Source: Phycisphaeraceae bacterium (GTDB lineage Bacteria > Planctomycetota > Phycisphaerae > Phycisphaerales > UBA1924). Taken from it: DNA of 64,000 bases. Location: NCBI GenBank assembly GCA_019636495.1, contig JAHBXL010000002.1, forward strand, positions 124,001-188,000. Reading direction: 5' to 3'. Position 1 is the first letter of the stretch; the number at the start of each line of letters is the position of its first letter. Below the pieces are notes generated by a model, which made no database searches, was not told the DNA's origin, and saw only the letters and a list, made by a program, of their open reading frames with translations. This document shows, piece by piece, positions 1 through 64,000 of this stretch. Made by a program: the position numbers and the translations under genes.

Positions 1-105
1 GCGCTGTCGGTTCTGCCCGTGCTGATGGTCTGGGGCCGAATGCCGACGAGCGTGCGAGAGAAGCCGGTGGAGAATGGCGGCAGCGGCGATGAAGAGGTGA
101 AGTGA
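1..105 (+). CDS. C-terminal fragment of a membrane protein (5' end outside window)
   Basis: Only the last 34 codons lie in the window. The frame is open to the left edge and stops with TGA at 103-105. The visible peptide begins with a hydrophobic stretch (ALSVLPVLMVWGRM) and ends in a charged Glu/Gly/Lys-rich tail, which fits a last membrane helix followed by a short cytoplasmic tail. Codon use matches the neighbouring genes. No family can be assigned. It is convergent with the next gene, 66 bp away. Confidence 0.55.
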   Translation, partial: ALSVLPVLMVWGRMPTSVREKPVENGGSGDEEVK

Positions 106-171
106 TGAAGTGTGGAGTGAAGAAGGAGCAAAGGGCACTTCGCCAAACTGCGCGATCCGATTGCAGACCCG

Positions 172-1359
172 TCACCCAATTCCCGCACCGCACTCCGGGC
201 ACTTGTCGGCCTTGAGCATCGAGACGTCGTAGCCGCACTGCGGGCACGAGGGCACTTCCACTCGCGTGTGAATGATCAGGCGGCACTCGATGCACGCCGC
301 TTCGCCCAGCGGGAGCGTCTGCTCCTTCCGGCAGCGCGGACAGCAGAGCGCAATGCTCGTGAGCAACGCGCCCGGTCCGCCATTGCCCTTTCCCACCGCG
401 CGCGCGGCATACGCCACCTTGCGCATCGCCCGCCGGTTCAGCAACGCGAGCACGATGACCGCCAGCGTTCCGCTGATGGTGACGATGGATGCGCCGGCGG
501 TGAATCGCCTGAACCCCAGCAGGTCCTCGTACCCACCCTCTTGTACGTGCACATCGAGAATGACGAAAATCGCGACCGCGCACGCCGCGGCGATCGTGCC
601 ATAGATAACCAGCCTCTGCCCACTGCCGACCCGCGCCCGAACCAGCACATTGGCGAAGGCCGCCGCGCCGCCGATGGCCATGACCGTCACGAGCCAGCGC
701 GGGTCAAAGGCGGGCCGGTACCAGAGCCCCCACTGCCACATGATCAATCCGATGATCGCCGCGACAACGCCGGCCCAGCGCCAATGGCGGGTGTCCTGTC
801 CCACGCCGATCAGGCTGAATATCAACACCGCCCCGCACCAGCAAATCGAGCCTGCGGTCGCCGCGAGTTTCCACCAGTTTGGCACGGCGACCCACCCATT
901 TCCCCAGATTTGCAGGAGAAAGAGCACAGTGGCGACCGCAGCGCAGATCAGACCGGCCATTCCCGCCGCGCGGCCGACATCGACCGCCCGAAGCGCCAGC
1001 AGCGCAACCACCGCGGGCGACATGAAGATCACCAGCACCAGCGAGAGCCCGAAGCGTTCCTCAAGCCTCCACCCGCCGAGCCCGGCCCAGACGAGCCCCG
1101 TCGAGAGCAGAAACGCGACGATGCACGCCACGATGCCGAACAGGCCCGCAACCCGGAACCGCTCGCGGTCGACAAGCAGCGACAGCGGGAACATCAGCCC
1201 GATGGCGAGGGCACCGATGAACCCCATGGCGGTCACACGCCAAAGGATGTCGCGCTGCGGGATCAGCACCGTCAGCACGCCGCTCGCGGCGGAAGCGGCG
1301 AGGCACCAGAGAAGCACGTGCAGCAGGCGCTTGCGGGGGGAGACGGCGTGGTCGGACAT
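172..1359 (-). CDS. polytopic membrane protein with C-terminal double zinc ribbon
   Basis: A 395-residue protein with roughly ten hydrophobic segments filling the first 330 residues. The last 60 residues are soluble and hold two zinc-ribbon-like knuckle pairs: CPRC ... CIEC, then CPQCG ... CPECG. Each pair could bind one zinc ion. Such ribbon-tailed membrane proteins are common in Phycisphaerae but I do not recognise a characterised family. The start ATG at 1357-1359 follows a plausible leader; no strong ribosome binding site is seen. It is divergent from folD, with 113 bp between the two starts. Function unknown. Confidence 0.75.
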   Translation of the reverse strand: MSDHAVSPRKRLLHVLLWCLAASAASGVLTVLIPQRDILWRVTAMGFIGALAIGLMFPLSLLVDRERFRVAGLFGIVACIVAFLLSTGLVWAGLGGWRLEERFGLSLVLVIFMSPAVVALLALRAVDVGRAAGMAGLICAAVATVLFLLQIWGNGWVAVPNWWKLAATAGSICWCGAVLIFSLIGVGQDTRHWRWAGVVAAIIGLIMWQWGLWYRPAFDPRWLVTVMAIGGAAAFANVLVRARVGSGQRLVIYGTIAAACAVAIFVILDVHVQEGGYEDLLGFRRFTAGASIVTISGTLAVIVLALLNRRAMRKVAYAARAVGKGNGGPGALLTSIALCCPRCRKEQTLPLGEAACIECRLIIHTRVEVPSCPQCGYDVSMLKADKCPECGAGIG

Positions 1360-1460
1360 GCGGGGCTCGGGTCGGATACTTCGCGTTCGCGGGACAGCAT
1401 ACCCGTTTCGCCCGGACTGCGGAGAGAGCCGATGCGCTGCACGCCTCCGCGCTCATCCGG

Positions 1461-1466
1461 TATCAT
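1461..1466 (+). promoter_or_regulatory. -10 element of leaderless folD transcript
   Basis: TATCAT lies 6 nt before the folD ATG at 1473. There is no ribosome binding site in the gap. Transcription from this element would begin at or next to the start codon, so the mRNA is predicted to be leaderless. No convincing -35 box is visible. Confidence 0.5.
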
Positions 1467-1472
1467 CACCCG

Positions 1473-2396
1473 ATGCCCGCACGGATCATCGACGGCAAAG
1501 CCTTGGGCCAGAAGTACCGCGACGACATCGCCGCGCGTGCGGCCAAACTGCGCGCGGCCGGCAGGCCTGTGCGGCTGGATGCGGTGCTGGTCGGCGGCGA
1601 TGATGATGCCGCGCACCAGTATGCCGAGAGCCAGGCGCGGACCTGCGGCGCGCTGGGCATCGACTACGTGCTGCACGAACTGCCCGCGGGCGCGGGCCAC
1701 GACGACATCGCCGGGCGCGTGCTGCTGCTGAACACCAAGGACGAGGTCTCGGCGATCATGGTCCACCTGCCACTGCCCGCGGAGGTCGACGCATACTCGG
1801 TCCAGAAACTCATCACGCCCGAGAAGGACGTCGAGGGCGTCAACCCCGCCAACATCGGCAATGTCGTCTACGGCCGCTCATCGCTCGCGCCGTGCACCGC
1901 GCTGGCCGTCATCAAGATGGTCGAGCACACCGGCACAGGCATCCAAGGGCTGCGCGGCAAACTCGCGGTCGTTGTCGGCGCCTCCAACCACGTCGGCAAG
2001 CCGATCGCCGTCCTGCTCATGCGCATGGATGCAACCGTCGTCTCCTGCAACAAGTGGACCCCGGGGCTGGCAGACCTGACGCGCCGGGCCGATGTGCTCG
2101 TCGCCGCGGCGGGCGTGCCCGATCTGATCACGCGGGACATGGTCAAGCCGGGCGCGATCGTGATCGATGTGGGCGTGAACCGCGTGGCCGGGTCCGATGG
2201 CAAAATGCGCACGGTTGGCGATGTGGCATATGACGCGGTCGGGGGCTTCGGCACACACGCCGCGACGGCAGGCAGCGCGGCCAACCACGCAGGGTGGATC
2301 AGCCCGGTGCCCGGGGGCGTGGGCCCGATGACGGTGGCGATGCTGCTGCTGAACGTGGTCGAAGCGGCGGAACGCGCGGCGGGAGTGCGTCTCTAG
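1473..2396 (+). CDS. folD: FolD-family methylenetetrahydrofolate dehydrogenase/cyclohydrolase homologue with substituted active-site residues
   Basis: 307 residues, the usual FolD length. FolD interconverts 5,10-methylene- and 10-formyl-tetrahydrofolate in one-carbon metabolism. Family hallmarks are present: the N-terminal IIDGKA motif, a Rossmann motif GASNHVGKP, the IVIDVGVNR strand and the C-terminal PVPGGVGPMT loop. The first 130 residues align without gaps with E. coli FolD as I recall it, and that alignment shows that three catalytic positions differ: Lys54 is Gln, Gln98 is His, Asp121 is Glu (in DVEG rather than DVDG). Tyr50 is kept. The cyclohydrolase activity, which depends on Lys54, may be absent, so this may be a dehydrogenase-only enzyme or a repurposed paralogue. 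The start is fixed by the upstream TATCAT element. Confidence 0.88.
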   Translation: MPARIIDGKALGQKYRDDIAARAAKLRAAGRPVRLDAVLVGGDDDAAHQYAESQARTCGALGIDYVLHELPAGAGHDDIAGRVLLLNTKDEVSAIMVHLPLPAEVDAYSVQKLITPEKDVEGVNPANIGNVVYGRSSLAPCTALAVIKMVEHTGTGIQGLRGKLAVVVGASNHVGKPIAVLLMRMDATVVSCNKWTPGLADLTRRADVLVAAAGVPDLITRDMVKPGAIVIDVGVNRVAGSDGKMRTVGDVAYDAVGGFGTHAATAGSAANHAGWISPVPGGVGPMTVAMLLLNVVEAAERAAGVRL

Positions 2397-2485
2397 ATTC
2401 TCGGAGAGGCGCAGAGACCGCAAAGAAGACTGGATCCTGAATGGGCTCTATGTCCTCCGCGCCTCGGCGCGCAACCCATTCGTCA

Positions 2486-3202
2486 TCACTTCCGCCGCAG
2501 CCAACCATCGGGGTGATGCGTGATCAGGTATCGCTCGCACCGCTCACGGTCGATCTCAAACTCCGGGTGAGTCTTGAGGTAGTCGTGAATCGCCGGCAAT
2601 GGCCCCGGTCGCCCGCCCGCGAAGTTCGGCAGCACGTCGATCACGCCATCCTGCACAAGGCAGAATGAGCCCGGCGTCACCAGCGGCGCGTATAACTCCA
2701 ACTCCGCGCGGACGTGCTTCATGGAGTGATCGGAATCGAGTATCACCAGGATCGGGCCGCTCGCCGCGGCGGCATCCGCCATCGCCTTGACCTGCGCGAA
2801 GATCTCCGGCGCGGTGCTGGAACCGATGAGGTAGGTGATTCTGGGGTGCGAAAGGTCGTGCATCTTCTCGATGTCGATGGTGACGATCCGGCCGCGCCCG
2901 GATTGCAGGCGGTTTTCCGCCGCGAGCAGGTCGAAGAGGTGCGCGTAGTACATCGATGAGCCGCCGAGATTGGTGCCGCACTCGATGATCAGCGCAGGCT
3001 GGAGATCGACGATCGTCTCCTGAATGGTCTGGATGTCGAAGAGATTCTGCCAGATGGGGCGGCCCAGCCAGGTAGTGTGGCTGAAGTTCTTGGTCTTGGA
3101 GACGAGGTACTTGAAGAACTTCCGGGCCACCGCACGGCGGATCGCGGCCTTGAAGCCCTTCGGCGGTCGACGTTCCCCGGTTGTCGCGGGCATGTCGGGC
3201 AT
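2486..3202 (-). CDS. CmcI-like (cephalosporin hydroxylase family) SAM-dependent O-methyltransferase
   Basis: 238 residues from the ATG at 3200-3202. The core resembles the CmcI / rhamnosyl O-methyltransferase group: an SAM-binding strand LIIECGTNLGGSS near residue 95, an acidic strand IVTIDIEK, and the metal-site-like strand ILVILDSDHSMKHV followed by LVQDGVID. Members methylate small or sugar hydroxyl groups with a divalent metal; the substrate here is unknown. The N-terminus is basic. The start is chosen because TACTAT ends 6 nt before this ATG, whereas longer in-frame starts lie upstream of that promoter element. Divergent from panD, with 62 bp between start codons. The 89-bp gap to folD holds a GA-rich stretch (GAGAGGCGCAGAGAC) and nothing else clear. 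Confidence 0.75.
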   Translation of the reverse strand: MPDMPATTGERRPPKGFKAAIRRAVARKFFKYLVSKTKNFSHTTWLGRPIWQNLFDIQTIQETIVDLQPALIIECGTNLGGSSMYYAHLFDLLAAENRLQSGRGRIVTIDIEKMHDLSHPRITYLIGSSTAPEIFAQVKAMADAAAASGPILVILDSDHSMKHVRAELELYAPLVTPGSFCLVQDGVIDVLPNFAGGRPGPLPAIHDYLKTHPEFEIDRERCERYLITHHPDGWLRRK

Positions 3203-3208
3203 GGAGGC

Positions 3209-3214
3209 ATAGTA
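3209..3214 (-). promoter_or_regulatory. -10 element of leaderless CmcI-like gene transcript
   Basis: On the minus strand TACTAT (3214 to 3209) ends 6 nt before the ATG at 3202. No ribosome binding site is present in the gap (GCCTCC), so a leaderless mRNA is predicted. Confidence 0.45.
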
Positions 3215-3251
3215 CCGGAATCGCCGGAACCGACCGGCCCGCCCACCCACC

Positions 3252-3257
3252 TACCAT
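3252..3257 (+). promoter_or_regulatory. -10 element of leaderless panD transcript
   Basis: TACCAT ends 7 nt before the panD ATG at 3265. It sits in the 62-bp divergent region shared with the CmcI-like gene and again leaves no room for a ribosome binding site. Confidence 0.5.
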
Positions 3258-3264
3258 TGACCCG

Positions 3265-3639
3265 ATGATCCGCCAGGTGCTGCACAGCAAGATCCACATG
3301 GCCCGGGTGACGGGCGCGTTCCCCGATTACATCGGGTCGATCACCATCGACCGCGACCTGCTCGATGCGTGCGGCATGCGCGTGAACGACCACGTGCACG
3401 TGGCCAACTGCCGGACCGGCGAGCGGCTGGAGACGTACATCTTCGAAGGCGAGCGCGGATCAGGGAAGATCGAACTCAACGGCGCCGCGGCACACCTGTT
3501 CGAGGTCGGCGACCGGGTGATCATCATGCACTACGCCATGATGACGGATGAGGAGTATGCCCGGCACGAGCCGAAGGTGCTGCTCATGACCCCCGGCAAT
3601 CGCGTGGAAAAGGCCATGCGCTATAAGCCGAGTGTCTAG
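3265..3639 (+). CDS. panD: aspartate 1-decarboxylase (pyruvoyl proenzyme)
   Basis: 124 residues, typical of PanD. The enzyme decarboxylates L-aspartate to beta-alanine for pantothenate and coenzyme A synthesis. It is made as a proenzyme that cleaves itself between Gly24 and Ser25, and the expected YIGSITID cleavage motif is at exactly that place, turning Ser25 into the pyruvoyl cofactor. Lys9 and the later AAHLFEVGDRVIIMHYA strand also match the family. The ATG at 3265 is chosen because it gives the canonical numbering and follows TACCAT by 7 nt. No other pantothenate gene is nearby. Confidence 0.95.
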   Translation: MIRQVLHSKIHMARVTGAFPDYIGSITIDRDLLDACGMRVNDHVHVANCRTGERLETYIFEGERGSGKIELNGAAAHLFEVGDRVIIMHYAMMTDEEYARHEPKVLLMTPGNRVEKAMRYKPSV

Positions 3640-3730
3640 AAGTACTTGCGCCGGGTGGCGCGCGGCCGGCCTTTTGCGCTTATACTCAAGACGCGGGCGG
3701 GGAAGTTCGGTTCGGACTCGGAGGGATGCG

Positions 3731-3925
3731 ATGCCACGCAAAGTGACGACCAGCCAGCCGCAGGACATCAAGATCCACATCCCGCGCCGCACACTGGTGA
3801 AAGTGGTGGGCACGGGTGGCGCGGTCGCGCCGAGCGTGCAGTCGATGATCGGGGATGCCAAGCCCGACCTCAAGTCGGCGCCGGTCGAGACCAAGCGCGA
3901 CTGGAAGGCTCACCTCGGGGCCTGA
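3731..3925 (+). CDS. small conserved-looking protein of unknown function
   Basis: A 64-residue basic protein beginning MPRKVTTSQPQ. It starts at an ATG 7 nt after a good GGAGG ribosome binding site, and its codons show the same G/C third-position bias as real genes here. A TATACT hexamer at 3681-3686 could be its -10 box with a short leader. No signal peptide, membrane segment or cysteine is present. Its last 16 bp overlap the convergent GNAT gene. I do not recognise a family. It is probably real but has no assigned role. Confidence 0.5.
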   Translation: MPRKVTTSQPQDIKIHIPRRTLVKVVGTGGAVAPSVQSMIGDAKPDLKSAPVETKRDWKAHLGA

Positions 3926-4422
3926 TCGGCCAGCCGGTGGATCGCCGGCTCGTCGAGGCGATAGACAGTCCATTCGTCCATCGCCCGCGCGCCGATGCTC
4001 TTGTAGAAGTCGATGGCGGGCGTGTTCCAATCGAGCACGGACCATTCCATGCGCCCGCAGCCGCGGCGCTGGGCGACGCGGGCCAACTCAACCAGCAGCA
4101 GTTTGCCAAGCCCGCGCCCGCGGAACAGTGGCCGCACGAAGACGTCTTCGAGGTAGAGACCCGGCCTGCCGATGAACGTCGAGAAGTTGAAGAAGTACAG
4201 CGCGTAGCCCTGCGGCGCGCCATCGACCTCACCGATCAGCGCGTGCACAGTCGCGAAGCCGTGCTCGGGGAACAATGCCTCGCGCACCAGTTCTACCGTG
4301 GCGACGACCTCGTGCCGGAGTTTTTCATACTCGGCGATCTCGAGGATCAGCGCGTGCACGAGCGCTTCATCGCCCGGCGCGGCGGGGCGGACACGGAGCC
4401 CGTTGTCGGTCGTTGCGGTCAT
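3910..4422 (-). CDS. GNAT N-acetyltransferase, diamine/polyamine (SSAT-like) type
   Basis: 170 residues. The acetyl-CoA loop RGRGLGK is at residues 101-107 and the late motif WSVLDWNTPAIDFYKSIGA is the signature of spermidine/spermine-acetyltransferase-like GNATs, which acetylate amino groups of diamines or similar amines. The final strand DEWTVYRL also fits. The start ATG at 4420-4422 overlaps the stop of the upstream transporter by 4 bp (ATGA), so it is translationally coupled as the last gene of the apbE-MFS-GNAT operon. The true substrate is not known. Confidence 0.85.
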   Translation of the reverse strand: MTATTDNGLRVRPAAPGDEALVHALILEIAEYEKLRHEVVATVELVREALFPEHGFATVHALIGEVDGAPQGYALYFFNFSTFIGRPGLYLEDVFVRPLFRGRGLGKLLLVELARVAQRRGCGRMEWSVLDWNTPAIDFYKSIGARAMDEWTVYRLDEPAIHRLADQAPR

Positions 4423-5708
4423 GATTGACGCGATTCTACCGGCTCCCCAACACGCTCGCGGAACAGCGCGATGAACAGCAGCAGCACGGCAAGTGCAAAG
4501 GCCGCGGCGATGTACCACACGCTCTGCCAGTCGGTGACTTTCGCTCCCTCCGGCCCGGTGGTGTAGTTGCCGACAAGACCGCCGAACAGTTGCGCGCCGA
4601 TACCCAGGCCCAGCCCCTGCGTGACGAGGACCAGGAAACCCTGCGCCTGGGCCCGCATGGCGGGCGGCGCCACGCGGTCGACGTAGATGAACCCGGTGAC
4701 GAAGAAGAAGTCGTAGCAGATGCCGTGCAGCACCACGCCCAGCAGCACCATCCACATCACGTGGTCGTGCGCGGCCGCTCCGAAGAGACCGTACCGCACG
4801 ACCCAGGCGAGCATGCCCGCCGCGAGCATCCACTTGACGCCCAGCCGCACGAAGAACGCGGGCATCAGGACCATGAACACGATCTCGGCCATCTGGCCGT
4901 AGGACATGGTGAGCGTGGCGTTCTGGAAACCGGTCTGGTCGACGTAGGTTCGGGCAAAGGCGTAGTAGCCCGCCAGCGGGATGCAGAGCAGCAGCGAGCA
5001 GGCGATGAAGACGGCGTACGAGGGACGGCTGAGCAGTTTGAGCGAGTCCAGCCCGAGCACTTCGCGCGCGGAGATCGACTTGCCCCTGGCCGGCGCGGGC
5101 GTGTGCGGCAGCGTGAGGCAGTAGAGCCCCAGCACGATCCCCGCAGCGCCGGCGATGTAGAACTGCGCGGGCGACTTATCCCCGTCGGCGATCCACGTCA
5201 GGCCCGATGCGCCCCACTGGGCCAGGCTCCCCGCGACGGCGATATTGCCCGCGATCCACCCGATGGTGCCGAACACGCGAATGAGCGGGAAACTCCTGGG
5301 CGCGCTGGCGAGGTGCGAAAAACTCAACGAGTTCGTCAGCGCGAGCGTCGGCATGTAGCACAGCATGTGCGCCAGCAGCAGCAGGATGTACGGGTGCGTG
5401 AACGACGCCTCGGTCGCAGGCCCCGCGGCGATGGCCGCGGTCGGCACCGCCAGCATCACCGCACCCCCAAGCACGTGCAGCACGGCCAGCACGATCTGCG
5501 TCGGGAAGAATCGGTCGGCGATCATGCCGACGAAGAACGGCGAGACGATCGCCGCGATCGGGCCGACGGTATAGGCCCAGCCGACCAGCGGCCCCAGACC
5601 CGCGGCGTTCATCCACCCGGTCATGGAGACGTACCACGAACCCCAGACGAAGAACTGCAGGAACATCATCACCGACAGTCGTGGGAACAGCGCGGCGTGC
5701 TGGATCAT
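4419..5708 (-). CDS. MFS nucleoside permease (NHS family, NupG/XapB-like)
   Basis: 429 residues with about twelve membrane helices. The N-terminus (PRLSVMMFLQFFVWGSWYV) matches the nucleoside:proton symporter family, as does LVGWAYTVGPIAAIVSPFFVG and the loop FFPTQIVLAVLH. These transporters import nucleosides with protons; other substrates are possible. The ATG at 5706-5708 overlaps the apbE stop by 4 bp, and its own stop overlaps the GNAT start by 4 bp, so the three genes form one tightly packed operon. Why a flavinylating enzyme, a nucleoside carrier and an acetyltransferase are linked is not clear. Confidence 0.85.
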   Translation of the reverse strand: MIQHAALFPRLSVMMFLQFFVWGSWYVSMTGWMNAAGLGPLVGWAYTVGPIAAIVSPFFVGMIADRFFPTQIVLAVLHVLGGAVMLAVPTAAIAAGPATEASFTHPYILLLLAHMLCYMPTLALTNSLSFSHLASAPRSFPLIRVFGTIGWIAGNIAVAGSLAQWGASGLTWIADGDKSPAQFYIAGAAGIVLGLYCLTLPHTPAPARGKSISAREVLGLDSLKLLSRPSYAVFIACSLLLCIPLAGYYAFARTYVDQTGFQNATLTMSYGQMAEIVFMVLMPAFFVRLGVKWMLAAGMLAWVVRYGLFGAAAHDHVMWMVLLGVVLHGICYDFFFVTGFIYVDRVAPPAMRAQAQGFLVLVTQGLGLGIGAQLFGGLVGNYTTGPEGAKVTDWQSVWYIAAAFALAVLLLFIALFRERVGEPVESRQS

Positions 5709-6787
5709 GGCATCCTCTGGTGCGGGGGCGACACTGTACCGGCCCGCGCGGGGGCGTGCCAGCGAAGCAGACCGCGCGGATCGATCACCGTGGTGGTGCT
5801 CCGACCGCCATCGGCGTGCTCGACGAACACCGCCGCTGCGCCGGCGTCGAGGAGAAGCGTCTCGGCGTCGTCTACACCGAGGACCGATGCGGCCGTAGCG
5901 AGCGCATCGGCATACTCGCCGCGCGAGGCGATGACCGTGACCCACGGTCCACCGACGACACCCAGGCCCGTGCGCGGGTCGACGATGTGGCTGTAGCGCC
6001 GACCGCCGATCTCGATGAACTGCTCATCGTCGCCGGAGGTCGAAACCGCGCAGTTCGCGACGAGGAGTTCGGCAAGGCCGGGGCGCAGCGCGATGCGCCA
6101 GCCCTCTTCGCCCTTCTCCCCTCTCCACGGCGGAAGGCCGACGGCGATGTCGCCGCCGAGCGCAACCAGCGAGCGCGGCAGGCCGATGGCGGCCAGTTCG
6201 TCCAGCGCGGCCTGCGCGGCATAGCCCTTGCCGATGCCGCCGAGATCGAGTCCCACTCCCGGCTCGTGCAGTCGAACGCGGCGCGACTCCCGGTCGATCT
6301 CCAGCAAGCGCCAGTCCGACAATCGCACCGCCTCGGCCCGCACGGCCTCATCGGGCAGCGCGCCCGTGCGCCGCGCCTCGCGCCACTGCCGCACCGCCGG
6401 GCCGATGGTCGCGCTGAACGCGCCATCGGTCTTTGCCGCGAGTGTCTGCGAGAGCGCGAGCGCGCGGAACAGGTCGAAACTGACTTCCTGCCAGGCGTGA
6501 TCCCCGGCCCGAGCCCGGGCACAAAGCAGCGAGAGTTCGCTCCGCGGCCGGTAATCGCTCATGGCCTGTTCGAGCGCGGCGATGCGCGCGAAGGCGCGTT
6601 CGGCCCCTTCGCGGGCCGCTTCGCGCGTGGCCGCGTGCGTGATGATGCGGGTTTGCACGCCCATGCACAGACGCGTAAACTCAAAGCGTTCCTGGCGCGA
6701 AACACTGGCGCAACCGCCGGACGCGATCGGCCACGCGGCCATCGCAACCGCGGCGAGCAATCGGAGGATGAATCGGATGCGGACCAT
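5705..6787 (-). CDS. apbE: ApbE family FAD:protein FMN transferase, lipoprotein
   Basis: 360 residues. ApbE covalently attaches FMN to Ser/Thr of exported flavoproteins such as NqrB/C or RnfG, using FAD, in the periplasm. The N-terminus is a lipoprotein signal ending in the lipobox ASGGC. The catalytic core shows LDLGGIGKGYAAQ, SLVALGGDIAVG, HIVDPRTG and the metal-binding ADALATAASVLG motif, all typical. The start codon at 6785-6787 overlaps the 5' end of the divergent sulfatase-modifying-factor-like gene by 11 bp. A TAGGCT hexamer on the minus strand, 15 nt upstream, may be the -10 box. First gene of the apbE-MFS-GNAT operon. Confidence 0.92.
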   Translation of the reverse strand: MVRIRFILRLLAAVAMAAWPIASGGCASVSRQERFEFTRLCMGVQTRIITHAATREAAREGAERAFARIAALEQAMSDYRPRSELSLLCARARAGDHAWQEVSFDLFRALALSQTLAAKTDGAFSATIGPAVRQWREARRTGALPDEAVRAEAVRLSDWRLLEIDRESRRVRLHEPGVGLDLGGIGKGYAAQAALDELAAIGLPRSLVALGGDIAVGLPPWRGEKGEEGWRIALRPGLAELLVANCAVSTSGDDEQFIEIGGRRYSHIVDPRTGLGVVGGPWVTVIASRGEYADALATAASVLGVDDAETLLLDAGAAAVFVEHADGGRSTTTVIDPRGLLRWHAPARAGTVSPPHQRMP

Positions 6788-7751
6788 CGGTCGTGCGCGG
6801 GCAGCCTACCACGGCGCGGCCGCGCTTGCCGCGTGCGCGTTGGCGGGGTGCGCCGCCGGTACGGATGCGGAGTACGCGATGCTGGTGGCCGACCCGCCCG
6901 CGAAGGCCGACAAGCCGCCGTCGCTGGTCCGGGGCGAGGGAGAGTTCAAGCCGTACTGGCAGGACATCCCGTCGGCCGCGTTCAGGTTTCACATGTTGCC
7001 CGCGCCGGGGAGCCCCGATGGATCGGTCAAGCCGCTGTATGTTGGCAAGACCGAGATCACGTGGGAAGCGTTCGACGTGTGGGCCTATCGGCTTGACGAG
7101 AAGGGCGAGCAGACGCCCTCGACCCAGCAGAGCGGCGTCCCTGAGGGGGACTCGCCCGACGCGGTCACTCGGCCGAGCAAGCCCTATCTCCCGCCCGACC
7201 GGGGATTCGGTCACGATGGATACGCGGTCATCTCGATCACGTTCCGCAGTGCGGAGGAGTTCTGCAAGTGGCTCGCCGCGAGCAGCGGTTTGGCTTATCG
7301 CCTGCCGACCGAGGACGAGTGGGAGCACCTGTGCCTGGCCGGGCACGAGGGGGACTGGGGCTTTGAGGGCGGCGTCGAGCAACTCCCCAGGCACGCCTGG
7401 TTCGCCAACAACGCCGATGGCAAGCCGCACACCGTGGCGACACGCCGCCCCAACGCCTGGGGAATCTACGACATGCACGGCAACGTGCAGGAGTGGGTCG
7501 TCGGCCGAAACGGCAAGCCAACCACCAAGGGAGGTTCCTGGCGCGACGAGGCGGATCTGCTCAAGGCCGGCGCGGCCCAACGGCAAGATTCGACATGGAA
7601 CGCCAGCGACCCAAACCTTCCCAAGAGCCGCTGGTGGCTGGCGGATGGGAACTTCGTAGGGTTCCGCGTGGTGTGCGATGTCGATGCGGAAGGAAAGCCC
7701 AGGCGCGTCTCCAACAAGCCCGACGCCGCCGCACGACCAGCAACACCCTGA
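6777..7751 (+). CDS. FGE-sulfatase (SUMF1) domain lipoprotein
   Basis: 324 residues. A lipoprotein-type signal (ALAACALAGC) is followed by a formylglycine-generating-enzyme-like fold: GKTEITWEAFDVW, YRLPTEDEWEHLC, NAWGIYDMHGNVQEWV, TKGGSWRD and the C-terminal FVGFRVVCD. The domain is shared by true sulfatase activators and by many planctomycete proteins with other roles. The two catalytic cysteines expected of true FGE near the C-terminus are not evident, so an activator function should not be assumed. The start at 6777 is chosen because a GGAGG ribosome binding site lies 9 nt upstream; the ATG at 6768 is too close to it. Confidence 0.82.
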   Translation: MRTIGRARAAYHGAAALAACALAGCAAGTDAEYAMLVADPPAKADKPPSLVRGEGEFKPYWQDIPSAAFRFHMLPAPGSPDGSVKPLYVGKTEITWEAFDVWAYRLDEKGEQTPSTQQSGVPEGDSPDAVTRPSKPYLPPDRGFGHDGYAVISITFRSAEEFCKWLAASSGLAYRLPTEDEWEHLCLAGHEGDWGFEGGVEQLPRHAWFANNADGKPHTVATRRPNAWGIYDMHGNVQEWVVGRNGKPTTKGGSWRDEADLLKAGAAQRQDSTWNASDPNLPKSRWWLADGNFVGFRVVCDVDAEGKPRRVSNKPDAAARPATP

Positions 7752-7800
7752 CTCCCGAAAGCGCCCTGGGCCCGTCGAAGCCTTGACAAGACCCGCATCA

Positions 7801-7822
7801 CTCCCCCCCTCCCCCCCCTTCC
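7801..7822. repeat. homopyrimidine (poly-C) tract
   Basis: Two long C runs separated by single T residues lie 50 bp after a stop codon and about 50 bp before the next start. The minus strand is a G-run tract that could form a quadruplex. Similar tracts follow stop codons at 14829, 15292 and 55898. Confidence 0.6.
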
Positions 7823-7869
7823 ACCCACAGCCGCCGCAATGAACGGCTGCGGACCATTCGAGGTGCCCC

Positions 7870-9204
7870 ATGTCCGAGCCGCTCAACGTTTCGCGTCGCG
7901 AGTTCCTTTCGACCACTGCCGCGGCGGGCGCCGGCGCGCTCACGGGGACACTGGCGGTCCCGCGCGGCGTACAGGCCGCGGCGTGGGCGGGAGGCTCGGA
8001 TTCGATCCGCGTGGGTATCGTCGGGTGCGGCGGCCGCGGGACGGGCGCCGCGGTTCAGGCCCTGCGCGCCGACGCCGCGACGCAGTTGGTGGCGATGGGA
8101 GATGTGTTCCAGGAGCGGGTCGATTCCTCGCTCAAGGCGATCGGCGATGAGTTGGAAGACGATGCGGCCCGCAAGGTGCAGGCCTCGGCCGATCGGCGTT
8201 TTGTCGGATTCGACTCGTACAAGCGTGTGATCGACAGCGAAATCGACGTGGTGCTGCTGACGGGCTATCCGGCGTTTCGCCCTGCCCACCTGCGCTACGC
8301 AGTCGAGGCGAAGAAGCACGTATTCCTCGAGAAACCGGTCGCCGTCGATGGGCCGGGCATCCGCTCGGTGATCGAGTCGGCGCGGCTGGCCAAGGCGAAC
8401 AACACCGGCTGCCTGACGGGCTTCTGCTGGCGGTTTGCCCCGGGCATGCGCGAGGCCTTCGCGCACATCCACGGCGGCGGGATCGGCGACGTGGTCAGCG
8501 TGCACACCACCTATCACACCGGCACGCTGACGCGGCGGCCGCGGCGGCCGGAATGGAGCGACCTGGAGTTCCAATTCCGCAACTGGTGGCACTTCACGTG
8601 GCTCGGCGGCGATCACATCGTCGAGCAAGCGGTGCACAGCGTGGACCGGCTCGCGTGGGCGATGAATGACAAGGTTCCCGCTCGCGTGACGTGCCTGGGC
8701 GGGCGCGCTGCGCGCAGCGGGCCCGAGCACGGCGACGTGTTCGACCACTTCGCCGCGGTGTACGAGTACGACGATGGCCGACGGTGCTTCCACACGTGCC
8801 GTCAGATCGACTCGTGCCCGAGTGATAACTCCGACTATGTCTATGGCAGCAGGGGCTGGACGCTCGTGAACGGCTGGGGCCCGACGTACATCAGCAAGGA
8901 CTCGCGCGGCGAGACCATCTGGAAGTTCACCGGGGGCCAGAACGACGCGGGCCGGATGTATCAGAACGAGCACGACGAACTGATGGCCTCGATCCGCGCG
9001 GGCGAGCCGATCAACGACACCGAGCGCGGCGCGCACAGCACGCTCATGGCGATCATGGCGCGCATGGCCGCGTACACCGGACAGACCGTTTCGTGGGAGC
9101 AGGCGATGAACAGCACGCAATCGCTGGTTCCCGAACCGATGACCTGGGACACGCCCGCGCCGCCGGTCGAAGTGCCCGTCCCCGGCCGCACGCGGTTCTT
9201 CTAG
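7870..9204 (+). CDS. Tat-exported Gfo/Idh/MocA family oxidoreductase
   Basis: 444 residues. A twin-arginine signal (SRREFLSTTAAAGAGAL) predicts export in folded form with bound NAD(P). The Rossmann motif GIVGCGGRGTGAA and the EKPVAVDG motif (with catalytic Lys) are present, followed by the C-terminal beta-sheet domain with GGDHIVEQAVHSVDRLAW. Family members oxidise or reduce sugars and inositols; planctomycetes have many exported copies. A GAGG box lies about 6 nt before the ATG. It is clearly paralogous to the gene at 56856: both share PEWSDLE, GDHIVEQ and WEQAMNST. Confidence 0.9.
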   Translation: MSEPLNVSRREFLSTTAAAGAGALTGTLAVPRGVQAAAWAGGSDSIRVGIVGCGGRGTGAAVQALRADAATQLVAMGDVFQERVDSSLKAIGDELEDDAARKVQASADRRFVGFDSYKRVIDSEIDVVLLTGYPAFRPAHLRYAVEAKKHVFLEKPVAVDGPGIRSVIESARLAKANNTGCLTGFCWRFAPGMREAFAHIHGGGIGDVVSVHTTYHTGTLTRRPRRPEWSDLEFQFRNWWHFTWLGGDHIVEQAVHSVDRLAWAMNDKVPARVTCLGGRAARSGPEHGDVFDHFAAVYEYDDGRRCFHTCRQIDSCPSDNSDYVYGSRGWTLVNGWGPTYISKDSRGETIWKFTGGQNDAGRMYQNEHDELMASIRAGEPINDTERGAHSTLMAIMARMAAYTGQTVSWEQAMNSTQSLVPEPMTWDTPAPPVEVPVPGRTRFF

Positions 9205-9217
9205 CCGGGCGTGCCGC

Positions 9218-9979
9218 ATGATGTCCCGCCCCGCGCTGATCGAGATCGCCGTTGACCGCGTCGACGACGCCCTGGCCGCGATCGATGCGGGGGCGGACCG
9301 CCTGGAACTCTGCAGCGCGCTGGACCATCACGGGCTGACTCCCGCGCGCGACCTGGTCCGCGCCGCGGCGGGACGCGTGGGCACAGTCGCCATGGCGCGG
9401 CCCGCGCCCGGCTCGGTGCATGATCGCGCATCATGGTCGCGCACGCTTGATGATGCCCGCGCGGTGATCGATGCGGGCGCGGGCGGCGTGGTCTTCGGGT
9501 GTCTGACGGCCGTCGGCCGGGTCGATGCCGGGCGCGTGATGGAGATGGTCGCGCTGTGCCGCGCCGCGGGGGCCGAGGCGGTGTTCCATCGCGCCATCGA
9601 TCTCGCCGCGGACCCGCCCGGCGCGCTCCGCGAACTGGCAGACTTTGGCGTGGCTCGCGTGCTCACATCGGGCCACAGCGGGCCGCGGACAGCGCGCGAC
9701 CTCGGCGAAATCGAGGCGGCCTGGCCGATGAGCCCGGCCTGGCACGCCGGCGGCGACGAAATGCCCCGGCGAATCGAGCGTCTGAGAGCCATGGTCGATG
9801 CCGCCTGCGCGAAGCCGGGCGAGATCGCCGTGCTGGTCGGGGGGGGCGTGCGTGCCGAGAACGCGCGGATGATCCTTGAACAGTCCGGCTGCGGCGAACT
9901 GCACAGCAGCGCGCGCGCAGGCGTGCCGCCGGTGTTCTCGGCCGCGTCGGTCCGCGCGCTGGTCGCGGCGGTCCGATGA
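9218..9979 (+). CDS. cutC: copper homeostasis protein CutC family
   Basis: 253 residues of TIM-barrel type. The N-terminal IEIAVDRVDDALAAIDAGADRLELCSAL and the later GGVVFGCLT, FHRAIDLA and RVLTSGHS strands are CutC hallmarks. The protein is linked with copper tolerance in E. coli, although its enzymatic role is unresolved. It begins 14 bp after the oxidoreductase stop and may be cotranscribed with it. Its stop overlaps an ATG of the next frame, but the downstream gene probably uses a later start. Confidence 0.88.
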   Translation: MMSRPALIEIAVDRVDDALAAIDAGADRLELCSALDHHGLTPARDLVRAAAGRVGTVAMARPAPGSVHDRASWSRTLDDARAVIDAGAGGVVFGCLTAVGRVDAGRVMEMVALCRAAGAEAVFHRAIDLAADPPGALRELADFGVARVLTSGHSGPRTARDLGEIEAAWPMSPAWHAGGDEMPRRIERLRAMVDAACAKPGEIAVLVGGGVRAENARMILEQSGCGELHSSARAGVPPVFSAASVRALVAAVR

Positions 9980-10019
9980 GCGCGGGCGGCGTGGGCCGCC
10001 GCAGTGGGGCAGCACCCAC

Positions 10020-10025
10020 TACACT
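10020..10025 (+). promoter_or_regulatory. -10 element of leaderless gmhA transcript
   Basis: TACACT ends 7 nt before a GTG at 10033 and no ribosome binding site intervenes. The same TANNNT-to-start spacing is found at eleven other genes in the window, which supports the GTG as the true start. Confidence 0.45.
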
Positions 10026-10032
10026 TTGCCCC

Positions 10033-10656
10033 GTGGCCGCACCAACACCCGCCAAGCAGGTTGCTCCCGATTCTCCGCCGATGGCCGGGCCGCTCGCATC
10101 GTTCGAGCGTGCCCGCGATGCGCTCGATGCGCTGATCGCCGACCGCGCCCACGCCGCGAACGTGGACCGTCTGGCCGATGTGCTCGCCGAGCGCTTCCGC
10201 GCCGGCGGCAAAGTGCTGGCGTGCGGCAACGGGGGCTCGGCGTGCGATGCGATGCACTTCTGCGAGGAGTTGACGGGCCGTTTCCGCAGCGACCGGCCGC
10301 CGCTCGCGGCCATCGCGTGCGTCGATCCGGGCCATCTGACCTGCACCGCCAACGATTTCGGGTTTGAGAACGTGTTCTCGCGCTGGGTGGAGGCGCTGGG
10401 CCGGAAGGGCGATGTGCTGGTGGCATTGTCGACCAGCGGCAACTCCGAGAACGTGCTGCGGGCCGTCGATGCCGCGCGGCGCGCCGGCATGTCCATCGCG
10501 CTGCTGCTGGGCCGGGCTGGCGGGAAACTGCGCGGCCGCGGCGACTTCGAGTGGATCGTGCCCGGCGAGGCGGCCGAGCGCATCCAGGAACTGCACATGC
10601 TCATTCTGCACGTGCTGGTGGAATCGGTGGAGCGCCGGATGTTCGGCGGCCGTTGA
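10033..10656 (+). CDS. gmhA: SIS-domain phosphoheptose isomerase
   Basis: 207 residues from the GTG at 10033. GmhA converts sedoheptulose 7-phosphate to glycero-manno-heptose 7-phosphate for lipopolysaccharide heptose. The SIS motifs GNGGSACDAMHF, EELTGRF, LSTSGNSENV and the late ELHMLILH (catalytic Glu and His) are all in place. An in-frame ATG at 9976 overlaps the cutC stop (ATGA), but the peptide it would add is low-complexity and upstream of the TACACT element, so the GTG is preferred. The heptose pathway partner genes are not in the window. Confidence 0.87.
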   Translation: MAAPTPAKQVAPDSPPMAGPLASFERARDALDALIADRAHAANVDRLADVLAERFRAGGKVLACGNGGSACDAMHFCEELTGRFRSDRPPLAAIACVDPGHLTCTANDFGFENVFSRWVEALGRKGDVLVALSTSGNSENVLRAVDAARRAGMSIALLLGRAGGKLRGRGDFEWIVPGEAAERIQELHMLILHVLVESVERRMFGGR

Positions 10657-10758
10657 AAGCCCCTGTCAACCTGCCTCGATCGAAACGCCGGAGCGCGGCA
10701 GCATATCATTCACTGATGCGGCCTTGTCTGGGTACCGCCGCAGCCATGGAGTTCCACC

Positions 10759-12195
10759 ATGCCGCACTACACCAAACTCGGCCTGCTTCCCCGCAAGCGG
10801 CACGTGCAGTTCCGCCGCCCCGATGGGGCGCTGTACTCCGAGGAGGTCTTTGGCACCGAGGGGTTCGTCGGCCCGACGACGACGATGTACCACATCCACC
10901 CGCCGACGCAGGTCTATGGGTGGAAGCCGATGTACTCGACCAAGACCGAGTACGTCGAGCCCGAGATCATGCGGATGCGGCACGTCAAGTCGGCTCCGAT
11001 GAAGCCCAAGGGAGACTTTGTCACCGGGCGCGTCGTGCTGTTCGGAAACTCGGATGTCGAGATGGCCGTCGGAAACCCGGCCGAGCAGATGGCGTACCAC
11101 TTCAAGAACGGCCAGGGCGATGAGTGCCACTTCATCCATTACGGATCGGGCATCTGCCACACGATGCTCGGCACGCTGAAGTTCGGCCCTCGAGATTACC
11201 TCGTGATCCCCAAGGGCGTGATCTACAAACTCATCTGGGACAAGCGCGTCAACGGCCCGGACGGCAAGCCCGCCGACGGCGGACCGCCGATCTCCGACTG
11301 CCCGTTCGGCAAGTTCCTGCTGATCGAAACCTGCAACGGCAGCCACATCGGCCCGCCGCCGCGATACGTCAGCAAAACGCACGGACAGTACCTTGAGCAC
11401 GCGCCGTTCTGCGAGCGCGACATCCGCCTGCCCGAGTTCCCGATGACCTGGGATGAGAAGGGCGACTTCGAGGTCCGCATCAAGGCCCGCGATCTCGTGC
11501 ACGGTTACACGTACCACTACCACCCGCTCGATATCGTCGGCTGGGACGGGTGCTACTACCCGTTCATCTTCAACGCCGACGACTTCGCGCCGATCACCGG
11601 CAAACTGCACATGCCCCCGCCGATCCACCAGACCTTCGAGGCCCACAACTTCGTCATCTGCACGTTCGCGCCGCGACTGCTCGACTACCACCCGCAGTCG
11701 ATCAAGGTTCCCTACAACCACTCCAATCTCGACTCCGATGAGGTCCTCTACTACGTCGATGGCAACTTCGGCTCGCGCAAAGGCATCGAGATCGGCAGCC
11801 TCACGCTGCACCCGCAGGGCATCCCCCACGGCCCGCACCCCGGCACCATCGAGGCCTCGCTCGCGGCGACGCACACGCAGGAACTCGCCGTCATGTGCGA
11901 TACCTTCCGGCCGCTCTTCCCGACCAAGGCCGCGATGGAGATGGACGACACCAAGTACCCGGCCTCGTGGCAGGGCGAGCACTTCCCCGGGCTCTCGACC
12001 GGCAAGATGCACCTGAACGGCGCGACCGTGCCGCCCGTCCACGCCGCGGCGTTCCCACGAGAGGTCCACGCCGTCGAGGTCATCAAGGCCGAAGTGGCGC
12101 AGTCGGTCCTGCCCGCGCCGGGAGCCAACGGCAGCGCGAACGGCAACGCCGTGCCGCAAGTCAAGACGGTGACGGCCAACGTCTGGGCGCCGTGA
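10759..12195 (+). CDS. hmgA: homogentisate 1,2-dioxygenase
   Basis: 478 residues, slightly longer than most family members because of a C-terminal extension after about residue 440. The enzyme opens the ring of homogentisate in tyrosine/phenylalanine breakdown with a non-haem iron. The iron-site region is recognisable: MPPPIHQTFE, YNHSNLDSDEVLYYVDGNF and LHPQGIPHGPHPG. A GGAG box lies about 8 nt before the ATG, and TATCAT at 10704-10709 may be the -10 box with a leader of about 40 nt. No maleylacetoacetate or fumarylacetoacetate gene is adjacent. Confidence 0.93.
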   Translation: MPHYTKLGLLPRKRHVQFRRPDGALYSEEVFGTEGFVGPTTTMYHIHPPTQVYGWKPMYSTKTEYVEPEIMRMRHVKSAPMKPKGDFVTGRVVLFGNSDVEMAVGNPAEQMAYHFKNGQGDECHFIHYGSGICHTMLGTLKFGPRDYLVIPKGVIYKLIWDKRVNGPDGKPADGGPPISDCPFGKFLLIETCNGSHIGPPPRYVSKTHGQYLEHAPFCERDIRLPEFPMTWDEKGDFEVRIKARDLVHGYTYHYHPLDIVGWDGCYYPFIFNADDFAPITGKLHMPPPIHQTFEAHNFVICTFAPRLLDYHPQSIKVPYNHSNLDSDEVLYYVDGNFGSRKGIEIGSLTLHPQGIPHGPHPGTIEASLAATHTQELAVMCDTFRPLFPTKAAMEMDDTKYPASWQGEHFPGLSTGKMHLNGATVPPVHAAAFPREVHAVEVIKAEVAQSVLPAPGANGSANGNAVPQVKTVTANVWAP

Positions 12196-12346
12196 TCGCC
12201 CGGCAACGCTTCCGTGCGTTCCCACGCCGCCCGCGTTCGTCCCAACCGTGGGATGTACGGCCCGATGCCGAAACTCGTTCCGCGCTGCGCCCAAGAACGT
12301 CCACGTCGGTTGACTTCCCGCGCACGCTCAGCGCGCCCGGATACCC

Positions 12347-13384
12347 ATGACCGCCGCGGCTAACCTTTCGGCCCCGCTCCGCACGCCCATGTCCAACGCC
12401 GTCGCCATCAAGGGACTCACCAAGACCTTCGGGCCAAAGGCGGCGGTGCGCGACCTGGACCTGGTGGTGCCCACGGGCTCGCTGTGCGGGTTCATCGGGC
12501 CCAACGGCGCGGGCAAGACGACGACGATCCGCATGATCATGTCGATCATCTTCCCGGATCGGGGCGAGTTGAGCGTGCTCGGCCGCGACAGCGCCGACCA
12601 GAGCAAGGACCGCATCGGCTACCTGCCCGAGGAACGCGGCGTCTATCGCAAGATGAAGGTCGCGGCGTTTCTGACGTACATGGCGAGGCTCAAGGGCGTG
12701 GATGGCGGCGCGATGCTCAAGCGCAAGGTGCACGGATGGCTGGAACGCATGGGCCTGGCCGAAAGCGCCCGAAAGCGCTGCGAGGAACTCTCCAAGGGCA
12801 TGCAGCAGAAGGTGCAGTTCATCGCGGCCGTCATCCACGAGCCCGACCTGCTGATCCTCGACGAAGTGTTCTCGGGGCTGGACCCGGTCAACCGCAAACT
12901 CATGCGTACCCTGATCGATGAGCAGCACCGCGCCGGGCGGACGATCATCTTCTCGACGCACGCGATGTACGAGGCCGAGCAACTCTGCGACCGGCTGTTC
13001 ATGATCCACCACGGCGTCAAGGTGCTGGATTCGACGCTCGCGGAGATCCAGAGCCGGTTCGACCCGCGCACGGTGATCATTGAGCCGCTGTCCGAGACCG
13101 ATGCCGGGCGCGCCGAGGCCGCGCTTGCGGCGGTCGCCGGCGTGGACAGCCTCCGCCGGACGCGCGAGGGCTTCGAGGTGCACATCGAGGCCGGTGCCGA
13201 TGCCCGCGCCGTGATGGGCTTGCTGGTGCGCGAGGTGCCCGTGCGCAAGGTGGAACTCAAGCGCGTCACGCTCGAGGACGTGTTCATCTCGCTGGTCGAG
13301 GGCACGCCGATCGCCGCGGGAGAATCGGCAGAGGATCTTCGAGCGGCCGTCGCCGCGCCGGGCGTCGAGGGGGTGGCGACATGA
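12347..13384 (+). CDS. ABC transporter ATP-binding protein (NatA-like)
   Basis: Up to 345 residues; an in-frame ATG at 12389 would give 331 and is equally possible because neither has a clear ribosome binding site. Walker A is GPNGAGKTTT, the signature is LSKGMQQKVQ, Walker B is LLILDEVFSGLDP, and the H-loop FSTHAMYEAE follows. The C-terminal extension matches exporters of the NatA/ABC-2 type. Its stop overlaps the permease start by 4 bp. Together they form a two-gene exporter; a sodium or drug substrate is only a family-based guess. Confidence 0.92.
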   Translation: MTAAANLSAPLRTPMSNAVAIKGLTKTFGPKAAVRDLDLVVPTGSLCGFIGPNGAGKTTTIRMIMSIIFPDRGELSVLGRDSADQSKDRIGYLPEERGVYRKMKVAAFLTYMARLKGVDGGAMLKRKVHGWLERMGLAESARKRCEELSKGMQQKVQFIAAVIHEPDLLILDEVFSGLDPVNRKLMRTLIDEQHRAGRTIIFSTHAMYEAEQLCDRLFMIHHGVKVLDSTLAEIQSRFDPRTVIIEPLSETDAGRAEAALAAVAGVDSLRRTREGFEVHIEAGADARAVMGLLVREVPVRKVELKRVTLEDVFISLVEGTPIAAGESAEDLRAAVAAPGVEGVAT

Positions 13385-14829
13385 TCCGTGTGCTGCAGGT
13401 CGCGATGCGCGAGTTTGCTTCGACGGTGCTCACCAAGGGGTTCCTGATCGGCGTCATCCTGACGCCGATCATCATCGTGGTCGCCGTCGGCGCGATCGCC
13501 CTCACCAAGAACCTCAAGGGCCCGCAACTGGCCGGGCGGCTCGCCGTCATCGATCGATCCGGCGCAGTGGCTGAGGGCGTCGCCCGCCGATTCACTCCCG
13601 AGGGCGATGCCGCGGAACGAGAGGAAGCCCGCAAGGCCATCGGCGCTGCCGCCGAAGGCGCGATGGACCGCTTCGCAGTCGACGAAACGCAGAAGGCCAT
13701 GGCCCGCGGCATGATCGATGCCGAGTTAGAAAAGGCCCTGGACATACTCAGCGGCCTTTCGGTCGACATCCTGCCCGAGGGCACCGACGAGGCGACGGTG
13801 CAGCGCATCAAGGACGAGTTGGGGCGGACCAATGTGCACGAGAAGGACGGCGACGCCGGCACACGAACCGACCGCACGGTCGGCCTGATCATCGTGCCGC
13901 GCGAGGCGGTGATCCGCGGCGAGGGGGGCTTCGGGCAGATCGAGACCTTCTGGCCCGACAAGGTCGATTTCGAGATCCGTCAGCGCGTGCACCGTCGCGT
14001 GGGCGATGCGGTGATCGACGCGCGCATCGCGGCGGATCCCCGCCTGACCGCCACGGGATTGAACTCGGGCGATCTCCGCAGAATCCTGGACCGTCCGGCC
14101 GCGGCGGACAAGGTCATGACGGCGCGCGGCGAAAAGCGCAGCGGCGGCGAACTGGCGTTGATGATCCCGGCGGGGTTCATGCTGCTGCTGATGATCGCGG
14201 TGATGTCCAGCGGGCAGATGCTGCTGACCACGACCATCGAGGAGAAGAGCAGCCGCGTGATGGAGGTGCTGCTTTCGGCGGTTTCGCCGCTGCAACTGAT
14301 GCTCGGCAAGATCATCGGGCAGATGTGCGTCGGCCTGTTGATGCTCGTGCTCTACTCCGGCATGGCGATCGCCGCGCTGATCTTCTTCAGTTTCGGCCAC
14401 CTCGTCGATCCGTTCGCCGTGGTGTACCTGGTGATCTTCTTTCTGATCGCGTACTTCATCGTGGGCTCGATGTTCGCGGCGATCGGCAGCGCGGTGACCG
14501 AACTCCGCGAGGCGCAGACGCTCATGACGCCCGTCATGCTCGTGATCATGCTGCCCTGGCTCTTGTGGCTGCCCATCAGCCGCGCGCCCGGCTCGATGCT
14601 CTCGCAGGTGCTCTCGTTTGTTCCGGGGCTCAACCCGTTTGTCATGGTCATTCGCATCACTAGTTCGGAACCGCCGCCGCTGTGGCAGACCATCGCCGCG
14701 ATCGGCGTGGGCCTGGCGACCGCCGCGTTCTGCGCCTGGTTCAGCGCGAAGGTCTTCCGCGTCGGGGTGCTGATGTACGGCAAACCGCCGGACCTGCGGA
14801 CGCTGGTGCGATGGGTGCGGATGGCGTGA
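13381..14829 (+). CDS. ABC-2 type transporter permease (NatB-like)
   Basis: 482 residues. One membrane helix near the N-terminus (LIGVILTPIIIVVAVGAIAL), a large extracytoplasmic region of about 220 residues, then five or six helices from about residue 260 on. The segment TTTIEEKSSRVMEVLLSAVSPLQLMLGKIIGQ is a hallmark of the NatB/ABC-2 permease group. The ATG overlaps the stop of the ATPase gene by 4 bp, so the pair is translationally coupled. It ends just before a G-rich tract at 14831. Confidence 0.92.
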   Translation: MIRVLQVAMREFASTVLTKGFLIGVILTPIIIVVAVGAIALTKNLKGPQLAGRLAVIDRSGAVAEGVARRFTPEGDAAEREEARKAIGAAAEGAMDRFAVDETQKAMARGMIDAELEKALDILSGLSVDILPEGTDEATVQRIKDELGRTNVHEKDGDAGTRTDRTVGLIIVPREAVIRGEGGFGQIETFWPDKVDFEIRQRVHRRVGDAVIDARIAADPRLTATGLNSGDLRRILDRPAAADKVMTARGEKRSGGELALMIPAGFMLLLMIAVMSSGQMLLTTTIEEKSSRVMEVLLSAVSPLQLMLGKIIGQMCVGLLMLVLYSGMAIAALIFFSFGHLVDPFAVVYLVIFFLIAYFIVGSMFAAIGSAVTELREAQTLMTPVMLVIMLPWLLWLPISRAPGSMLSQVLSFVPGLNPFVMVIRITSSEPPPLWQTIAAIGVGLATAAFCAWFSAKVFRVGVLMYGKPPDLRTLVRWVRMA

Positions 14830-14830
14830 C

Positions 14831-14861
14831 GAAGGGGGAAGGGGGAAAGGGGAAGTGAAGG
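14831..14861. repeat. homopurine G-rich tract
   Basis: The plus strand is an almost pure purine tract with three runs of four or five G separated by AA or AAA. It starts 2 nt after the permease stop. A C-rich counterpart at 15298-15356 lies on the far side of the four-helix-bundle gene, so the gene is framed by imperfect inverted copies. Confidence 0.6.
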
Positions 14862-14917
14862 AACATTGGCCGGGAATGGGCGATCAGTTGGGCTCCCATC
14901 GGGTCACGAGGCTTTGA

Positions 14918-14923
14918 TACACT
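14918..14923 (+). promoter_or_regulatory. -10 element of leaderless four-helix-bundle gene transcript
   Basis: TACACT ends 6 nt before the ATG at 14930, with no ribosome binding site between them. Confidence 0.5.
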
Positions 14924-14929
14924 CAGGGC

Positions 14930-15292
14930 ATGCCCGACTCTGATCTGAAACGACGCACTCGCGCTTTCGCATTGCGTGTCATTCGCCTCGTTCAGGCGTT
15001 GCCAAAGTCCCCAGTAGCGGACGTCGTCGGTGGGCAACTGCTGCGATCGGCAACCTCAGTGGGCGCAAACCACCGCGCGGCTCAGCGAGCCAGGTCTCGG
15101 GCAGATTTCATTCACAAACTCGCGATCGTTGAAGAGGAGGCCGACGAGTGCGGGTACTGGCTTGATCTGCTTGCCGCCTCAATCGTCATGAAACCAGCAC
15201 GTATGGAGCCGCTCCTGAATGGGTGCAACGAACTCACCGCGATCATCGTGGCGTCGATCGTAACTGCAAAGCCCCGACGATCAGTCGCCTGA
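14930..15292 (+). CDS. four-helix bundle protein (23S rRNA intervening-sequence protein family)
   Basis: 120 residues, all helical by appearance. The segment AFALRVIRLVQALPKSPVADVVGGQLLRSATSVGANHRAA and the later EEEADECGYWLDLL are typical of the family first found encoded in intervening sequences of 23S rRNA genes. Their biochemical role is unknown, and stand-alone copies are scattered widely, which suggests mobility. Here the gene is between G-rich (14831) and C-rich (15298) tracts. Its codons are less strongly biased than those of neighbours, which fits an acquired gene. Confidence 0.88.
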   Translation: MPDSDLKRRTRAFALRVIRLVQALPKSPVADVVGGQLLRSATSVGANHRAAQRARSRADFIHKLAIVEEEADECGYWLDLLAASIVMKPARMEPLLNGCNELTAIIVASIVTAKPRRSVA

Positions 15293-15297
15293 TGCTG

Positions 15298-15356
15298 CTT
15301 CACCTTCCCACTTCCCCCTTCACATTTCCCACTCCCCACTTTCCACATCTCCTTCC
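15298..15356. repeat. pyrimidine-rich tract
   Basis: About 60 bp of C/T-rich sequence with repeated TTCCCACTT and CCCCTTC units directly between the four-helix-bundle stop and the methyltransferase start. Its reverse complement shares GAAGGGGGAAG and GTGAAGG with the tract at 14831. Confidence 0.55.
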
Positions 15357-16214
15357 ATGCTCGACAAGTTCGACCTCTACGAACTCTGCGTGCAGTCGCC
15401 CGATTACGACGTGCGGATGCTCGATGCCATCCACGGCGCATCGCCGCGAACGCTCGGCGAGGACTTCTGCGGTTCCGCGGCGATCTCGCGGGCGTGGGTC
15501 GCGCGCGGTCGCGGCCGCCGCGCGGTGGCCGTTGACAGCGACCGCGCCACGCTGGAGCGCGCCCAGAGCAAGGACCCCGGCGGCGGCCGGATCACCTACG
15601 TGCTTGCCGACGTGCTGCAGGCACGCGAACGCTGCGACATCGTCACGGTGCAGAACTTCTCCATCTGCGAGTTGCGCGAACGACCCGCGCTCGTGAGATA
15701 CCTGTCGCACGCGCGGTCAAGGCTGGCCCGCGGCGGCGTGTTCGCGTGCGACATCTACGCCGGCTCCGATGTGTTCTTCACCGGGCGTATCAGGCGCGAG
15801 ATCGTGGGCCCGGGCGGCGAAAAGATCACGTACACGTGGGAGCACCGCACGACCGACCCGCTGCGTGCCCGCGTTCAGAACGCGATGCACTTTGTGGTAC
15901 GGCCGCCGGCTGCGCCCCCGCCAAGCCGGACAGGCCGGAGTGCGGGGCGTGCCGCGAAAGTGACCGACTTTCGCAGCGGTGTCGCACCGAAGGCGCGAGC
16001 GCAGCGACTCGACGATGCGTTCATCTACGACTGGCGACTGTGGAGCCCGCCGGAACTGGCCGATGCGATGATGGAGGCGGGCTTCTCGCGCGTGCAGTTC
16101 TATCCGCGCTTCGCGGAGGCGATCGATGACCGAGAGCGGTTCCACGTGCTGCCGATCGAGGACAGCAACGAACTGAGCGACTCGTTCAGCGTGTATGTCG
16201 TCGCGCGGAAGTGA
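15357..16214 (+). CDS. class I SAM-dependent methyltransferase with repeat-derived insert
   Basis: 285 residues. It begins MLDKFDLYELCVQSPDYDV and has a SAM-binding region LGEDFCGSAAISRAW, an acidic strand AVAVDSDRATL, and VQNFSICEL where motif IV is expected. The substrate is unknown; similar proteins occur across Planctomycetota and Myxococcota. Residues of about 185-217 are Pro/Arg/Ala-rich and out of character. They are encoded by a DNA segment with inverted-repeat ends (15909-16005) and probably represent an in-frame insertion of a repeat element. The ATG follows a pyrimidine tract and has no ribosome binding site. Confidence 0.8.
   Translation: MLDKFDLYELCVQSPDYDVRMLDAIHGASPRTLGEDFCGSAAISRAWVARGRGRRAVAVDSDRATLERAQSKDPGGGRITYVLADVLQARERCDIVTVQNFSICELRERPALVRYLSHARSRLARGGVFACDIYAGSDVFFTGRIRREIVGPGGEKITYTWEHRTTDPLRARVQNAMHFVVRPPAAPPPSRTGRSAGRAAKVTDFRSGVAPKARAQRLDDAFIYDWRLWSPPELADAMMEAGFSRVQFYPRFAEAIDDRERFHVLPIEDSNELSDSFSVYVVARK
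15909..16005. repeat. palindromic element inserted in frame in the methyltransferase gene
   Basis: The ends are inverted copies, GCTGCGC at 15909-15915 and GCGCAGC at 15999-16005. The centre has a perfect 8-bp hairpin, GCGAAAGT (15954-15961) and ACTTTCGC (15967-15974), around GACCG. The 97-bp span keeps the host frame open and encodes a Pro/Arg/Ala-rich loop. It looks like a REP- or RPE-type element. Confidence 0.5.
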
Positions 16215-16241
16215 TGTTCACCCGCCCGCCGCGGCGCAACA

Positions 16242-17063
16242 TCATGGCCGCAGGTGCGAGACGAGAAACTCGGTCTGCAGGTTCTTGGCATCGTTGCCGA
16301 ACCGGCCGAAACCCGCGTGCTCCTGCGGCGCGCCGGTCTCGGGCCAGGTGTGCGGCACGATCATCGCTTCATCTGCGCCTTGCACGCGATAGTGCACGCG
16401 CAGCGATTCCACGAACCGCCGCTGGGTCTCGAACGGCACGATTGCATCCGCCTCCGAATGCAGCACAAGCAACGGGATCGGCCGCCACGAGGCGAGGTGC
16501 TGCATCGGATCGAGCCGCGCCACGCGCGACGGGTCGTGCCTCACCGGCCACGTCGCGGCGGCATCCCGCTCGCGCGAGAGATACAGCCCCGCCAGGTCGC
16601 CCGTCGTCCCCTCCACCGCGGCGCACACGAACGGGTGCGGGTCGCACAACCGCCGTAGCGTGACCATCCCGCCCGCCGACATCCCGCCGATCGCCATACG
16701 AGCAAGATCGAACGCGCCTGCAAACTCCGCCGCGCCCAGCGCATCGACCACTTGATCGACCTCCGGGATCGCCGCATCGAGAAGATCAAGCGTCTTCTTC
16801 GGTGAGTGAAAGTCCACATCCAGCCGCTCGCCGTGTCCCGGCAGATCGATCGCGCACGTCGCGATGCCGGCCTTCAGCCAGCGCACATAGCGGCCCGCGT
16901 CCAGTTCCTTGTGCACGGTCCGGCCGTGCAGCCAGATGCACACCGGCGCGGGCCGCTCCCAATCGGGGTGAGCCAGCAGCGCAGGCACCCGCGTGGGGCC
17001 AAGCCTGACCCGGCGGGCCTTGGGTTCCAGCGAGGCGGGCAGTCTGGCGAAGCGTTCGATCAC
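16242..17063 (-). CDS. alpha/beta hydrolase (dienelactone-hydrolase/acetyl-xylan-esterase-like)
   Basis: 273 residues. The fold is shown by PVCIWLHGRTVHKE (oxyanion region), IDLPGHGERLDVDF, the nucleophile elbow GGMSAGGM (Ser), VLHSEADAIVPFETQRR (Asp) and a C-terminal His region FLVSHLRP or IVPHTWPE. It probably hydrolyses an ester; the substrate is unknown. The GTG start at 17061-17063 overlaps the stop of the upstream pyrophosphorylase gene by 4 bp (GTGA), so the pair is coupled. A longer frame exists but overlaps the upstream gene and is rejected. Confidence 0.82.
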   Translation of the reverse strand: MIERFARLPASLEPKARRVRLGPTRVPALLAHPDWERPAPVCIWLHGRTVHKELDAGRYVRWLKAGIATCAIDLPGHGERLDVDFHSPKKTLDLLDAAIPEVDQVVDALGAAEFAGAFDLARMAIGGMSAGGMVTLRRLCDPHPFVCAAVEGTTGDLAGLYLSRERDAAATWPVRHDPSRVARLDPMQHLASWRPIPLLVLHSEADAIVPFETQRRFVESLRVHYRVQGADEAMIVPHTWPETGAPQEHAGFGRFGNDAKNLQTEFLVSHLRP

Positions 17064-18541
17064 AGAGCCAGCCTCTGCCCGCGTTCGATCGCCCGCGGGA
17101 GTTTTCCGGCCGCCTTCAACTCCTCGCGCGTGCTCGCCGTCCGCGCGGAGATCTCCAGCACGCAGTCGGGCCTTCCCTGCGCACCCCGCGGCACCGCGAC
17201 GCCGCACCACTCCAGCCAGCGCGCAGCGCGCTCGGTCTGAATCTCGCGAGAAGATTGCGGGCTGTCCTGCCCCTCCGCGTTCTTGATGGGCGCAAACTCC
17301 TCGATGCGATCGGTCTCCAGCACCACCGATTGCTCGCACAGCGGCAGCGCATCAAACACGAACCGCTCGAGTTTCACGCCGTTGTTCGCCGCGGGCTTCA
17401 TCAACTCGCCCGTGCCGCAATCGATGCACGGGATCTTCTTCTCCGCCCGGTGCCACGGCAGTTCGAATGCCGCATCGGTGTTCAGTTTCTCGACAAACTC
17501 GCGCCCCAGCACGTGCACCGCGATCGACCCCGCGAGGAACCGCAGGCGGCCATCGGGCAGCCTCTCGCGCTGCATCTCCATCGGCAGGTCGGAGTACTCG
17601 ACGATCTCCACGCGGCCTTTGCGCGGGCCCGCCCCGTGCGCACAAAACAAGCCGAGTTTCTCCTCGGCGTACGCCTTGGGGATCATCTTGCTCGACATCT
17701 CCGCCGATGAGGGCGCGCCCGGGCCGCCCGCCCCGGCATGCAGCCCCAGGAACACCGGATCGAGCAGGTTCACCGTCGGGTTGTCCACCTGAAAATAGGA
17801 AATCGCCGTCACGCCACGCTGCTTCATGTCGTCGAGCGAGCCCGAGGCGTGCAGCGCGCGGAGCGAGCCGCCGTGCCCATCCGGGTTCGTCGCGATCTCA
17901 CCCTTGCCGCACATCAGCACCTTCCCCGTCGAGAGGTCCATCGATGGCATCACGCCCTGCATGAAGAAGTTCACGCTCCCTCGCGGCAAGCCGAAGAAGT
18001 GATGCGCTGCGAAGAACTCCAGCGTCGCATCGTGGTTCAGCGGGCTGGTCATGATGTACCACGGCACGTGCACGCCGTAGCGGTCATAGGCCCCGAGGAT
18101 CGCATCGGCGAACATCGCAAACAGCGGTTTGCCCGTCACCGCGCCCGCCGGATAGCACCCCTTCGGCCCCTCATACCCCAGCCGCGAGCCCTGCCCGCCC
18201 GCCACCACGAACGCCGCGACCTGCCCCGCGCGCAGCATCTCTTCCCCCTTCGCTTTCGCCGCGATGCGATTCCATGGGCGGACCGCCGCGTCCGGATCGA
18301 CCGGCAGATACGGCGCGGGCTGCACATCCGGCGGCAGCGCGAACACCGGCTTGTTGCGGACATACTGCTCAATCAGCCGCGGCATGGCCGCCCAGTCGAT
18401 CGACTCGACCTGGTTGGTCAGCGCATCGCGCTGAGACTGCGTGAGCGCGTTCCAGAAGTTGAGCATGTGGGCCTGCCCCACCGCGTCGAGCCCGCTGACC
18501 AGTTGCGAATGCGGGGAGGTGAGACGTGCGGGCGTAGACAT
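17060..18541 (-). CDS. UDPGP-family UDP-sugar pyrophosphorylase (UDP-GlcNAc/UDP-GalNAc type)
   Basis: 493 residues. The nucleotidyltransferase signature FVVAGGQGSRLGYEGPKG and the later GHGGSLRAL, YFQVDNPTVNLLDPVFLG and GLFC motifs place it in the eukaryote-like UDPGP family, which makes UDP-sugars from UTP and sugar 1-phosphate. The long form with FNALPLCE-like FVFDALPLCEQSVVLE resembles UDP-N-acetylglucosamine pyrophosphorylase. The start is ATG 18541 or, three codons earlier, 18550; neither has a good ribosome binding site. A TAAACT at about 18590 on the minus strand may be the -10 box. Upstream partner of the coupled hydrolase. Confidence 0.85.
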   Translation of the reverse strand: MSTPARLTSPHSQLVSGLDAVGQAHMLNFWNALTQSQRDALTNQVESIDWAAMPRLIEQYVRNKPVFALPPDVQPAPYLPVDPDAAVRPWNRIAAKAKGEEMLRAGQVAAFVVAGGQGSRLGYEGPKGCYPAGAVTGKPLFAMFADAILGAYDRYGVHVPWYIMTSPLNHDATLEFFAAHHFFGLPRGSVNFFMQGVMPSMDLSTGKVLMCGKGEIATNPDGHGGSLRALHASGSLDDMKQRGVTAISYFQVDNPTVNLLDPVFLGLHAGAGGPGAPSSAEMSSKMIPKAYAEEKLGLFCAHGAGPRKGRVEIVEYSDLPMEMQRERLPDGRLRFLAGSIAVHVLGREFVEKLNTDAAFELPWHRAEKKIPCIDCGTGELMKPAANNGVKLERFVFDALPLCEQSVVLETDRIEEFAPIKNAEGQDSPQSSREIQTERAARWLEWCGVAVPRGAQGRPDCVLEISARTASTREELKAAGKLPRAIERGQRLAL

Positions 18542-18591
18542 GGCGAACATCCGGCATGGAGTGCAAGAAAGGGGCCTTGGATCGAGCAAGT

Positions 18592-19209
18592 TTAGGCTTC
18601 GGCGTTGCGCAGACGCCGGCAGACGCGCGACCATCGCTGCCGCAATGCGGCCTCGCTCATCCCCATCGCCTGCGCAATCTCCCGGTTGGTCCGTGCGCGA
18701 AGATTCCAAAAGAGCAACTCGCGATCCTCGTTGTCGGCCAGGCTCATCAAGACCTGATGCAGCACTGCCGCGGCGTCGGCATCCGCCCCAGAGTTGGCTC
18801 GGCACAGCTCCTGCGACCCGTTGGCATCGACGCCAATCGCGACTTCGCGTCGCGCACGAGCGATTCGGCGCGAGACCACCGAGTCGGTCACGGCCAGGAT
18901 ATAGGCCCACAGTTCACGCTCGGAGCGCGGCCGGAGCAGCCCGCGCAAGAGAGCCAAGTCCAGCCGGCGCAGCGTCGAGCTTTCAATGTCGTCGGGGTCG
19001 ATCCAGGGAAGCCCCGCGGCACGGATTCGCCCCATCGCTCGTCGGCGGACTGCGGCCCGGTTCGCCAAGATGTACGCCGCGAACTCCGGACGGCGGGGGC
19101 GGTCCGCTGTGAATGGATAGTCAATGGCGGCGCCAGCATCGGCAAGCCGACCCGCGCACGAGACTACTTGAGGAGATTCGTGCTGGCATGTCACAAAATG
19201 ATTCGACAT
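18592..19209 (-). CDS. sigma-70 family (ECF-like) RNA polymerase sigma factor
   Basis: 205 residues. A region-2-like segment (RRRAMGRIRAAGLPWIDPDDIESSTLRRL) is followed by a C-terminal helix-turn-helix NREIAQAMGMSEAALRQRWSRVCRRLR, the region 4 promoter -35 reader. The order and spacing fit an extracytoplasmic-function sigma factor, although region 2 is divergent. The ATG at 19207-19209 is preferred over 19218 because TATTAT ends exactly 7 nt before it. No anti-sigma gene is adjacent. It is divergent from a secreted protein at 19331, which is a natural candidate target. Confidence 0.78.
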   Translation of the reverse strand: MSNHFVTCQHESPQVVSCAGRLADAGAAIDYPFTADRPRRPEFAAYILANRAAVRRRAMGRIRAAGLPWIDPDDIESSTLRRLDLALLRGLLRPRSERELWAYILAVTDSVVSRRIARARREVAIGVDANGSQELCRANSGADADAAAVLHQVLMSLADNEDRELLFWNLRARTNREIAQAMGMSEAALRQRWSRVCRRLRNAEA

Positions 19210-19216
19210 CGGATAC

Positions 19217-19222
19217 ATAATA
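19217..19222 (-). promoter_or_regulatory. -10 element of leaderless sigma factor transcript
   Basis: TATTAT (19222 to 19217, minus strand) ends 7 nt before the ATG at 19209. It lies in the 121-bp divergent region with the secreted-protein gene. Confidence 0.5.
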
Positions 19223-19330
19223 CGACGGGTTCGCCATTCCGGCGGCCTAGATGCAAGTGCGTGAGCGGGCTGCTCAATCAGCGGCTTTCGCCCAGTAGGT
19301 ATTCTATCAACACTCGGAGTCTGCAGCACC

Positions 19331-20269
19331 ATGAAAATGATCAATCTCGCGATCGCCCTTGCCGGATGCATTGCTCTGGCGACGCCAAGTCTCGCGACAT
19401 CTTTCCCTGAGGCCAAGCCGGGTGATCGCACAGAGGCCAACGCTCAGGCCTTTGCCTTCGCCGAGGCGCATTTCTGGGATGTTGTGATTGCTACGCCTGC
19501 GCCCGCTTCGGTCGCTATCGCAACCCGAATCATGGATGGCCTCTTGGTCGATACTGGCGATGTCGCCGCCAACTTTGATCTGCAGCAGATCATGGTGCAA
19601 CAGGCACTCTACGTTGCAGCCGCCGCCGCCCCGCAGATCAAGGCCGAGATCAACGCCATCGTCAGGCCTGTCCTGCTCGACTACTGGCAACAGCACACGG
19701 TTGTAACCGATCCAGCGACCCAGACCGCGTTGGCCGTTCACTTCGCGGAGCTGGCACAAGCGCTCCTCCGGGTGAGTTCGGCCAATGACTCCGAGGTCGC
19801 GAGCGCCGTCGGAGAGATCTGGAAGGCTTACGCCGGCTCACATCCACTCGCAGACTCGACCAAGCTCGAGAAATTCTTCTCAAAGGTTGTCACTCGCGAC
19901 GAGTACATCGAGTTTCTCGACAGCACGCTCGCCGTGCTGAATGGCCAAGGCACATCGACAATGGCAGTGATCTGCGAGACCAGCGACTTCGGCGACGGGC
20001 TTGTCGTTCTTGAGAAATTTGTGGCGGAGTCGGCGGAGACGCCATACACGGCCACGCTGGTCGAGACCGGGATCGAGGACACGGACTCTCCAGCGGTAGC
20101 CGCCGTCGTGGCTGGTGGATGCATGTCGCAGTGCATGAACGGGACGCCGCCCTGTGGTAGCCATAAGTACTGGATCCAGCGGTTCCTTTGCCGGCAAGGC
20201 TGCGCTCTCCTCTGTGCGGCCGCCGCCGTCATCGAGAATCTCGACGGTGGCATCCCGGCGTTTCAATAG
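19331..20269 (+). CDS. secreted protein of unknown function with Cys-rich C-terminus
   Basis: 312 residues with a clear signal peptide (MKMINLAIALAGCIALATPSLAT). The body is mostly helical and has few Cys. The last 55 residues hold six Cys in GGCMSQCMN, PPCGSH, FLCRQGCALLC, which suggests a small disulfide-bonded domain or a metal site. No known family is recognised. A GGAG box lies about 9 nt before the ATG and TATTCT at 19300-19305 may be its -10 box. G+C at third positions is lower than in neighbours. It is divergent from the sigma factor gene. Confidence 0.7.
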   Translation: MKMINLAIALAGCIALATPSLATSFPEAKPGDRTEANAQAFAFAEAHFWDVVIATPAPASVAIATRIMDGLLVDTGDVAANFDLQQIMVQQALYVAAAAAPQIKAEINAIVRPVLLDYWQQHTVVTDPATQTALAVHFAELAQALLRVSSANDSEVASAVGEIWKAYAGSHPLADSTKLEKFFSKVVTRDEYIEFLDSTLAVLNGQGTSTMAVICETSDFGDGLVVLEKFVAESAETPYTATLVETGIEDTDSPAVAAVVAGGCMSQCMNGTPPCGSHKYWIQRFLCRQGCALLCAAAAVIENLDGGIPAFQ

Positions 20270-20337
20270 TCCGGCGTGGGTGCCGGAGCCCCCCCCGGGC
20301 CACCGGCCATTGACCAGTGCCACGTGCGTGTTAGCCG

Positions 20338-21033
20338 TTGCGTACGCTCAGGTCGCTCGAGACACTGTGCTCGCCGTGGTCATGTGAGGCGTTGCCATTG
20401 GCAGTCGGCAAACGAATCAAATGGGAACCGGCGACCTTGATGGCCCTTGTGCTGGGCCTCGGGCTTTGGCTCGCCTTTGACGCCACGACGAATGACCGCT
20501 TTCCTCTTGAGGGCGATGCGATCGTGACTCCGATACGCATCGGCGACGAGAAGGGGGTCGTCGAGGCTTTCCAGATCCCCTGTACTTCCTCCGACGGTTG
20601 GCGATTCCGGCTCTGGTTCCGCAACGACTCCAGATCTCCTCCGGCGCTGACAACGGACCAGGCCGAGTCACTCCTCAGCGCCCGCGTCGTGCGCCAGTGC
20701 ATTGAGGGCCGACGCCCAGTCTATCGCTGGCTCAACATCACCTCGTGGGTCGGCTTCGTGTGGGTTTGCGTGGGCTTCGCGGGCCAGCTCTTGTTCTCCG
20801 GTCGCATGATCCTGCAGTGGATCACCAGCGAGCGCAGCAGGCGCAGCGTGATCTCTGAGAGCTTCTGGTGGTTCAGCCTCGCTGGCGGCGTCACGCTGTT
20901 TGCCTACTTCATTTGGCGTCAGGATCCGGTGCCGATGCTCGGCCAGGCCGCGGGCATCGTTATCTATGCTCGCAACATCCGGCTGCTCCGCAAGCACGCG
21001 CGGAGGACGCGGATTGCCGTGACCGCGAGTTGA
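20338..21033 (+). CDS. LAB_N (lipid-A-disaccharide synthase N-terminal domain) membrane protein
   Basis: Up to 231 residues; the start is uncertain. TTG 20338 is the longest option and ATG 20440 is the first ATG, but the peptide VGKRIKWEPATL just before it looks coding. There is one N-terminal helix (LVLGLGLWLAFDA), an extracytoplasmic segment, and a C-terminal LAB_N module with VGFAGQLLFSGRMILQWITSERSRRSVIS, FWWFSLAGG and RQDPVPMLGQAAGIVIYARNI. This module is found in small membrane proteins near lipid glycosyltransferases; its role is not settled. It is followed by rpe after 29 bp. Confidence 0.75.
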   Translation: MRTLRSLETLCSPWSCEALPLAVGKRIKWEPATLMALVLGLGLWLAFDATTNDRFPLEGDAIVTPIRIGDEKGVVEAFQIPCTSSDGWRFRLWFRNDSRSPPALTTDQAESLLSARVVRQCIEGRRPVYRWLNITSWVGFVWVCVGFAGQLLFSGRMILQWITSERSRRSVISESFWWFSLAGGVTLFAYFIWRQDPVPMLGQAAGIVIYARNIRLLRKHARRTRIAVTAS

Positions 21034-21049
21034 CCCGCGCATCCGGCGG

Positions 21050-21055
21050 TACCAT
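21050..21055 (+). promoter_or_regulatory. -10 element of leaderless rpe transcript
   Basis: TACCAT ends 7 nt before the rpe ATG at 21063 and there is no ribosome binding site. Confidence 0.5.
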
Positions 21056-21062
21056 TTGTCCG

Positions 21063-21779
21063 ATGCGCAACCTCTTCACCAACCCGCGCCGCCTTCCGCT
21101 CGTCGCCCCTTCGATTCTCTCGGCCGACTTCGCCCACATGGGTGAGGAGTGCGCTTCGGTCCTCAGCCCGGTGGCGGGCGGCGAGGCCGTGGTCGATGAG
21201 GGCGCGGCCGACCTCCTCCACCTCGACGTCATGGATGGCCACTTCGTCCCCAACCTCACCATGGGGCCCGACATGTGCCGCGGACTGCGGCGGGCGTTTC
21301 CCAGCGCGTTCCTCGATGTCCACCTCATGGTCACCGACCCGTGGCCCCACGCCCAGGCGTTTGTCGCGGCGGGCGCCAGCCACATCACCTTCCATGTCGA
21401 AGCCGTTCCCGAAGAGCGTCTGGGCGAGGTCGCCGCCGGCATCCGCGAACTGGGCGCGAGCGTCGGTCTGGCCATCAACCCCCCTACCACGGTCGATCAC
21501 GCTTTGGACCACTTGGAGGCGTTCGACCTGTTCCTGGTCATGTCCGTCAATCCCGGTTTCTCCGGGCAGGCGTTCATGCCCGAAGTGCTGAAGAAGACCC
21601 GCGTCTTGGCGGACGAAGTTCTCCCGACACAGCGCATCCAGATGGATGGCGGGATCAGCCCGGCCAACATCCGGCTGGTTCTCGATGCAGGATGCGACGT
21701 TGTTGTGGCCGCATCGGCGGTTTTCGGACGCCCTGCGGCGGAGCGACCTGGTCTCATCCGTGCGTTACGCGGGCGGTAA
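21063..21779 (+). CDS. rpe: ribulose-phosphate 3-epimerase
   Basis: 238 residues. The enzyme interconverts ribulose 5-phosphate and xylulose 5-phosphate in the pentose phosphate pathway. Active-site motifs are intact: APSILSADFAHM, LHLDVMDGHFVPNLTMGP, LDVHLMV, VMSVNPGFSGQAF and QMDGGI. A short insert (about 12 residues, SVLSPVAGGEAVV) follows the first helix. The ATG at 21063 is supported by the TACCAT element. No heptose or pentose pathway neighbour is adjacent. Confidence 0.95.
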   Translation: MRNLFTNPRRLPLVAPSILSADFAHMGEECASVLSPVAGGEAVVDEGAADLLHLDVMDGHFVPNLTMGPDMCRGLRRAFPSAFLDVHLMVTDPWPHAQAFVAAGASHITFHVEAVPEERLGEVAAGIRELGASVGLAINPPTTVDHALDHLEAFDLFLVMSVNPGFSGQAFMPEVLKKTRVLADEVLPTQRIQMDGGISPANIRLVLDAGCDVVVAASAVFGRPAAERPGLIRALRGR

Positions 21780-21922
21780 AATGGCTCATTTTGGCCACAT
21801 TTTCGTCGCAGATGCGCAACTTTTTCGCCTATTCCGGGGATAGAGCAACGATCTTGGCGGGCTATCGGACCGTATACCTGTTGTCCACCGATTGGACAGA
21901 CCGATCAGCCTTGATAGACTGC

Positions 21923-22030
21923 CCGTCTGCCTGCACGTCCGGGGAACCCAAAGCCCGGCAGGCGGAACAAGACGGTGCAGGTCCCGGCGAACAACGGCCG
22001 GGCACCCGGTCCGTCGAGCGACGGTACGGG
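21923..22030 (+). ncRNA. strongly foldable intergenic RNA, possible leader or small RNA
   Basis: The gap between rpe and the next gene contains nested helices. CCGTCT (21923-21928) pairs with AGACGG (21970-21975). Inside it GCCTG (21929) pairs with CAGGC (21959) and CCGGG (21939) with CCCGG (21954), with loop GAACCCAAAG. Then come CCCGGC (21983)/GCCGGG (21997) with an 8-nt loop and CCGTC (22011)/GACGG (22020) with a GAGC tetraloop, flanked by CCCG/CGGG. An inverted repeat TGTCCA-ccgat-TGGACA lies just upstream (21882-21898). TGGACA-16 nt-TAGACT (21893-21920) resembles a promoter but would start transcription inside the first helix. I recognise no known riboswitch family. Confidence 0.35.
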
Positions 22031-22052
22031 GATGGGGAGCCGAGCCGACACC

Positions 22053-22691
22053 ATGGCCAAGGATGCGGGGATTCGGTTGCTGCTGGTTCGTTCAGGCCCG
22101 ACTGCGTGGGACGCGGGCGGGCGCCTCCAAGGGGCGGCGGATCTTCCATTGAGCGAGACAGGCCGAGCCGAGACCGAGACATTTGTCCGATCGCTGGGAC
22201 GAGTGACACTGGCGACGGTCTACTGCGCGCCGGACGAGGCGTCGATTGAAACCAGCAGACTCCTCGCGGGGCTGGGCCGGCGGCTGGCATCGCGGGTGCA
22301 AGCCCTGCCGGAACTCGCCGACCCCCATGCGGGCCTATGGGAGGGCCTGCGGCAGGACGAACTTGAGGACCGGTATCCGCGGGCGTGGGGGCAGTTTGTT
22401 GAGGATGCCTGCTGCGTAACCCCGCCCGAGGGCGAGACCGTGGACTCCCTGCACGCTCGGATGATGCCGGTTCTGGCCCGGGCGATTGCCAAAGCCCGTG
22501 CCGGGAGCAGGGTGTGCATCGTTGTGCGGCCGCTGGCACTCGGAGTGCTTCGCTGCCGGTTGAATGGGCTGCCGATCACCGAGGCCTGGCGACAGTCCGG
22601 CCCGGCCTCCGCGCCCGAGTGGTACGACGTTGACAAGAACGATCCCCGCCTGAGCACCATCGAGCAGGCTCCGGCGGCGACCGCGGCCTGA
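22053..22691 (+). CDS. histidine-phosphatase superfamily protein, catalytically degenerate
   Basis: 212 residues with the phosphoglycerate-mutase-like fold: LLLVRSGPTAWDAGGRLQG, DLPLSETGRAE and GLWEGLRQDELEDRYP match family strands. The catalytic RHG motif is RSG (Arg13-Ser14-Gly15), so the phospho-accepting His is Ser. The second conserved His in the VVSHG strand is replaced (VVRPL, Pro160), and the mid-chain Arg of SPLxRA is missing (CAPDEAS). It is therefore a likely pseudophosphatase with a binding or regulatory role. ATG 22053 is chosen; longer frames run through the folded RNA region. It is 70 bp upstream of accD. Confidence 0.8.
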   Translation: MAKDAGIRLLLVRSGPTAWDAGGRLQGAADLPLSETGRAETETFVRSLGRVTLATVYCAPDEASIETSRLLAGLGRRLASRVQALPELADPHAGLWEGLRQDELEDRYPRAWGQFVEDACCVTPPEGETVDSLHARMMPVLARAIAKARAGSRVCIVVRPLALGVLRCRLNGLPITEAWRQSGPASAPEWYDVDKNDPRLSTIEQAPAATAA

Positions 22692-22761
22692 ACGGGCCGG
22701 GACGAGTAGCGGCTTTGTGCCTGTCGCCGGCCGCGGCGGTTCTACCAAGGAACGGTTGCAC

Positions 22762-23610
22762 ATGACACAAGCCCCCGCGAAGTCCTGGACCGAGTTGAAG
22801 GCGCAGACGCCAAGAAAGAACTCGATCCCCGAAGGACTGTGGCTGCGCTGCCCCGGCTGCGGGCAGATGATCTACCGCAAACAGATGGAGGCGAACCTCC
22901 ACGTCTGCCCGGAGTGCCAGCACCACTACCGCATCGGCGCTGTCGAGCGCGTCCGCCAACTGGCCGACCCCGGTTCGTTTGAGCCGATGTTCACCGGTCT
23001 GTCACCGACAGACCCGCTGGCGTTCCGCGATCTCAAGTCCTACACCGACCGTCTTCTGGCCGAGCAGATCAAGACCGGCCAGGTGGATGCGGTGGTCGCG
23101 GGCACCGCGTTCGTCAAGGGTCGTGCCGCGATGCTGTGCGTGCTCGATCTGTCGTTCATGATGGGCTCGATGGGCAGCGTTGTCGGCGAGGCCGTGACGC
23201 GCTCGATCGAGACCGCGACCGAGCGCAACCTGCCGCTGGTGATCGTGAGCGGCTCGGGCGGCGCACGCATGCAGGAGGCGGGCCTCTCGCTTATGCAGAT
23301 GGCCAAGACCTCCGCCGCGCTGGGACGGCTCGATGATGCGGGCGGTCTGTTCATCAGCGTCCTCACCGACCCGACGACCGGCGGCGTGACTGCGAGTTTT
23401 GCGATGCTGGGCGATGTGATCTTTGCCGAGCCCAAGGCGCTCATCGGGTTCGCCGGGCCGCGCGTCATCCAGCAGACCATCCGCCAGGAACTGCCCGAGG
23501 GCTTTCAGCGGGCCGAGTACCTGATGCAGTCCGGCATGGTCGATCGCGTCGTGCCTCGCGCTGAACTCCGCAGCGAGATCGCCCGCGTGGTCGATTACTC
23601 CGGGCGCTGA
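22762..23610 (+). CDS. accD: acetyl-CoA carboxylase carboxyltransferase subunit beta
   Basis: 282 residues. With AccA it transfers the carboxyl group from biotin to acetyl-CoA, giving malonyl-CoA for fatty acid synthesis. The N-terminal zinc ribbon is complete (CPGCGQMIYRKQ ... CPECQHHY), followed by the crotonase-like core with DLSFMMGSMGSVVGEA, VSGSGGARMQEAGLSLMQMAK, DPTTGGVTASFAMLGD and the oxyanion-type GFAGPRVI. AAGGA lies about 11 nt before the ATG. accA is not in the window. Confidence 0.96.
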   Translation: MTQAPAKSWTELKAQTPRKNSIPEGLWLRCPGCGQMIYRKQMEANLHVCPECQHHYRIGAVERVRQLADPGSFEPMFTGLSPTDPLAFRDLKSYTDRLLAEQIKTGQVDAVVAGTAFVKGRAAMLCVLDLSFMMGSMGSVVGEAVTRSIETATERNLPLVIVSGSGGARMQEAGLSLMQMAKTSAALGRLDDAGGLFISVLTDPTTGGVTASFAMLGDVIFAEPKALIGFAGPRVIQQTIRQELPEGFQRAEYLMQSGMVDRVVPRAELRSEIARVVDYSGR

Positions 23611-23663
23611 CCGACCACCCATCATGCGGCGCGGCGAACCGAACGCCGCCGTCTCGAATCCCG

Positions 23664-23669
23664 TAGACT
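23664..23669 (+). promoter_or_regulatory. -10 element of leaderless lnt transcript
   Basis: TAGACT ends 7 nt before the lnt ATG at 23677, without a ribosome binding site between. Confidence 0.45.
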
Positions 23670-23676
23670 GCTGTCA

Positions 23677-25419
23677 ATGGCGCGACCCAAGGACGCGAAG
23701 CGTTTGCCTGTGCGCGGCTGGTGGCGATTGATCGTCGCCGGGCTGGTGTTCGCGCTGTTCATGTCCATCTCGCTGCCGCCCGCGGGCCTGTGGCTGGCCG
23801 CGTTCATCGCCCCTCTGCCGATGATCTGGGCCGGGTGCCGGTCGGCCGACAGCCCGCTCGTCGCGGCGTTGCTCTTTGCGTTCGGCTCGCTGCCCCTGTG
23901 GTTCTTCCAGCAGCAGTGGCTCGTGGATGTCACCGCTGTCGGCTACCCGCTGCTTGCCCTGTACCTCTCCGTGTGCACCGGCGCTGCCGTGTACCTCATC
24001 GGGCGCATCCGCCGGCGTGCCACCGGCGGCGCGCCCATCCCCATGTTCCTCCTGGCGCCGGTGGCCATCGTCGCGGTCGAGGTGCTGCGCGGCGAACTGT
24101 TGCTCACCGGATACGCGTGGTTTCTCGCCGCGCACCCGTTGATCGACTCGCCGGCGCTCGCCGCGCCGGCCGCCCTCCTCGGAACCTACTTCGTCAGTTT
24201 TCTGCTGCTGGCGCTCGCCGGGGCGACGGCGGACGCCGCCGGTTGGTCGGGAGTGCCGCGGAGTTGGGGCGGCGCGGCCGCGGCGGCCATCGCCGTCATC
24301 TGGTGCGCGGCGTCGATCCTCGGATGGCGCGGCTCGCCCGACACCAGCGGCACCGGCCCGGGCAGCGCAGTCCGGATCGCCGTCGTGCAGACCAACATCC
24401 CGCAGAGCAACAAGTTGGGCTGGACGATCGACGAGCGGCTCGCCGCGCTGCGCCGTTTCGAGGAACTGACGCGGCAGGCCGCCGCCGCGCGGCCCACGCC
24501 GGACTTCATCGTGTGGCCGGAGACCATGTTCCCCGGGCTGACGCTGAGCATGGACACGGTGGACCGGATCGACGCGGCGTTCAACGCGGCCAATCCCGGA
24601 CTGGCGGAGGAAGGCCGCCAGCACGCCCACGTTCATGTCGCCGCTCGCGTACTCCGGCTTCAGGGCGAGACCGGTGTGCCGATGATCGTGGGCGCGATCG
24701 CCATGCCCGGCGCGGAGTTCCGTGAGAGCAACGGTCACACAAGGCTCGAAGGCCCGCGCCACAACAGCGCGTTTCTGCTCGATGGCGGCCGCGTGCGAGA
24801 CTCGCGCTACGACAAGGTCGATCTGACCCCGTTCGGCGAGGTGATCCCGTACGTGTGGCGATGGCCTGGGCTGCAGGAGAAACTGCTCAACATCGGTGCC
24901 GCGGGCATGGCGTTCGATCTGGTCCCCGGGACCGAGCCGGTCCTGCTGCCCATGCCGACCCGAGCCGGCGGCGACACGCCCGCGGGAATCGTGCAAATCG
25001 CCACGCCCATCTGCTTCGAAGTGACTCGGCCGAGTCTTTGCCGCTGGCTGTGCTATTCCGCGGGGACGCGCCGGGCCGGCGTCATCGTGAACCTCAGCAA
25101 CGATGGCTGGTTCGGGCCGTTCCAGAGCGGCAAGGAGCAGCACCTGCTCGCCGCGCGGTGGCGGTGTGTCGAACTGGGCTTGTGCATGGCCCGGGCCGTG
25201 AACACCGGCGTGTCCGCCGCGATCGACCATAGAGGGCGCGTGCTCGACCGCATCGGCACCGATGACGGCGGCCGCAGCATCGACGGCGTTCTGGTCGCGA
25301 CCCTGCCCGTGCGTTCCGAGACACGGCCGACGCTGTACGGCCGCATCGGAGACGTGTTCGCGTTCCTTGTGCTTGCCGCGGGCGCGGGGTGGTGGTTGTG
25401 GCGAGTCGTACGCGGTTAG
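23677..25419 (+). CDS. lnt: apolipoprotein N-acyltransferase
   Basis: 580 residues, at the long end of the family. Lnt adds the third acyl chain to the N-terminal Cys of lipoproteins in the inner membrane. About seven helices fill residues 15-225, then a nitrilase-type domain holds the catalytic triad: Glu282 (VWPETMFPG), Lys380 (YDKVDLTPFGEVIPY) and Cys446 (PICFEVTRP). A last helix is at the C-terminus. The several lipoproteins in this window (apbE, HEAT, TPR and TlpA proteins) are plausible substrates. Start supported by the TAGACT element. Confidence 0.94.
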   Translation: MARPKDAKRLPVRGWWRLIVAGLVFALFMSISLPPAGLWLAAFIAPLPMIWAGCRSADSPLVAALLFAFGSLPLWFFQQQWLVDVTAVGYPLLALYLSVCTGAAVYLIGRIRRRATGGAPIPMFLLAPVAIVAVEVLRGELLLTGYAWFLAAHPLIDSPALAAPAALLGTYFVSFLLLALAGATADAAGWSGVPRSWGGAAAAAIAVIWCAASILGWRGSPDTSGTGPGSAVRIAVVQTNIPQSNKLGWTIDERLAALRRFEELTRQAAAARPTPDFIVWPETMFPGLTLSMDTVDRIDAAFNAANPGLAEEGRQHAHVHVAARVLRLQGETGVPMIVGAIAMPGAEFRESNGHTRLEGPRHNSAFLLDGGRVRDSRYDKVDLTPFGEVIPYVWRWPGLQEKLLNIGAAGMAFDLVPGTEPVLLPMPTRAGGDTPAGIVQIATPICFEVTRPSLCRWLCYSAGTRRAGVIVNLSNDGWFGPFQSGKEQHLLAARWRCVELGLCMARAVNTGVSAAIDHRGRVLDRIGTDDGGRSIDGVLVATLPVRSETRPTLYGRIGDVFAFLVLAAGAGWWLWRVVRG

Positions 25420-25449
25420 GCCGATCAAGACTGCAACAGGAGGGTGCAC

Positions 25450-26613
25450 ATGAGCAGGGACGGTGGCAAGAGGGTTTGGATGATCGCCGGCGCGGCAGGA
25501 CTCCTCGGCATCGCCGCGGGATGCGCGGGACCGTACCAGGCTCCGCTGGCGCGTAGGAGCGTCGAGAAGGACCGCGAGCCGACCGTCGAGCGCGATCCGA
25601 CCGATGCGCACCGCGAGCGTGTCGAGCGGCAGGAGCGAGACATCTCCCGCACCCCGCCCACGCAGCGCGACCCGGCGACCATCGTGCAGATGCGCGAGCG
25701 GGCACTCATGCTGCTCTCGGCCGCCGCGGGCGGGGCAACCCCCGAGGAACGCGTCAACGCGCTCGAGGCCCTCACGCTCGCCCCCGGCAGGCTCAACGCC
25801 GTGGTGGGCCAATCACTGACCGATCCCAACCCCGGCGTTCGCGGCGTTGCGGCCATGGCCGTCGGCCGCGCCCGCCTCCGAAGCGCTTCGGGCCTTGTGC
25901 AGCCCCTGCTCAGCGATCCCTCGCCGCTCGTGCGCAGCGCCGCGATCTATGCCCTTCTCCGGTGCGAGCAACCGGTCGATGCCACGCCGCTTGCTGAGAT
26001 GCTCATGGATTCCGACCCGCTGGTGCGGGCGCAGGCTGCATTCGTGCTCGGCGAACTCGGCGAGCCGTCCGCCCTGGGGCCCTTGCGCGATGCCGCGCGG
26101 CGGTCGCTCCCCCGCGCCAGCCCCGCCGCGGTCCGACTCATGGATTTGCAGATCGCCGAGGCACGAATCAAACTTGGCGACGACACCGCGCTTGTGGATA
26201 TCCGCACCGCGCTCTTTCCGGCCCGGCCGGAGGACCTCGAAGCCGTCGCGCTGGCCGCCCAGATCGCCGGACAGGTCGGCGACCGGTCTTCCATCGACCG
26301 GCTGGTCTTCCTCACCGCCGAGTGGGACAGGGACCGTCGGCCGATGCCCGCGGAGATTCGCCTTGCCGCGGCTGCTTCCCTTGCCAAACTCGGCCGCAGA
26401 CAGGGGTCGTTCATCGCGGATATCTACCGCAAGAACGAGCAGGACACGCTCCGAGCCCATGCCGCCATGGTGTATGGCGAAACCGGCTGGCCGGAGAACC
26501 TCGACGTGCTGAACGAGATGATGCAGGACCCTTCGGGACGTGTTCGGGTCGCTGCGGCGGCAGGGATCGTCAAAATCGCCGCCCAGACGGGGCTTGCCGC
26601 GGATGGACAATGA
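25450..26613 (+). CDS. HEAT-repeat lipoprotein
   Basis: 387 residues. A signal peptide with lipobox GIAAGC predicts membrane anchoring. A charged linker with ERDPTDAHRERVERQERD follows, then tandem helical HEAT/PBS repeats such as DPNPGVRGVAAMAVGRARL, DPSPLVRSAAIYALLR, DSDPLVRAQAAFVLGELGE and DPSGRVRVAAAAGIVKIA. Such proteins are protein-binding scaffolds. ATG 25450 is chosen because a perfect AGGAGG is 6 nt upstream. It starts 30 bp after lnt and may be cotranscribed. Confidence 0.88.
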   Translation: MSRDGGKRVWMIAGAAGLLGIAAGCAGPYQAPLARRSVEKDREPTVERDPTDAHRERVERQERDISRTPPTQRDPATIVQMRERALMLLSAAAGGATPEERVNALEALTLAPGRLNAVVGQSLTDPNPGVRGVAAMAVGRARLRSASGLVQPLLSDPSPLVRSAAIYALLRCEQPVDATPLAEMLMDSDPLVRAQAAFVLGELGEPSALGPLRDAARRSLPRASPAAVRLMDLQIAEARIKLGDDTALVDIRTALFPARPEDLEAVALAAQIAGQVGDRSSIDRLVFLTAEWDRDRRPMPAEIRLAAAASLAKLGRRQGSFIADIYRKNEQDTLRAHAAMVYGETGWPENLDVLNEMMQDPSGRVRVAAAAGIVKIAAQTGLAADGQ

Positions 26614-26634
26614 ACAGGGTTGAGGGGGGGTTTG

Positions 26635-26663
26635 TTGACAGTTCGGCCCGGGTCGGGTATCAA
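26635..26663 (+). promoter_or_regulatory. sigma-70-type promoter
   Basis: TTGACA (26635-26640), a 17-nt spacer and TATCAA (26658-26663) form the best -35/-10 pair in the window. It would drive the coiled-coil gene with a leader of about 165 nt, whose fold I could not assign. Confidence 0.6.
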
Positions 26664-26836
26664 ACACCCCCCGATCCGCCGCGACGGGGCCCTGAGCGTT
26701 CAAGGGCCTACGGTTTTCGGGACAGAGTCGAACCGTCCGGCGCGGGCGGCGGATAGACGGTCCACAACACGGCGCCCCCGCGCCGGACAAGCATGCCGCC
26801 CACGGACCGGGCGGAACGAACGATCAGGAGACACCT

Positions 26837-27697
26837 GTGCACGCTGTAACCAAGATTCTTGTGGTGTTCTGTGCGATCCTCTGCCTGCTGCTCGCCGCGC
26901 TGACCATGGCGTTCGCGGCCAACGCGGACTCGATCGTCCGCGGCCACAAGAGCATGGAAGCCGCGCTCCGCGCTGCGGAGACCGCCGCGAAGAACGACAT
27001 CGCCCAGTACGCCCAGGAGCGCGTCAACCACCGCAGCGAGATGGACAAACTGCAGAACCAACTCTCGCAGTTGAACTCGCAGGTCGCCTCGCTGCAGAGC
27101 GACCGAACCTCGCTCCGCGCCGCGGCGGAGCAGGCCGCGGCCGAGGCCGCGAGCATTCGCGGGCAGATCGGCCAGTTGACCGCCACGACGCAGACTCAGG
27201 CTGCGGTCATTACCAACTACCACGGCGAGGTCACCGGCCTCCGCCAGGAACTGCTCGCCGCAACCAAGCGTGAGATCGAACTGGTCGACCGCCTGAACGA
27301 CCTTGAGTCGGCCCGCGAAGTGCTGGAACAGAACTCCCGCGCACTCAAGGAGCAACTCGAAGAGGCCAAGTTGGCGATGCAGTCGGCCGGCCGCACAGGC
27401 GGCGATACCTCGGCATCCGACCCTCGTGAGGCCCCGGGCCCGCTCATCCGCGCTCGCGTGCTCGAAATCGTCAAGAGCCCTGCCGGCGAGGACTTGGTCA
27501 TCATCTCCGAGGGCGCCAACCGCGGTGTCCGCCCCAACACGCTCATGCACATCGTTCGCGGCAGCGACACGTTCATCGGCTCGATCGTCATCACGACCGT
27601 CGAGCCCGGACAGTCGGTTGGTCGGCTGAACCTCTACGGCCGCCAGAATGTCCAGGTGCAGCGCGACGACATGGTGCTCAGCCGCCTCACGTGGTAA
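26837..27697 (+). CDS. coiled-coil membrane protein of unknown function
   Basis: 286 residues starting at GTG with CAGGAG 6 nt upstream. One N-terminal membrane helix (ILVVFCAILCLLLAALTMAF) is followed by a long coiled coil from about residue 45 to 180 (repeated Leu/Gln heptads, as in KLQNQLSQLNSQVASLQ). A small beta-rich domain ends the protein (ISEGANRGVRPNTLMHIVRG, SIVITTVEPGQSVGRL), resembling the MreC or FlgA-like beta domain only loosely. An envelope structural role is possible but not shown. A 7-bp inverted repeat follows the stop. Confidence 0.75.
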   Translation: MHAVTKILVVFCAILCLLLAALTMAFAANADSIVRGHKSMEAALRAAETAAKNDIAQYAQERVNHRSEMDKLQNQLSQLNSQVASLQSDRTSLRAAAEQAAAEAASIRGQIGQLTATTQTQAAVITNYHGEVTGLRQELLAATKREIELVDRLNDLESAREVLEQNSRALKEQLEEAKLAMQSAGRTGGDTSASDPREAPGPLIRARVLEIVKSPAGEDLVIISEGANRGVRPNTLMHIVRGSDTFIGSIVITTVEPGQSVGRLNLYGRQNVQVQRDDMVLSRLTW

Positions 27698-27722
27698 CCC
27701 CCCACCGCCACCCACCGAGTGC

Positions 27723-27742
27723 CACTGACTCTCAGGTCAGTG
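27723..27742. repeat. perfect 7-bp inverted repeat between two membrane-protein genes
   Basis: CACTGAC and GTCAGTG flank TCTCAG. There is no T-run, so it is not a standard terminator. It may attenuate or stabilise the transcript joining the two genes. Confidence 0.4.
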
Positions 27743-27788
27743 CAAACACGATGACCCCCCGGCCGCTCGCCGGATGCGAGACCAGACC

Positions 27789-27983
27789 ATGAGCCAGTTC
27801 GGAATGCAGATGCCCGGCGGCGCATCCTCGCGCAGCGCATCGATGAACATCTACACAGGGCTGCTGTTCGTGGCCGTTGTCGCGCTTATCGCCGCGTGCG
27901 CGTGGATGTTCGTGCAGGGCGCGAAGATCGCGCCCGATGGTCAGCCCTTCAAGATGCACGGCGACAAGGTGCAACTGCGCTGA
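27789..27983 (+). CDS. small single-helix membrane protein
   Basis: 64 residues: a Ser/Gln/Gly-rich N-terminus (MSQFGMQMPGG), one membrane helix (IYTGLLFVAVVALIAACAWMFV) and a basic tail ending KMHGDKVQLR. It follows the coiled-coil protein by 91 bp and is likely cotranscribed with it. No ribosome binding site is clear and the in-frame ATG at 27774 is an alternative start. Function unknown. Confidence 0.6.
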   Translation: MSQFGMQMPGGASSRSASMNIYTGLLFVAVVALIAACAWMFVQGAKIAPDGQPFKMHGDKVQLR

Positions 27984-28139
27984 GCACGGTGCGCGGGCGA
28001 CTGTGCCGCAGGCCTCTCCGATGCACAGTGCTTCGGGCAGGCCTTGTGTTCTTGGACCATCGCGGCATGCATCGAAGAGGTACAGCCGCCGCGGCGGGGC
28101 CTCGCGTACAGAACCATGGCCGAACCGCGGCCAAATCCC

Positions 28140-28167
28140 TTGACACTCTGGGAAGCGAGACTACATT
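28140..28167 (+). promoter_or_regulatory. tRNA-Asp promoter
   Basis: TTGACA (28140-28145), 16 nt, TACATT (28162-28167). The tRNA begins 45 nt further on, leaving a short 5' leader for RNase P to remove. Confidence 0.6.
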
Positions 28168-28212
28168 TCCCGGCTCGCAACGCCGCGCCCGCGGCGAAGC
28201 GAACGACAACTT

Positions 28213-28286
<74 letters not shown>

Positions 28287-28292
28287 CTTCTC

Positions 28293-28318
28293 AAGGGCCG
28301 GTTCTACCGGCCCTTTTT
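28293..28318 (+). terminator. rho-independent terminator of tRNA-Asp
   Basis: GGGCCGG-TTCTA-CCGGCCC followed by TTTTT: a perfect 7-bp GC stem with AA/TT extension and a U-tract. Confidence 0.9.
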
Positions 28319-28372
28319 CGTTGGCAGGCTGCGGTGCAACCGCCGATGGTCCGGCCGTGCGGAGGCCCGGCC

Positions 28373-28906
28373 TCAGCCCGCCGCGGGCTGCGCCTGCATC
28401 GCGCGTTCGAGCACGGGGATGATCGCCTCGTACTCGGCGCGGGGGTTGAAGTGCGTGAGCGCCGCCTCGCGGCGGGATTCCATATAGCCCTGGATGAACT
28501 CGTCAGCCATCTCCGGATGCTCGATGCGCAGTTCATCGAGGTGCTGCTTCTCGAAATCATGCAGGATGATGTTGCCGAACTCGTCCAACGACGGCGAACG
28601 TGTCGGCAGTTCGTCGGGTGTCCAGGGGCCCATCTCGGCAAGGCGGAAACGGGCCCAGTCCAGGGCGGTCCGGCCGGTGACATCGCGCACGTGCACATCG
28701 ACGCCCGCCGCGAGCAGTTGCTGCACGATCGCAAGGCTCGGCATGTTGCCGCCGCAGTTCATGATGAGTGCGGTGCGGTTGCGGACCGTCGAAATCCGCG
28801 TGGCATCCGCGCCCATGCGGATGGAGTCGCCGACGTACTCGGCCCCGCCGTACTTCGCGGCATTGAACAGTCGCTTGGTCTGAAGGCTGCGCAACCAGGG
28901 TCTCAT
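28373..28906 (-). CDS. ankyrin-repeat protein
   Basis: 177 residues. Two or three ankyrin-like units are visible: LFNAAKYGGAEYVGDSIRMGADAT, then RTALIMNCGGNMPSLAIVQQLLAAGVDVHVRDVTGRTALDWAR. The C-terminal part is helical and acidic. Such repeats mediate protein binding; the partner is unknown. The ATG at 28904-28906 overlaps the stop of the upstream SDR gene by 4 bp, which suggests coupled translation and a possible physical partnership. No signal peptide, so cytoplasmic. Confidence 0.82.
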   Translation of the reverse strand: MRPWLRSLQTKRLFNAAKYGGAEYVGDSIRMGADATRISTVRNRTALIMNCGGNMPSLAIVQQLLAAGVDVHVRDVTGRTALDWARFRLAEMGPWTPDELPTRSPSLDEFGNIILHDFEKQHLDELRIEHPEMADEFIQGYMESRREAALTHFNPRAEYEAIIPVLERAMQAQPAAG

Positions 28907-29700
28907 GGGTAATCCTGCCGCGTGGGACGCAGGGCGATGTTGTTGAGGTGCACGTGCGCGGGCTGGGCGATGGCAAAGGCGATGGTGCGGGCGACGTCGT
29001 CGGGCATGAGAACCGGGCCGATGCGGTCCATGAACGCGCCGAATGTCCCATGATCGTATCCGGCGACCGACTGGAACTCGCTGGCCACGATGGCGGGCTC
29101 GATGGTGGTGACCCGGATGCCGCGCGGCCCGATCTCGCGGCGGAGAGCCTCGGCCAGCGCGTGCACGGCGAACTTGGTCGAGCCGTACATCGAGGAGAAA
29201 GGCGATATGTTCCGACCGACGCTGGAGCCGATGACGACAACATCGCGCGGACGCGAGAGCCACGGGCCGGCCTTGCCCGCTTCGCCCTCGGGATTGGGGT
29301 CGAGGGATCTGACCAGACGATCCGCCGCGGAGCGCATGAGGCGGGCCGCGCCGAGGTAGTTGGTGCGGAACATCTCGTCCCATTGGGTCTGGTCGCTGGT
29401 GGTGAGCGAGCCGGCCAGGCCGCGCCCGGCGTTGACGATGACGGCATCGGCCGCGCGGCCGAATGCACGCTGTGCCGAATCGAAGAGCGCGTCGATCGTG
29501 CGCTGCTCGGCGGCATCGCCGGGGACGCAGACAGCGCGGCCGGGACCGAGTTGCTCGGCGAGCGCATCGAGTCGCTCAGCGCGGCGCGCGTTGATGACGA
29601 CGGAGCCGCCGCGGAGGACGATGGCGCGGGCGAGGGCTTCGCCGATTCCGGAACTGGCGCCGGAGATGATGGCGATGCGGCCGGAGAGTTCGTTGCTCAT
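28903..29700 (-). CDS. short-chain dehydrogenase/reductase (SDR)
   Basis: 265 residues. The cofactor motif GASSGIGEA at residues 14-22, the NAG motif in VIVNAGRG, the catalytic Ser in VIGSSVGRN and Tyr-x-x-x-Lys in YGSTKFAVH are all intact. The early basic residue NARRAERL suggests NADP preference. The substrate cannot be deduced. It heads a two-gene unit with the ankyrin protein and is separated from the upstream lipoprotein gene by 49 bp. Confidence 0.9.
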   Translation of the reverse strand: MSNELSGRIAIISGASSGIGEALARAIVLRGGSVVINARRAERLDALAEQLGPGRAVCVPGDAAEQRTIDALFDSAQRAFGRAADAVIVNAGRGLAGSLTTSDQTQWDEMFRTNYLGAARLMRSAADRLVRSLDPNPEGEAGKAGPWLSRPRDVVVIGSSVGRNISPFSSMYGSTKFAVHALAEALRREIGPRGIRVTTIEPAIVASEFQSVAGYDHGTFGAFMDRIGPVLMPDDVARTIAFAIAQPAHVHLNNIALRPTRQDYP

Positions 29701-29749
29701 GGCGGATTGTTGCCGGCGCGGGGCCGGGCGTCGCGGCCGGGTCGCACGA

Positions 29750-30415
29750 TCATCTGGCCGGGGCGCGGCCTAACCAGCCGACGAACTCCGATTCGTCGAG
29801 GTTCTCAACTCGCAGCGTGGAGGCATTGACGCGGAAATAGCGGCGCGGCAGGAGGTTCGTGGGGTGCTCGGAGACGCCATAGACCCATCGGTCCTCCGGC
29901 ACGGCCTCGAGTCGCACGTGCCACACGCCGCGTTCGACCTTGGCGTCCACGGCATCGCTGCCCGGGCGCGTGTAGATCTTCACGCGGTTGCCCTCGACGG
30001 TCTGGCCGCTTACCAGCGTCGAGACCCCCGCGGTGACGAAACTGGAGCGGTACGTCGCGGCGAGGCCGGCGAAGTTGAGGTCGAGCCGGTTCGATGTTGC
30101 GGCGCGGCGGCGGAGCGACTCGATGTCGGCGTGGATCGACTCGACGGTCGCGAGGTCGGGCGCGAGAATCTGCACGCGGTAGGTGCGCACGAAGCCGTCG
30201 GAGATGGAGCGCTCCCGCACCACCTCGCCCGTCACCGGCCGCTTGAGCCGCACCTGCAGGACGCTCTGGATGTCCTGCCACTCGTTGATGCCCCCCTTCA
30301 CCTCGCGCACGTTCTCGAAACGGAACTCGACGGGAACGTTGCGCATGGTCGGCGGGGGCGTGGATGCGCATGCGGCGAGAACGGCGAGGAAGATGGCCGC
30401 GAGGAGCGGTCGCAT
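29750..30415 (-). CDS. lipoprotein of unknown function
   Basis: 221 residues. The signal peptide ends in lipobox LAAC. The mature part has a mixed alpha/beta look: VPVEFRFENVREVKGG, a helix ATVESIHADIESLRRRAATSNRL, then a beta-rich end with RRYFRVNASTLRVENLDE. I do not recognise a family. The ATG at 30413-30415 is the one that gives a proper lipoprotein signal; longer frames do not. Confidence 0.7.
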   Translation of the reverse strand: MRPLLAAIFLAVLAACASTPPPTMRNVPVEFRFENVREVKGGINEWQDIQSVLQVRLKRPVTGEVVRERSISDGFVRTYRVQILAPDLATVESIHADIESLRRRAATSNRLDLNFAGLAATYRSSFVTAGVSTLVSGQTVEGNRVKIYTRPGSDAVDAKVERGVWHVRLEAVPEDRWVYGVSEHPTNLLPRRYFRVNASTLRVENLDESEFVGWLGRAPAR

Positions 30416-30511
30416 GGTGCCAGACGAAAGCACGCCCGCGGACCCGAGGCAAGTGCGCGCGGAGATCGGCCCGCCCCCAACCGCGCTCCCCAGCCCCCGA
30501 CCAGGCCGCAC

Positions 30512-31096
30512 TCACCGCCGCCTGCGCTGGGTCGCGAAGACTCCCGCCGCGGCGGCAAGGAGCACAGTTCCGGCGCCCGGACCGGGCACGACGACAACGC
30601 TGACATCGTCGAGGTGGAACTCGCCGGGGAAGTCGTTCTGCCCGATTTCGAGGTAAGAGCCCGTTATGATCGCGCGCAGGGGAACCGTGAACGGCCACCA
30701 GTTGGTGTTGTCGGGCAGGATGCCGGGGTAGCCGAAGTTGATGACCTGACCCTCCCACCGAACAAAGAGCGCCGCTGGCGCATTGGTCGGCCGCCTGAGC
30801 CAGAAGGTCAGTTCGTAGTCTGTTCCCGCCGTGGTCGGCAGCACTTGACCAATGTACTCTATGTTCGTCGATGAGAGGCGCGCGTAACGCTCGCCAGTAT
30901 GCCCACCACCACCGGAAACCCAGCAAAACGATGGATTTGGGTTGGGCGGAAAGACGATTGGCGGCGCAAACCAAGGGAAGAAACTCCCAGTCTCAAACCC
31001 GCCGTTTGTGACTAGTTCCGCCTTGGAGGCGGAGGATGCAAGGCCGATAACGGCAAGCCCGGCAATGACACAAGTCTGTCGGCTATGAATGGACAC
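30512..31096 (-). CDS. secreted protein with C-terminal PEP-CTERM-like sorting signal
   Basis: 194 residues from a GTG preceded by GAGG. A signal peptide is followed by a carbohydrate-binding-like jelly-roll (LVTNGGFETGSFFPWF ... WLRRPTNAPAALFVRWEG ... FHLDDVSVVVV), typical of exported proteins with a GxFExG start. It ends in VPGPGAGTVLLAAAAGVFATQRRRR: a Pro-Gly-Pro motif, a hydrophobic helix and an Arg cluster. This is the PEP-CTERM architecture, processed by an exosortase. The same type of tail occurs at 41465. Confidence 0.82.
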   Translation of the reverse strand: MSIHSRQTCVIAGLAVIGLASSASKAELVTNGGFETGSFFPWFAPPIVFPPNPNPSFCWVSGGGGHTGERYARLSSTNIEYIGQVLPTTAGTDYELTFWLRRPTNAPAALFVRWEGQVINFGYPGILPDNTNWWPFTVPLRAIITGSYLEIGQNDFPGEFHLDDVSVVVVPGPGAGTVLLAAAAGVFATQRRRR

Positions 31097-31132
31097 GGGG
31101 CACCTCGTTGGGCTGGGGAGAGAGCGTCGTGG

Positions 31133-31160
31133 AATATATCACACCGGGCCTGGGATGCAA
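31133..31160 (-). promoter_or_regulatory. promoter of the PEP-CTERM-like gene
   Basis: On the minus strand TTGCAT (31160 to 31155), 16 nt, TATATT (31138 to 31133). The start codon is about 37 nt downstream. Confidence 0.55.
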
Positions 31161-31271
31161 GACCAATCTTTGCTCATGCCCCGATTCGGGTGGCGCTTCC
31201 AAAGCCGCGTCTCTCAAAGACAGAGCGTGTGGCGGCTCGGATCCGCAGCGCGCCTGAGAGCGGACTGACCG

Positions 31272-31300
31272 CTGACTTGCATTCCGCCTTGACGCATAAT
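31272..31300 (+). promoter_or_regulatory. promoter of the frameshifted dockerin gene
   Basis: CTGACT (31272-31277), 17 nt, CATAAT (31295-31300). The GGAGG ribosome binding site and ATG of the next gene follow about 60 nt downstream. Confidence 0.45.
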
Positions 31301-31368
31301 ACACATGCCGACCTCGCCGCGAGTCGTTCGCGGCATACATGGTCCTCATGTGTTCGTGGAGGTCTTTG

Positions 31369-31879
31369 ATGAACCGGCTCAACTCCCAGATGGCGCTCGC
31401 CCTTGCATTTCCTCTCACGTGCTGCCTGTCAGGCACGGTAACGGCCCAAACTCCGGCGAGGGCCTGCTGTCTACCGGACCACTCCTGCATCGTGACCACC
31501 GCCTACGAATGCAGCCAGGCGGGCGGGATCACCCGTTCACTTGATGGCGACTGCAACGGGCACCCATGCACGACCATCACGCTCGGCAGCATCGGCATGA
31601 GCCAGACCGCAGCGCGGCGGCTGGTTCGCGAGGGCGTGGTGCACACCCTGCAGATCAGCGACCCGGAACCTCGATGGCAGGATCGATGACTGCGAGAACT
31701 GCCTGGCCGACTGGTGCGGCGACAGCGAGGTGGGTGTCACGGACATCTTCTGTTTCCTGAACGACTGGTTCGCCAACCAGAACCCCGCGTATTGCTTCGG
31801 CGGGACATGCGGCGTGCAGGCGATCTTCGCGTTTCTCACGGTCTGGTTCGCCCACGGCGTTGGCGCGTGCCAGACCTGA
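31369..31879 (+). pseudogene. secreted GC-type dockerin protein interrupted by a frameshift
   Basis: The gene begins at ATG 31369 with a GGAGG box 6 nt upstream, a signal peptide (ALAFPLTCCLSGTVTAQ) and a Cys-rich unit ACCLPDHSCIVTTAYECSQAGG like those at 60391. The frame stops at TGA 31687-31689. In the +1-shifted frame, coding continues to a stop at 31877-31879 with a complete dockerin-like tail (VGVTDIFCFLNDWFANQN ... FGGTCGVQAIFAFLTVWFA). The break lies roughly between 31640 and 31690. It is either a real frameshift mutation or a sequencing error; programmed shifting is not suggested by any slippery run. Confidence 0.7.
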
Positions 31880-31922
31880 TGCCGACCCTGCCTTCGGTAC
31901 AGGTTGCTGCATACGGTCGTGA

Positions 31923-32885
31923 GTGCGGAGAAAGACCGACAACCCCATCTCGAAATCTGCCGGGCAATCCCCGCTGTTTGGTTCGCACCTCTCGATCGCG
32001 GGCGGCATGACCAACGCGCTCGATGAGGCCGCACGCCTCGGCTTGGACAGCGTGCAGGTGTTCACCAAGAACCAGCAGCAGTGGAAGACCCGGCCCCTGG
32101 CCGACGACGAGGTCGGCGCGTGGCGGGCGCGGGTGGCGGAGTTGGGGTGGACGGGCGCGCAGACCGTGTCGCACGCTTCGTATCTCATCAACCTGGCCTC
32201 GCCGGATGATGTGCTGTGGGGCAAGTCGATCGACCTGATGACGGTGGAGATCGAGCGGTGCGAAGCGCTCGGGATCGCGTTCCTGGTGCACCATCCCGGC
32301 GCGTTCACGACCTCGACACGCGAAGCGGGCCTGGCGCGGATCATCGATGCCTACGCGGAACTGTTCCGGCGGACGCGCGGTTTCGCCACGGTGAGTTGCC
32401 TGGAGAACACCGTCGGCAGCGGCTCGAACCTCGGAGGGAAGTTCGAGGAACTCGGCACGCTCCGGGCGGGGATCATCGGTCGGACGGGCCAGCAGCAGCG
32501 CATCGGATTCTGTATTGACACCTGCCACGCCCACGCCTCGGGATACGACCTCTCGACCGCGGAGTCCGCCGCGGCGGCGATCGAGGAACTGGACGCGGCG
32601 TGCGGGCTGAGGAACATCCGCGTGCTGCACCTGAACGACTCGAAGGCCCCCTGCGGCAGCCGCCGCGACAGACACGAGCACATCGGGAAGGGGACGATCG
32701 GCCGAGCGGGCTTCGCGGCGGTAGTGAATCACGCCGGGCTCCGTGACCGGCCGATGATCATGGAGACACCCAAGGGCACCACGCCCGGGGGCACGCCATT
32801 GGACACGCTGAACCTCCGGAAACTCCGGCAACTGGCGGGTTTGCGTTCGGGCGAGCGAACCCGTGGCGGCGTGCGGGCGTCCTGA
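31923..32885 (+). CDS. nfo: deoxyribonuclease IV (endonuclease IV)
   Basis: 320 residues from a GTG. The enzyme cuts at abasic sites in base-excision repair using three zinc ions. All metal ligands are visible: SHASYLINLAS, HHPGAF, LENTVGSGSNLGG, FCIDTCHAHASG, LHLNDSK, DRHEHIGKG and METPKG. TACGGT ends 5 nt before the GTG, close to the leaderless pattern seen elsewhere. The C-terminal 25 residues are an extra basic tail. It starts 43 bp after the frameshifted dockerin gene. Confidence 0.93.
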   Translation: MRRKTDNPISKSAGQSPLFGSHLSIAGGMTNALDEAARLGLDSVQVFTKNQQQWKTRPLADDEVGAWRARVAELGWTGAQTVSHASYLINLASPDDVLWGKSIDLMTVEIERCEALGIAFLVHHPGAFTTSTREAGLARIIDAYAELFRRTRGFATVSCLENTVGSGSNLGGKFEELGTLRAGIIGRTGQQQRIGFCIDTCHAHASGYDLSTAESAAAAIEELDAACGLRNIRVLHLNDSKAPCGSRRDRHEHIGKGTIGRAGFAAVVNHAGLRDRPMIMETPKGTTPGGTPLDTLNLRKLRQLAGLRSGERTRGGVRAS

Positions 32886-32971
32886 GGTTGGTGTATGCTC
32901 CCCCCCACCCCTTGGCCTCCCCACTCCGCCGGGGGCAGACGGATGGGGCACCGGGCACGTGATCGAGGACC

Positions 32972-34021
32972 ATGATGCATCGAACCAGATTGAACCGGAC
33001 CGGCGAGAACGCAGCCTTGTTGATCGGCCGGGCGACCCGCGCAGCGGTCGTGGTGGCGTTGCTTGGCACGGCGGCGTGCGCGACGATCCCCGGGCGCGAG
33101 GCGGCCAAGCCCGCCCCCAAAGCCCAACCGACACGCAGCGCTGCGGAGGTGTACCTGGTCGCCGGCGAATCGGCCGTGCGCGACGGCGACATGGACCGCG
33201 CGCTCGCGGCGTTTGCGCGGGCGATCGAGGTCAATCCGCGGCTGACCTCGGCCCACATGGGCATGGCGGACATCTACCGGATGCGAGGCGAGTTCGCGCG
33301 GGCCGAGGAGTCCTATGGCCAGGCCGCGAAACTGCAGCCGAGAAGTTTTGACCCGCAGTACTACCACGGACTCATGCTGCACCTGATGGACCGCGTGGCG
33401 GAGGCGGTTCAGGCGTATCTCCGTGCGCTGGCGATTCGCCCCAATGACTTCCGGTCCAACCTGAACCTGGCGACGGCCTACTACCAACTTGACGAGAACG
33501 CGCTCGCGCTGCCCTATGCGGTGCGGGCGGTGGAGATCGAGCCGCGCGACGGCTCGGCACGCTTCAACCTCGGCGCGGTGTATGCGGCGATGGGCCGCCA
33601 CCGCGAGGCGGTGCAGGAGTATCAGCAGGCCACCGAACTGCTCGACCTGACCCCCCCGCTGCTCATGAACCTTGCCGAGAGCCTCGGCAAACTCGAGCGG
33701 TACGAGGAGATGGTGAACGCGCTGGCGCAGGTCAACCGCGTCGGCGCGACCGCCGCGAGCCAGGAGCGAACAGGCTACGCGCAGTTCAAGATGGGCCGGT
33801 ACGACGATGCTCTGTCCTCGTTTGACGCCGCACTGGCGATCGACGCGGACTACTTTCCCGCGCTCAACGGCCGCGGCGTGTGCCTGCTGAACAAGTGGCT
33901 CTGGTCGGGCCGACAGGACAACAAGTCCCGCGAGGACGGGCTGGCCTCGCTGCGGCGGTCGCTGCAGATCCGCCGGGACCAGCCGCAGATCGTGGACCTG
34001 ATGACGCGGTACGGGCGCTGA
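32972..34021 (+). CDS. TPR-repeat lipoprotein
   Basis: 349 residues. A signal with lipobox GTAAC is followed by a Pro/Ala linker and six to seven tetratricopeptide units, for example RDGDMDRALAAFARAIEVNP, AHMGMADIYRMRGEFARAEE and ARFNLGAVYAAMGRHREAV. TPR lipoproteins act as assembly scaffolds of the envelope. GAGG lies 6 nt before the ATG. TATGCT at about 32893 may be the -10 box. queF follows after 16 bp. Confidence 0.88.
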   Translation: MMHRTRLNRTGENAALLIGRATRAAVVVALLGTAACATIPGREAAKPAPKAQPTRSAAEVYLVAGESAVRDGDMDRALAAFARAIEVNPRLTSAHMGMADIYRMRGEFARAEESYGQAAKLQPRSFDPQYYHGLMLHLMDRVAEAVQAYLRALAIRPNDFRSNLNLATAYYQLDENALALPYAVRAVEIEPRDGSARFNLGAVYAAMGRHREAVQEYQQATELLDLTPPLLMNLAESLGKLERYEEMVNALAQVNRVGATAASQERTGYAQFKMGRYDDALSSFDAALAIDADYFPALNGRGVCLLNKWLWSGRQDNKSREDGLASLRRSLQIRRDQPQIVDLMTRYGR

Positions 34022-34037
34022 GCAACAATGCCGGACC

Positions 34038-34421
34038 ATGCCTGACGCGCGCCTGCTGGAAACCTTCGCCACCCCCCGCTCCTCCGCGCCGATCGTGATC
34101 GAGCACGTCGCCGAGGAGTTCACGTCGTTGTGCCCCAAGACCGGGCACCCGGACTTCGGAGTGGTGACTCTGCGATACCAGCCTGCCGCGGGCGCGACTG
34201 ACGGCTGCATCGAACTCAAGAGCCTGAAGTTGTACTACCAGTCCTTCCGCAACGAGGGCATCTTCTACGAGGCCGTCACCGGCACCATCCGCGATCATCT
34301 CGTCGCCGCGATGAAGCCGGTGTGGCTGCAGGTCGAGACCAACTGGCGCGGTCGCGGCGGCATCCGCTCGGTCATCCGGGCGGACTTTGGCGACGTGCCG
34401 GCCGAGTTCCGCGGCCGGTGA
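34038..34421 (+). CDS. queF: preQ0 reductase (7-cyano-7-deazaguanine reductase), YkvM type
   Basis: 127 residues, the short YkvM form. QueF reduces preQ0 to preQ1 with NADPH in queuosine synthesis. The catalytic Cys32 (EFTSLCPKTGHPDFG) and Asp39 are present, as is the QueF motif ELKSLKLYYQSFRNEGIFYE. No other queuosine gene is nearby and no preQ1 riboswitch is seen upstream; the 16-bp spacing to the TPR gene suggests cotranscription. Confidence 0.95.
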   Translation: MPDARLLETFATPRSSAPIVIEHVAEEFTSLCPKTGHPDFGVVTLRYQPAAGATDGCIELKSLKLYYQSFRNEGIFYEAVTGTIRDHLVAAMKPVWLQVETNWRGRGGIRSVIRADFGDVPAEFRGR

Positions 34422-34430
34422 CGGCCCGGC

Positions 34431-35609
34431 TCATGCCGCGGCACGCTTGACCTGAGCGCGATGGCAGGATGCGACAAGCCTTCGGATGGCCGCGGCGGCC
34501 TCGCCGAAGTTCGTGGCTGTCTGCATCGCCTTGATCGCCTGGGTCGCGGCATCGGCCGTTCCGCCGAAGCCGAAGGTCGGCGCGGAACCCTGGATCTGCA
34601 CGGCGATGCGGCGGCACTCGTTGGCATCAGCCGCGGCGAGCGCCTTGCCCAGATGATCGCCCAGCAGCCGCAGTTCGTGGACGAACTCGGGCACGTGGGG
34701 CGAGAGCGGATCGCGCGGCGAGAGCGTGCTGAACACCGCCGCGCCACCGCCGCAAAGGTCTTTGCCGCGGACGATCAGAAACTCGCCGACCGCGGCGAGC
34801 ATGGCTTTGTCGGCCACGGGCTTGGCGAGCACACCATCGGGCTGAGCCGCGCGGATGCGTTCCCGGTCGGCATCGGTGGTGTCCGTGCCGCAGAGCAGCA
34901 GGAACGGCGCCTGGACGCCCGCATTTCGCAGGTCTTCGTGCAGGCGCAGGCCGTCGCCATCGGGCAATCGCAGGGAGCACACCACCATGTCGTAGCCTTC
35001 GGCGGCGCGCTTCATCGCCTCCGCGGCGGTCTCGACCGATGTGACGGTGACGTTGGTGTCCTTCAGATGCTGGCGGATCAGCGCGCGTTCCATCGCGCCA
35101 GATTCCACCAGCAACAGCCCGCCGGTCAGTGACTCGGGAGCGACGTTTTCCAGCGCGAAGCACTCTTCGGCCTCGTCGGCTCCGACGAACTCGCGCACGT
35201 CGATCGGCTGGTCGAACTTCACGCCCAGTTCGTGCACCTTGCCGCGGAAGTGGCGGCAACGGACGATCGTCCCGGCCACGGCCACTTCGCCGCGGGTCGG
35301 GTGCGGGAGGAACACCGTGCAGCGCGTGCCGGTGTAGACGAACGAACTGTGCAGGACACCTATGCCCTCGCGCGAGAGATTTCGCGGCACGTAGTTGAGC
35401 GTGGTGTTCGCGCCGCCGGGGTGTTGAACCTCCATGCGGACAGAGCGAGCGTTGAGCGCCCGTCGCTGGAAGACCCGCTTGGCCGAAGCGGCGCCTGCCG
35501 ACTCGGCCTCGAGTTCGCGCTTCACGCGCTCGACTTCCATCGGCGAGAGGCGGAGCGTGCAGGGAGCCTCCTGCGGGCGTGCGGGCTTGCTGGGACGTGG
35601 GGAGGTCAT
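34431..35609 (-). CDS. PilZ - receiver - Hpt domain protein with lost phospho-acceptors
   Basis: 392 residues. An N-terminal PilZ domain (about 45-140) has the RxxxR-type motif QRRALNAR and NLSREGIG, which in the family bind cyclic di-GMP. A receiver domain follows (about 163-282): GLLLVES, YDMVVCSLRLPDGDG, LAKPV. The phospho-accepting Asp is Ser212 and one of the paired acidic residues is Ser170; Lys263 is kept. A third helical domain resembles Hpt around AVQIQGSA, but the His is Val337 and the Lys is Gln340. Signalling by phosphorylation is thus unlikely; the modules may act by binding. No ribosome binding site is obvious. Confidence 0.8.
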   Translation of the reverse strand: MTSPRPSKPARPQEAPCTLRLSPMEVERVKRELEAESAGAASAKRVFQRRALNARSVRMEVQHPGGANTTLNYVPRNLSREGIGVLHSSFVYTGTRCTVFLPHPTRGEVAVAGTIVRCRHFRGKVHELGVKFDQPIDVREFVGADEAEECFALENVAPESLTGGLLLVESGAMERALIRQHLKDTNVTVTSVETAAEAMKRAAEGYDMVVCSLRLPDGDGLRLHEDLRNAGVQAPFLLLCGTDTTDADRERIRAAQPDGVLAKPVADKAMLAAVGEFLIVRGKDLCGGGAAVFSTLSPRDPLSPHVPEFVHELRLLGDHLGKALAAADANECRRIAVQIQGSAPTFGFGGTADAATQAIKAMQTATNFGEAAAAIRRLVASCHRAQVKRAAA

Positions 35610-35701
35610 GGTCGGCTTCTGGATCGTCTTCGCGATGCGGCGGCGCGCAATGCCATCGGCACGAACGGCGGCGCGCTGAACCGCTCCGCGCCTGCCGCGG
35701 C

Positions 35702-36166
35702 CTACGGCGCAACGGCCGTGCCCGGCGAATGCAGAACGATTGTTACCGGACCGTCGTTGACCAGTTCGACGTGCATGTGCGCGCCGAACACGCCCTCGCA
35801 GACGCGCGGACAGTGCGTGCGCAACGCCGCCACGAGCAGGGCGAACTCCTCCGCTGCCCGCGGCGGTCGCATGGCGTTGTCGAACGAGGGCCGGCGGCCC
35901 CTTGTCGCATCGCCCGCCACTGTGAAGTTCGGCACCATCAGCACCGAGCCGCCCACATCGAGCACGCTGAGGTTCATGCGTCCCTGTTCGTCGGCGAACA
36001 CGCGGAGGTTCGAGATCTTCTCCGCCATCCAGCGTCGGTCCACGGCGGTGTCGCGCTCTTCGAGCCCGGCCAGCACGACCAGACCGCCGGGGGCATCGAA
36101 CGACGCGACATCGCGCCCGTTAACGGTGAGCATCGCGCGGCTGACTCGCTGAACAACGGCTCTCAT
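35702..36166 (-). CDS. dtd: D-aminoacyl-tRNA deacylase
   Basis: 154 residues. Dtd removes D-amino acids from mischarged tRNA. The family start MRAVVQRVSRA, the catalytic-Thr loop VPNFTVAGD (usually SQFTLxAD; Thr is kept, Gln is Asn) and the VNDGPVTIVL cross-subunit motif are present. TACACT ends 7 nt before the ATG, which fixes the start. Convergence or operon structure is absent: it lies between two independent minus-strand genes. Confidence 0.93.
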   Translation of the reverse strand: MRAVVQRVSRAMLTVNGRDVASFDAPGGLVVLAGLEERDTAVDRRWMAEKISNLRVFADEQGRMNLSVLDVGGSVLMVPNFTVAGDATRGRRPSFDNAMRPPRAAEEFALLVAALRTHCPRVCEGVFGAHMHVELVNDGPVTIVLHSPGTAVAP

Positions 36167-36173
36167 GGCCGCG

Positions 36174-36179
36174 AGTGTA
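36174..36179 (-). promoter_or_regulatory. -10 element of leaderless dtd transcript
   Basis: On the minus strand TACACT (36179 to 36174) ends 7 nt before the dtd ATG. It overlaps an 8-bp inverted repeat (GTAGTGCG at 36177-36184, CGCACTAC at 36199-36206) that also covers the stop codon of the upstream dockerin gene. Confidence 0.45.
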
Positions 36180-36202
36180 GTGCGCAGCGCTCGGGCCTCG
36201 CA

Positions 36203-37795
36203 CTACGGGCAGCCGGCAAACCACGCCGCGAGAAACGCGAAGATCGCGGGAACGCCCGGCGTCCCTCCGAACGCGAATGCCGCGGGCGCGCCCGCGAACC
36301 ATGCGGAAAGAAACGCGAAGATGTCGCCCACTTCGCGCTCGCCGTTGCCGTCAAAGTCGGCCGGACACGCCTCGGGATTGCCAAGCGAGCCGTCCGGGTT
36401 GACCCGCTGCGCATAGATGTTGCCCGAGTCGAGCCGGGTATCGGTCCATGCCACCGCGGCCGCGCCGGAAGAGAGACGAGCGGCATCCAGACGGGTCTTG
36501 GCGCTGGGGGCGGAACTGACAATCACCGGCGGCGATGTCCATTCGGCCGCGCCGTCGGCGTCGAGCGCGAAAGCATGAACCGCGCCGGCCGCGCCGCAGC
36601 AGTTGGCCAGGGTGTAGACCTCGACGCCGCCTCCGGCTCGGGCCAGTGCTGCCGTGAACGAGCCCTGTGTTGTCGAGATCGGCAGGAGTTCGATGCCGTT
36701 GTCGCCCCATGCGCGCACACCCTCGTCCGTGATGCGTTGGGCGTACATCGCCCACTGGCTCTGGGCCGTGTTGGACTCAATCCATGCGACATAGGCATCG
36801 CCCGAAGCGGCGTCGAACGCGAGCGCTGCGCCGAGTTGGTTCCGCGCTGCCTGGATCGACACCGACACGCCGTTGTGGGGGAACAGTTCCGTGCCGCCCG
36901 ACGAAATGCGCTGCACGTAGGCATCGCGGTTGCCGCCCGTCTCGTACCACGCGAACACCGCGCCCCCCGCGCCATCCGGCACAAACGGCGGGAAGTAGCC
37001 GTTCTGCAGCGAGGTCCCGTCGAACACGATGACCGGGTCCATGATGACCGGAGTCGCCGGCACACGGTCCCACTGCGCCATGCCCGTGGCATCGAGTTTC
37101 TGGGCGTACAGGTGCTTGTTGGAGGTGACGCAGTTCGACCCCGCGCACCGCACCCAACTCACAATCATCGCGCCGCCCGGCGCTGGCTGGATGTCGCAGA
37201 GGTTGTACGGTTGGCCCGCCTCCGACAACACCACCGGCCCGGGCCAGATGCTCTCGCCATCGGCATCGAGTTTGTGTACGTGCACCGACAACGGCGATGC
37301 GGCGGACCACGCCACCGCGATCCCGCCGTCGTCGAGCAGCGCCAACTGCGGCGGCCCCTTGAACCCTGCCTGTGCCCCGCTGGCCTGAACGGCCCACAAT
37401 GCCGCGCCCCCGGGCGAGAGTTTGTGCACGCTGATCGGCGAGTTGCCATTCACATCGTCATTGAACGCGATGATCACGTTGCCCGAGGCATCGACCTGCG
37501 CATCGAAGTCCTGCGTGCTGGAGACCGAACGGTCGCGAACGAGCACACCGTTGCTCGGCCAGATCGCGTTTCCCTGGGCATCGAGGCGCTGCACGTACAC
37601 GTCGTAGCCCCCCGCCGAGTTGTCGAACCACACGATCACGCACCCGCCATCCGGCGCGGCGCGGACCTTGGGCTGGACCTGCTCGCCGGATCGGTCCGCG
37701 ATCGTGGTGTTCGCGGCGTGATCGCTCGTCCACTGCGCAGGTGCAGAGCCGGCCGCAAGAGCCACAACAACACCGGCGGTCATCAACTGTCGCAT
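36203..37795 (-). CDS. secreted protein with GC-type dockerin-like C-terminus
   Basis: 530 residues. Signal peptide (MRQLMTAGVVVALAAGSAPAQ), then repeated beta strands of about 50 residues with YVQRLDAQGNAIWPSNGV, HKLDADGESIWPGPVV and YAQRITDEGVRAWGDNGI. These are typical of a beta-propeller-like surface protein. The last 60 residues are the dockerin-like tail CPADFDGNGEREVGDIFAFL ... FGGTPGVPAIFAFLAAWFAG. ATG 37795 is chosen because GAGGAGAG lies about 7 nt upstream. Exported; ligand unknown. Confidence 0.83.
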   Translation of the reverse strand: MRQLMTAGVVVALAAGSAPAQWTSDHAANTTIADRSGEQVQPKVRAAPDGGCVIVWFDNSAGGYDVYVQRLDAQGNAIWPSNGVLVRDRSVSSTQDFDAQVDASGNVIIAFNDDVNGNSPISVHKLSPGGAALWAVQASGAQAGFKGPPQLALLDDGGIAVAWSAASPLSVHVHKLDADGESIWPGPVVLSEAGQPYNLCDIQPAPGGAMIVSWVRCAGSNCVTSNKHLYAQKLDATGMAQWDRVPATPVIMDPVIVFDGTSLQNGYFPPFVPDGAGGAVFAWYETGGNRDAYVQRISSGGTELFPHNGVSVSIQAARNQLGAALAFDAASGDAYVAWIESNTAQSQWAMYAQRITDEGVRAWGDNGIELLPISTTQGSFTAALARAGGGVEVYTLANCCGAAGAVHAFALDADGAAEWTSPPVIVSSAPSAKTRLDAARLSSGAAAVAWTDTRLDSGNIYAQRVNPDGSLGNPEACPADFDGNGEREVGDIFAFLSAWFAGAPAAFAFGGTPGVPAIFAFLAAWFAGCP

Positions 37796-38024
37796 GGACT
37801 CTCTCCTCAAACGTCCCCACGGGGCACGGGACGCGGTCCAGCAAGCGGTACGCGAATGAACGCACCGGTGTTTCGCATTCGCGCTCCGGACGAGGCGATT
37901 CCGCCGAGGTCAAGCGGGGTTTCCCGATGGATCCTGGGGGTCGGGGCGCCAAGCCGTGCACGATCCGCGGCTGGCCGCGCCGCATGAGACTCGGGGAGTG
38001 CCAGAGACCGAGCGGTGCGCCGCA

Positions 38025-38768
38025 CTAGTCCTCGACAGCCCGGCCCCCATATGCGGCCGCGTGCGCGCGTCTGGGCTTGGCGCGAGCCCCCTTGACGACT
38101 GCGTGCGCTGCCTCGGCGAAGCGCTGGTGCAGTTTCTCATGGTCCGGAATCGCGCACAGTCGGTCGTAGAGCGCCAAGGCGCGCATCGGGCCGCTGGCGC
38201 CGGCTGGCACACCCGAAATCGCCAGGTCTCCAAGATGCTCACTGGTGCTGATGAACCACTCGGGCGTCGGGACCGGGTCGACGGCAACCGCGCCGCCGCG
38301 GACGCGGCGCTTGGACGCAGCCGGCGGACGGACCTTGGAGCGGATGGTCACCGGGCCGACCGCGACAACCGGCCACAGACCCTCGCGCGTGGTCGGCTCG
38401 CGCACAAGGACGATCACGGGCACGTCGTGGCTCAGAGCATCCTCGCGGAGAAGACGGCCCTCAACCCCCACGCGCGGCGGTGCAATCAGGTACATCCCCG
38501 GTCGGATCTCGCGCCCCTTCGGCGGGCTGGAGTCGATCACGTGCACGCTCCGCGTGTCGAACGCCATGTCACGGATCATGCGGCGAGATTCCTGCAACGG
38601 CAGCGCGATTCGCGCGGCACGCTCAAAGTCGCCCGTCGACATGGCAAGTCCCAGCGCTTCGGATGCGAGCCGCTCGCACTCGAAGTAGTCTCGACGCACC
38701 AGCGCTTTGCTGGCGCGCTCCATGATCTGATCGATCCGACCGTTGGTCCTCGCCTGCGGGATCTGCAC
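38025..38768 (-). CDS. conserved-looking cytoplasmic protein, unknown function
   Basis: 247 residues from a GTG with a perfect AGGAGG 8 nt upstream. The first 65 residues form TPR-like helices (ALVRRDYFECERLASEALGLAMSTGDFERAARIALP). The middle is beta-rich (MYLIAPPRVGVEGRLLREDALSHDVPVIVLVREP), followed by a Ser/Arg linker and a helical C-terminus with ALALYDRLCAIPDHEKLHQRFAEAAH. I recognise no characterised family. It lies 27 bp downstream of the next gene and is cotranscribed with it. Confidence 0.7.
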   Translation of the reverse strand: MQIPQARTNGRIDQIMERASKALVRRDYFECERLASEALGLAMSTGDFERAARIALPLQESRRMIRDMAFDTRSVHVIDSSPPKGREIRPGMYLIAPPRVGVEGRLLREDALSHDVPVIVLVREPTTREGLWPVVAVGPVTIRSKVRPPAASKRRVRGGAVAVDPVPTPEWFISTSEHLGDLAISGVPAGASGPMRALALYDRLCAIPDHEKLHQRFAEAAHAVVKGARAKPRRAHAAAYGGRAVED

Positions 38769-38795
38769 GCTGCAAACCTCCTGCGGTTGGCGCGT

Positions 38796-39434
38796 TCAGG
38801 CGCCCGCGGCGGCCCGCCGGCCGATCTCGTCGGCCAGCGCGTTCATCACCGCGCGCCATCGATCGGCCTGGTCCTTCAGATCGTACTCCAGCGCATCGGC
38901 GACGCCGGGCCAGTCCGAGGCGCCGATCGCCCGCTTGAGTTCCGTCAATGCGCGGGCAAGACCGTCGATGTGCTCCATCACCGACTTCTCGGGCTCATCC
39001 TGGGCCGCGCGAACCCGAAGCGACGCGGGGTCCATGCCCAGGAGCGTCGCGCCGTTCACGACCCCCTCCCGTACGTGCTGCCACACACTCAGCGCAGCCG
39101 ACACCCGGGGCATCGCTTCTTCGAGTTTCCCCTGCTGCACCGCCGCGGCTGCGGCGGATTGATCCCGTGCCGCCGCGGCGAGTTCCTCGCCGAGTTCCAG
39201 GTAGGTCACCCGAACCAGCGACATCGGGTCGGCTGAGACGAACCGGACCTCGGCCCCGGGGCGTGCATCGGTCGGCGGGTGTTCCAGCCATGCGTCGGCC
39301 AACGGCGAGCCGTCCATCGAAGCCTCGATCACCACGCGCTTGCGCCGCTCGGCCTCGCGTTTGGCCGCGACAAGCGCAGCGGCAATGGTCGGCTGTGAAA
39401 CGCTGATCGCTTCCCCATCTAGGAGCACGTGCAT
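38796..39434 (-). CDS. conserved-looking cytoplasmic protein, unknown function
   Basis: 212 residues. The first 80 residues look like a compact alpha/beta or beta-grasp domain (MHVLLDGEAISVSQPTIAAA, RKRVVIEASMDGSPLADAWL, GAEVRFVSADP). The rest is helical and Ala-rich (ELAAAARDQSAAAAAVQQGKLEEAMPRVSAALSVWQHV). The start follows TACCAT by 6 nt. With the gene at 38025 it forms a two-gene operon. Function not known. Confidence 0.7.
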   Translation of the reverse strand: MHVLLDGEAISVSQPTIAAALVAAKREAERRKRVVIEASMDGSPLADAWLEHPPTDARPGAEVRFVSADPMSLVRVTYLELGEELAAAARDQSAAAAAVQQGKLEEAMPRVSAALSVWQHVREGVVNGATLLGMDPASLRVRAAQDEPEKSVMEHIDGLARALTELKRAIGASDWPGVADALEYDLKDQADRWRAVMNALADEIGRRAAAGA

Positions 39435-39440
39435 GTCCCG

Positions 39441-39446
39441 ATGGTA
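39441..39446 (-). promoter_or_regulatory. -10 element of a leaderless transcript (39434 gene)
   Basis: TACCAT (39446 to 39441, minus strand) ends 6 nt before the ATG at 39434; the gap CGGGAC holds no ribosome binding site. Confidence 0.45.
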
Positions 39447-39474
39447 GCGGATCGCGCCGGCGCTTGCAGGCCCA

Positions 39475-39939
39475 TCAGGCCGCGGCGGGCAGCAGGCGAT
39501 TCATCGCGTCCACGCGATACCGGAAGATGCGGTGCAGGTCGGGACGCACCAGGGCCGCGTGGACCAGCCGCTCAAGCCCCGGTCCGCCCGGAACCGCGTA
39601 TCGCACGTGGTCGCCCACCACGACCACGGAGCCATCCTGCCGGAATGAGTGCTCGTGAACCCAGAGACGGTACGGGCCGCGGCGTTGCTCGTCGACAAAC
39701 CGGAAGGGCGGCTCCCACGCGGTGATCTCGCTCCGCCAGCGCATGGGAAGCCCGCGCATGCTGATGCGGTAGTCGATCAGCACGCCCACGCGCATGGCGA
39801 TCGGACGCGGCGTGAGAATGCGGAAACTCAACCACGGCGGGGTCAGCAGTTCCAGATTCCCCGCATCCGCGAAGAAGGAGAACACGCGGTCCAGCGTGCC
39901 CGGGATCCGCACCTCGGTTTGCAGTTCGTACGTCTTCAC
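39475..39939 (-). CDS. SRPBCC-family ligand-binding protein
   Basis: 154 residues from a GTG. The opening KTYELQTEVRIPGTLDRVFSFFADAGNLELLTPPWL and the later WEPPFRFVDEQRRGPYRLWVHEHSF with VGDHVRYAVPGG are typical of the SRPBCC (START-like, coenzyme Q-binding or cell-division-inhibitor SulA-like) group. The fold makes a hydrophobic cavity; the ligand is not known. It is 52 bp downstream of apaG on the same strand, so the two may be cotranscribed. No ribosome binding site is clear. Confidence 0.8.
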   Translation of the reverse strand: MKTYELQTEVRIPGTLDRVFSFFADAGNLELLTPPWLSFRILTPRPIAMRVGVLIDYRISMRGLPMRWRSEITAWEPPFRFVDEQRRGPYRLWVHEHSFRQDGSVVVVGDHVRYAVPGGPGLERLVHAALVRPDLHRIFRYRVDAMNRLLPAAA

Positions 39940-39991
39940 GCCGTGGTCTTCGCCGGATTCGGCGACGGGATTCACGAGTGCTTGTCCGAGA

Positions 39992-40399
39992 TCAAGGAGG
40001 CGGCGCGACCAGATAAAACCGGGCGATCGGCACTTCGAACTGGTCGCCATCCTGGTCGCGGAATGTGTAACGACCTTCCATCGTGCCCCACGACGTGATC
40101 AACGGGCAGAAACTCGAATACTCGAACGAGGCACCCGGCGCGAGTTCCGGCTGCTGGCCCACGACGCCCTCGCCGCAGACGATGTTGCACTCGCCGTCGG
40201 CATCAACGATGCGCCACTCCCGCGAGAGAAGTTGGACAGCGCGCGGAGACTCGTTGGCAACGCGGACGCGATAGGCAAAGACAAAGCGATTCTGAACCGG
40301 ATCGGACTGCTCGCGGACAAACGAGGGCACCACCCTCACCCGGATGCCGCGGGTGGCCAGTTCCGATCCTCTGCATGCGGGTACGGTCTCTTGCTGCAC
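39992..40399 (-). CDS. apaG: ApaG family protein
   Basis: 135 residues from a GTG with GAGG 5 nt upstream. The immunoglobulin-like ApaG fold is shown by IRVRVVPSFVREQSDP, RFVFAYRVRVANES, LLSREWRIVDADG, CGEGVVGQQPELAPG, FEYSSFCPLITSWGTMEGRYTF. ApaG is linked to cobalt/magnesium resistance in enteric bacteria and its biochemical role is unclear. TACACT at 40427-40422 fits a -10 box about 23 nt upstream of the GTG. Longer frames to 40483 overlap the divergent pilin promoter and are rejected. Confidence 0.88.
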   Translation of the reverse strand: MQQETVPACRGSELATRGIRVRVVPSFVREQSDPVQNRFVFAYRVRVANESPRAVQLLSREWRIVDADGECNIVCGEGVVGQQPELAPGASFEYSSFCPLITSWGTMEGRYTFRDQDGDQFEVPIARFYLVAPPP

Positions 40400-40449
40400 G
40401 GTTGCCTCGTTGTCGTCCGAAAGTGTAGGTTGTGAGGCCGGACATGGTG

Positions 40450-40455
40450 TATGCT
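40450..40455 (+). promoter_or_regulatory. -10 element of leaderless prepilin-like transcript
   Basis: TATGCT ends 6 nt before the ATG at 40462. The divergent apaG -10 box (40422-40427) lies only 22 bp away. Confidence 0.45.
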
Positions 40456-40461
40456 CAGACC

Positions 40462-41307
40462 ATGATCGGGGTGCGTGTCCCAATTCCGCCGGGGCGGCGC
40501 GGCGTTGACCCCATGGCCTTTACGCTGATCGAGGTGCTGGTTGTCATCGCGGTCATTGCCCTGTTGATCGGTCTGCTGCTCCCGGCGCTCCGCGATGCTC
40601 GTCGCGCTGCGCACGCGACGATCTGTCTCTCGAACCAGCGGCAGATCGGCGCAGCGCTGATGATGTACGCCGACACCTACAGGGAGTTCACCCCGCGCGA
40701 GAGCGGGTTCTCGGAACCGCGCATCCCGCAGACGCCCGTGCAGCGACTCTACCCGCCGTGGCCGTACGTGCTGCGTCCTTTCATGGACGACGAGGTCGGA
40801 ACTGTCGATCCACAGGTCGATATGACCGGCGGGATCGGCGATCTGTACGCGTTCGCCGCGTACTACCGCGACCCCGCCCGCCCCAGGGACCGGCACAACA
40901 TTCACTACGTCAACAACGGGATTTCGTTCCGCGCGCCGGGGGTGATCAACGATTTCGCCAAGCGCCCCACCAAGTTGAGCAAGTACCAGCGCCCCCATGA
41001 CACGCTGTATCTCTCATGCTTCACGGATGACTCGACGCAGGTCCATGCCAACAACTGGTACGGACTGGGTGCGACCAACTGGTCGGTCGCGGTGGCCTAC
41101 GACATGCACCACGCGAGCAACGTCGCGGGCGGGTCCGCGACTCCGCAAGGGTCGCAGCGGGTAGCGCCCAATCGCCATGGCCGCGGCGCCAACGGCGTGT
41201 TCCTCGACGGCCACGCCGTTCTGGTGCCGGCTCGGGTCATCAGCACCATCTCTCGATGGGATGACCTCGACTATCAGCCCGATGGGCCGCCGCGCGTGTT
41301 CCCGTGA
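40462..41307 (+). CDS. type II secretion/prepilin-like protein (N-terminal methylation motif)
   Basis: 281 residues. After a short leader the processing site [31 protein letters not shown] shows the class III signal, with Ala where most bacteria have Gly. Then come the [20 protein letters not shown] segment and a C-terminal domain with [16 protein letters not shown], which is the common planctomycete prepilin/DUF1559-type layout with an H-X9-DG motif. Members are numerous in this phylum and probably form pseudopili or coat fibres. The start is fixed by TATGCT 6 nt upstream. Confidence 0.88.
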
Positions 41308-41464
41308 TCGTCCCGGGATTATCGGTGCGTGTTGCGGCCCGTAACCTCGGCGGCACAGGCCCGGTAACCAGACTTCGCCGTGTGTTCCAAGTGCTTTGGT
41401 TGCACGAGGTTAGAGTTCGAGGCATGGTTCTCCCGCAGAAACCTCTTTCGCGGAGAACTGACCC

Positions 41465-42058
41465 ATGGCACGTGTGTTTGCCGCTGCCGCTCTCACCTCA
41501 ATCGTGGCCCTCGCGGGTGCTGCCCAGGGGGCGACCATCGTCACCTTTGCCGACCCGTCCATGGGGCCGTCGACGCCGCTGTTCGATGTGAACACCACGA
41601 CGAACCAACTGACCGGCGGCTGGTCCGGATCGGGCATGCTGCTGGAAACGCCCGGCCTGGCCGCGCCCGATGTTCCGAACGCGACGTTCACGATCTCGGC
41701 GGTCACGCTGCTGACCCCGCTGCCGTTCGCGACGCTCGGCCCGGGCCAACTCGATTTCTACGACAGCGCCAACGTGCTCCAACTCACGATCACCTTCAAC
41801 GGCGGTCTGCTGACCAGTTCCTTCGGCTTCGGCGCCAGCGAGTTCCAGGGCAACAACGTCACCTTCTCGGGCCCGCTGCTCGGCGGCGCGATCCTCGCCG
41901 ATGAGGCCTTCGCCTTCAGTTTCGCCAACCCCGTCGCGACACCGACCGGCTATCAGGCCACCGCGTCGTTCACGTCCTCGGCCACGATCATTCCCGCGCC
42001 GGGCGCGGCGGCAATCCTCGGCCTCGGCGGCCTCGCCGCGATCCGCCGTCGCCGCTGA
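41465..42058 (+). CDS. secreted protein with PEP-CTERM-like sorting signal
   Basis: 197 residues. Signal peptide (VFAAAALTSIVALAGAAQG), a beta-rich body (ATIVTFADPSMGPSTPLFDV, LDFYDSANVLQLTITFNGG, FGFGASEFQGNN) and a C-terminal IIPAPGAAAILGLGGLAAIRRRR: Pro-Ala-Pro, hydrophobic helix, Arg cluster. This is the local variant of the PEP-CTERM exosortase signal. GGAGA is 9 nt before the ATG. A strong terminator follows the stop. Confidence 0.85.
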   Translation: MARVFAAAALTSIVALAGAAQGATIVTFADPSMGPSTPLFDVNTTTNQLTGGWSGSGMLLETPGLAAPDVPNATFTISAVTLLTPLPFATLGPGQLDFYDSANVLQLTITFNGGLLTSSFGFGASEFQGNNVTFSGPLLGGAILADEAFAFSFANPVATPTGYQATASFTSSATIIPAPGAAAILGLGGLAAIRRRR

Positions 42059-42084
42059 TTCAACTCTCCCTCTGCGAACACCCG

Positions 42085-42116
42085 CGGGCCGCGCTCAGTC
42101 GCGGCCCGTTTTCTTT
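42085..42116 (+). terminator. rho-independent terminator of the PEP-CTERM-like gene
   Basis: CGGGCCGCG-CTCAGT-CGCGGCCCG followed by TTTTCTTT. The hairpin overlaps the last codons and stop of the convergent B12-sensor gene, so the two genes share this DNA. Confidence 0.85.
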
Positions 42117-43213
42117 GCAGCGGGACAAAGTTGGCCGGCGATCCGCAGGCCGTCATCGATGTTCGCCGCGAAGCCATCCGCCCCAAACCGTCGCCACAGC
42201 GGGTCCGCCTCAGACTCGCACGTGCCGGCAAACCCGCCGCCACCGACCATGATCTTCACCTGTCGGCCGCGGCCGGCCGCACGCACCGCTTCGATCGTCC
42301 GGGCCACAGCGGGCAACTGGCTGCCCAGCCCCGCCGACACGCACAGAAGGTCGGCCTCGAACATGTCCACGGCCTGCGCAAGGTCCTCGGCGGGCACGCT
42401 CGCCCCGAGATACACCACGCGCCAGCCCTCGGCCTCGAGCAGGTCCGCCAGCACGCGAACACCGACATCGTGGGCGTTGCCCTCCACCGAGGCCGCAACC
42501 GCGACCAGACCGTTTCGCGGCGAGAACCGCAGCATCGAGAACAACTGCGAGACGACCATCTGCGTCGTTGCCGTCGCGAAGTGCTCCTCGGCGACCGTGG
42601 CCTCGTTCAGGTGCCACATGCGTCCCAGTTCGATCTGCGCGGGCACCAGCACATCGAGAAGGAGACTTCGCACCGGCAACGCCGCCGAGCCGTCATCCCC
42701 TCGCGCGGCATCGAGAATCAACATTGCGGCAGCGCGCCGGTCGCCCTCCAGCACCGCCGCAAGATACCGGCTGATCAGCCGACCGATGCGCGTGCTCGCA
42801 TCCATTGGAGGCGCAGGGTTCGGCGGCGAAACACGGATCGAGTCGATCGCGTGGTCGACATAGGTCGCGGCGAGCCGCGCCGCCTCCGGCGGCAACTGCT
42901 CGCAGATGACATCGCGCATGCATTCCAGCGACGCCGAAAAGGCCAAAGCAGCGGGTTCGCCCCCCCGACTCGCATACGCCGTATGCGCCCATCGCGCCTG
43001 CTCGACGAACACCCTCGGGCAAGCCGTGCTCACTGCCGCCGCAAGGAACGGCAGCCGCGACGACACACACTCCCGCCAGGTGCGGACCGCATCGGCCCGA
43101 TGCTCCGAACGCACCGCCGCCCGCTCATTGACGAGTTTGTCGGCTGCCATCGCGGCAATGCCCGAAGCGCTGGCGTTAAGCAGTTCGGCGACCATGTGTC
43201 CGCTGGAAATCAT
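42095..43213 (-). CDS. stand-alone CarH-like cobalamin-binding sensor without DNA-binding domain
   Basis: 372 residues. From about residue 160 it has the four-helix bundle plus Rossmann B12-binding unit of CarH/LitR photoreceptors. The CarH signature W-x9-EH is exact: Trp200, Glu210, His211 (MWHLNEATVAEEH). The lower ligand His248 lies in GNAHDVG (Asn where CarH has Glu two residues before). Other B12 motifs are VRVLADLLEAEGWRVVYLGASVP and KIMVGGGGF. CarH proteins start with a MerR helix-turn-helix; here the first 150 residues are a different helical domain (ERAAVRSEHRADAVRTW ...) of unknown type. It may pass a light or B12 signal by protein contact. Confidence 0.83.
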   Translation of the reverse strand: MISSGHMVAELLNASASGIAAMAADKLVNERAAVRSEHRADAVRTWRECVSSRLPFLAAAVSTACPRVFVEQARWAHTAYASRGGEPAALAFSASLECMRDVICEQLPPEAARLAATYVDHAIDSIRVSPPNPAPPMDASTRIGRLISRYLAAVLEGDRRAAAMLILDAARGDDGSAALPVRSLLLDVLVPAQIELGRMWHLNEATVAEEHFATATTQMVVSQLFSMLRFSPRNGLVAVAASVEGNAHDVGVRVLADLLEAEGWRVVYLGASVPAEDLAQAVDMFEADLLCVSAGLGSQLPAVARTIEAVRAAGRGRQVKIMVGGGGFAGTCESEADPLWRRFGADGFAANIDDGLRIAGQLCPAAKKTGRD

Positions 43214-43369
43214 ACGGCTTTCGTTTGGCAAAGCGAGGACCCGGTCCAATTCTCTCTTTCGCACGTTGCCGCAAAGCGATTCACTCGGGCGATCCTGTGC
43301 CTCGGCTATCGTGTCACCCGCGAAGCGGAGCCGGTCGCACGGCACCCCACGGACATCGGAGAACCGGAC

Positions 43370-44572
43370 ATGCTCGATTCGAGTTCGACCTTCGCCGCGG
43401 CACAGGACTTGATGCGGCAGCGCGGCATTGATGGCTGGCTGGTGCACGATTTCCGGGGCAGCAACCCCACGCTGCGGGCACTGCTCGGCGGAATCGGCCA
43501 GACGACGAGGCGCGTCACGATGCTCGTGCCCGCGGCGGGGCCCGCACGGCTGCTGTGTCACGAACTGGACCACCTCGCTCTGGCCGCGGCGGGGCAGCGC
43601 GGCGTGCGAGTCGACAGGCATGTGAGTTGGCCCGAACGGGACGCCTGGCTGGACCGGGAACTGCGCGGCATGAAATGCGTGGCGATGGAGTACTCGCCCG
43701 CGTGCGAGTTGCCGGTCGTCGGGATTGTCGATGCCGGGACGGTGGAGGCGGTCCGTTCTCGCGGCGTCGAAGTCGTGTCATCGGCCGACCTGGTGCAGGC
43801 GACTGTTGCGGTGTGGTCCGCCGCGGCCGTGGAAGAACACGCGCGGGCTTCGCGACTTGTGGGCGCGACGCGTGATGCGATGTTCGAGATGGTCCGGCAG
43901 CGTCTGCGCGCCGGGCAGCGCGTGCTCGAACACGAAGCGGCGGACTTCGTGCGATCGCGTTTCGCCGCGGACGGGCTGGAGTGGCCCGACGGCCCGATCG
44001 TCGCCGTCGATGCCCACACGGCGGACCCGCACTACGAGCCCGGCGCCGACAACCCGACGCCGATCGTCGCCGGATCATGGGTCATGCTCGACCTGTGGGC
44101 GCGCGTGCCGGGCGAGTCGAACATCTTCTCGGACATCACTTGGATGGCCTTCGCCGGCGCGCGACCAAGCGATGAGCACATGGCCGTGTTTGAGTCGGTC
44201 AAGCGCGCACGCGATGCCGCGCTGCGGACCGCAAAGGACGGCTGGTCCGCCGGGCGCGAGGTCGAGGGCTGGCAACTGGATCGCGCAGCACGCGAAGAGA
44301 TCGACCGTGCCGGGTTTGGCGCGCACGTACTGCACCGCACCGGGCACAGTCTCTCTCCGGGACCGAAGGTGCACGGGCTGGGCATGAACCTCGACGACCT
44401 CGAGACCCACGACACCCGCCGCATGCTGCCCGGCCTCGGCTACACCATCGAGCCGGGCGTCTACATCAAGGGGCGGTTCGGCTGCCGGTCGGAGATCAAC
44501 GTGTACATCGACCCGGCCAAGGGCCCGGTCGTTACCTGCGATGTTCAGTCGGACCTGGTGCACCTGACCTGA
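43370..44572 (+). CDS. M24 family metallopeptidase (Xaa-Pro aminopeptidase-like)
   Basis: 400 residues with a creatinase-type N-domain and the pita-bread C-domain. The five metal ligands are visible: VMLDLWARVPGESNIFSDITW (two Asp), HRTGHSLSPGPKVHG (His), TIEPGVYIKG (Glu) and SEINVYI (Glu). It probably removes N-terminal residues before proline, although some relatives have lost activity. GGAGA lies 9 nt before the ATG. It is convergent, 3 bp apart, with the TIGR03790 gene. Confidence 0.9.
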   Translation: MLDSSSTFAAAQDLMRQRGIDGWLVHDFRGSNPTLRALLGGIGQTTRRVTMLVPAAGPARLLCHELDHLALAAAGQRGVRVDRHVSWPERDAWLDRELRGMKCVAMEYSPACELPVVGIVDAGTVEAVRSRGVEVVSSADLVQATVAVWSAAAVEEHARASRLVGATRDAMFEMVRQRLRAGQRVLEHEAADFVRSRFAADGLEWPDGPIVAVDAHTADPHYEPGADNPTPIVAGSWVMLDLWARVPGESNIFSDITWMAFAGARPSDEHMAVFESVKRARDAALRTAKDGWSAGREVEGWQLDRAAREEIDRAGFGAHVLHRTGHSLSPGPKVHGLGMNLDDLETHDTRRMLPGLGYTIEPGVYIKGRFGCRSEINVYIDPAKGPVVTCDVQSDLVHLT

Positions 44573-44575
44573 GCG

Positions 44576-46705
44576 TTACGGGCACCCCGCGAACCACGCG
44601 CTCAGATACGCGAAGATGTCCGACACCGCCGGCGGGCCGCCGCTGTTGTCAAAGTCGGCGTATACCGACCCGGCGAACCACGCGGCAAGGAACTCGAAAA
44701 TGTCCGAAACGGTTGCCGCGCCATCGCCGTTGAAGTCGGCATCGCACTCGAACCAGAGTGTGACGGTCTGCGGCGCAGTGGTGCCAAACGGCGATGTGAC
44801 GGTGAACTGGAACGAGTCGTTCATCATCGCCCCCGAGGGCGGCGACACGAGCACGGACGACCCCGAAACCGTCGCCGACGAGTGCGCCGGCGGCGAGACG
44901 ATCGTGTACTGCACGCTGACATGTGGATCGGGGAACACCGCGGGCAGTTCGGCGATCGCGCCGCGGTCGCGCCGCATGCGCTTGAGATACGAGTACGCCT
45001 GCGGCTGAACCGGGAACGGCGGCGTGCCCTCGCCGCTGATCGTGACCTCCGCGGGTTCGCTGATGGCCGAGCGGTTGCCGCGGAAGATCGCCTCGGCCTG
45101 CATCCTGACAACGCCCGGCCCGAGGTTGCGGCCGTACACCGTCAGGCTCGCCGAGGCGGATTGCGTCGCGGCGACGACGCGTCCGTTGGCAAGCAGACGA
45201 ACCTCGCGGACATCCGGCCCCGCGCCCGTCACGCCGAATGTGAGCGTGTCGTTCAGCGTGGCGGTGGTCACCGCCGGGGGGGTGATGCCCGCGAGCAGTT
45301 CGCGGTTGACCACGAAGATACTTGTCGACCAAGCGCGCGTGTGCCGTGCCGCGGTCGTGTCCCACGCCAGGATGCGCACGTCGTGCCATCCATCGGAAAG
45401 TTGACGGGTGTCGATGACAAAGTTGGCCGGCGGCGGCATCTCCGAGACGGGCACGCCGTCGATCAGCAGTTGCAGCCCCGCGATCTGCGCGTTGGACGCG
45501 GTCGCCTGCGCAGTCGGGGTGAGCGCAATCGAACCCGACACCGGCCCTGTCGGCGCGTTCGGCACGCTGAGGTTCGGGAGCCGCGAATACGGACGGGTCA
45601 GCGGGTCGCCGTACAGCAGGCCCTGGAACGGCACGAACTGAGCCGCGCGGAACCACGACTCGCCGATGGTCAACCCCTGCCGGTAGAACGCGTGGAACCG
45701 CGCATGCGGGAACTTGCCGGGGTAGTTGCACGGCTCTTCCACCGCGCCGAACGACCCGCTCGCGCCTGCGCGAATCCACGCGCTCACCTTCGTCTGGTCG
45801 AGGATGTCAAACGTCGCGGCGTAACTCGTCAGATGGTCCGCGAACGCGCCGGGCAGGAACACCGAGTTGGACGAAGGCCAGTCGAACGCCGCGATCCCCG
45901 TCATCACGCCCATGACGTTGGTCGCGTTCTGCGGCAGAACGCCGTTGACCGTCTGTGCCGTGCCGCCGAACGAACTGTTGATCGTCGTGACCACCGCCGA
46001 GTACTGCGTCGAACGCACGTTTCTGGCCGTGTCGGTCGTGTTCATGAAGTAGAACTGCCCGGCCGGAAGCGTGCCATCGGCCGCCACCGAACGATCGATC
46101 ATCGTCAGCAGTTCCGGCACGGTGTTGCCCTGCCCACCCGTATACCCGAGCAGGCCGGCGATCAGGTACCGCCGCGAAGAGCCGAGCGTCGAGACGTTGC
46201 CGTTCAGATACCGCGTCTGGGAATCAAACGCCGTGGGCACGTAACTGGATGCAAAGTACTGGTTTGCCGCCTGGCTGGAGACGGGGCCCGGGATGATGTC
46301 GCCCCGGATGAACGCCGTGGTGTAGCACGTGGGCAGGCTGAACCGGGTCACCGGCGAGCAGCCGTCCGTCACCAAGCCCGTTGCGGGAATGAAGAACCGC
46401 TGCGTCGGTGCCAGGACCACGCAATCGATGCTCGTCTCGACGCCGCGCCGAGCCAGTTCGCCGAACACCGCATCCAGATACACACCGAAATTCTGAAAGG
46501 TCGTCGGCGCGTGGTGCAGGTAGATCACGTGCGAAAGCGGGATGTTGCGCGCGCGGACATAGTGATGCCCGACCGCCATCGAGTCGGAGTCGGTCGGGTC
46601 GATGATGACGACCGTCGTCTCCGCCACCCCGTTGGCCCAGGTGGCCGGGCAGATCGCCAACAACCCCGCCGCGGCCAAGAGCCCCATTGCTCGCCCAATC
46701 CGCAT
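44576..46705 (-). CDS. TIGR03790-type secreted protein with dockerin-like tail
   Basis: 709 residues. The signal peptide is followed by the conserved opening AETTVVIIDPTDSDSMAVGHHYVRARNIPLSHVIYL, which is the mark of the TIGR03790 family of exported proteins found in planctomycetes, verrucomicrobia and acidobacteria; its function is unknown. The middle has GLLGYTGGQGNTVPELLTM and a segment ending FRAAQFVPFQGLLYGDPL. Three beta-sandwich-like regions follow. The tail is the short dockerin-like type: DFNGDGAATVSDIFEFLAAW ... AVSDIFAYLSAWFAGCP. An AGGAG lies 10 nt before the ATG. Confidence 0.85.
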   Translation of the reverse strand: MRIGRAMGLLAAAGLLAICPATWANGVAETTVVIIDPTDSDSMAVGHHYVRARNIPLSHVIYLHHAPTTFQNFGVYLDAVFGELARRGVETSIDCVVLAPTQRFFIPATGLVTDGCSPVTRFSLPTCYTTAFIRGDIIPGPVSSQAANQYFASSYVPTAFDSQTRYLNGNVSTLGSSRRYLIAGLLGYTGGQGNTVPELLTMIDRSVAADGTLPAGQFYFMNTTDTARNVRSTQYSAVVTTINSSFGGTAQTVNGVLPQNATNVMGVMTGIAAFDWPSSNSVFLPGAFADHLTSYAATFDILDQTKVSAWIRAGASGSFGAVEEPCNYPGKFPHARFHAFYRQGLTIGESWFRAAQFVPFQGLLYGDPLTRPYSRLPNLSVPNAPTGPVSGSIALTPTAQATASNAQIAGLQLLIDGVPVSEMPPPANFVIDTRQLSDGWHDVRILAWDTTAARHTRAWSTSIFVVNRELLAGITPPAVTTATLNDTLTFGVTGAGPDVREVRLLANGRVVAATQSASASLTVYGRNLGPGVVRMQAEAIFRGNRSAISEPAEVTISGEGTPPFPVQPQAYSYLKRMRRDRGAIAELPAVFPDPHVSVQYTIVSPPAHSSATVSGSSVLVSPPSGAMMNDSFQFTVTSPFGTTAPQTVTLWFECDADFNGDGAATVSDIFEFLAAWFAGSVYADFDNSGGPPAVSDIFAYLSAWFAGCP

Positions 46706-47045
46706 CGTGCTGCACTCCTGTGTCCTGACCCGCCGGATATGGGCGGTTCTCGGACTTCCCGCATGTCCGGCGCACCGGCCGCCGGGTAGTAGATTAACCG
46801 CGCCCGCACAAACGGCCAATAGCCGGAGCACAAGTGCACGGAATCGGTCCCGGTTCAGGTCCGAATTCCGCCAAATCGCACACTTTTCACGGACAGGAAC
46901 CTGCTCTCGTCCGTGGAACCGCGCACCGCAGGACGCGAACTGTTGGTATCGGCCGCCCCCATGTGGTAGGCTTTGGTTCGTCCGTCATTCGGTCCGGCTG
47001 CCGCGACCCTTCCGTCGCGGCACAGTTTCGAGGTTGGAGACACAG
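46706..47045. other. 340-bp divergent intergenic region
   Basis: Between the TIGR03790 gene and the deiminase gene. It holds the CCGCC/GGCGG hairpin around 46730-46746 and a weak plus-strand promoter (TTGGTA-18-TAGGCT, 46943-46972). I see no gene, riboswitch or repeat in it. Confidence 0.5.
46943..46972 (+). promoter_or_regulatory. weak promoter of the deiminase gene
   Basis: TTGGTA, 18 nt, TAGGCT. The deiminase ATG at 47046 is about 73 nt downstream and has a GGAGA ribosome binding site. Confidence 0.3.
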
Positions 47046-48785
47046 ATGCCCGATCGCCTCCCCCGCGCCACGAGGGTCGTTGCCGTTCTCGCCGCGGTTG
47101 GCCTGACCGCTGCGGCATCCGGCCAGCAACAGGCCGCGCAACGCAACCAAGCCGATGCCCCCCCCCCGCTTCCACAGCCTGAGTTCATCGACGGCCGGCT
47201 GGTGTTCCCACCTGCGACGGATGGCCCGGGCGTGCCCCGATTCCTGACCGATGCCGAGCGGCGCTATCTGGAACTGCACCCCTTGGTCGCGGAGCGCGAC
47301 GAGGGCGACGGGTTCGGCCTGCGGGGCCCGTATGTCTCGCCCTCGGGACCGATCCGGTGCCCGGGCGAGTATGAGCCAACCGACGGCATCCTGATCTCGT
47401 GGAAGAGTTTCACTTCGATCCTGTCGCAGATGGGTACGCGGATCACCAACGAGGGCCAGGCGAACCTGTACGTGTACTGCGACACGACCACCGTGCGCAA
47501 CTCGGCGCAGTCCAGCCTGACCGGTTCTGGCGCGAACATGAGCCGCGTGCAGTTCATCATCGCCAACACAGACTCGGTTTGGATCCGCGACTACGGCCCG
47601 CGCTACATCTACGAGGGCAACGTGCGGTCGATCATCGACCACACGTACAATCGAGTGCGACCCAATGACAACCTGATCCCCACGCATTTCGCCGGGTACA
47701 AAAACCACGCCAGGTACCTGATCCCGCTCATCCACGGCGGCGGAAACTACCACCTCAACGGGATCGGCGATGCGTTCGCCACGCGCCTGATCCGCAACGA
47801 GAATCCGACCCTGACCGAAGAGCAGATCATCGGGTATTGGAGCCAGTTCCAGAACGTAAACACGACGCTGACCGACGCATTCCCAACCACCGTCGATTTG
47901 ACTCAGCACATCGACATGTGGATGCAGGTGACCGGCGACCGCTCGGTCGTGGTCGCCGACTGGCCGGCGAACTCGGGCTCTGAGCAGGATGTCATCTGCG
48001 ACAACACCGCGGCACTTCTGACCAACGCAGGCTGGACGGTGGCACGCGTGCCGGGTCGCAACGTCTCGGGCGCGCATTATACCTACACCAACGTCGTCAT
48101 GTGCAACGACATCATCCTGCTTCCAACCTACACCAACACGACGATCGTCAACGCCAACTACAACTCCACCGCCCTCAGCACGTGGCAATCGCACATGCCC
48201 GGCAAGCAGATCTTCCAGATCAACTGCCAGACCATCGTCACCTCCGCGGGCGTCATGCACTGCATCGTCATGCATGTCCCCAGGCATCTGGGCGCGGCGG
48301 GGCCCAACGGCGGACTTGCGCCAACCGCCTACCTCCGCAACTTCCGCGGCGGCGAGAGTGTCTCTCCGGGCCAGGCCCAGACCATCCGCTACCTCAGCGA
48401 CGACGACGTGGGCGTGGCCAACGTCGACATCCTGCTCTCGACCGACGGCGGCGCATCCTTCCCCACGGTCATCGCCGCGGCCGTCTCCCCCACCGGCATG
48501 CGCACCTGGACGCCGCCCGACATCTACACCCCCAACGCACGCATCCGGGTGGTCGCGCGGGACGCGGCGGGCAACACAGGCTTCGACCAGTCTCCCGAGA
48601 ACTTCACCATCAACGGCACGCCCTGCCCGGCCGACTTCAACCTCGATGGCTACGCGACCGTGTCAGACATCTTCGCATTCCTCGCGGCGTGGTTCGCAGG
48701 CGACGACGCCGCAGACATCAACGGCGGCGGAATCGCCGTCGACGACATTTTCGAGTTCCTCGCGTCGTGGTTCGCCGGTTGCTGA
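47046..48785 (+). CDS. secreted porphyromonas-type peptidylarginine/agmatine deiminase with dockerin-like tail
   Basis: 579 residues. Signal peptide (VVAVLAAVGLTAAASGQ), then a PAD_porph domain: PGEYEPTDGILISWKS, the DSVWIRDYGP active-site Asp, HGGGNYHLNG, the DLTQHIDMW His/Asp motif and the nucleophile Cys in AGVMHCIVMHVPR. The enzyme family deiminates agmatine or peptidyl arginine; an exported form more likely acts on peptide arginine. An Ig-like domain (SVSPGQAQTIRYLSDDDVGVANV) precedes the short dockerin-like tail DFNLDGYATVSDIFAFLAAW ... VDDIFEFLASWFAGC. Convergent, 3 bp apart, with the next gene. Confidence 0.9.
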   Translation: MPDRLPRATRVVAVLAAVGLTAAASGQQQAAQRNQADAPPPLPQPEFIDGRLVFPPATDGPGVPRFLTDAERRYLELHPLVAERDEGDGFGLRGPYVSPSGPIRCPGEYEPTDGILISWKSFTSILSQMGTRITNEGQANLYVYCDTTTVRNSAQSSLTGSGANMSRVQFIIANTDSVWIRDYGPRYIYEGNVRSIIDHTYNRVRPNDNLIPTHFAGYKNHARYLIPLIHGGGNYHLNGIGDAFATRLIRNENPTLTEEQIIGYWSQFQNVNTTLTDAFPTTVDLTQHIDMWMQVTGDRSVVVADWPANSGSEQDVICDNTAALLTNAGWTVARVPGRNVSGAHYTYTNVVMCNDIILLPTYTNTTIVNANYNSTALSTWQSHMPGKQIFQINCQTIVTSAGVMHCIVMHVPRHLGAAGPNGGLAPTAYLRNFRGGESVSPGQAQTIRYLSDDDVGVANVDILLSTDGGASFPTVIAAAVSPTGMRTWTPPDIYTPNARIRVVARDAAGNTGFDQSPENFTINGTPCPADFNLDGYATVSDIFAFLAAWFAGDDAADINGGGIAVDDIFEFLASWFAGC

Positions 48786-48788
48786 GGA

Positions 48789-50072
48789 TCACTTCGCGGC
48801 CTTGATCATCGCGACCAGCCGCGACAGGCCGGCCTCGAGGTTCGCCCGCGGCGGGCCGAAACTGAATCGCACGCACGATGCGAGCGGCGAGGGCCCGGCG
48901 CGGCGCTTGCCCGGGTTGACATCGAAGAACTCGCCGGGAACGGTGAGCACTCGGGCACTGAAGCCCGCGCGCATGAACCTCTCGCCCGTGTTGATCGACG
49001 CGGGCAGACCCGAAACATCGCCCCAGAGATAGAAGGTGCCGCTGGGCGCGCCCGCCGGGGCACGCTCGACCACCGGGAAGCGCACCCCCACCTCGCGCAG
49101 CATGTTGAATGTGGTCTGCTGCTTTCCCGCGAACACGGAGCGGACAGCGTTGGTCTCCTGGTCGGCACGCTCCGGCTTGAGGGCCTGGATGCCAAGACGC
49201 TGCATGGGCCGGCTTGGTCCGCCGTCAAGGAAACTGCCCGCCGCGGTCATGGCGCGGATCACGGCCTTCGGCCCGACCACCCACCCCGATCGCCAGCCGG
49301 GGTAACGGAAGCACTTGGTCAGGCCGTCGATGATGACCACAGGGTCCTCGTTCACATCGTCGACAAACTCCGCCGCGCTGATGCCGCGTCCGGTCTGCGA
49401 AGGGCCGTCCGCGTGATAGACAAAGTGCGAGTAGAACTCGTCCATCAGCAGGGTGCAGCGCGTGCGCCGCGCGGTCTCCACCCACGCGCGCAGTTCATCG
49501 CCCGCGACCACGACACCGGTCGGATTGCAGGGGTTGCTGATGAGCACCGCGCCAAGACGGTCACGCTCGATGCGTCGCTCCAGTTCGTCGGGCGATGCGC
49601 GGAAGCCTTGCGCTTCGGTGAGTTCGATGTGCACCGGTTCGATGGTCGCAAACGTCGTGAGCATGTCCTCGTAGGCGGTGTAGTCGGGCGTGAAGTAGCC
49701 CATGCGCACACGGTCCATCGCCGCGGCGAGCCGAGTCAGCGCGGCCCGTCCGCCGGGGGCGATGCACACGTTCTCGGCGGTGTACTGCGAGGCCTTGCCG
49801 CGCCGGTACAGGCGGTTGTAATGCGCGGCGACGGCCTCGCGATACTCGGGCAGGCCTTCGACCGGGCCATACGCGTGATCGGCGGGGTCGATGTCCAGCG
49901 AGCGAATCCGCGGCGGCGCGCCCTGGATATCGCCGACTTCGGGCTGGCCCTGCCCGAGGTTGGACCATTCGGGGTCGCCCATGCGCCAACCGGCCTTCAT
50001 GGCCTCGTTGTTCACGTGGATGACGCCCATGAAGGGCAGGTCGCGGAAGCCGAACGTCGCTGGTGTGGTCAT
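48789..50072 (-). CDS. PLP-dependent class I/II aminotransferase
   Basis: 427 residues. The PLP site is clear: SNPCNPTGVVV, LLMDEFYSHFVYH (Asp) and DGLTKCFRYPGWRSGWVVGP (Lys that binds PLP, followed by the Arg-rich loop). The N-terminal FRDLPFMGVIHVNNEAM and NLGQGQPEVGDI fit aspartate-type aminotransferases. The amino-acid substrate is not deducible. ATG at 50070-50072 is the first sensible start; TATTAT about 65 nt upstream on the minus strand may be the -10 box. Confidence 0.9.
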   Translation of the reverse strand: MTTPATFGFRDLPFMGVIHVNNEAMKAGWRMGDPEWSNLGQGQPEVGDIQGAPPRIRSLDIDPADHAYGPVEGLPEYREAVAAHYNRLYRRGKASQYTAENVCIAPGGRAALTRLAAAMDRVRMGYFTPDYTAYEDMLTTFATIEPVHIELTEAQGFRASPDELERRIERDRLGAVLISNPCNPTGVVVAGDELRAWVETARRTRCTLLMDEFYSHFVYHADGPSQTGRGISAAEFVDDVNEDPVVIIDGLTKCFRYPGWRSGWVVGPKAVIRAMTAAGSFLDGGPSRPMQRLGIQALKPERADQETNAVRSVFAGKQQTTFNMLREVGVRFPVVERAPAGAPSGTFYLWGDVSGLPASINTGERFMRAGFSARVLTVPGEFFDVNPGKRRAGPSPLASCVRFSFGPPRANLEAGLSRLVAMIKAAK

Positions 50073-50340
50073 GCGAGGATCCGTGGTGCGGGGCGGATGG
50101 GTTGAGTGCCTCGGGGAACCGGGCAGGGGCGATAATACGTGGCGCGGCGGCCGCGTCGAGAGGGCGCGGCAGCCCGGGCGAACCCGGCTGCATTCGCGGC
50201 GTGCCGCTCGCGGCGTGGGCGTAACGCGCGTGTCGACTTCAAGGCGGGGCGGCTGTTGGACGATGCAGAGGGGGAGGGTCCGGGAATCCTCGGGCCACCA
50301 TCCGACCTTCCCTTGCGCCCTCGAGGCAGGAACCGCTGCG

Positions 50341-50772
50341 ATGATCCTGACGGCCCAGCAACTCGACGCCGTTCGCGGCAACCTTCGAACGGTGGCCCCG
50401 CACTTCGAGCGGCTGAGCACGCTGTTTTTCGCGCGCTTGTTCACGGCGCACTCGGTTCTGCGGCCGCTGTTCCCGCAGGATGCCTATCGGCGCGCCGAGG
50501 ACCTCCTGGGAGCCCTGGAGCAGTTGACACGAAACGCGAACCGGCTGGACACGGTGGAAGGCGCGCTGATCGACTTCGGTATTCGCAACGAGCGCGCGGG
50601 CATTCAGCCCGTGCACTACGGCGCTGCCCGCGAGGCGCTGCTGTTCGCGCTGGCGGATGTCTCGGGCGCACAGTGGAACGCCGAGTTGCGCGATGCCTGG
50701 GCGACGCTGCTGCAGGTGGTGTCGTCGGTCGCGCTCCGCGGCGCGGGCCGCGCGCGGGCGCGGGCCGCCTGA
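50341..50772 (+). CDS. single-domain globin
   Basis: 143 residues. It begins MILTAQQLDAVRGNL and follows the flavohaemoglobin-type globin fold: FERLSTLFFARLFTAHSVLRPLFP, then the proximal-His motif IQPVHYGAAREALLFAL. There is no attached reductase domain. Bacterial globins bind oxygen or nitric oxide. A weak GAGG box lies about 14 nt before the ATG. Longer frames extend far upstream through unlikely sequence and are rejected. Confidence 0.87.
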   Translation: MILTAQQLDAVRGNLRTVAPHFERLSTLFFARLFTAHSVLRPLFPQDAYRRAEDLLGALEQLTRNANRLDTVEGALIDFGIRNERAGIQPVHYGAAREALLFALADVSGAQWNAELRDAWATLLQVVSSVALRGAGRARARAA

Positions 50773-50802
50773 GTGCCGGGCCAGTCGCCCCGATCGCATC
50801 CC

Positions 50803-50808
50803 TATACT
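50803..50808 (+). promoter_or_regulatory. probable -10 box of aspS
   Basis: TATACT about 86 nt before the aspS ATG; aspS itself has an AAAGGA ribosome binding site 7 nt upstream, so this gene is of the leadered type. Confidence 0.35.
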
Positions 50809-50894
50809 CCCCGCCATTTGCCTGCGCGACCGCGATCCGATGTGATCGCGCCGCGGAGGCTGCAAGTCGCATCGAAGTTCAGAAAGGATTGTCC

Positions 50895-52778
50895 ATGCTT
50901 CGTCGGTCGCACACCTGCGGCGAACTCCGAGAGTCTCACGTCGGCCAGGCCGTTCGGTTGAACGGCTGGGTGAACTCGTATCGCGACCACGGCAACCTGA
51001 TCTTCATCGACCTGCGCGATCGGTTCGGCCTCACGCAGGTGGTGTTCGACCGCGAGGACGCGGCAGGGCAGATGGAGCAGGCGGACAAACTCCGCAACGA
51101 GGACGTCATCGCCGTCGAGGGGAAGGTGCGCATCCGCACGGGCGGCGAGAACCCCAAACTCGCGACCGGCAAGATTGAACTCGTTGCCAGTTCGCTGGAA
51201 GTGCTGAACAAGACCGCGAACCCGCCGTTCCTGCCCGACGACCTGGCGAAACTGCCCAACGAGGAGTTGCGGCTCAAGTACCGGTACATCGACCTGCGAC
51301 GCCCCGCGATGCAGAAGGCGCTGGCGACGCGGCACAAGGTGTATCAGACGACGCGCCGGTACTTCGACGAGAACGGGTTTCTCGAGATCGAGACACCGAT
51401 CCTCTACAAGAGCACGCCGGAGGGCGCGCGGGAGTTCCTGGTGCCCAGCCGGCACCTGCCGGGCAACTGGTTCGCGCTGCCGCAGAGTCCGCAGTTGTTC
51501 AAGCAGATTCTCATGGTCGCCGGGTGCGACAGGTACATGCAGATCTGCCGGTGCTTCCGCGATGAGGACCCGCGCGCCGACCGCCAGGCCGAGTTCACGC
51601 AGATCGACCTCGAGATGTCCTTCGTTCGGCGCGAGCATGTGATCGAGATGATGGAGGGATTCGTGCGCCGGCTCTGGAAGGAGATGACCGGCTACGAGGT
51701 GCCGCCCATCCAGCGCATGGGCTATCGCGAGGCGATGGAGCGGTTCGGCATCGACCGGCCCGACACGCGCTACGGGCTGGAGATCACGGACATCTCGGAG
51801 ATCGCCGCGAAGACCGATGTCGCGTTCTTCAAGGACGTGCTGGCCAAGGGCGCGGAGCGGCCGAAGTACAACTCCCAGCGCGGCGTGGTGAAAGCCATCC
51901 GCGTGCCGGGCGGCGCGGAGAAACTGACGCGGAAGATCACCGATGGGTACCACGAGTTCGTGCGCGGCTTTGGCGCGGGCGGGTGCGCGGTGGTGAAGGT
52001 CGTTGGCGGCACCACTCTCCCGAGTGGTGCAGGCACTGCTCTGGAGAGCAGTGCCACCATGAGTTTCGAGACCGGCATCGCCAAGTTCCTGGGGAGCGTG
52101 AAGGACGAACTCGTCAACACGCTGGGGCTGAAGCCCGGCGACACCGTGCTGTTTGTCGCGGATACCTACTCGGTGTGCACCAAGGCGCTGGGCGAACTGC
52201 GTCAGGTCGTCGCGCGCGACATGGGACTGGTGCCCAAGCCCGGCTGCGAGGGGGGCCCCTGGAACTTCCTGATCGTCGTCGACTTCCCGATGTTCGAGAG
52301 GAACAAGGACACGGGCAAGTGGGTGGCGATGCACCACCCCTTCACCGCGCCCAACGATGACCAGGCCGAGGCGTTTGTCGCCGCGGATGTGAACGACGAG
52401 GTGACGATCGAGTCGATTGTGTCGGCCGGGTACGACATCGTGCTGAACGGGCAGGAGATCGCCGGCGGGTCGGTGCGCATCCACGACCCGCGCGTGCAGG
52501 GGAAGGTCTTCCAGTTGCTGGGCATGACGCCCGAGCAGGCCAGGGAGAAGTTCAGTTTCCTGCTCGAAGCGCTGCAGTTCGGCGCCCCCCCCCATGCAGG
52601 CATCGCGTTCGGGCTCGACCGGTTGGTGATGAACTTCCTCGGCACATCGAACATCCGCGATGTCATCGCGTTCCCGAAGACCCAGATCGGGCAGGACCTG
52701 ATGACCGGGGCCCCCGGGCCGGTGACCGATGAACAACTGAAAGATGTGCACGCGACGGCAATCCGGCCGCGGGTGTGA
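50895..52778 (+). CDS. aspS: aspartyl-tRNA synthetase with palindrome-encoded insert
   Basis: 627 residues. AspRS charges tRNA-Asp (or Asp/Asn tRNA). The OB-fold anticodon domain (LNGWVNSYRDHGNLIFIDLRDRFG), class II motifs FLEIETPIL, CFRDEDPRADRQAEFTQID and AFGLDRLVM-like GIAFGLDRLVMNF are intact, as is the bacterial GAD insertion domain. Residues of about 373-388 (TTLPSGAGTALESSAT) have no counterpart in the family; they are encoded by two adjacent perfect DNA palindromes (52009-52055). Without them the strand KVVGG-MSFETGIAKFL aligns with other AspRS. AAAGGA is 7 nt before the ATG. The window also has the tRNA-Asp gene, far away. Confidence 0.95.
   Translation: MLRRSHTCGELRESHVGQAVRLNGWVNSYRDHGNLIFIDLRDRFGLTQVVFDREDAAGQMEQADKLRNEDVIAVEGKVRIRTGGENPKLATGKIELVASSLEVLNKTANPPFLPDDLAKLPNEELRLKYRYIDLRRPAMQKALATRHKVYQTTRRYFDENGFLEIETPILYKSTPEGAREFLVPSRHLPGNWFALPQSPQLFKQILMVAGCDRYMQICRCFRDEDPRADRQAEFTQIDLEMSFVRREHVIEMMEGFVRRLWKEMTGYEVPPIQRMGYREAMERFGIDRPDTRYGLEITDISEIAAKTDVAFFKDVLAKGAERPKYNSQRGVVKAIRVPGGAEKLTRKITDGYHEFVRGFGAGGCAVVKVVGGTTLPSGAGTALESSATMSFETGIAKFLGSVKDELVNTLGLKPGDTVLFVADTYSVCTKALGELRQVVARDMGLVPKPGCEGGPWNFLIVVDFPMFERNKDTGKWVAMHHPFTAPNDDQAEAFVAADVNDEVTIESIVSAGYDIVLNGQEIAGGSVRIHDPRVQGKVFQLLGMTPEQAREKFSFLLEALQFGAPPHAGIAFGLDRLVMNFLGTSNIRDVIAFPKTQIGQDLMTGAPGPVTDEQLKDVHATAIRPRV
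52009..52058. repeat. double palindrome inserted in frame in aspS
   Basis: First hairpin: GCACCACTC-TCCC-GAGTGGTGC (52009-52030). Second: GGCACTGCTCT-GG-AGAGCAGTGCC (52032-52055), an almost continuous palindrome. The total is about 48 bp, divisible by three, and keeps the aspS frame. It resembles intergenic REP-type elements. Confidence 0.7.
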
Positions 52779-52810
52779 GCGGGCTGCTGGGCAGTCCTTG
52801 CCCCATCGCA

Positions 52811-52816
52811 TATACT
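52811..52816 (+). promoter_or_regulatory. -10 element of leaderless antitoxin transcript
   Basis: TATACT, identical to a strong -10 box, ends 6 nt before the ATG at 52823 with no ribosome binding site. Confidence 0.55.
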
Positions 52817-52822
52817 CGACTC

Positions 52823-53059
52823 ATGAACGCTTCGGCCGAGAAACTGCTCAGCAGGATCACGCAGACCCCGGGCCAATGCGGTGGCCGGCCGTGTATTCGC
52901 GGCATGCGCATCCGGGTGGTTGACATCCTGGAGATGTTGTCCGAAGGCGTGGAGGTCTCGGAAATCCTCTCCGACTTCCCGGATCTTGAAGCGGACGACA
53001 TCCGCGCATGCCTGGTGTTCGCCGCGCGGCGGGTGTCGCACATGCAGATTGCCGCATGA
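52823..53059 (+). CDS. DUF433 antitoxin (VapB-like)
   Basis: 78 residues. RITQTPGQCGGRPCIRGMRIRVVDILEMLSEGVEVSEILSDFPDLEADDIRACLVFAARR is the full DUF433 signature, a winged-helix-like domain that usually acts as antitoxin and autoregulator. Its stop overlaps the toxin ATG by 4 bp. The start is fixed by TATACT 6 nt upstream. It lies 45 bp after aspS. Confidence 0.93.
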   Translation: MNASAEKLLSRITQTPGQCGGRPCIRGMRIRVVDILEMLSEGVEVSEILSDFPDLEADDIRACLVFAARRVSHMQIAA

Positions 53060-53406
53060 AGATCTGGGTTGATGCCCAACTGCCGCCCGCGATTGCGCCG
53101 TGGATTGGCGCCCGGTTCGGCATCAAGTGCGTCCACCTGCGTGAAGCGGGGATTGGCGTGACCGATGACCTGGCGATCTTTCAACTGCTGCGGACAAGGG
53201 CGGACGAATCACCGGTAATTCTGACGAAGGACGAGGACTTTGCGAATCTTGTGACGAGGCTGCAGCCGCCGCCGCAGGTTCTCTGGATGCGGGTGGGGAA
53301 TGTCACCAATCGAGCATTGCGCGAGTACCTGCCGAGGGTCCTTCCGCAGGCGATGGAAGCCCTGAACGAGGGCGTTGCGCTTGTGGAACTTGCACGACTG
53401 CGGTAG
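53056..53406 (+). CDS. DUF5615 PIN-like toxin
   Basis: 116 residues. The opening KIWVDAQLPPAIAPWI has the first acidic residue of the PIN-like core, ILTKDEDFANLV the second group, and VLWMRVGNVTNRAL the third strand; this is the DUF5615 layout. PIN-like toxins are RNases. ATGA overlap with the DUF433 gene shows translational coupling. Together they form a small type II toxin-antitoxin module. Confidence 0.9.
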   Translation: MKIWVDAQLPPAIAPWIGARFGIKCVHLREAGIGVTDDLAIFQLLRTRADESPVILTKDEDFANLVTRLQPPPQVLWMRVGNVTNRALREYLPRVLPQAMEALNEGVALVELARLR

Positions 53407-53549
53407 TGCCTGCCCGGTGCGAGTAGGCGTTCGTTCGTACTCATCTCGCCGCGAACTCCGCACTCGTTCTGCCTTCAAACTTCCCGTGGACACTCCGCCC
53501 CCGCCGGCCATGTGACCGGTAGCACCCAGTGCTCAAGGAGGGCTTTTCC

Positions 53550-55898
53550 ATGCGCCGAACACTCGCCTCTCTCGCCTTGGCCGCGTGCATCATTCCGCTG
53601 TCGATCGCGGCACAACCGGCAACCACCATCACCATCCAACCCGGAGGCACGGTCGACATCCGCGTGCCGAACATCATCGTGCCCCAGGCGCCGCGCGGCC
53701 GCGCCATCACCATCCGCCCCAACCCGCAGGCCGTCGAGATCGCGACGGTCGAAGCCGCCATCGACCTGCGCGAATCCGTCGCGACCACCACGTTGCGCAT
53801 AACGGTGAAGAACCCCGCCTCTACCCAGCAGGAGGCCGAGATGCTGGTTCCAGTGCCCCACGGCGCGGCGATCCGTTCCTTCGGATTCGATGGGCCCGGG
53901 CAGGAACCGACAGCCAAACTTCTGCCGCGAGATGAAGCCCGCCGCATCTACGAGGAGATCGTCCGCCGCAGCCTCGACCCCGCGCTGCTGGAGTTCGTGA
54001 ACTGCTCATTCGTGCGGTCGAGCGTCTTCCCGGTTCCGGCCAACGGCGAGTCGACGATCACGCTGACGTACGAAAACGTGCTCTCGGCCGACGCGGCGAC
54101 GAGCGGGGGCGGCTCCCGCATCGACCTTGTGCTGCCGCGGTCGGGCTCGCTGGAGGCCTCGGGAACGAAGTGGACGATCAAGGGCCGGGCGGTGTCGGAG
54201 CGCGTGATCGGCACGGTCTACTCGCCGAGCCACCCGCTGAACACCACGCGCGTGTCGGACAAGGAACACACCTTCGAAGTGCCCGCCGCGGCGGGCGGGA
54301 ACCCGGGGGCGTTCCGCATCAGCATCCTGCTGGGCGCTGGGTCGAACGATCAGTTGCCCGCCTCGGTGCTGCTCTATCCCGATATGGACACAGGTGCTGC
54401 CGCGGGCAGTGGCTACTTCATGCTGCTGGGCGGTGTGCCCGGGCTGCCCGTGGAAGCCCAGAAGCGCACGCCCAGGCGCGAGGTCACGCTGGTGATCGAT
54501 CGCTCGGGCTCGATGCGCGGCGAGAAGTGGGAGCAGGCCCGCGGCGCGGCGGTTGCCGTTATCGAAGGGCTCAACAACGGTGAGGCGTTCAGCATCATCG
54601 ATTACTCGGACACGGTGCAGCGATTCGGCAGCGGCCCGGTGATCAAGGACGCCTCGACGCTGGCCGATGCCCGCGCTTATCTGAACGGTCTGCGCGCCGA
54701 GGGCGGGACGAACATTCATGAGGCTCTGCAGCAGGCGCTGAAGCAGCCTGTGACGCCCGGTTTCCTGCCGCTGGTGGTGTTCCTCACCGACGGCATGCCG
54801 ACGGTGGGCATCACCGATGAGGCCCGCATCCGCGATGACTCCGCCGCGGCGAACACCGCCAATCGGCGCGTGTTCACATTCGGCGTGGGCTACGACCTGA
54901 ACGCGCCGCTGCTGGATCGGCTGGCGGAGGCGACGCGCGCTGCGGCGATCAACGTGCTGCCGGGCGAGAACATCGAGAACTCGGTGTCGCGGGTGTTCCG
55001 ACGCTTGGCCGGGCCGGTGATGAACGAACCGGTACTCGCCGGGCGACACACGGCCGACCCCGGCCCGCGCATGCCGGCGGTGCACGATGTTCTGCCGGCG
55101 CGGCTGCCCGATCTCTTTGAGGGCGATCAACTCGTCGTGCTGGGTCGTTACACCACGACCCCGGATGGCGCGCGGCTGCGGCTGGAGGGCGAGTACCTCG
55201 GCCAGCGCAAGACCTTCGAGTTCTCGATCGACCCGGCGCGGGCGACGACGGCCAATGCGTTCGTGCCGCGATTGTGGGCTTCGCGCAAGATCGCGTTCCT
55301 GCTCGATGAGGTGCGCCAGGCGGGCGTGAGCGGGGATGTCCGCACCGACCCGCGGACCAAGGAACTGATCGATGCGGTCGTGAAACTCTCGATGCGCTGG
55401 GGCATCCTGACCGAGTACACCTCGTTCCTGGCCGAGGATCCGAGCGGAACGCCGGTCGCGGCGACGACGCATGAGGAACGGCTGGGCCTTGCGATGGACC
55501 TGGCGGGGGGCCGCGCCATGGAGCGCACCGGCACCGGCGCTGTGAACCAGTCGGTCAATCTCAAGGCCGGGCAGATGCAGGCCTGCGCCAACGCGGACAA
55601 CACGTACTGGAACGCCAACATGCAGCAGGTGCGGGTGCTGAGCGTGATGCAGGTGGCGGACCAGACGCTCTTCTGCCGCGGCGGGAAGTGGATCGACAGC
55701 AACCTCGTTGACAAGCCGGAGATGGAGAAGCCGGACAAGACGATCGAGTTCGGATCGGCCGAGCACTTCGCGCTGGCGTGCAGACTGGCCGAGACCGATT
55801 CGGGCGCGGGCCGGCAAGCGCTGCTCGCCCAGCGCGGCGATGTCTACCTGCTGGTGGATGGGCAGCGTGTGCTGGTGCGCGGGGCAACGGAGAACTGA
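53550..55898 (+). CDS. secreted VIT - von Willebrand A domain protein
   Basis: 782 residues. Signal peptide, then a VIT domain (EIATVEAAIDLRESVATTTL, VPVPHGAAIRSFGFDG, SFVRSSVFPVPANGESTITLTYE). A vWA domain begins about residue 310 with the MIDAS motif TLVIDRSGSMRGEKW and GGTNIHEAL, FLTDGMPTVG. The C-terminal 200 residues include a region with TKELIDAVVKLSMRWGILTEYTSFLAEDP, typical of VIT-vWA proteins. They are thought to bind metals and protein partners at the surface. AAGGAGGG is about 8 nt before ATG 53550. Confidence 0.9.
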   Translation: MRRTLASLALAACIIPLSIAAQPATTITIQPGGTVDIRVPNIIVPQAPRGRAITIRPNPQAVEIATVEAAIDLRESVATTTLRITVKNPASTQQEAEMLVPVPHGAAIRSFGFDGPGQEPTAKLLPRDEARRIYEEIVRRSLDPALLEFVNCSFVRSSVFPVPANGESTITLTYENVLSADAATSGGGSRIDLVLPRSGSLEASGTKWTIKGRAVSERVIGTVYSPSHPLNTTRVSDKEHTFEVPAAAGGNPGAFRISILLGAGSNDQLPASVLLYPDMDTGAAAGSGYFMLLGGVPGLPVEAQKRTPRREVTLVIDRSGSMRGEKWEQARGAAVAVIEGLNNGEAFSIIDYSDTVQRFGSGPVIKDASTLADARAYLNGLRAEGGTNIHEALQQALKQPVTPGFLPLVVFLTDGMPTVGITDEARIRDDSAAANTANRRVFTFGVGYDLNAPLLDRLAEATRAAAINVLPGENIENSVSRVFRRLAGPVMNEPVLAGRHTADPGPRMPAVHDVLPARLPDLFEGDQLVVLGRYTTTPDGARLRLEGEYLGQRKTFEFSIDPARATTANAFVPRLWASRKIAFLLDEVRQAGVSGDVRTDPRTKELIDAVVKLSMRWGILTEYTSFLAEDPSGTPVAATTHEERLGLAMDLAGGRAMERTGTGAVNQSVNLKAGQMQACANADNTYWNANMQQVRVLSVMQVADQTLFCRGGKWIDSNLVDKPEMEKPDKTIEFGSAEHFALACRLAETDSGAGRQALLAQRGDVYLLVDGQRVLVRGATEN

Positions 55899-55938
55899 CC
55901 CCCCCCACCCCCCACTCCCCACCCCCCCACTCCCCATT
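55899..55938. repeat. homopyrimidine tract after the VIT-vWA stop
   Basis: Five C runs of four to eight residues separated by A or ACT, starting at the base after the stop codon. The minus strand matches a G-quadruplex pattern. Confidence 0.65.
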
Positions 55939-55967
55939 CTCACAACACGGTTATGTGCATACACCGA

Positions 55968-56005
55968 CCGCCGGGCGCTTCACGTGAGCGTCCGGCGGTT
56001 TTCTT
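55968..56005 (+). terminator. rho-independent terminator after the VIT-vWA gene
   Basis: CCGCCGGGCGCT - 7-nt loop - AGCGTCCGGCGG with one G-U pair, then TTTTCTTT. Confidence 0.85.
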
Positions 56006-56010
56006 TGTAT

Positions 56011-56080
56011 CACGGACATCCTGTCCGTGCATGGGCAGGATGCGCGCGTTCGCCTCAGCGCACGGGCAGGATGCCCGTGC
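56011..56080. repeat. paired REP-like palindromes
   Basis: CACGGACA-TCC-TGTCCGTG (56011-56029) and GCACGGGCA-GGA-TGCCCGTGC (56060-56080), linked by a related GGGCAGGATGC. The second abuts the stop codon of the thioredoxin-family gene. The two halves are diverged copies of one motif, GGRCAKCCTGYCC-like. Confidence 0.65.
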
Positions 56081-56664
56081 TACCTCGCATATTCCGGCTC
56101 GTTCCCCGGCTTCCACTTGATGTTGCAGCCGATGCTGGGCATCTGGCGTTCGGGCGGGAAGCCGTTGCGAAGGGCAAGATCGAGAGCCTCGCGGACATCC
56201 TTGCCCGTGACGGGGATGCCGCTGCCGGGGCGGCTGGAATCCAACTGACCCCGGTAATGCAGTTTGCCTTTGGCGTTGAAGATGAAGAAGTCGGGCGTGC
56301 ACGCCGCGCGATAAACCTTCGCGATGCTCTGGTCTTCATCGAACAGGTACGGGAAGGTGTAACCCGCTTCGGCCGCCTCGCGCTTCATCATCTCGGGGCC
56401 ATCATCGGGGTACTTGTTGATGTCGTTGGAACTGATTGCGAAGAACGCGACGCCCTTGGGCGCGTAGTCTCGCGCGAGTTTCGCCAACTCGGCACGGACG
56501 TGCTTGACGTACGGGCAGTGGTTGCAGATGAACATCACCACGATCGCCTTCTTGCCCGAGGTGTGCTCGCTGGATCGAACCAGTTTGCCGCTCACGGCGT
56601 TGGTCAGGGCAAAGCCGGGCATGTCCGTGCCCAGCGGGATCATCGTGGACGGTGTCGCGGCCAT
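56080..56664 (-). CDS. thioredoxin-fold (AhpC/TSA-type) redox protein
   Basis: 194 residues. MIPLGTDMPGFALTNAVSG opens the peroxiredoxin/thioredoxin-like fold, the redox motif is CNHCPYVKHVRAELAKLA (CxxC), followed by GVAFFAISSNDINKYPDDGPEMM and CTPDFFIFNAKGKLHYRGQLD. This is the common 190-residue thioredoxin family protein seen next to many exported enzymes. No signal peptide, so probably cytoplasmic. Perfect AGGAGG 6 nt before the ATG. Confidence 0.9.
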   Translation of the reverse strand: MAATPSTMIPLGTDMPGFALTNAVSGKLVRSSEHTSGKKAIVVMFICNHCPYVKHVRAELAKLARDYAPKGVAFFAISSNDINKYPDDGPEMMKREAAEAGYTFPYLFDEDQSIAKVYRAACTPDFFIFNAKGKLHYRGQLDSSRPGSGIPVTGKDVREALDLALRNGFPPERQMPSIGCNIKWKPGNEPEYAR

Positions 56665-56855
56665 GCGGAACCTCCTGACAGGTACAGAGCCAAGATTGAT
56701 CTGGATATACCGACAATCGGCCCGCGCCCGCCGCGACCAACAGCGGATTGCACCATGGGACGTGCAATCGCCCGTCAGGGACGATACGCTGATCGCTCCA
56801 ACGCGGGCACCCCAACTCAACCCGCACAAAGCCCGCCGCGAACAGGGAACTCGCC

Positions 56856-58193
<1,338 letters not shown>

Positions 58194-58204
58194 GTTTCAC
58201 AGAA

Positions 58205-59566
58205 CTATCTGATCGGACACCTGATCTCGTCGGCACGAACAGCGACCCGGTGCAGTTCCTCCCCGGCCGCGTTGATCCAACAGCCCGTGAGCATGGCCGG
58301 CGACCCCGTCGAATCGGCCTCCAGCAGCAGAAAGACCGAGGGATCGCCGACATCCCACACGAGCGAGGGGTGCGGCACGTTCGCGTTGGCGTGCACGTTG
58401 TGGCTCAGCGGCGAGGAGATGAACTCGTACAGCGGGTACGGCGCGCCGGTGAACTCGGGCGCGTGCCGCAGCAGCCGAGACCGGTGGATGTCCCCGCCCA
58501 TCAGCACCACGCCGTCGATCTGCTCATCGGCAATGAACTTCCACACCGCGGCGCGCTCGTGCGGGTAGGCGCCCCAGTAGTCGGTCTTCAGCGGGCGGAC
58601 GGATTCGTTCCAGATCATGCCGGTGGCGAGAACCTTGAACGTCGCGGTCGAGGCCCGCAGTTCGCGTTTGAGCCACTCCCACTGCATCGCGCCGAGCAGC
58701 GTGAGTTTCTGCGGGTCAACGGGCGAAGTCTCGGTGCGCGAGAACCACCTCGCATCGATCAGAAAGACCTCAACCGGGCCGAGGCGGAACTTGCTGTAGA
58801 TCCCCTCGCCGTTCTCGCCACCCTCGGATGACTCGCCGCGGCCATCGGCCCCGGCGTTGGCGTGATATTCGACAAACGCCCGCCGCGCGTTCTCACGCCC
58901 CTTCAATCGCCCATCGGTATCGTTGCGGCCGAAGTCGTGATCGTCCCACGTGGCATAGGTCGCCGTCGATGCGCGGAGCGCGGCCAGTTGCGGGTTGGAG
59001 AGGAACTCGCGGTAGCGCCTGCGCTGCACCGCGAGGTCGGTCGAGTCGATGTACGGCGTGTCGCCGATCAGCACGAGCGCATCGGGCGCGTGCGACGCAA
59101 TGGTGTCGAAGATCGGCAGCGGCTCGCCCGGCTTGTCCTTGCAGCAACTGCCGAACGCCAGCGACACCCGCGCGGGCGACGCAGGGTCAGGCGCGGTGCG
59201 GAACGAATGCGGCCACCCGGCCGGGTCATCGCGCGGCGGGGCGTGCTCGCCCAGCGCGAATCGATACACGCGCGCCGACCGCAGGTCGGCAACATCGAAC
59301 ACCACGCAGCAATCCCGCTCGAGGTCCGCGGCGGCATCCACGCTCCGCGGCGCATCGGCGTCCGCATCGAGCAGCCACAAGCGGAGAGGTCCGGGACCCG
59401 CGGCGCGAGCCCAGATGCGGGCCCGATCGGTTCCGACATGGCCCATCTGCGGGCCGATGTCGATGGCCGGACCGGCCATCTGCGCCCGTCCCGCGGCGGG
59501 CGCGGGCGGCTCAGCGGGTTGTGCGAGCGATGAAGCGAGAGCCATCGCGAGGAGGAACGAGTGCAT
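58205..59566 (-). CDS. PhoD-like alkaline phosphatase/phosphodiesterase
   Basis: 453 residues. Signal peptide, an N-terminal Ig-like PhoD_N domain (IGPQMGHVGTDRARIWARA), then a metallophosphatase core: SLAFGSCCKDKP, DALVLIGDTPYIDSTD, TYATWDDHDFGRNDTDG, VEVFLIDARWFS and VVLMGGDIHRSRLL. These give the iron/calcium ligands of PhoD. The enzyme releases phosphate from mono- and diesters outside the cytoplasm. GGAGG lies 6 nt before the ATG and TACACT about 26 nt upstream may be the -10 box. Convergent with the oxidoreductase, 11 bp apart. Confidence 0.9.
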   Translation of the reverse strand: MHSFLLAMALASSLAQPAEPPAPAAGRAQMAGPAIDIGPQMGHVGTDRARIWARAAGPGPLRLWLLDADADAPRSVDAAADLERDCCVVFDVADLRSARVYRFALGEHAPPRDDPAGWPHSFRTAPDPASPARVSLAFGSCCKDKPGEPLPIFDTIASHAPDALVLIGDTPYIDSTDLAVQRRRYREFLSNPQLAALRASTATYATWDDHDFGRNDTDGRLKGRENARRAFVEYHANAGADGRGESSEGGENGEGIYSKFRLGPVEVFLIDARWFSRTETSPVDPQKLTLLGAMQWEWLKRELRASTATFKVLATGMIWNESVRPLKTDYWGAYPHERAAVWKFIADEQIDGVVLMGGDIHRSRLLRHAPEFTGAPYPLYEFISSPLSHNVHANANVPHPSLVWDVGDPSVFLLLEADSTGSPAMLTGCWINAAGEELHRVAVRADEIRCPIR

Positions 59567-59674
59567 GGCGGCCTCCGGTTCGTCCGAGAGTGTACCGCGT
59601 CGGCCTCCGGCTCCCCTCGCTACAGTCTGGCCGCGATCGCGCATCAGCGCACGCAGCAGAACAGGAGACCAAGC

Positions 59675-60289
59675 ATGTACAAGACTGTTTGGCCGTGGAT
59701 GGCCGGAGCGGCAGCGCTCGCCGCGGCGGGCTGTGCCAGCGGGAACAAGGAGAGCGGGAGTGGCACGGCGCCGATGGTGATCATCGAGCCCGCGCCGGGC
59801 GGGGCGCAACGCGAGGCCGCGCCGATCACGCTGAGAACGGGCGACCCCGCGCCGCCGCTGAGCATCGAGCAATGGCTCAAGGGCGAGCCGGTGAACGCGT
59901 TTGAGCGCGGGAAGGTGTACGTGGTCGAGTTCTGGGCGACTTGGTGCCCACCGTGTGTGGCCGCAATCCCGCACCTGAACATAATGCAGAAGGATCACCC
60001 ATCGGTGGTGGTGATCGGCATCGCGGGGAGCGAGCGGCGGCCCGCGCCGGGACAGCCCGACACGCGTGTCGAGAGACTTCAAGCGTTCATCGCGGAGCGC
60101 GGCGACGGGATGAACTACCGCGTGGCCTACGACGAGGACCGCTCGATGCCGCGCACGTGGATGGAGCCCGCTGGCGAAGGCGGGATCCCCTGCGTGTTCA
60201 TTGTCGGCGGAGATGGGAAGATCGCCTGGATCGGGCACCCGAACGCGATGGAAAAGCATCTGAAGTCGGCGATCGCCGCGGCGAAGTAG
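59675..60289 (+). CDS. TlpA/ResA-like thioredoxin-fold lipoprotein
   Basis: 204 residues. Lipobox AAAGC, a Gly/Ser linker, then a redoxin fold with VYVVEFWATWCPPCVAAIPHL (CxxC), VVVIGIAGSERRP and GIPCVFIVGGDGKIAWIGHP. Membrane-anchored thioredoxin-like proteins of this type reduce disulfides during cytochrome maturation or protect exported proteins. CAGGAG is 8 nt before the ATG. It is divergent from the PhoD gene. Confidence 0.92.
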   Translation: MYKTVWPWMAGAAALAAAGCASGNKESGSGTAPMVIIEPAPGGAQREAAPITLRTGDPAPPLSIEQWLKGEPVNAFERGKVYVVEFWATWCPPCVAAIPHLNIMQKDHPSVVVIGIAGSERRPAPGQPDTRVERLQAFIAERGDGMNYRVAYDEDRSMPRTWMEPAGEGGIPCVFIVGGDGKIAWIGHPNAMEKHLKSAIAAAK

Positions 60290-60300
60290 GCCGGCTCGCG

Positions 60301-60336
60301 CGAAGAAAAGGGCCCCGTCCGGCGTGGACGGGGCCC
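60301..60336 (-). terminator. rho-independent terminator for the P-domain/dockerin gene
   Basis: On the minus strand an 11-bp perfect GC stem (GGGCCCCGTCC with its complement, loop of 5 nt) is followed by TTTTCTTC. It ends 55 bp after the stop of the gene at 60391. It may also help stop the convergent TlpA-like transcript. Confidence 0.85.
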
Positions 60337-60390
60337 GTTGGCTTGAAAGAGTCGGCCGCGATGAAAGACGCGGCAGAGTTGCGTGGCCGA

Positions 60391-62952
60391 TCAGCAGGGG
60401 CCGACGCCGTGGGCGAACCACGCGCTCAGGAACGCGAAGATCGCGCCGACACCCATGCTGCCACCGAAGTTCTGCGCGGCCGGGTCGTTGGCGAACCACG
60501 ATGACAGGAACGCGAAGATATCCGCGACTTCCACGGTGTTGTTCCCGTCCCAGTCGGCCGGGCAGGTCTCTTCATCCTCGCACGGGCTTCCGTTGATGCT
60601 CCATGTGTTCAGTGTGCCGGTATCACCAGGTGCGCCATCGGAGATGGAGATGGTCCAGACGCCGGCCGGGCTGATGTTCGCGAAGGGTGCGAACGAAGTG
60701 AACGCGCCGTTCGGCGGGCTGGTCGCCGAACCATCATTGGTCGAGGGGCTGTAGAAGCCGTGCGGGACCACAGCGGGGTTCGGGGCCAGCGCGGCCCACA
60801 GGTCGGCCCCGCCATCGCCGAAGATGTAGTCGGCCGTGCCGGTCAGGTCCGACGAAACGCCGAAGCCCGCGTTGGAGAATCGGCGCGGCCGGTTGAACAC
60901 GTCGATCGGACCAATCTGCCCGCCCCCATCCGGGAAGAACGTGAGTGTGACCGACACGTCGCCGATCCACGTGTGGTTGATGTTCATCACCAGGAACACG
61001 CTGGAAAGCGGCGTCGTGCTTGTCACGACGATGCTGTCCGAGACCGTCGCGCTATCCGCGATGAAGAGGCCGGGCGAGTTCGCCCCGACAGCCGGGCCCG
61101 CGGTGCAGTTGGTGCCCGCGCCCTCGAACGTGCCGTTCTGGAACGCGCATTGGAACGAGTTGAGCGCGACGCAGTTGCCGCCGACGCAGCACGCGCCGGT
61201 CTGTGGGCATGCACCGCCAAGGAATGTGCCGCCCTGGAAGGCGCACTGGAAGGAGTTGAGTTGGGTGCAGTCGCCGTTGGCCGCGATGCACGCGCCCGCC
61301 GCCGGGCAGGCCCCGCCGAGGAACGTGCCGCCCTGGAAGGCGCACTGGAAGGAGTTGAGTTGTGTGCAGCCGCCGTTGGCCGCGATGCACGCGCCCGGTG
61401 CGGGACAGGTCGTCGATGCGCCCTGCCACGTGCCGCCGATGAACGAGCAGTTCGCGGAGGTCCGGATGGTGCAGTCGCCGTTGGCCGCGATGCACGCGCC
61501 CGTGGCCGGGCACGAGGAGCCCTCGCCCATGAACGTGCCCGCGCAGGAGCCCTCGCCGGAGATGTAGCACGAACCGTCGGCAAGGACGCACGCGCCGACC
61601 GGTCCCGAGACTTCCTGTCCGCTGATGCCGAAGATCGCCGTCGCGCCGGTGGCGGGACGCGTAAACGTGATCGATTGCACCGCGCGGTTGTTGAGCCCGA
61701 GGCCCGAGAGGTTCAGCACCGACTGGTAGATGCGTGGGTTGCCCGCCGAGCCATCGTCGATCGCATCGGTGTTCAGGTTCAATCGGCCGAGGTTGCTCAT
61801 CGCGTTGCTGGTCGTCACGAAGAACCAGTCCTGCGCGTTGAAGGCAATCGGATCAGACGAGGTCGAATCGGTGAAGTGGATCACGAGAGACCCGAGCCCG
61901 CCGCCCGACGAGGTCGATGCGAACACCGCCAGCAGGTCGTACGGCCGCTGGTCACCCGGGTCGAGCGTGAGCGTCGCCGCGGGAATGATCGACGTAAGAA
62001 GCAGCGCGTTGGGCTGGTCATACGGCGCGAGTTGGCCGACAATCGCGGCGTTGGACTCGCTGAAGAACATCCCGCCAGCCGGCAAGCCCTTGATCGAGCC
62101 CGGAAGACCGGTCTCGTAGAGACACAGATTGTTGATGAGGTCAAACGACTCGGCGAAGTTCGCGTACGGCGGGGTCGCCGTGTTCTCGACCACGATGTCG
62201 CGGTTGAAGCCCGTCACCGCCAGCGGGTCGAGTTGGGTGATCGCGGGCAACCCGCTGATCGCCATGACCACCGTGTTCTGGTTCGCCCCGCCCACGTTCG
62301 GCTTCGTAAACGCGATGCTCTCGATGCGCCGCGTGTTCAGGCCCAGCGCGCCCAGGTTCAACGTGGTCTGGTAGATGCGCGGGTTGCCGGCCGAGCCATC
62401 ATCAATCGTGCTGCTCACCGTGTTGGCGCGGCCGAGGTTGTTCAGCGCGTTATTGGTCGTGACATTGAACCAGTCCTGCGCATTGAAGTTCACCGGTCCG
62501 TGCGTGGTCGAATCGGTGAACGTAATCACCATCGTTCCAAGCCCGCCCTGGTTCGACGACGATGCGAAAATCGCGATCGTCTCGTACTCGCGCTGGTCCG
62601 CCGGCGCGAATGTCAGTGTGCCCGTCGGGTTGGGCACATCGAGGAACAGCGCGTTGTTCTGGTTGTACGGCTGGAACTGCACGCGCGTGGCATCCACCAG
62701 GCTCACGAACGTGCCGCCCACCGGAAGCCCCTTGGTCGAGCCCGGCAGGTTCCGCTCATACCACGCCCAGTTGTTGAACGTGTCGAACGGTTGCGCATAG
62801 TCGCCAAACGGGGCGGTCGCGGTGTTCTCGATCACGACGTCGCGGTTCCAGCCCGTCGCCGAAATTGGCGTCATCTGCCCGGCGGCGTGACCCGCCACCA
62901 ACGCGCTGCACGCCAACGCGCCCCACACAGACATTCTGCGCACCATGTTCAT
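60391..62952 (-). CDS. large secreted repeat protein: tandem domains, Cys-rich repeats, P-domain and dockerin-like tail
   Basis: 853 residues. After the signal peptide two tandem domains of about 205 residues occur (about 25-232 and 240-445). They share WNRDVVIENTA / FNRDIVVENTA, GSTKGLPVGGTF / GSIKGLPAGGMF, IDDGSAGNPRIYQ and an NAQDWF motif. About residues 450-640 hold five Cys repeats such as GACIAANGDCTQLNSFQCAF and CVALNSFQCAFQNGTFEG. Next is a proprotein-convertase P-domain-like beta-sandwich (MNINHTWIGDVSVTLTF ... GVWTISISDGAPGDTG) and the dockerin-like tail (WDGNNTVEVADIFAFLSSW ... VGAIFAFLSAWFAHG). GGAGGAGAA is the ribosome binding site. Confidence 0.88.
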   Translation of the reverse strand: MNMVRRMSVWGALACSALVAGHAAGQMTPISATGWNRDVVIENTATAPFGDYAQPFDTFNNWAWYERNLPGSTKGLPVGGTFVSLVDATRVQFQPYNQNNALFLDVPNPTGTLTFAPADQREYETIAIFASSSNQGGLGTMVITFTDSTTHGPVNFNAQDWFNVTTNNALNNLGRANTVSSTIDDGSAGNPRIYQTTLNLGALGLNTRRIESIAFTKPNVGGANQNTVVMAISGLPAITQLDPLAVTGFNRDIVVENTATPPYANFAESFDLINNLCLYETGLPGSIKGLPAGGMFFSESNAAIVGQLAPYDQPNALLLTSIIPAATLTLDPGDQRPYDLLAVFASTSSGGGLGSLVIHFTDSTSSDPIAFNAQDWFFVTTSNAMSNLGRLNLNTDAIDDGSAGNPRIYQSVLNLSGLGLNNRAVQSITFTRPATGATAIFGISGQEVSGPVGACVLADGSCYISGEGSCAGTFMGEGSSCPATGACIAANGDCTIRTSANCSFIGGTWQGASTTCPAPGACIAANGGCTQLNSFQCAFQGGTFLGGACPAAGACIAANGDCTQLNSFQCAFQGGTFLGGACPQTGACCVGGNCVALNSFQCAFQNGTFEGAGTNCTAGPAVGANSPGLFIADSATVSDSIVVTSTTPLSSVFLVMNINHTWIGDVSVTLTFFPDGGGQIGPIDVFNRPRRFSNAGFGVSSDLTGTADYIFGDGGADLWAALAPNPAVVPHGFYSPSTNDGSATSPPNGAFTSFAPFANISPAGVWTISISDGAPGDTGTLNTWSINGSPCEDEETCPADWDGNNTVEVADIFAFLSSWFANDPAAQNFGGSMGVGAIFAFLSAWFAHGVGPC
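61209..61406. repeat. 99-bp tandem repeat (two near-identical units)
   Basis: Two 99-bp units (33 codons each) within the Cys-rich region differ by only a handful of bases, for example GTGCCGCCCTGGAAGGCGCA is in both. They encode the AANGDCTQLNSFQCAFQGG units. High DNA identity suggests recent duplication or gene conversion. Confidence 0.8.
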
Positions 62953-63281
62953 TTCTCCTCCAAACGCGAACCCAATGGATGACCAAGAGCCGGCCGGCCA
63001 GAACAGCGCCGACGGATGCCGGGGACAACGGCAACCTGAATCTAGGTCTATGCGGGTCCACCCGCTCGCAGTGTTTCCTCAAAACGACGATTTTTGACCG
63101 ATCCGGACCCGGCGCGATCGAGCCGGCCGGGACCAATTCTCCCACCGACGGCGCAAGTTGCCCATTTTCACACAGTTGCGTCCCCACGCCCTGCCCTCGG
63201 TCGAATGCGCAAGCAAAAAGGAGCCCGCGACATGCCCGGGCCCCTTGGATCCACATGAGCCTGCGACCAAGCGTCACAGGA
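62953..63281. other. 329-bp intergenic region with minus-strand terminator
   Basis: Between two minus-strand dockerin genes. It holds the terminator at 63215-63244, a perfect inverted repeat GCGGGT-CC-ACCCGC (63052-63065) about 100 bp upstream of the next start that could be an operator, and otherwise nothing I can identify. Confidence 0.5.
63215..63244 (-). terminator. rho-independent terminator of the truncated dockerin gene
   Basis: Minus strand: GGGGCCCG and CGGGCTCC pair (one G-U) around a 9-nt loop, followed by TTTTT. It is 37 bp after the stop codon at 63282. Confidence 0.75.
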
Positions 63282-64000
63282 CTACGGACATCCTGCAAAC
63301 CAGCACGTCAGGAACGCGAAAATCGCCGGTACGCCGGGCGTGCCGCCGAAGGTGTTCGCGGCCGGAGTCGCCGCGAACCAGTCAGACAGAAACGCGAAGA
63401 TGTCCGGCACATCCGCGATGCCGTTGCCGTTCCAGTCGCACAGGCATCCGACGACGATCGAGCCCTCGTCCATGACAACCGGCTCGCTCTTGCCCAGCGC
63501 GGCCCAGAGGTTGTACGCCAACTGGCCCATGGTGTTGGCCGGCGGGTCGTCGAACCGTTCAGGGATGTAGGGCAGCGTGGCGATCGGAAGGATGCGCTCG
63601 TTGGTCTCAGGGTGCAGCGGGAATGTCCGCTGGTCCTGATCGCGCAGGAACTCCATGTACTCGCGCGTCGAGGTCTGGTGATACACCACGACCTCCGCCC
63701 TGACTGCGCCGGTTGGAATCGCGAACAGCGTGTCGTCCCAGTACTGTCCATCGGCGTACAGGTTCGGCGGCTCGCTGCCCGCCTGCAGCAACTCGAACGC
63801 GGCGTTGTTGAACCCCATCGGCGGGATGCGGTTGTCCTTCTCGATTGTGTTCACGAGCGCCAGGCGGAATGCCTCGCCCACCGGCTCGCCCGTCAGCGCG
63901 GCAACCGTCGCATCGATCCCGTGCTTGGCCTCGTACACCTTGGTCGTCTCCGTGTCGAGCGCGGCGGTTTCGAAGTCGTACGCGCCGTGCTCGGCCAGCA
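63282..64000 (-). CDS. C-terminal part of a secreted dockerin-tailed protein (5' end outside window)
   Basis: About 239 residues are visible; the frame is open to the right edge. The visible part has TIEKDNRIPPMGFNNAAFELL, YWDDTLFAIPTGAVRAEVVVYHQTSTREYMEFLRD, a C-terminal pattern that I associate with exported multihaem-cytochrome-like proteins, although no haem motif lies in this piece. The dockerin-like tail is complete: CDWNGNGIADVPDIFAFLSD ... FGGTPGVPAIFAFLTCWFAG. The full protein cannot be judged. Confidence 0.75.
   Translation of the reverse strand, partial: LAEHGAYDFETAALDTETTKVYEAKHGIDATVAALTGEPVGEAFRLALVNTIEKDNRIPPMGFNNAAFELLQAGSEPPNLYADGQYWDDTLFAIPTGAVRAEVVVYHQTSTREYMEFLRDQDQRTFPLHPETNERILPIATLPYIPERFDDPPANTMGQLAYNLWAALGKSEPVVMDEGSIVVGCLCDWNGNGIADVPDIFAFLSDWFAATPAANTFGGTPGVPAIFAFLTCWFAGCP

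Follow-up and report, generated by a model that had tools for sequence, protein, structure and literature searches.

The window, a 64,000-nucleotide stretch of one contig from a Phycisphaeraceae bacterium, carries on its minus strand a 372-residue reading frame (42095-43213) whose translation has no internal stops. Either M1 or M7 is a candidate start of the protein, since both are conserved in the closest homologue. This relative comes from an uncultured Phycisphaerales genome and is 68% identical over the full length. The gene diverges from an M24 peptidase gene at a distance of 156 bp, converges with a gene for a PEP-CTERM-like protein, and is probably monocistronic. A promoter scan of the gene returned no sites and a PHROGs search with the protein no matches. 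Three genes of the window (36203-37810, minus strand; 44576-46831, minus strand; 46602-48785, plus strand) share a dockerin-like tail (ADFNGDG...VSDIFAFLSAWFAG, twice).

The 372-residue protein is a probable bacterial light sensor, judging from its sequence, in which a B12 module is joined to a globin-type domain akin to those that carry bilin pigments. Photoreceptors of this build, the photocobilins, have been described only recently. The features of the gene are:

42095..43213, minus strand: stand-alone photocobilin-type gene, 372 aa, globin domain and adenosylcobalamin (AdoCbl)-binding domain (ORF, Pfam, profiles)
42830..43213, minus strand: phycobiliprotein-like (photoglobin/bilin-binding) globin domain, residues 1-128 (profile against PDB; sub-threshold Pfam)
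43067..43069, minus strand: Cys49, at the position of the biliverdin anchor Asp270 of SasPcob, which is His in AbPcob (alignment)
42989..42991, minus strand: Trp75, aligned to SasPcob Trp296, invariant in 47 homologues (alignment)
42965..42967, minus strand: Arg83, aligned to AbPcob Arg297 (modelled biliverdin pocket), R in 42/47 (alignment)
42542..42775, minus strand: four-helix cap (B12-binding_2), residues 147-224 (Pfam; model pLDDT about 73-97)
42614..42625, minus strand: GxxW signature, G197-W200 (alignment of homologues and published signature)
42611..42613, minus strand: His201, in the column of TtCarH His132, which ligates cobalt from above in the bis-His light state (alignment)
42581..42586, minus strand: EH signature, Glu210-His211 (alignment of homologues and published signature)
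42227..42502, minus strand: Rossmann B12-binding domain, residues 238-329 (Pfam; Z 24.9 to 8j2w over 141-365)
42470..42481, minus strand: GxxH signature; its His248 is the predicted lower axial cobalt ligand (alignment and published signature)
42392..42406, minus strand: GxxxP signature, G270-P274 (alignment and published signature)

The C-terminal 225 residues are the Pfam pair B12-binding_2 (147-224, E 5.7e-12) and B12-binding (238-329, E 5.1e-21), both far above the cut-offs. The light-response signature of cobalamin-binding domains comprises GxxW, EH, GxxH and GxxxP, with W131, E141, H142 and H177 as the signature residues of TtCarH (PMC11796333); the Trp of GxxW packs against the adenosyl group. 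All elements are present in the 372-residue protein, as G197RMW200, E210H211, G245NAH248 and G270ASVP274. Among 27 full-length Phycisphaerales homologues G197/W200, E210/H211, H248, G270 and P274 are invariant and G245 nearly so, a degree of conservation far beyond chance, and across the whole phylum G197, W200, E210, H248, G270 and P274 occur in 47/47 homologues and H211 in 46/47. The first-pass annotation had described a CarH-type AdoCbl photosensor module, and the complete signature, invariant or nearly so in homologues, bears this out; W200, E210-H211 and H248 lie where it had placed them, with a Trp-His spacing of 48 against 46 in CarH (W131 to H177). The E/DxH motif of the photocobilin paper reads NxH here, with D, N or E at this place in the 47 homologues. 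The B12 half of the predicted structure is confident (pLDDT mostly 73-97) and superposes best on the photocobilin structures 8j2w, 8j2x and 8j2y (Z 24.6-24.9, rmsd 2.2-2.4, about 209 residues), with TtCarH ranking behind them at Z 19.8.

Within residues 1-140 no Pfam family reaches its cut-off, the single sequence giving Phycobilisome just under it (E 2e-4). A profile built from the 27 homologous N-termini was searched against all solved structures (PDB). Its best match was residues 227-319 of SasPcob 8j2w (E 2.2e-10), part of the C-terminal five-helix globin that is the biliverdin domain of that protein (PMC10979010), and its second was AbPcob, in the AbDPcob structure 8j2y (E 9e-5). Allophycocyanins and smURFP matched more weakly, as did a designed myoglobin near E 0.2. 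With a full-length profile 8j2w, 8j2x and 8j2y ranked top (E 1.5e-53 to 4e-46). By profile, then, residues 1-128 form a photoglobin domain. At the level of sequence both the identity of the domains and the signature residues are established. The earlier view that the N-terminal 150 residues are of unrecognised type has to be given up, the photocobilin globin being found at E 2e-10 (8j2w). Its suggestion of a profile search against RsbR-type domains came near, photoglobins and phycobiliproteins being relatives of the RsbR globin (PMC10151467). The absence of a MerR helix-turn-helix was confirmed, no helix-turn-helix family being found by Pfam on the protein, and a hidden N-terminal DNA-binding domain was likewise sought by Pfam on the protein and its 27 homologues and rejected. 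In the whole-protein model, where the alignment held one relative with the N-terminal domain, the globin half is poor (pLDDT 29-78). Modelled alone, the globin reaches pLDDT 65, and the top Foldseek matches of this weak model, mostly phycobiliproteins and SasPcob, are not significant (E 0.6-1.8).

Residues of the bilin pocket were compared using the numbering of the SasPcob paper, which equals the chain index plus 6 as fixed by the positions of Trp61 and Glu71/His72. The register of Asp270 and Cys49 was checked against AbPcob, whose His in place of Asp270 falls in the same column. The position is variable in the 47 homologues (D 10, N 6, H 6, A 5, E 5, Q 4, S 3, C 2, F 2). The Asp that anchors biliverdin is absent from the 372-residue protein; it is not a defining residue, as the founding member AbDPcob has His. 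Trp296 of SasPcob contacts ring D of biliverdin and the corrin (PMC10979010), and the invariance of its equivalent, Trp75, points to the same packing of globin against B12 half as in SasPcob, despite the swapped domain order.

On its upper face, the cobalt of light-state TtCarH is bound by H132, the residue following the signature Trp (PMC8221060). His201 occupies this column, which holds Gln in SasPcob, Tyr in AbPcob and His in 27/47 planctomycete photocobilins. The light state of SasPcob is water- or hydroxide-ligated. A CarH-like bis-His light state is a prediction for the planctomycete lineage, made from this alignment.

The source genome encodes a heme oxygenase, a source of biliverdin, and a cobalamin adenosyltransferase, and contains no phytochrome PHY domain. 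It has four genes with B12-binding domains including the photocobilin gene, among which no second CarH-like photosensor was recognised. One is a 1238-aa open frame that by its size is presumably methionine synthase; the other two, as read from their sequences, appear to be a fusion of a B12 domain with a MeaB-like GTPase and a B12-like protein lacking the ligand His. A B12-binding-like family (L144:8865-9569:-, also L112 and L113) carries a CGPSExEELG-type sequence where the ligand-His motif would stand, lacks W..EH and probably does not bind cobalamin. Second-tier matches, of which three sequences were read, suggest that it is present in most Phycisphaerales genomes.

The photocobilin gene occurs in 27 of 101 genomes around the source genome, one of them of the same genus. 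Of 294 genomes drawn from the whole phylum, 40 gave matches, most of them with both domains in line. Photocobilins are thus common in Planctomycetota and have a residue pattern of their own there; the type has been characterised from two proteins in PMC10979010. Two photocobilin frames (L160:1498-4053:- and L162:1495-3921:-) have long N-terminal extensions with internal repeats, 52% identical to each other over about 300 aa and without a Pfam match; these may represent either a new domain or an artefact of the reading frame.

The relatives also offer indications of the output. Two planctomycete proteins (L163:1435-3900:+ and L165:163-2556:-) continue from globin and B12 domain into HisKA-HATPase-REC in one chain and are apparent photocobilin hybrid histidine kinases. 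Elsewhere the photocobilin gene is separated by 17 bp from a preceding PAS-LuxR gene (L125:10092-10790:-), follows ECF sigma and RskA-like anti-sigma genes (L139:9143-10827:-), or follows genes for an ECF sigma factor and a Ser-Thr kinase-TPR protein (L126:4913-8313:+). Since SasPcob and AbPcob alter the activity of a separate enzyme through protein contact in vitro, these fusions and neighbours make a protein partner the best-supported output of the photocobilin in the window. The first-pass annotation had favoured a protein partner over DNA, and the lack of a helix-turn-helix together with the kinase fusions and the sigma/anti-sigma and PAS-LuxR neighbours of relatives speaks for the same choice. 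No partner gene adjoins the photocobilin gene in the window, the divergent neighbour being the M24 peptidase. Among the neighbours of 27 loci compared no conserved partner gene was found; the divergent M24 peptidase is common to three genomes, and the surroundings are kept only by the same-genus genome. In one related family (L129, L131, L134 and L138) the photocobilin gene follows beta-ketoacyl synthase and GH15-type glycosidase genes on the same strand, a cluster that occurs in that one other family, looks incidental and was rejected as a partner context.

Taken together, we put the probability at roughly 85% that the gene encodes a stand-alone photocobilin, globin first and CarH-like AdoCbl domain last, working by the following light mechanism. 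In the dark, His248 would keep AdoCbl base-off, with Trp200 and Glu210/His211 packing against the adenosyl group; this would favour dimers or higher assemblies and a globin closed, through Trp75, onto the edge of the corrin. Illumination with green light would break the Co-C bond, the adenosyl group would leave and the four-helix cap would move, changing both the assembly and the contact with a protein partner. Once the adenosyl group is lost, His201 could become the upper cobalt ligand, as in CarH. Should the globin hold biliverdin made by the heme oxygenase of the genome, the same step could also be set off by red light. The light response, bilin binding, oligomer switch and existence of a partner are modelled here on SasPcob, AbDPcob and CarH.

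Whether the globin binds biliverdin is uncertain. In phycobiliproteins the attachment Cys lies three residues before the Asp270-type position (inferred register), a place taken here by Trp46. With Cys49 in place of Asp and this Trp three residues earlier, the pocket may not accept biliverdin. A version of the photocobilin reading in which the globin no longer binds bilin, serving as a structural lid and partner-docking surface of a green-light sensor that uses AdoCbl only, is given somewhat less than an even chance. It accords with the N, H, A, E or Q found at the Asp270-equivalent position in most Phycisphaerales homologues, where Trp46 is common, and with several photocobilin genomes in which no heme oxygenase was detected. 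Loss of the Asp weakens biliverdin binding in AbPcob, and AbDPcob, with His at the position, has a biliverdin occupancy of about 20% only (PMC10979010). Against it, the pocket residues Trp75 and Arg83 are conserved, and the source genome encodes a heme oxygenase but no phytochrome that would use its product. In one relative, moreover, a heme oxygenase gene is part of the photocobilin cluster: in genome G011 the gene (L140:7591-8133:-) lies 10 bp downstream of a second-copy photocobilin and had been missed by the genome-wide scan. Counting against the main reading, that scan of the 101 genomes, which misses at least one heme oxygenase, gave no excess of co-occurrence with the photocobilin gene (Fisher p 0.49). 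More tentative, and rather doubtful as a whole, is a Planctomycetota sub-type with the globin first, the Asp mostly lost (Cys in the genus) and an upper His; light would lock its cobalamin in a bis-His state, as happens in CarH, and its globin, bilin-free or binding bilin differently (conceivably through Cys49), would signal to a kinase, sigma-factor or PAS-LuxR partner.

Readings outside the photocobilins fare worse. A light-independent corrinoid protein, serving a methyltransferase system as methyl carrier or sensing redox or B12 status, would fit the monomethylamine corrinoid protein 3ezx, which superposes on the B12 half at Z 22.8, and the NCBIfam MtgC/MtbC models, which are best among weak matches that all fall far below cut-off (63 bits against 370, 52 against 350). 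We regard it as improbable: the Trp-x9-Glu-His and GxxxP elements are invariant, the CarH/photocobilin signature is complete, a globin domain is present, and no methyltransferase gene was recognised beside the photocobilin gene in the window. Least probable of all, with hardly any weight left, is the earlier proposal that a B12 sensor of the CarH type is joined to a helical output domain of a new, unknown kind. The lack of a Pfam family above cut-off in residues 1-140 and an N-terminus unlike the MerR domain of CarH had favoured it. It is contradicted by the profile search that identified the globin, and in relatives the outputs are separate fused domains or genes, so the N-terminus belongs to the sensor.

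For the photocobilin reading, the planctomycete family provides a natural test of whether photocobilins can adopt the bis-His light state of CarH and whether the working of their globin depends on a bilin, and its kinase fusions and sigma-factor or LuxR neighbours are concrete candidate output partners.

Among known systems, AerR/PpaA (PDB 7TE2) likewise consists of a B12-binding domain on its own that targets a partner regulator, but has an N-terminal extension of about 40 aa where the 372-residue protein has a globin. It is also a weaker match to the full-length profile (E 2.9e-12 against 1.5e-53 for 8j2w). For a PpsR/CrtJ or photosynthesis linkage of the AerR/PpaA type, the adjoining genes examined were those for the M24 peptidase and the PEP-CTERM-like protein. 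The B12-dependent MerR photoreceptors TtCarH and CtMerR have the same complete AdoCbl light signature, with H132 of TtCarH equivalent to His201, whereas their MerR DNA-binding domain is replaced here by the globin. CarH is tetrameric in darkness and monomeric once illuminated. Photoglobin-B12 proteins couple a B12 domain to a phycobiliprotein-like globin in signal-transduction contexts, the same coupling as in the 372-residue protein. The photoglobin family is cited in PMC10979010 and PMC10151467. AbDPcob (photocobilin-diguanylate cyclase, PDB 8J2Y) has the same two sensor domains and also lacks the Asp anchor, with His at the Asp270 position and Tyr at that of His201; it differs in its GGDEF output and in having the B12 domain before the globin. 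Closest is SasPcob from Saccharothrix syringae (PDB 8J2W/8J2X; PMC10979010), likewise a stand-alone globin and CarH-like AdoCbl domain without an output domain, whose B12 half is 30% identical (Z 24.9) and which shares W-EH, the lower His and the Trp296 equivalent. Its B12 domain comes first and its globin last, the reverse of the order here, and it has Asp270 and Gln where the 372-residue protein has Cys49 and His201. The globin-first order is not new as an architecture, since photocobilins have been grouped by a B12 domain at the N- or C-terminus (Zhang et al. 2024, PMC10979010). The protein combines the four-helix cap and Rossmann fold, the light signature W-x9/10-EH with GxxW/GxxH/GxxxP, a phycobiliprotein-like globin in the same chain (by profile) and the Trp296 equivalent, as photocobilins do.
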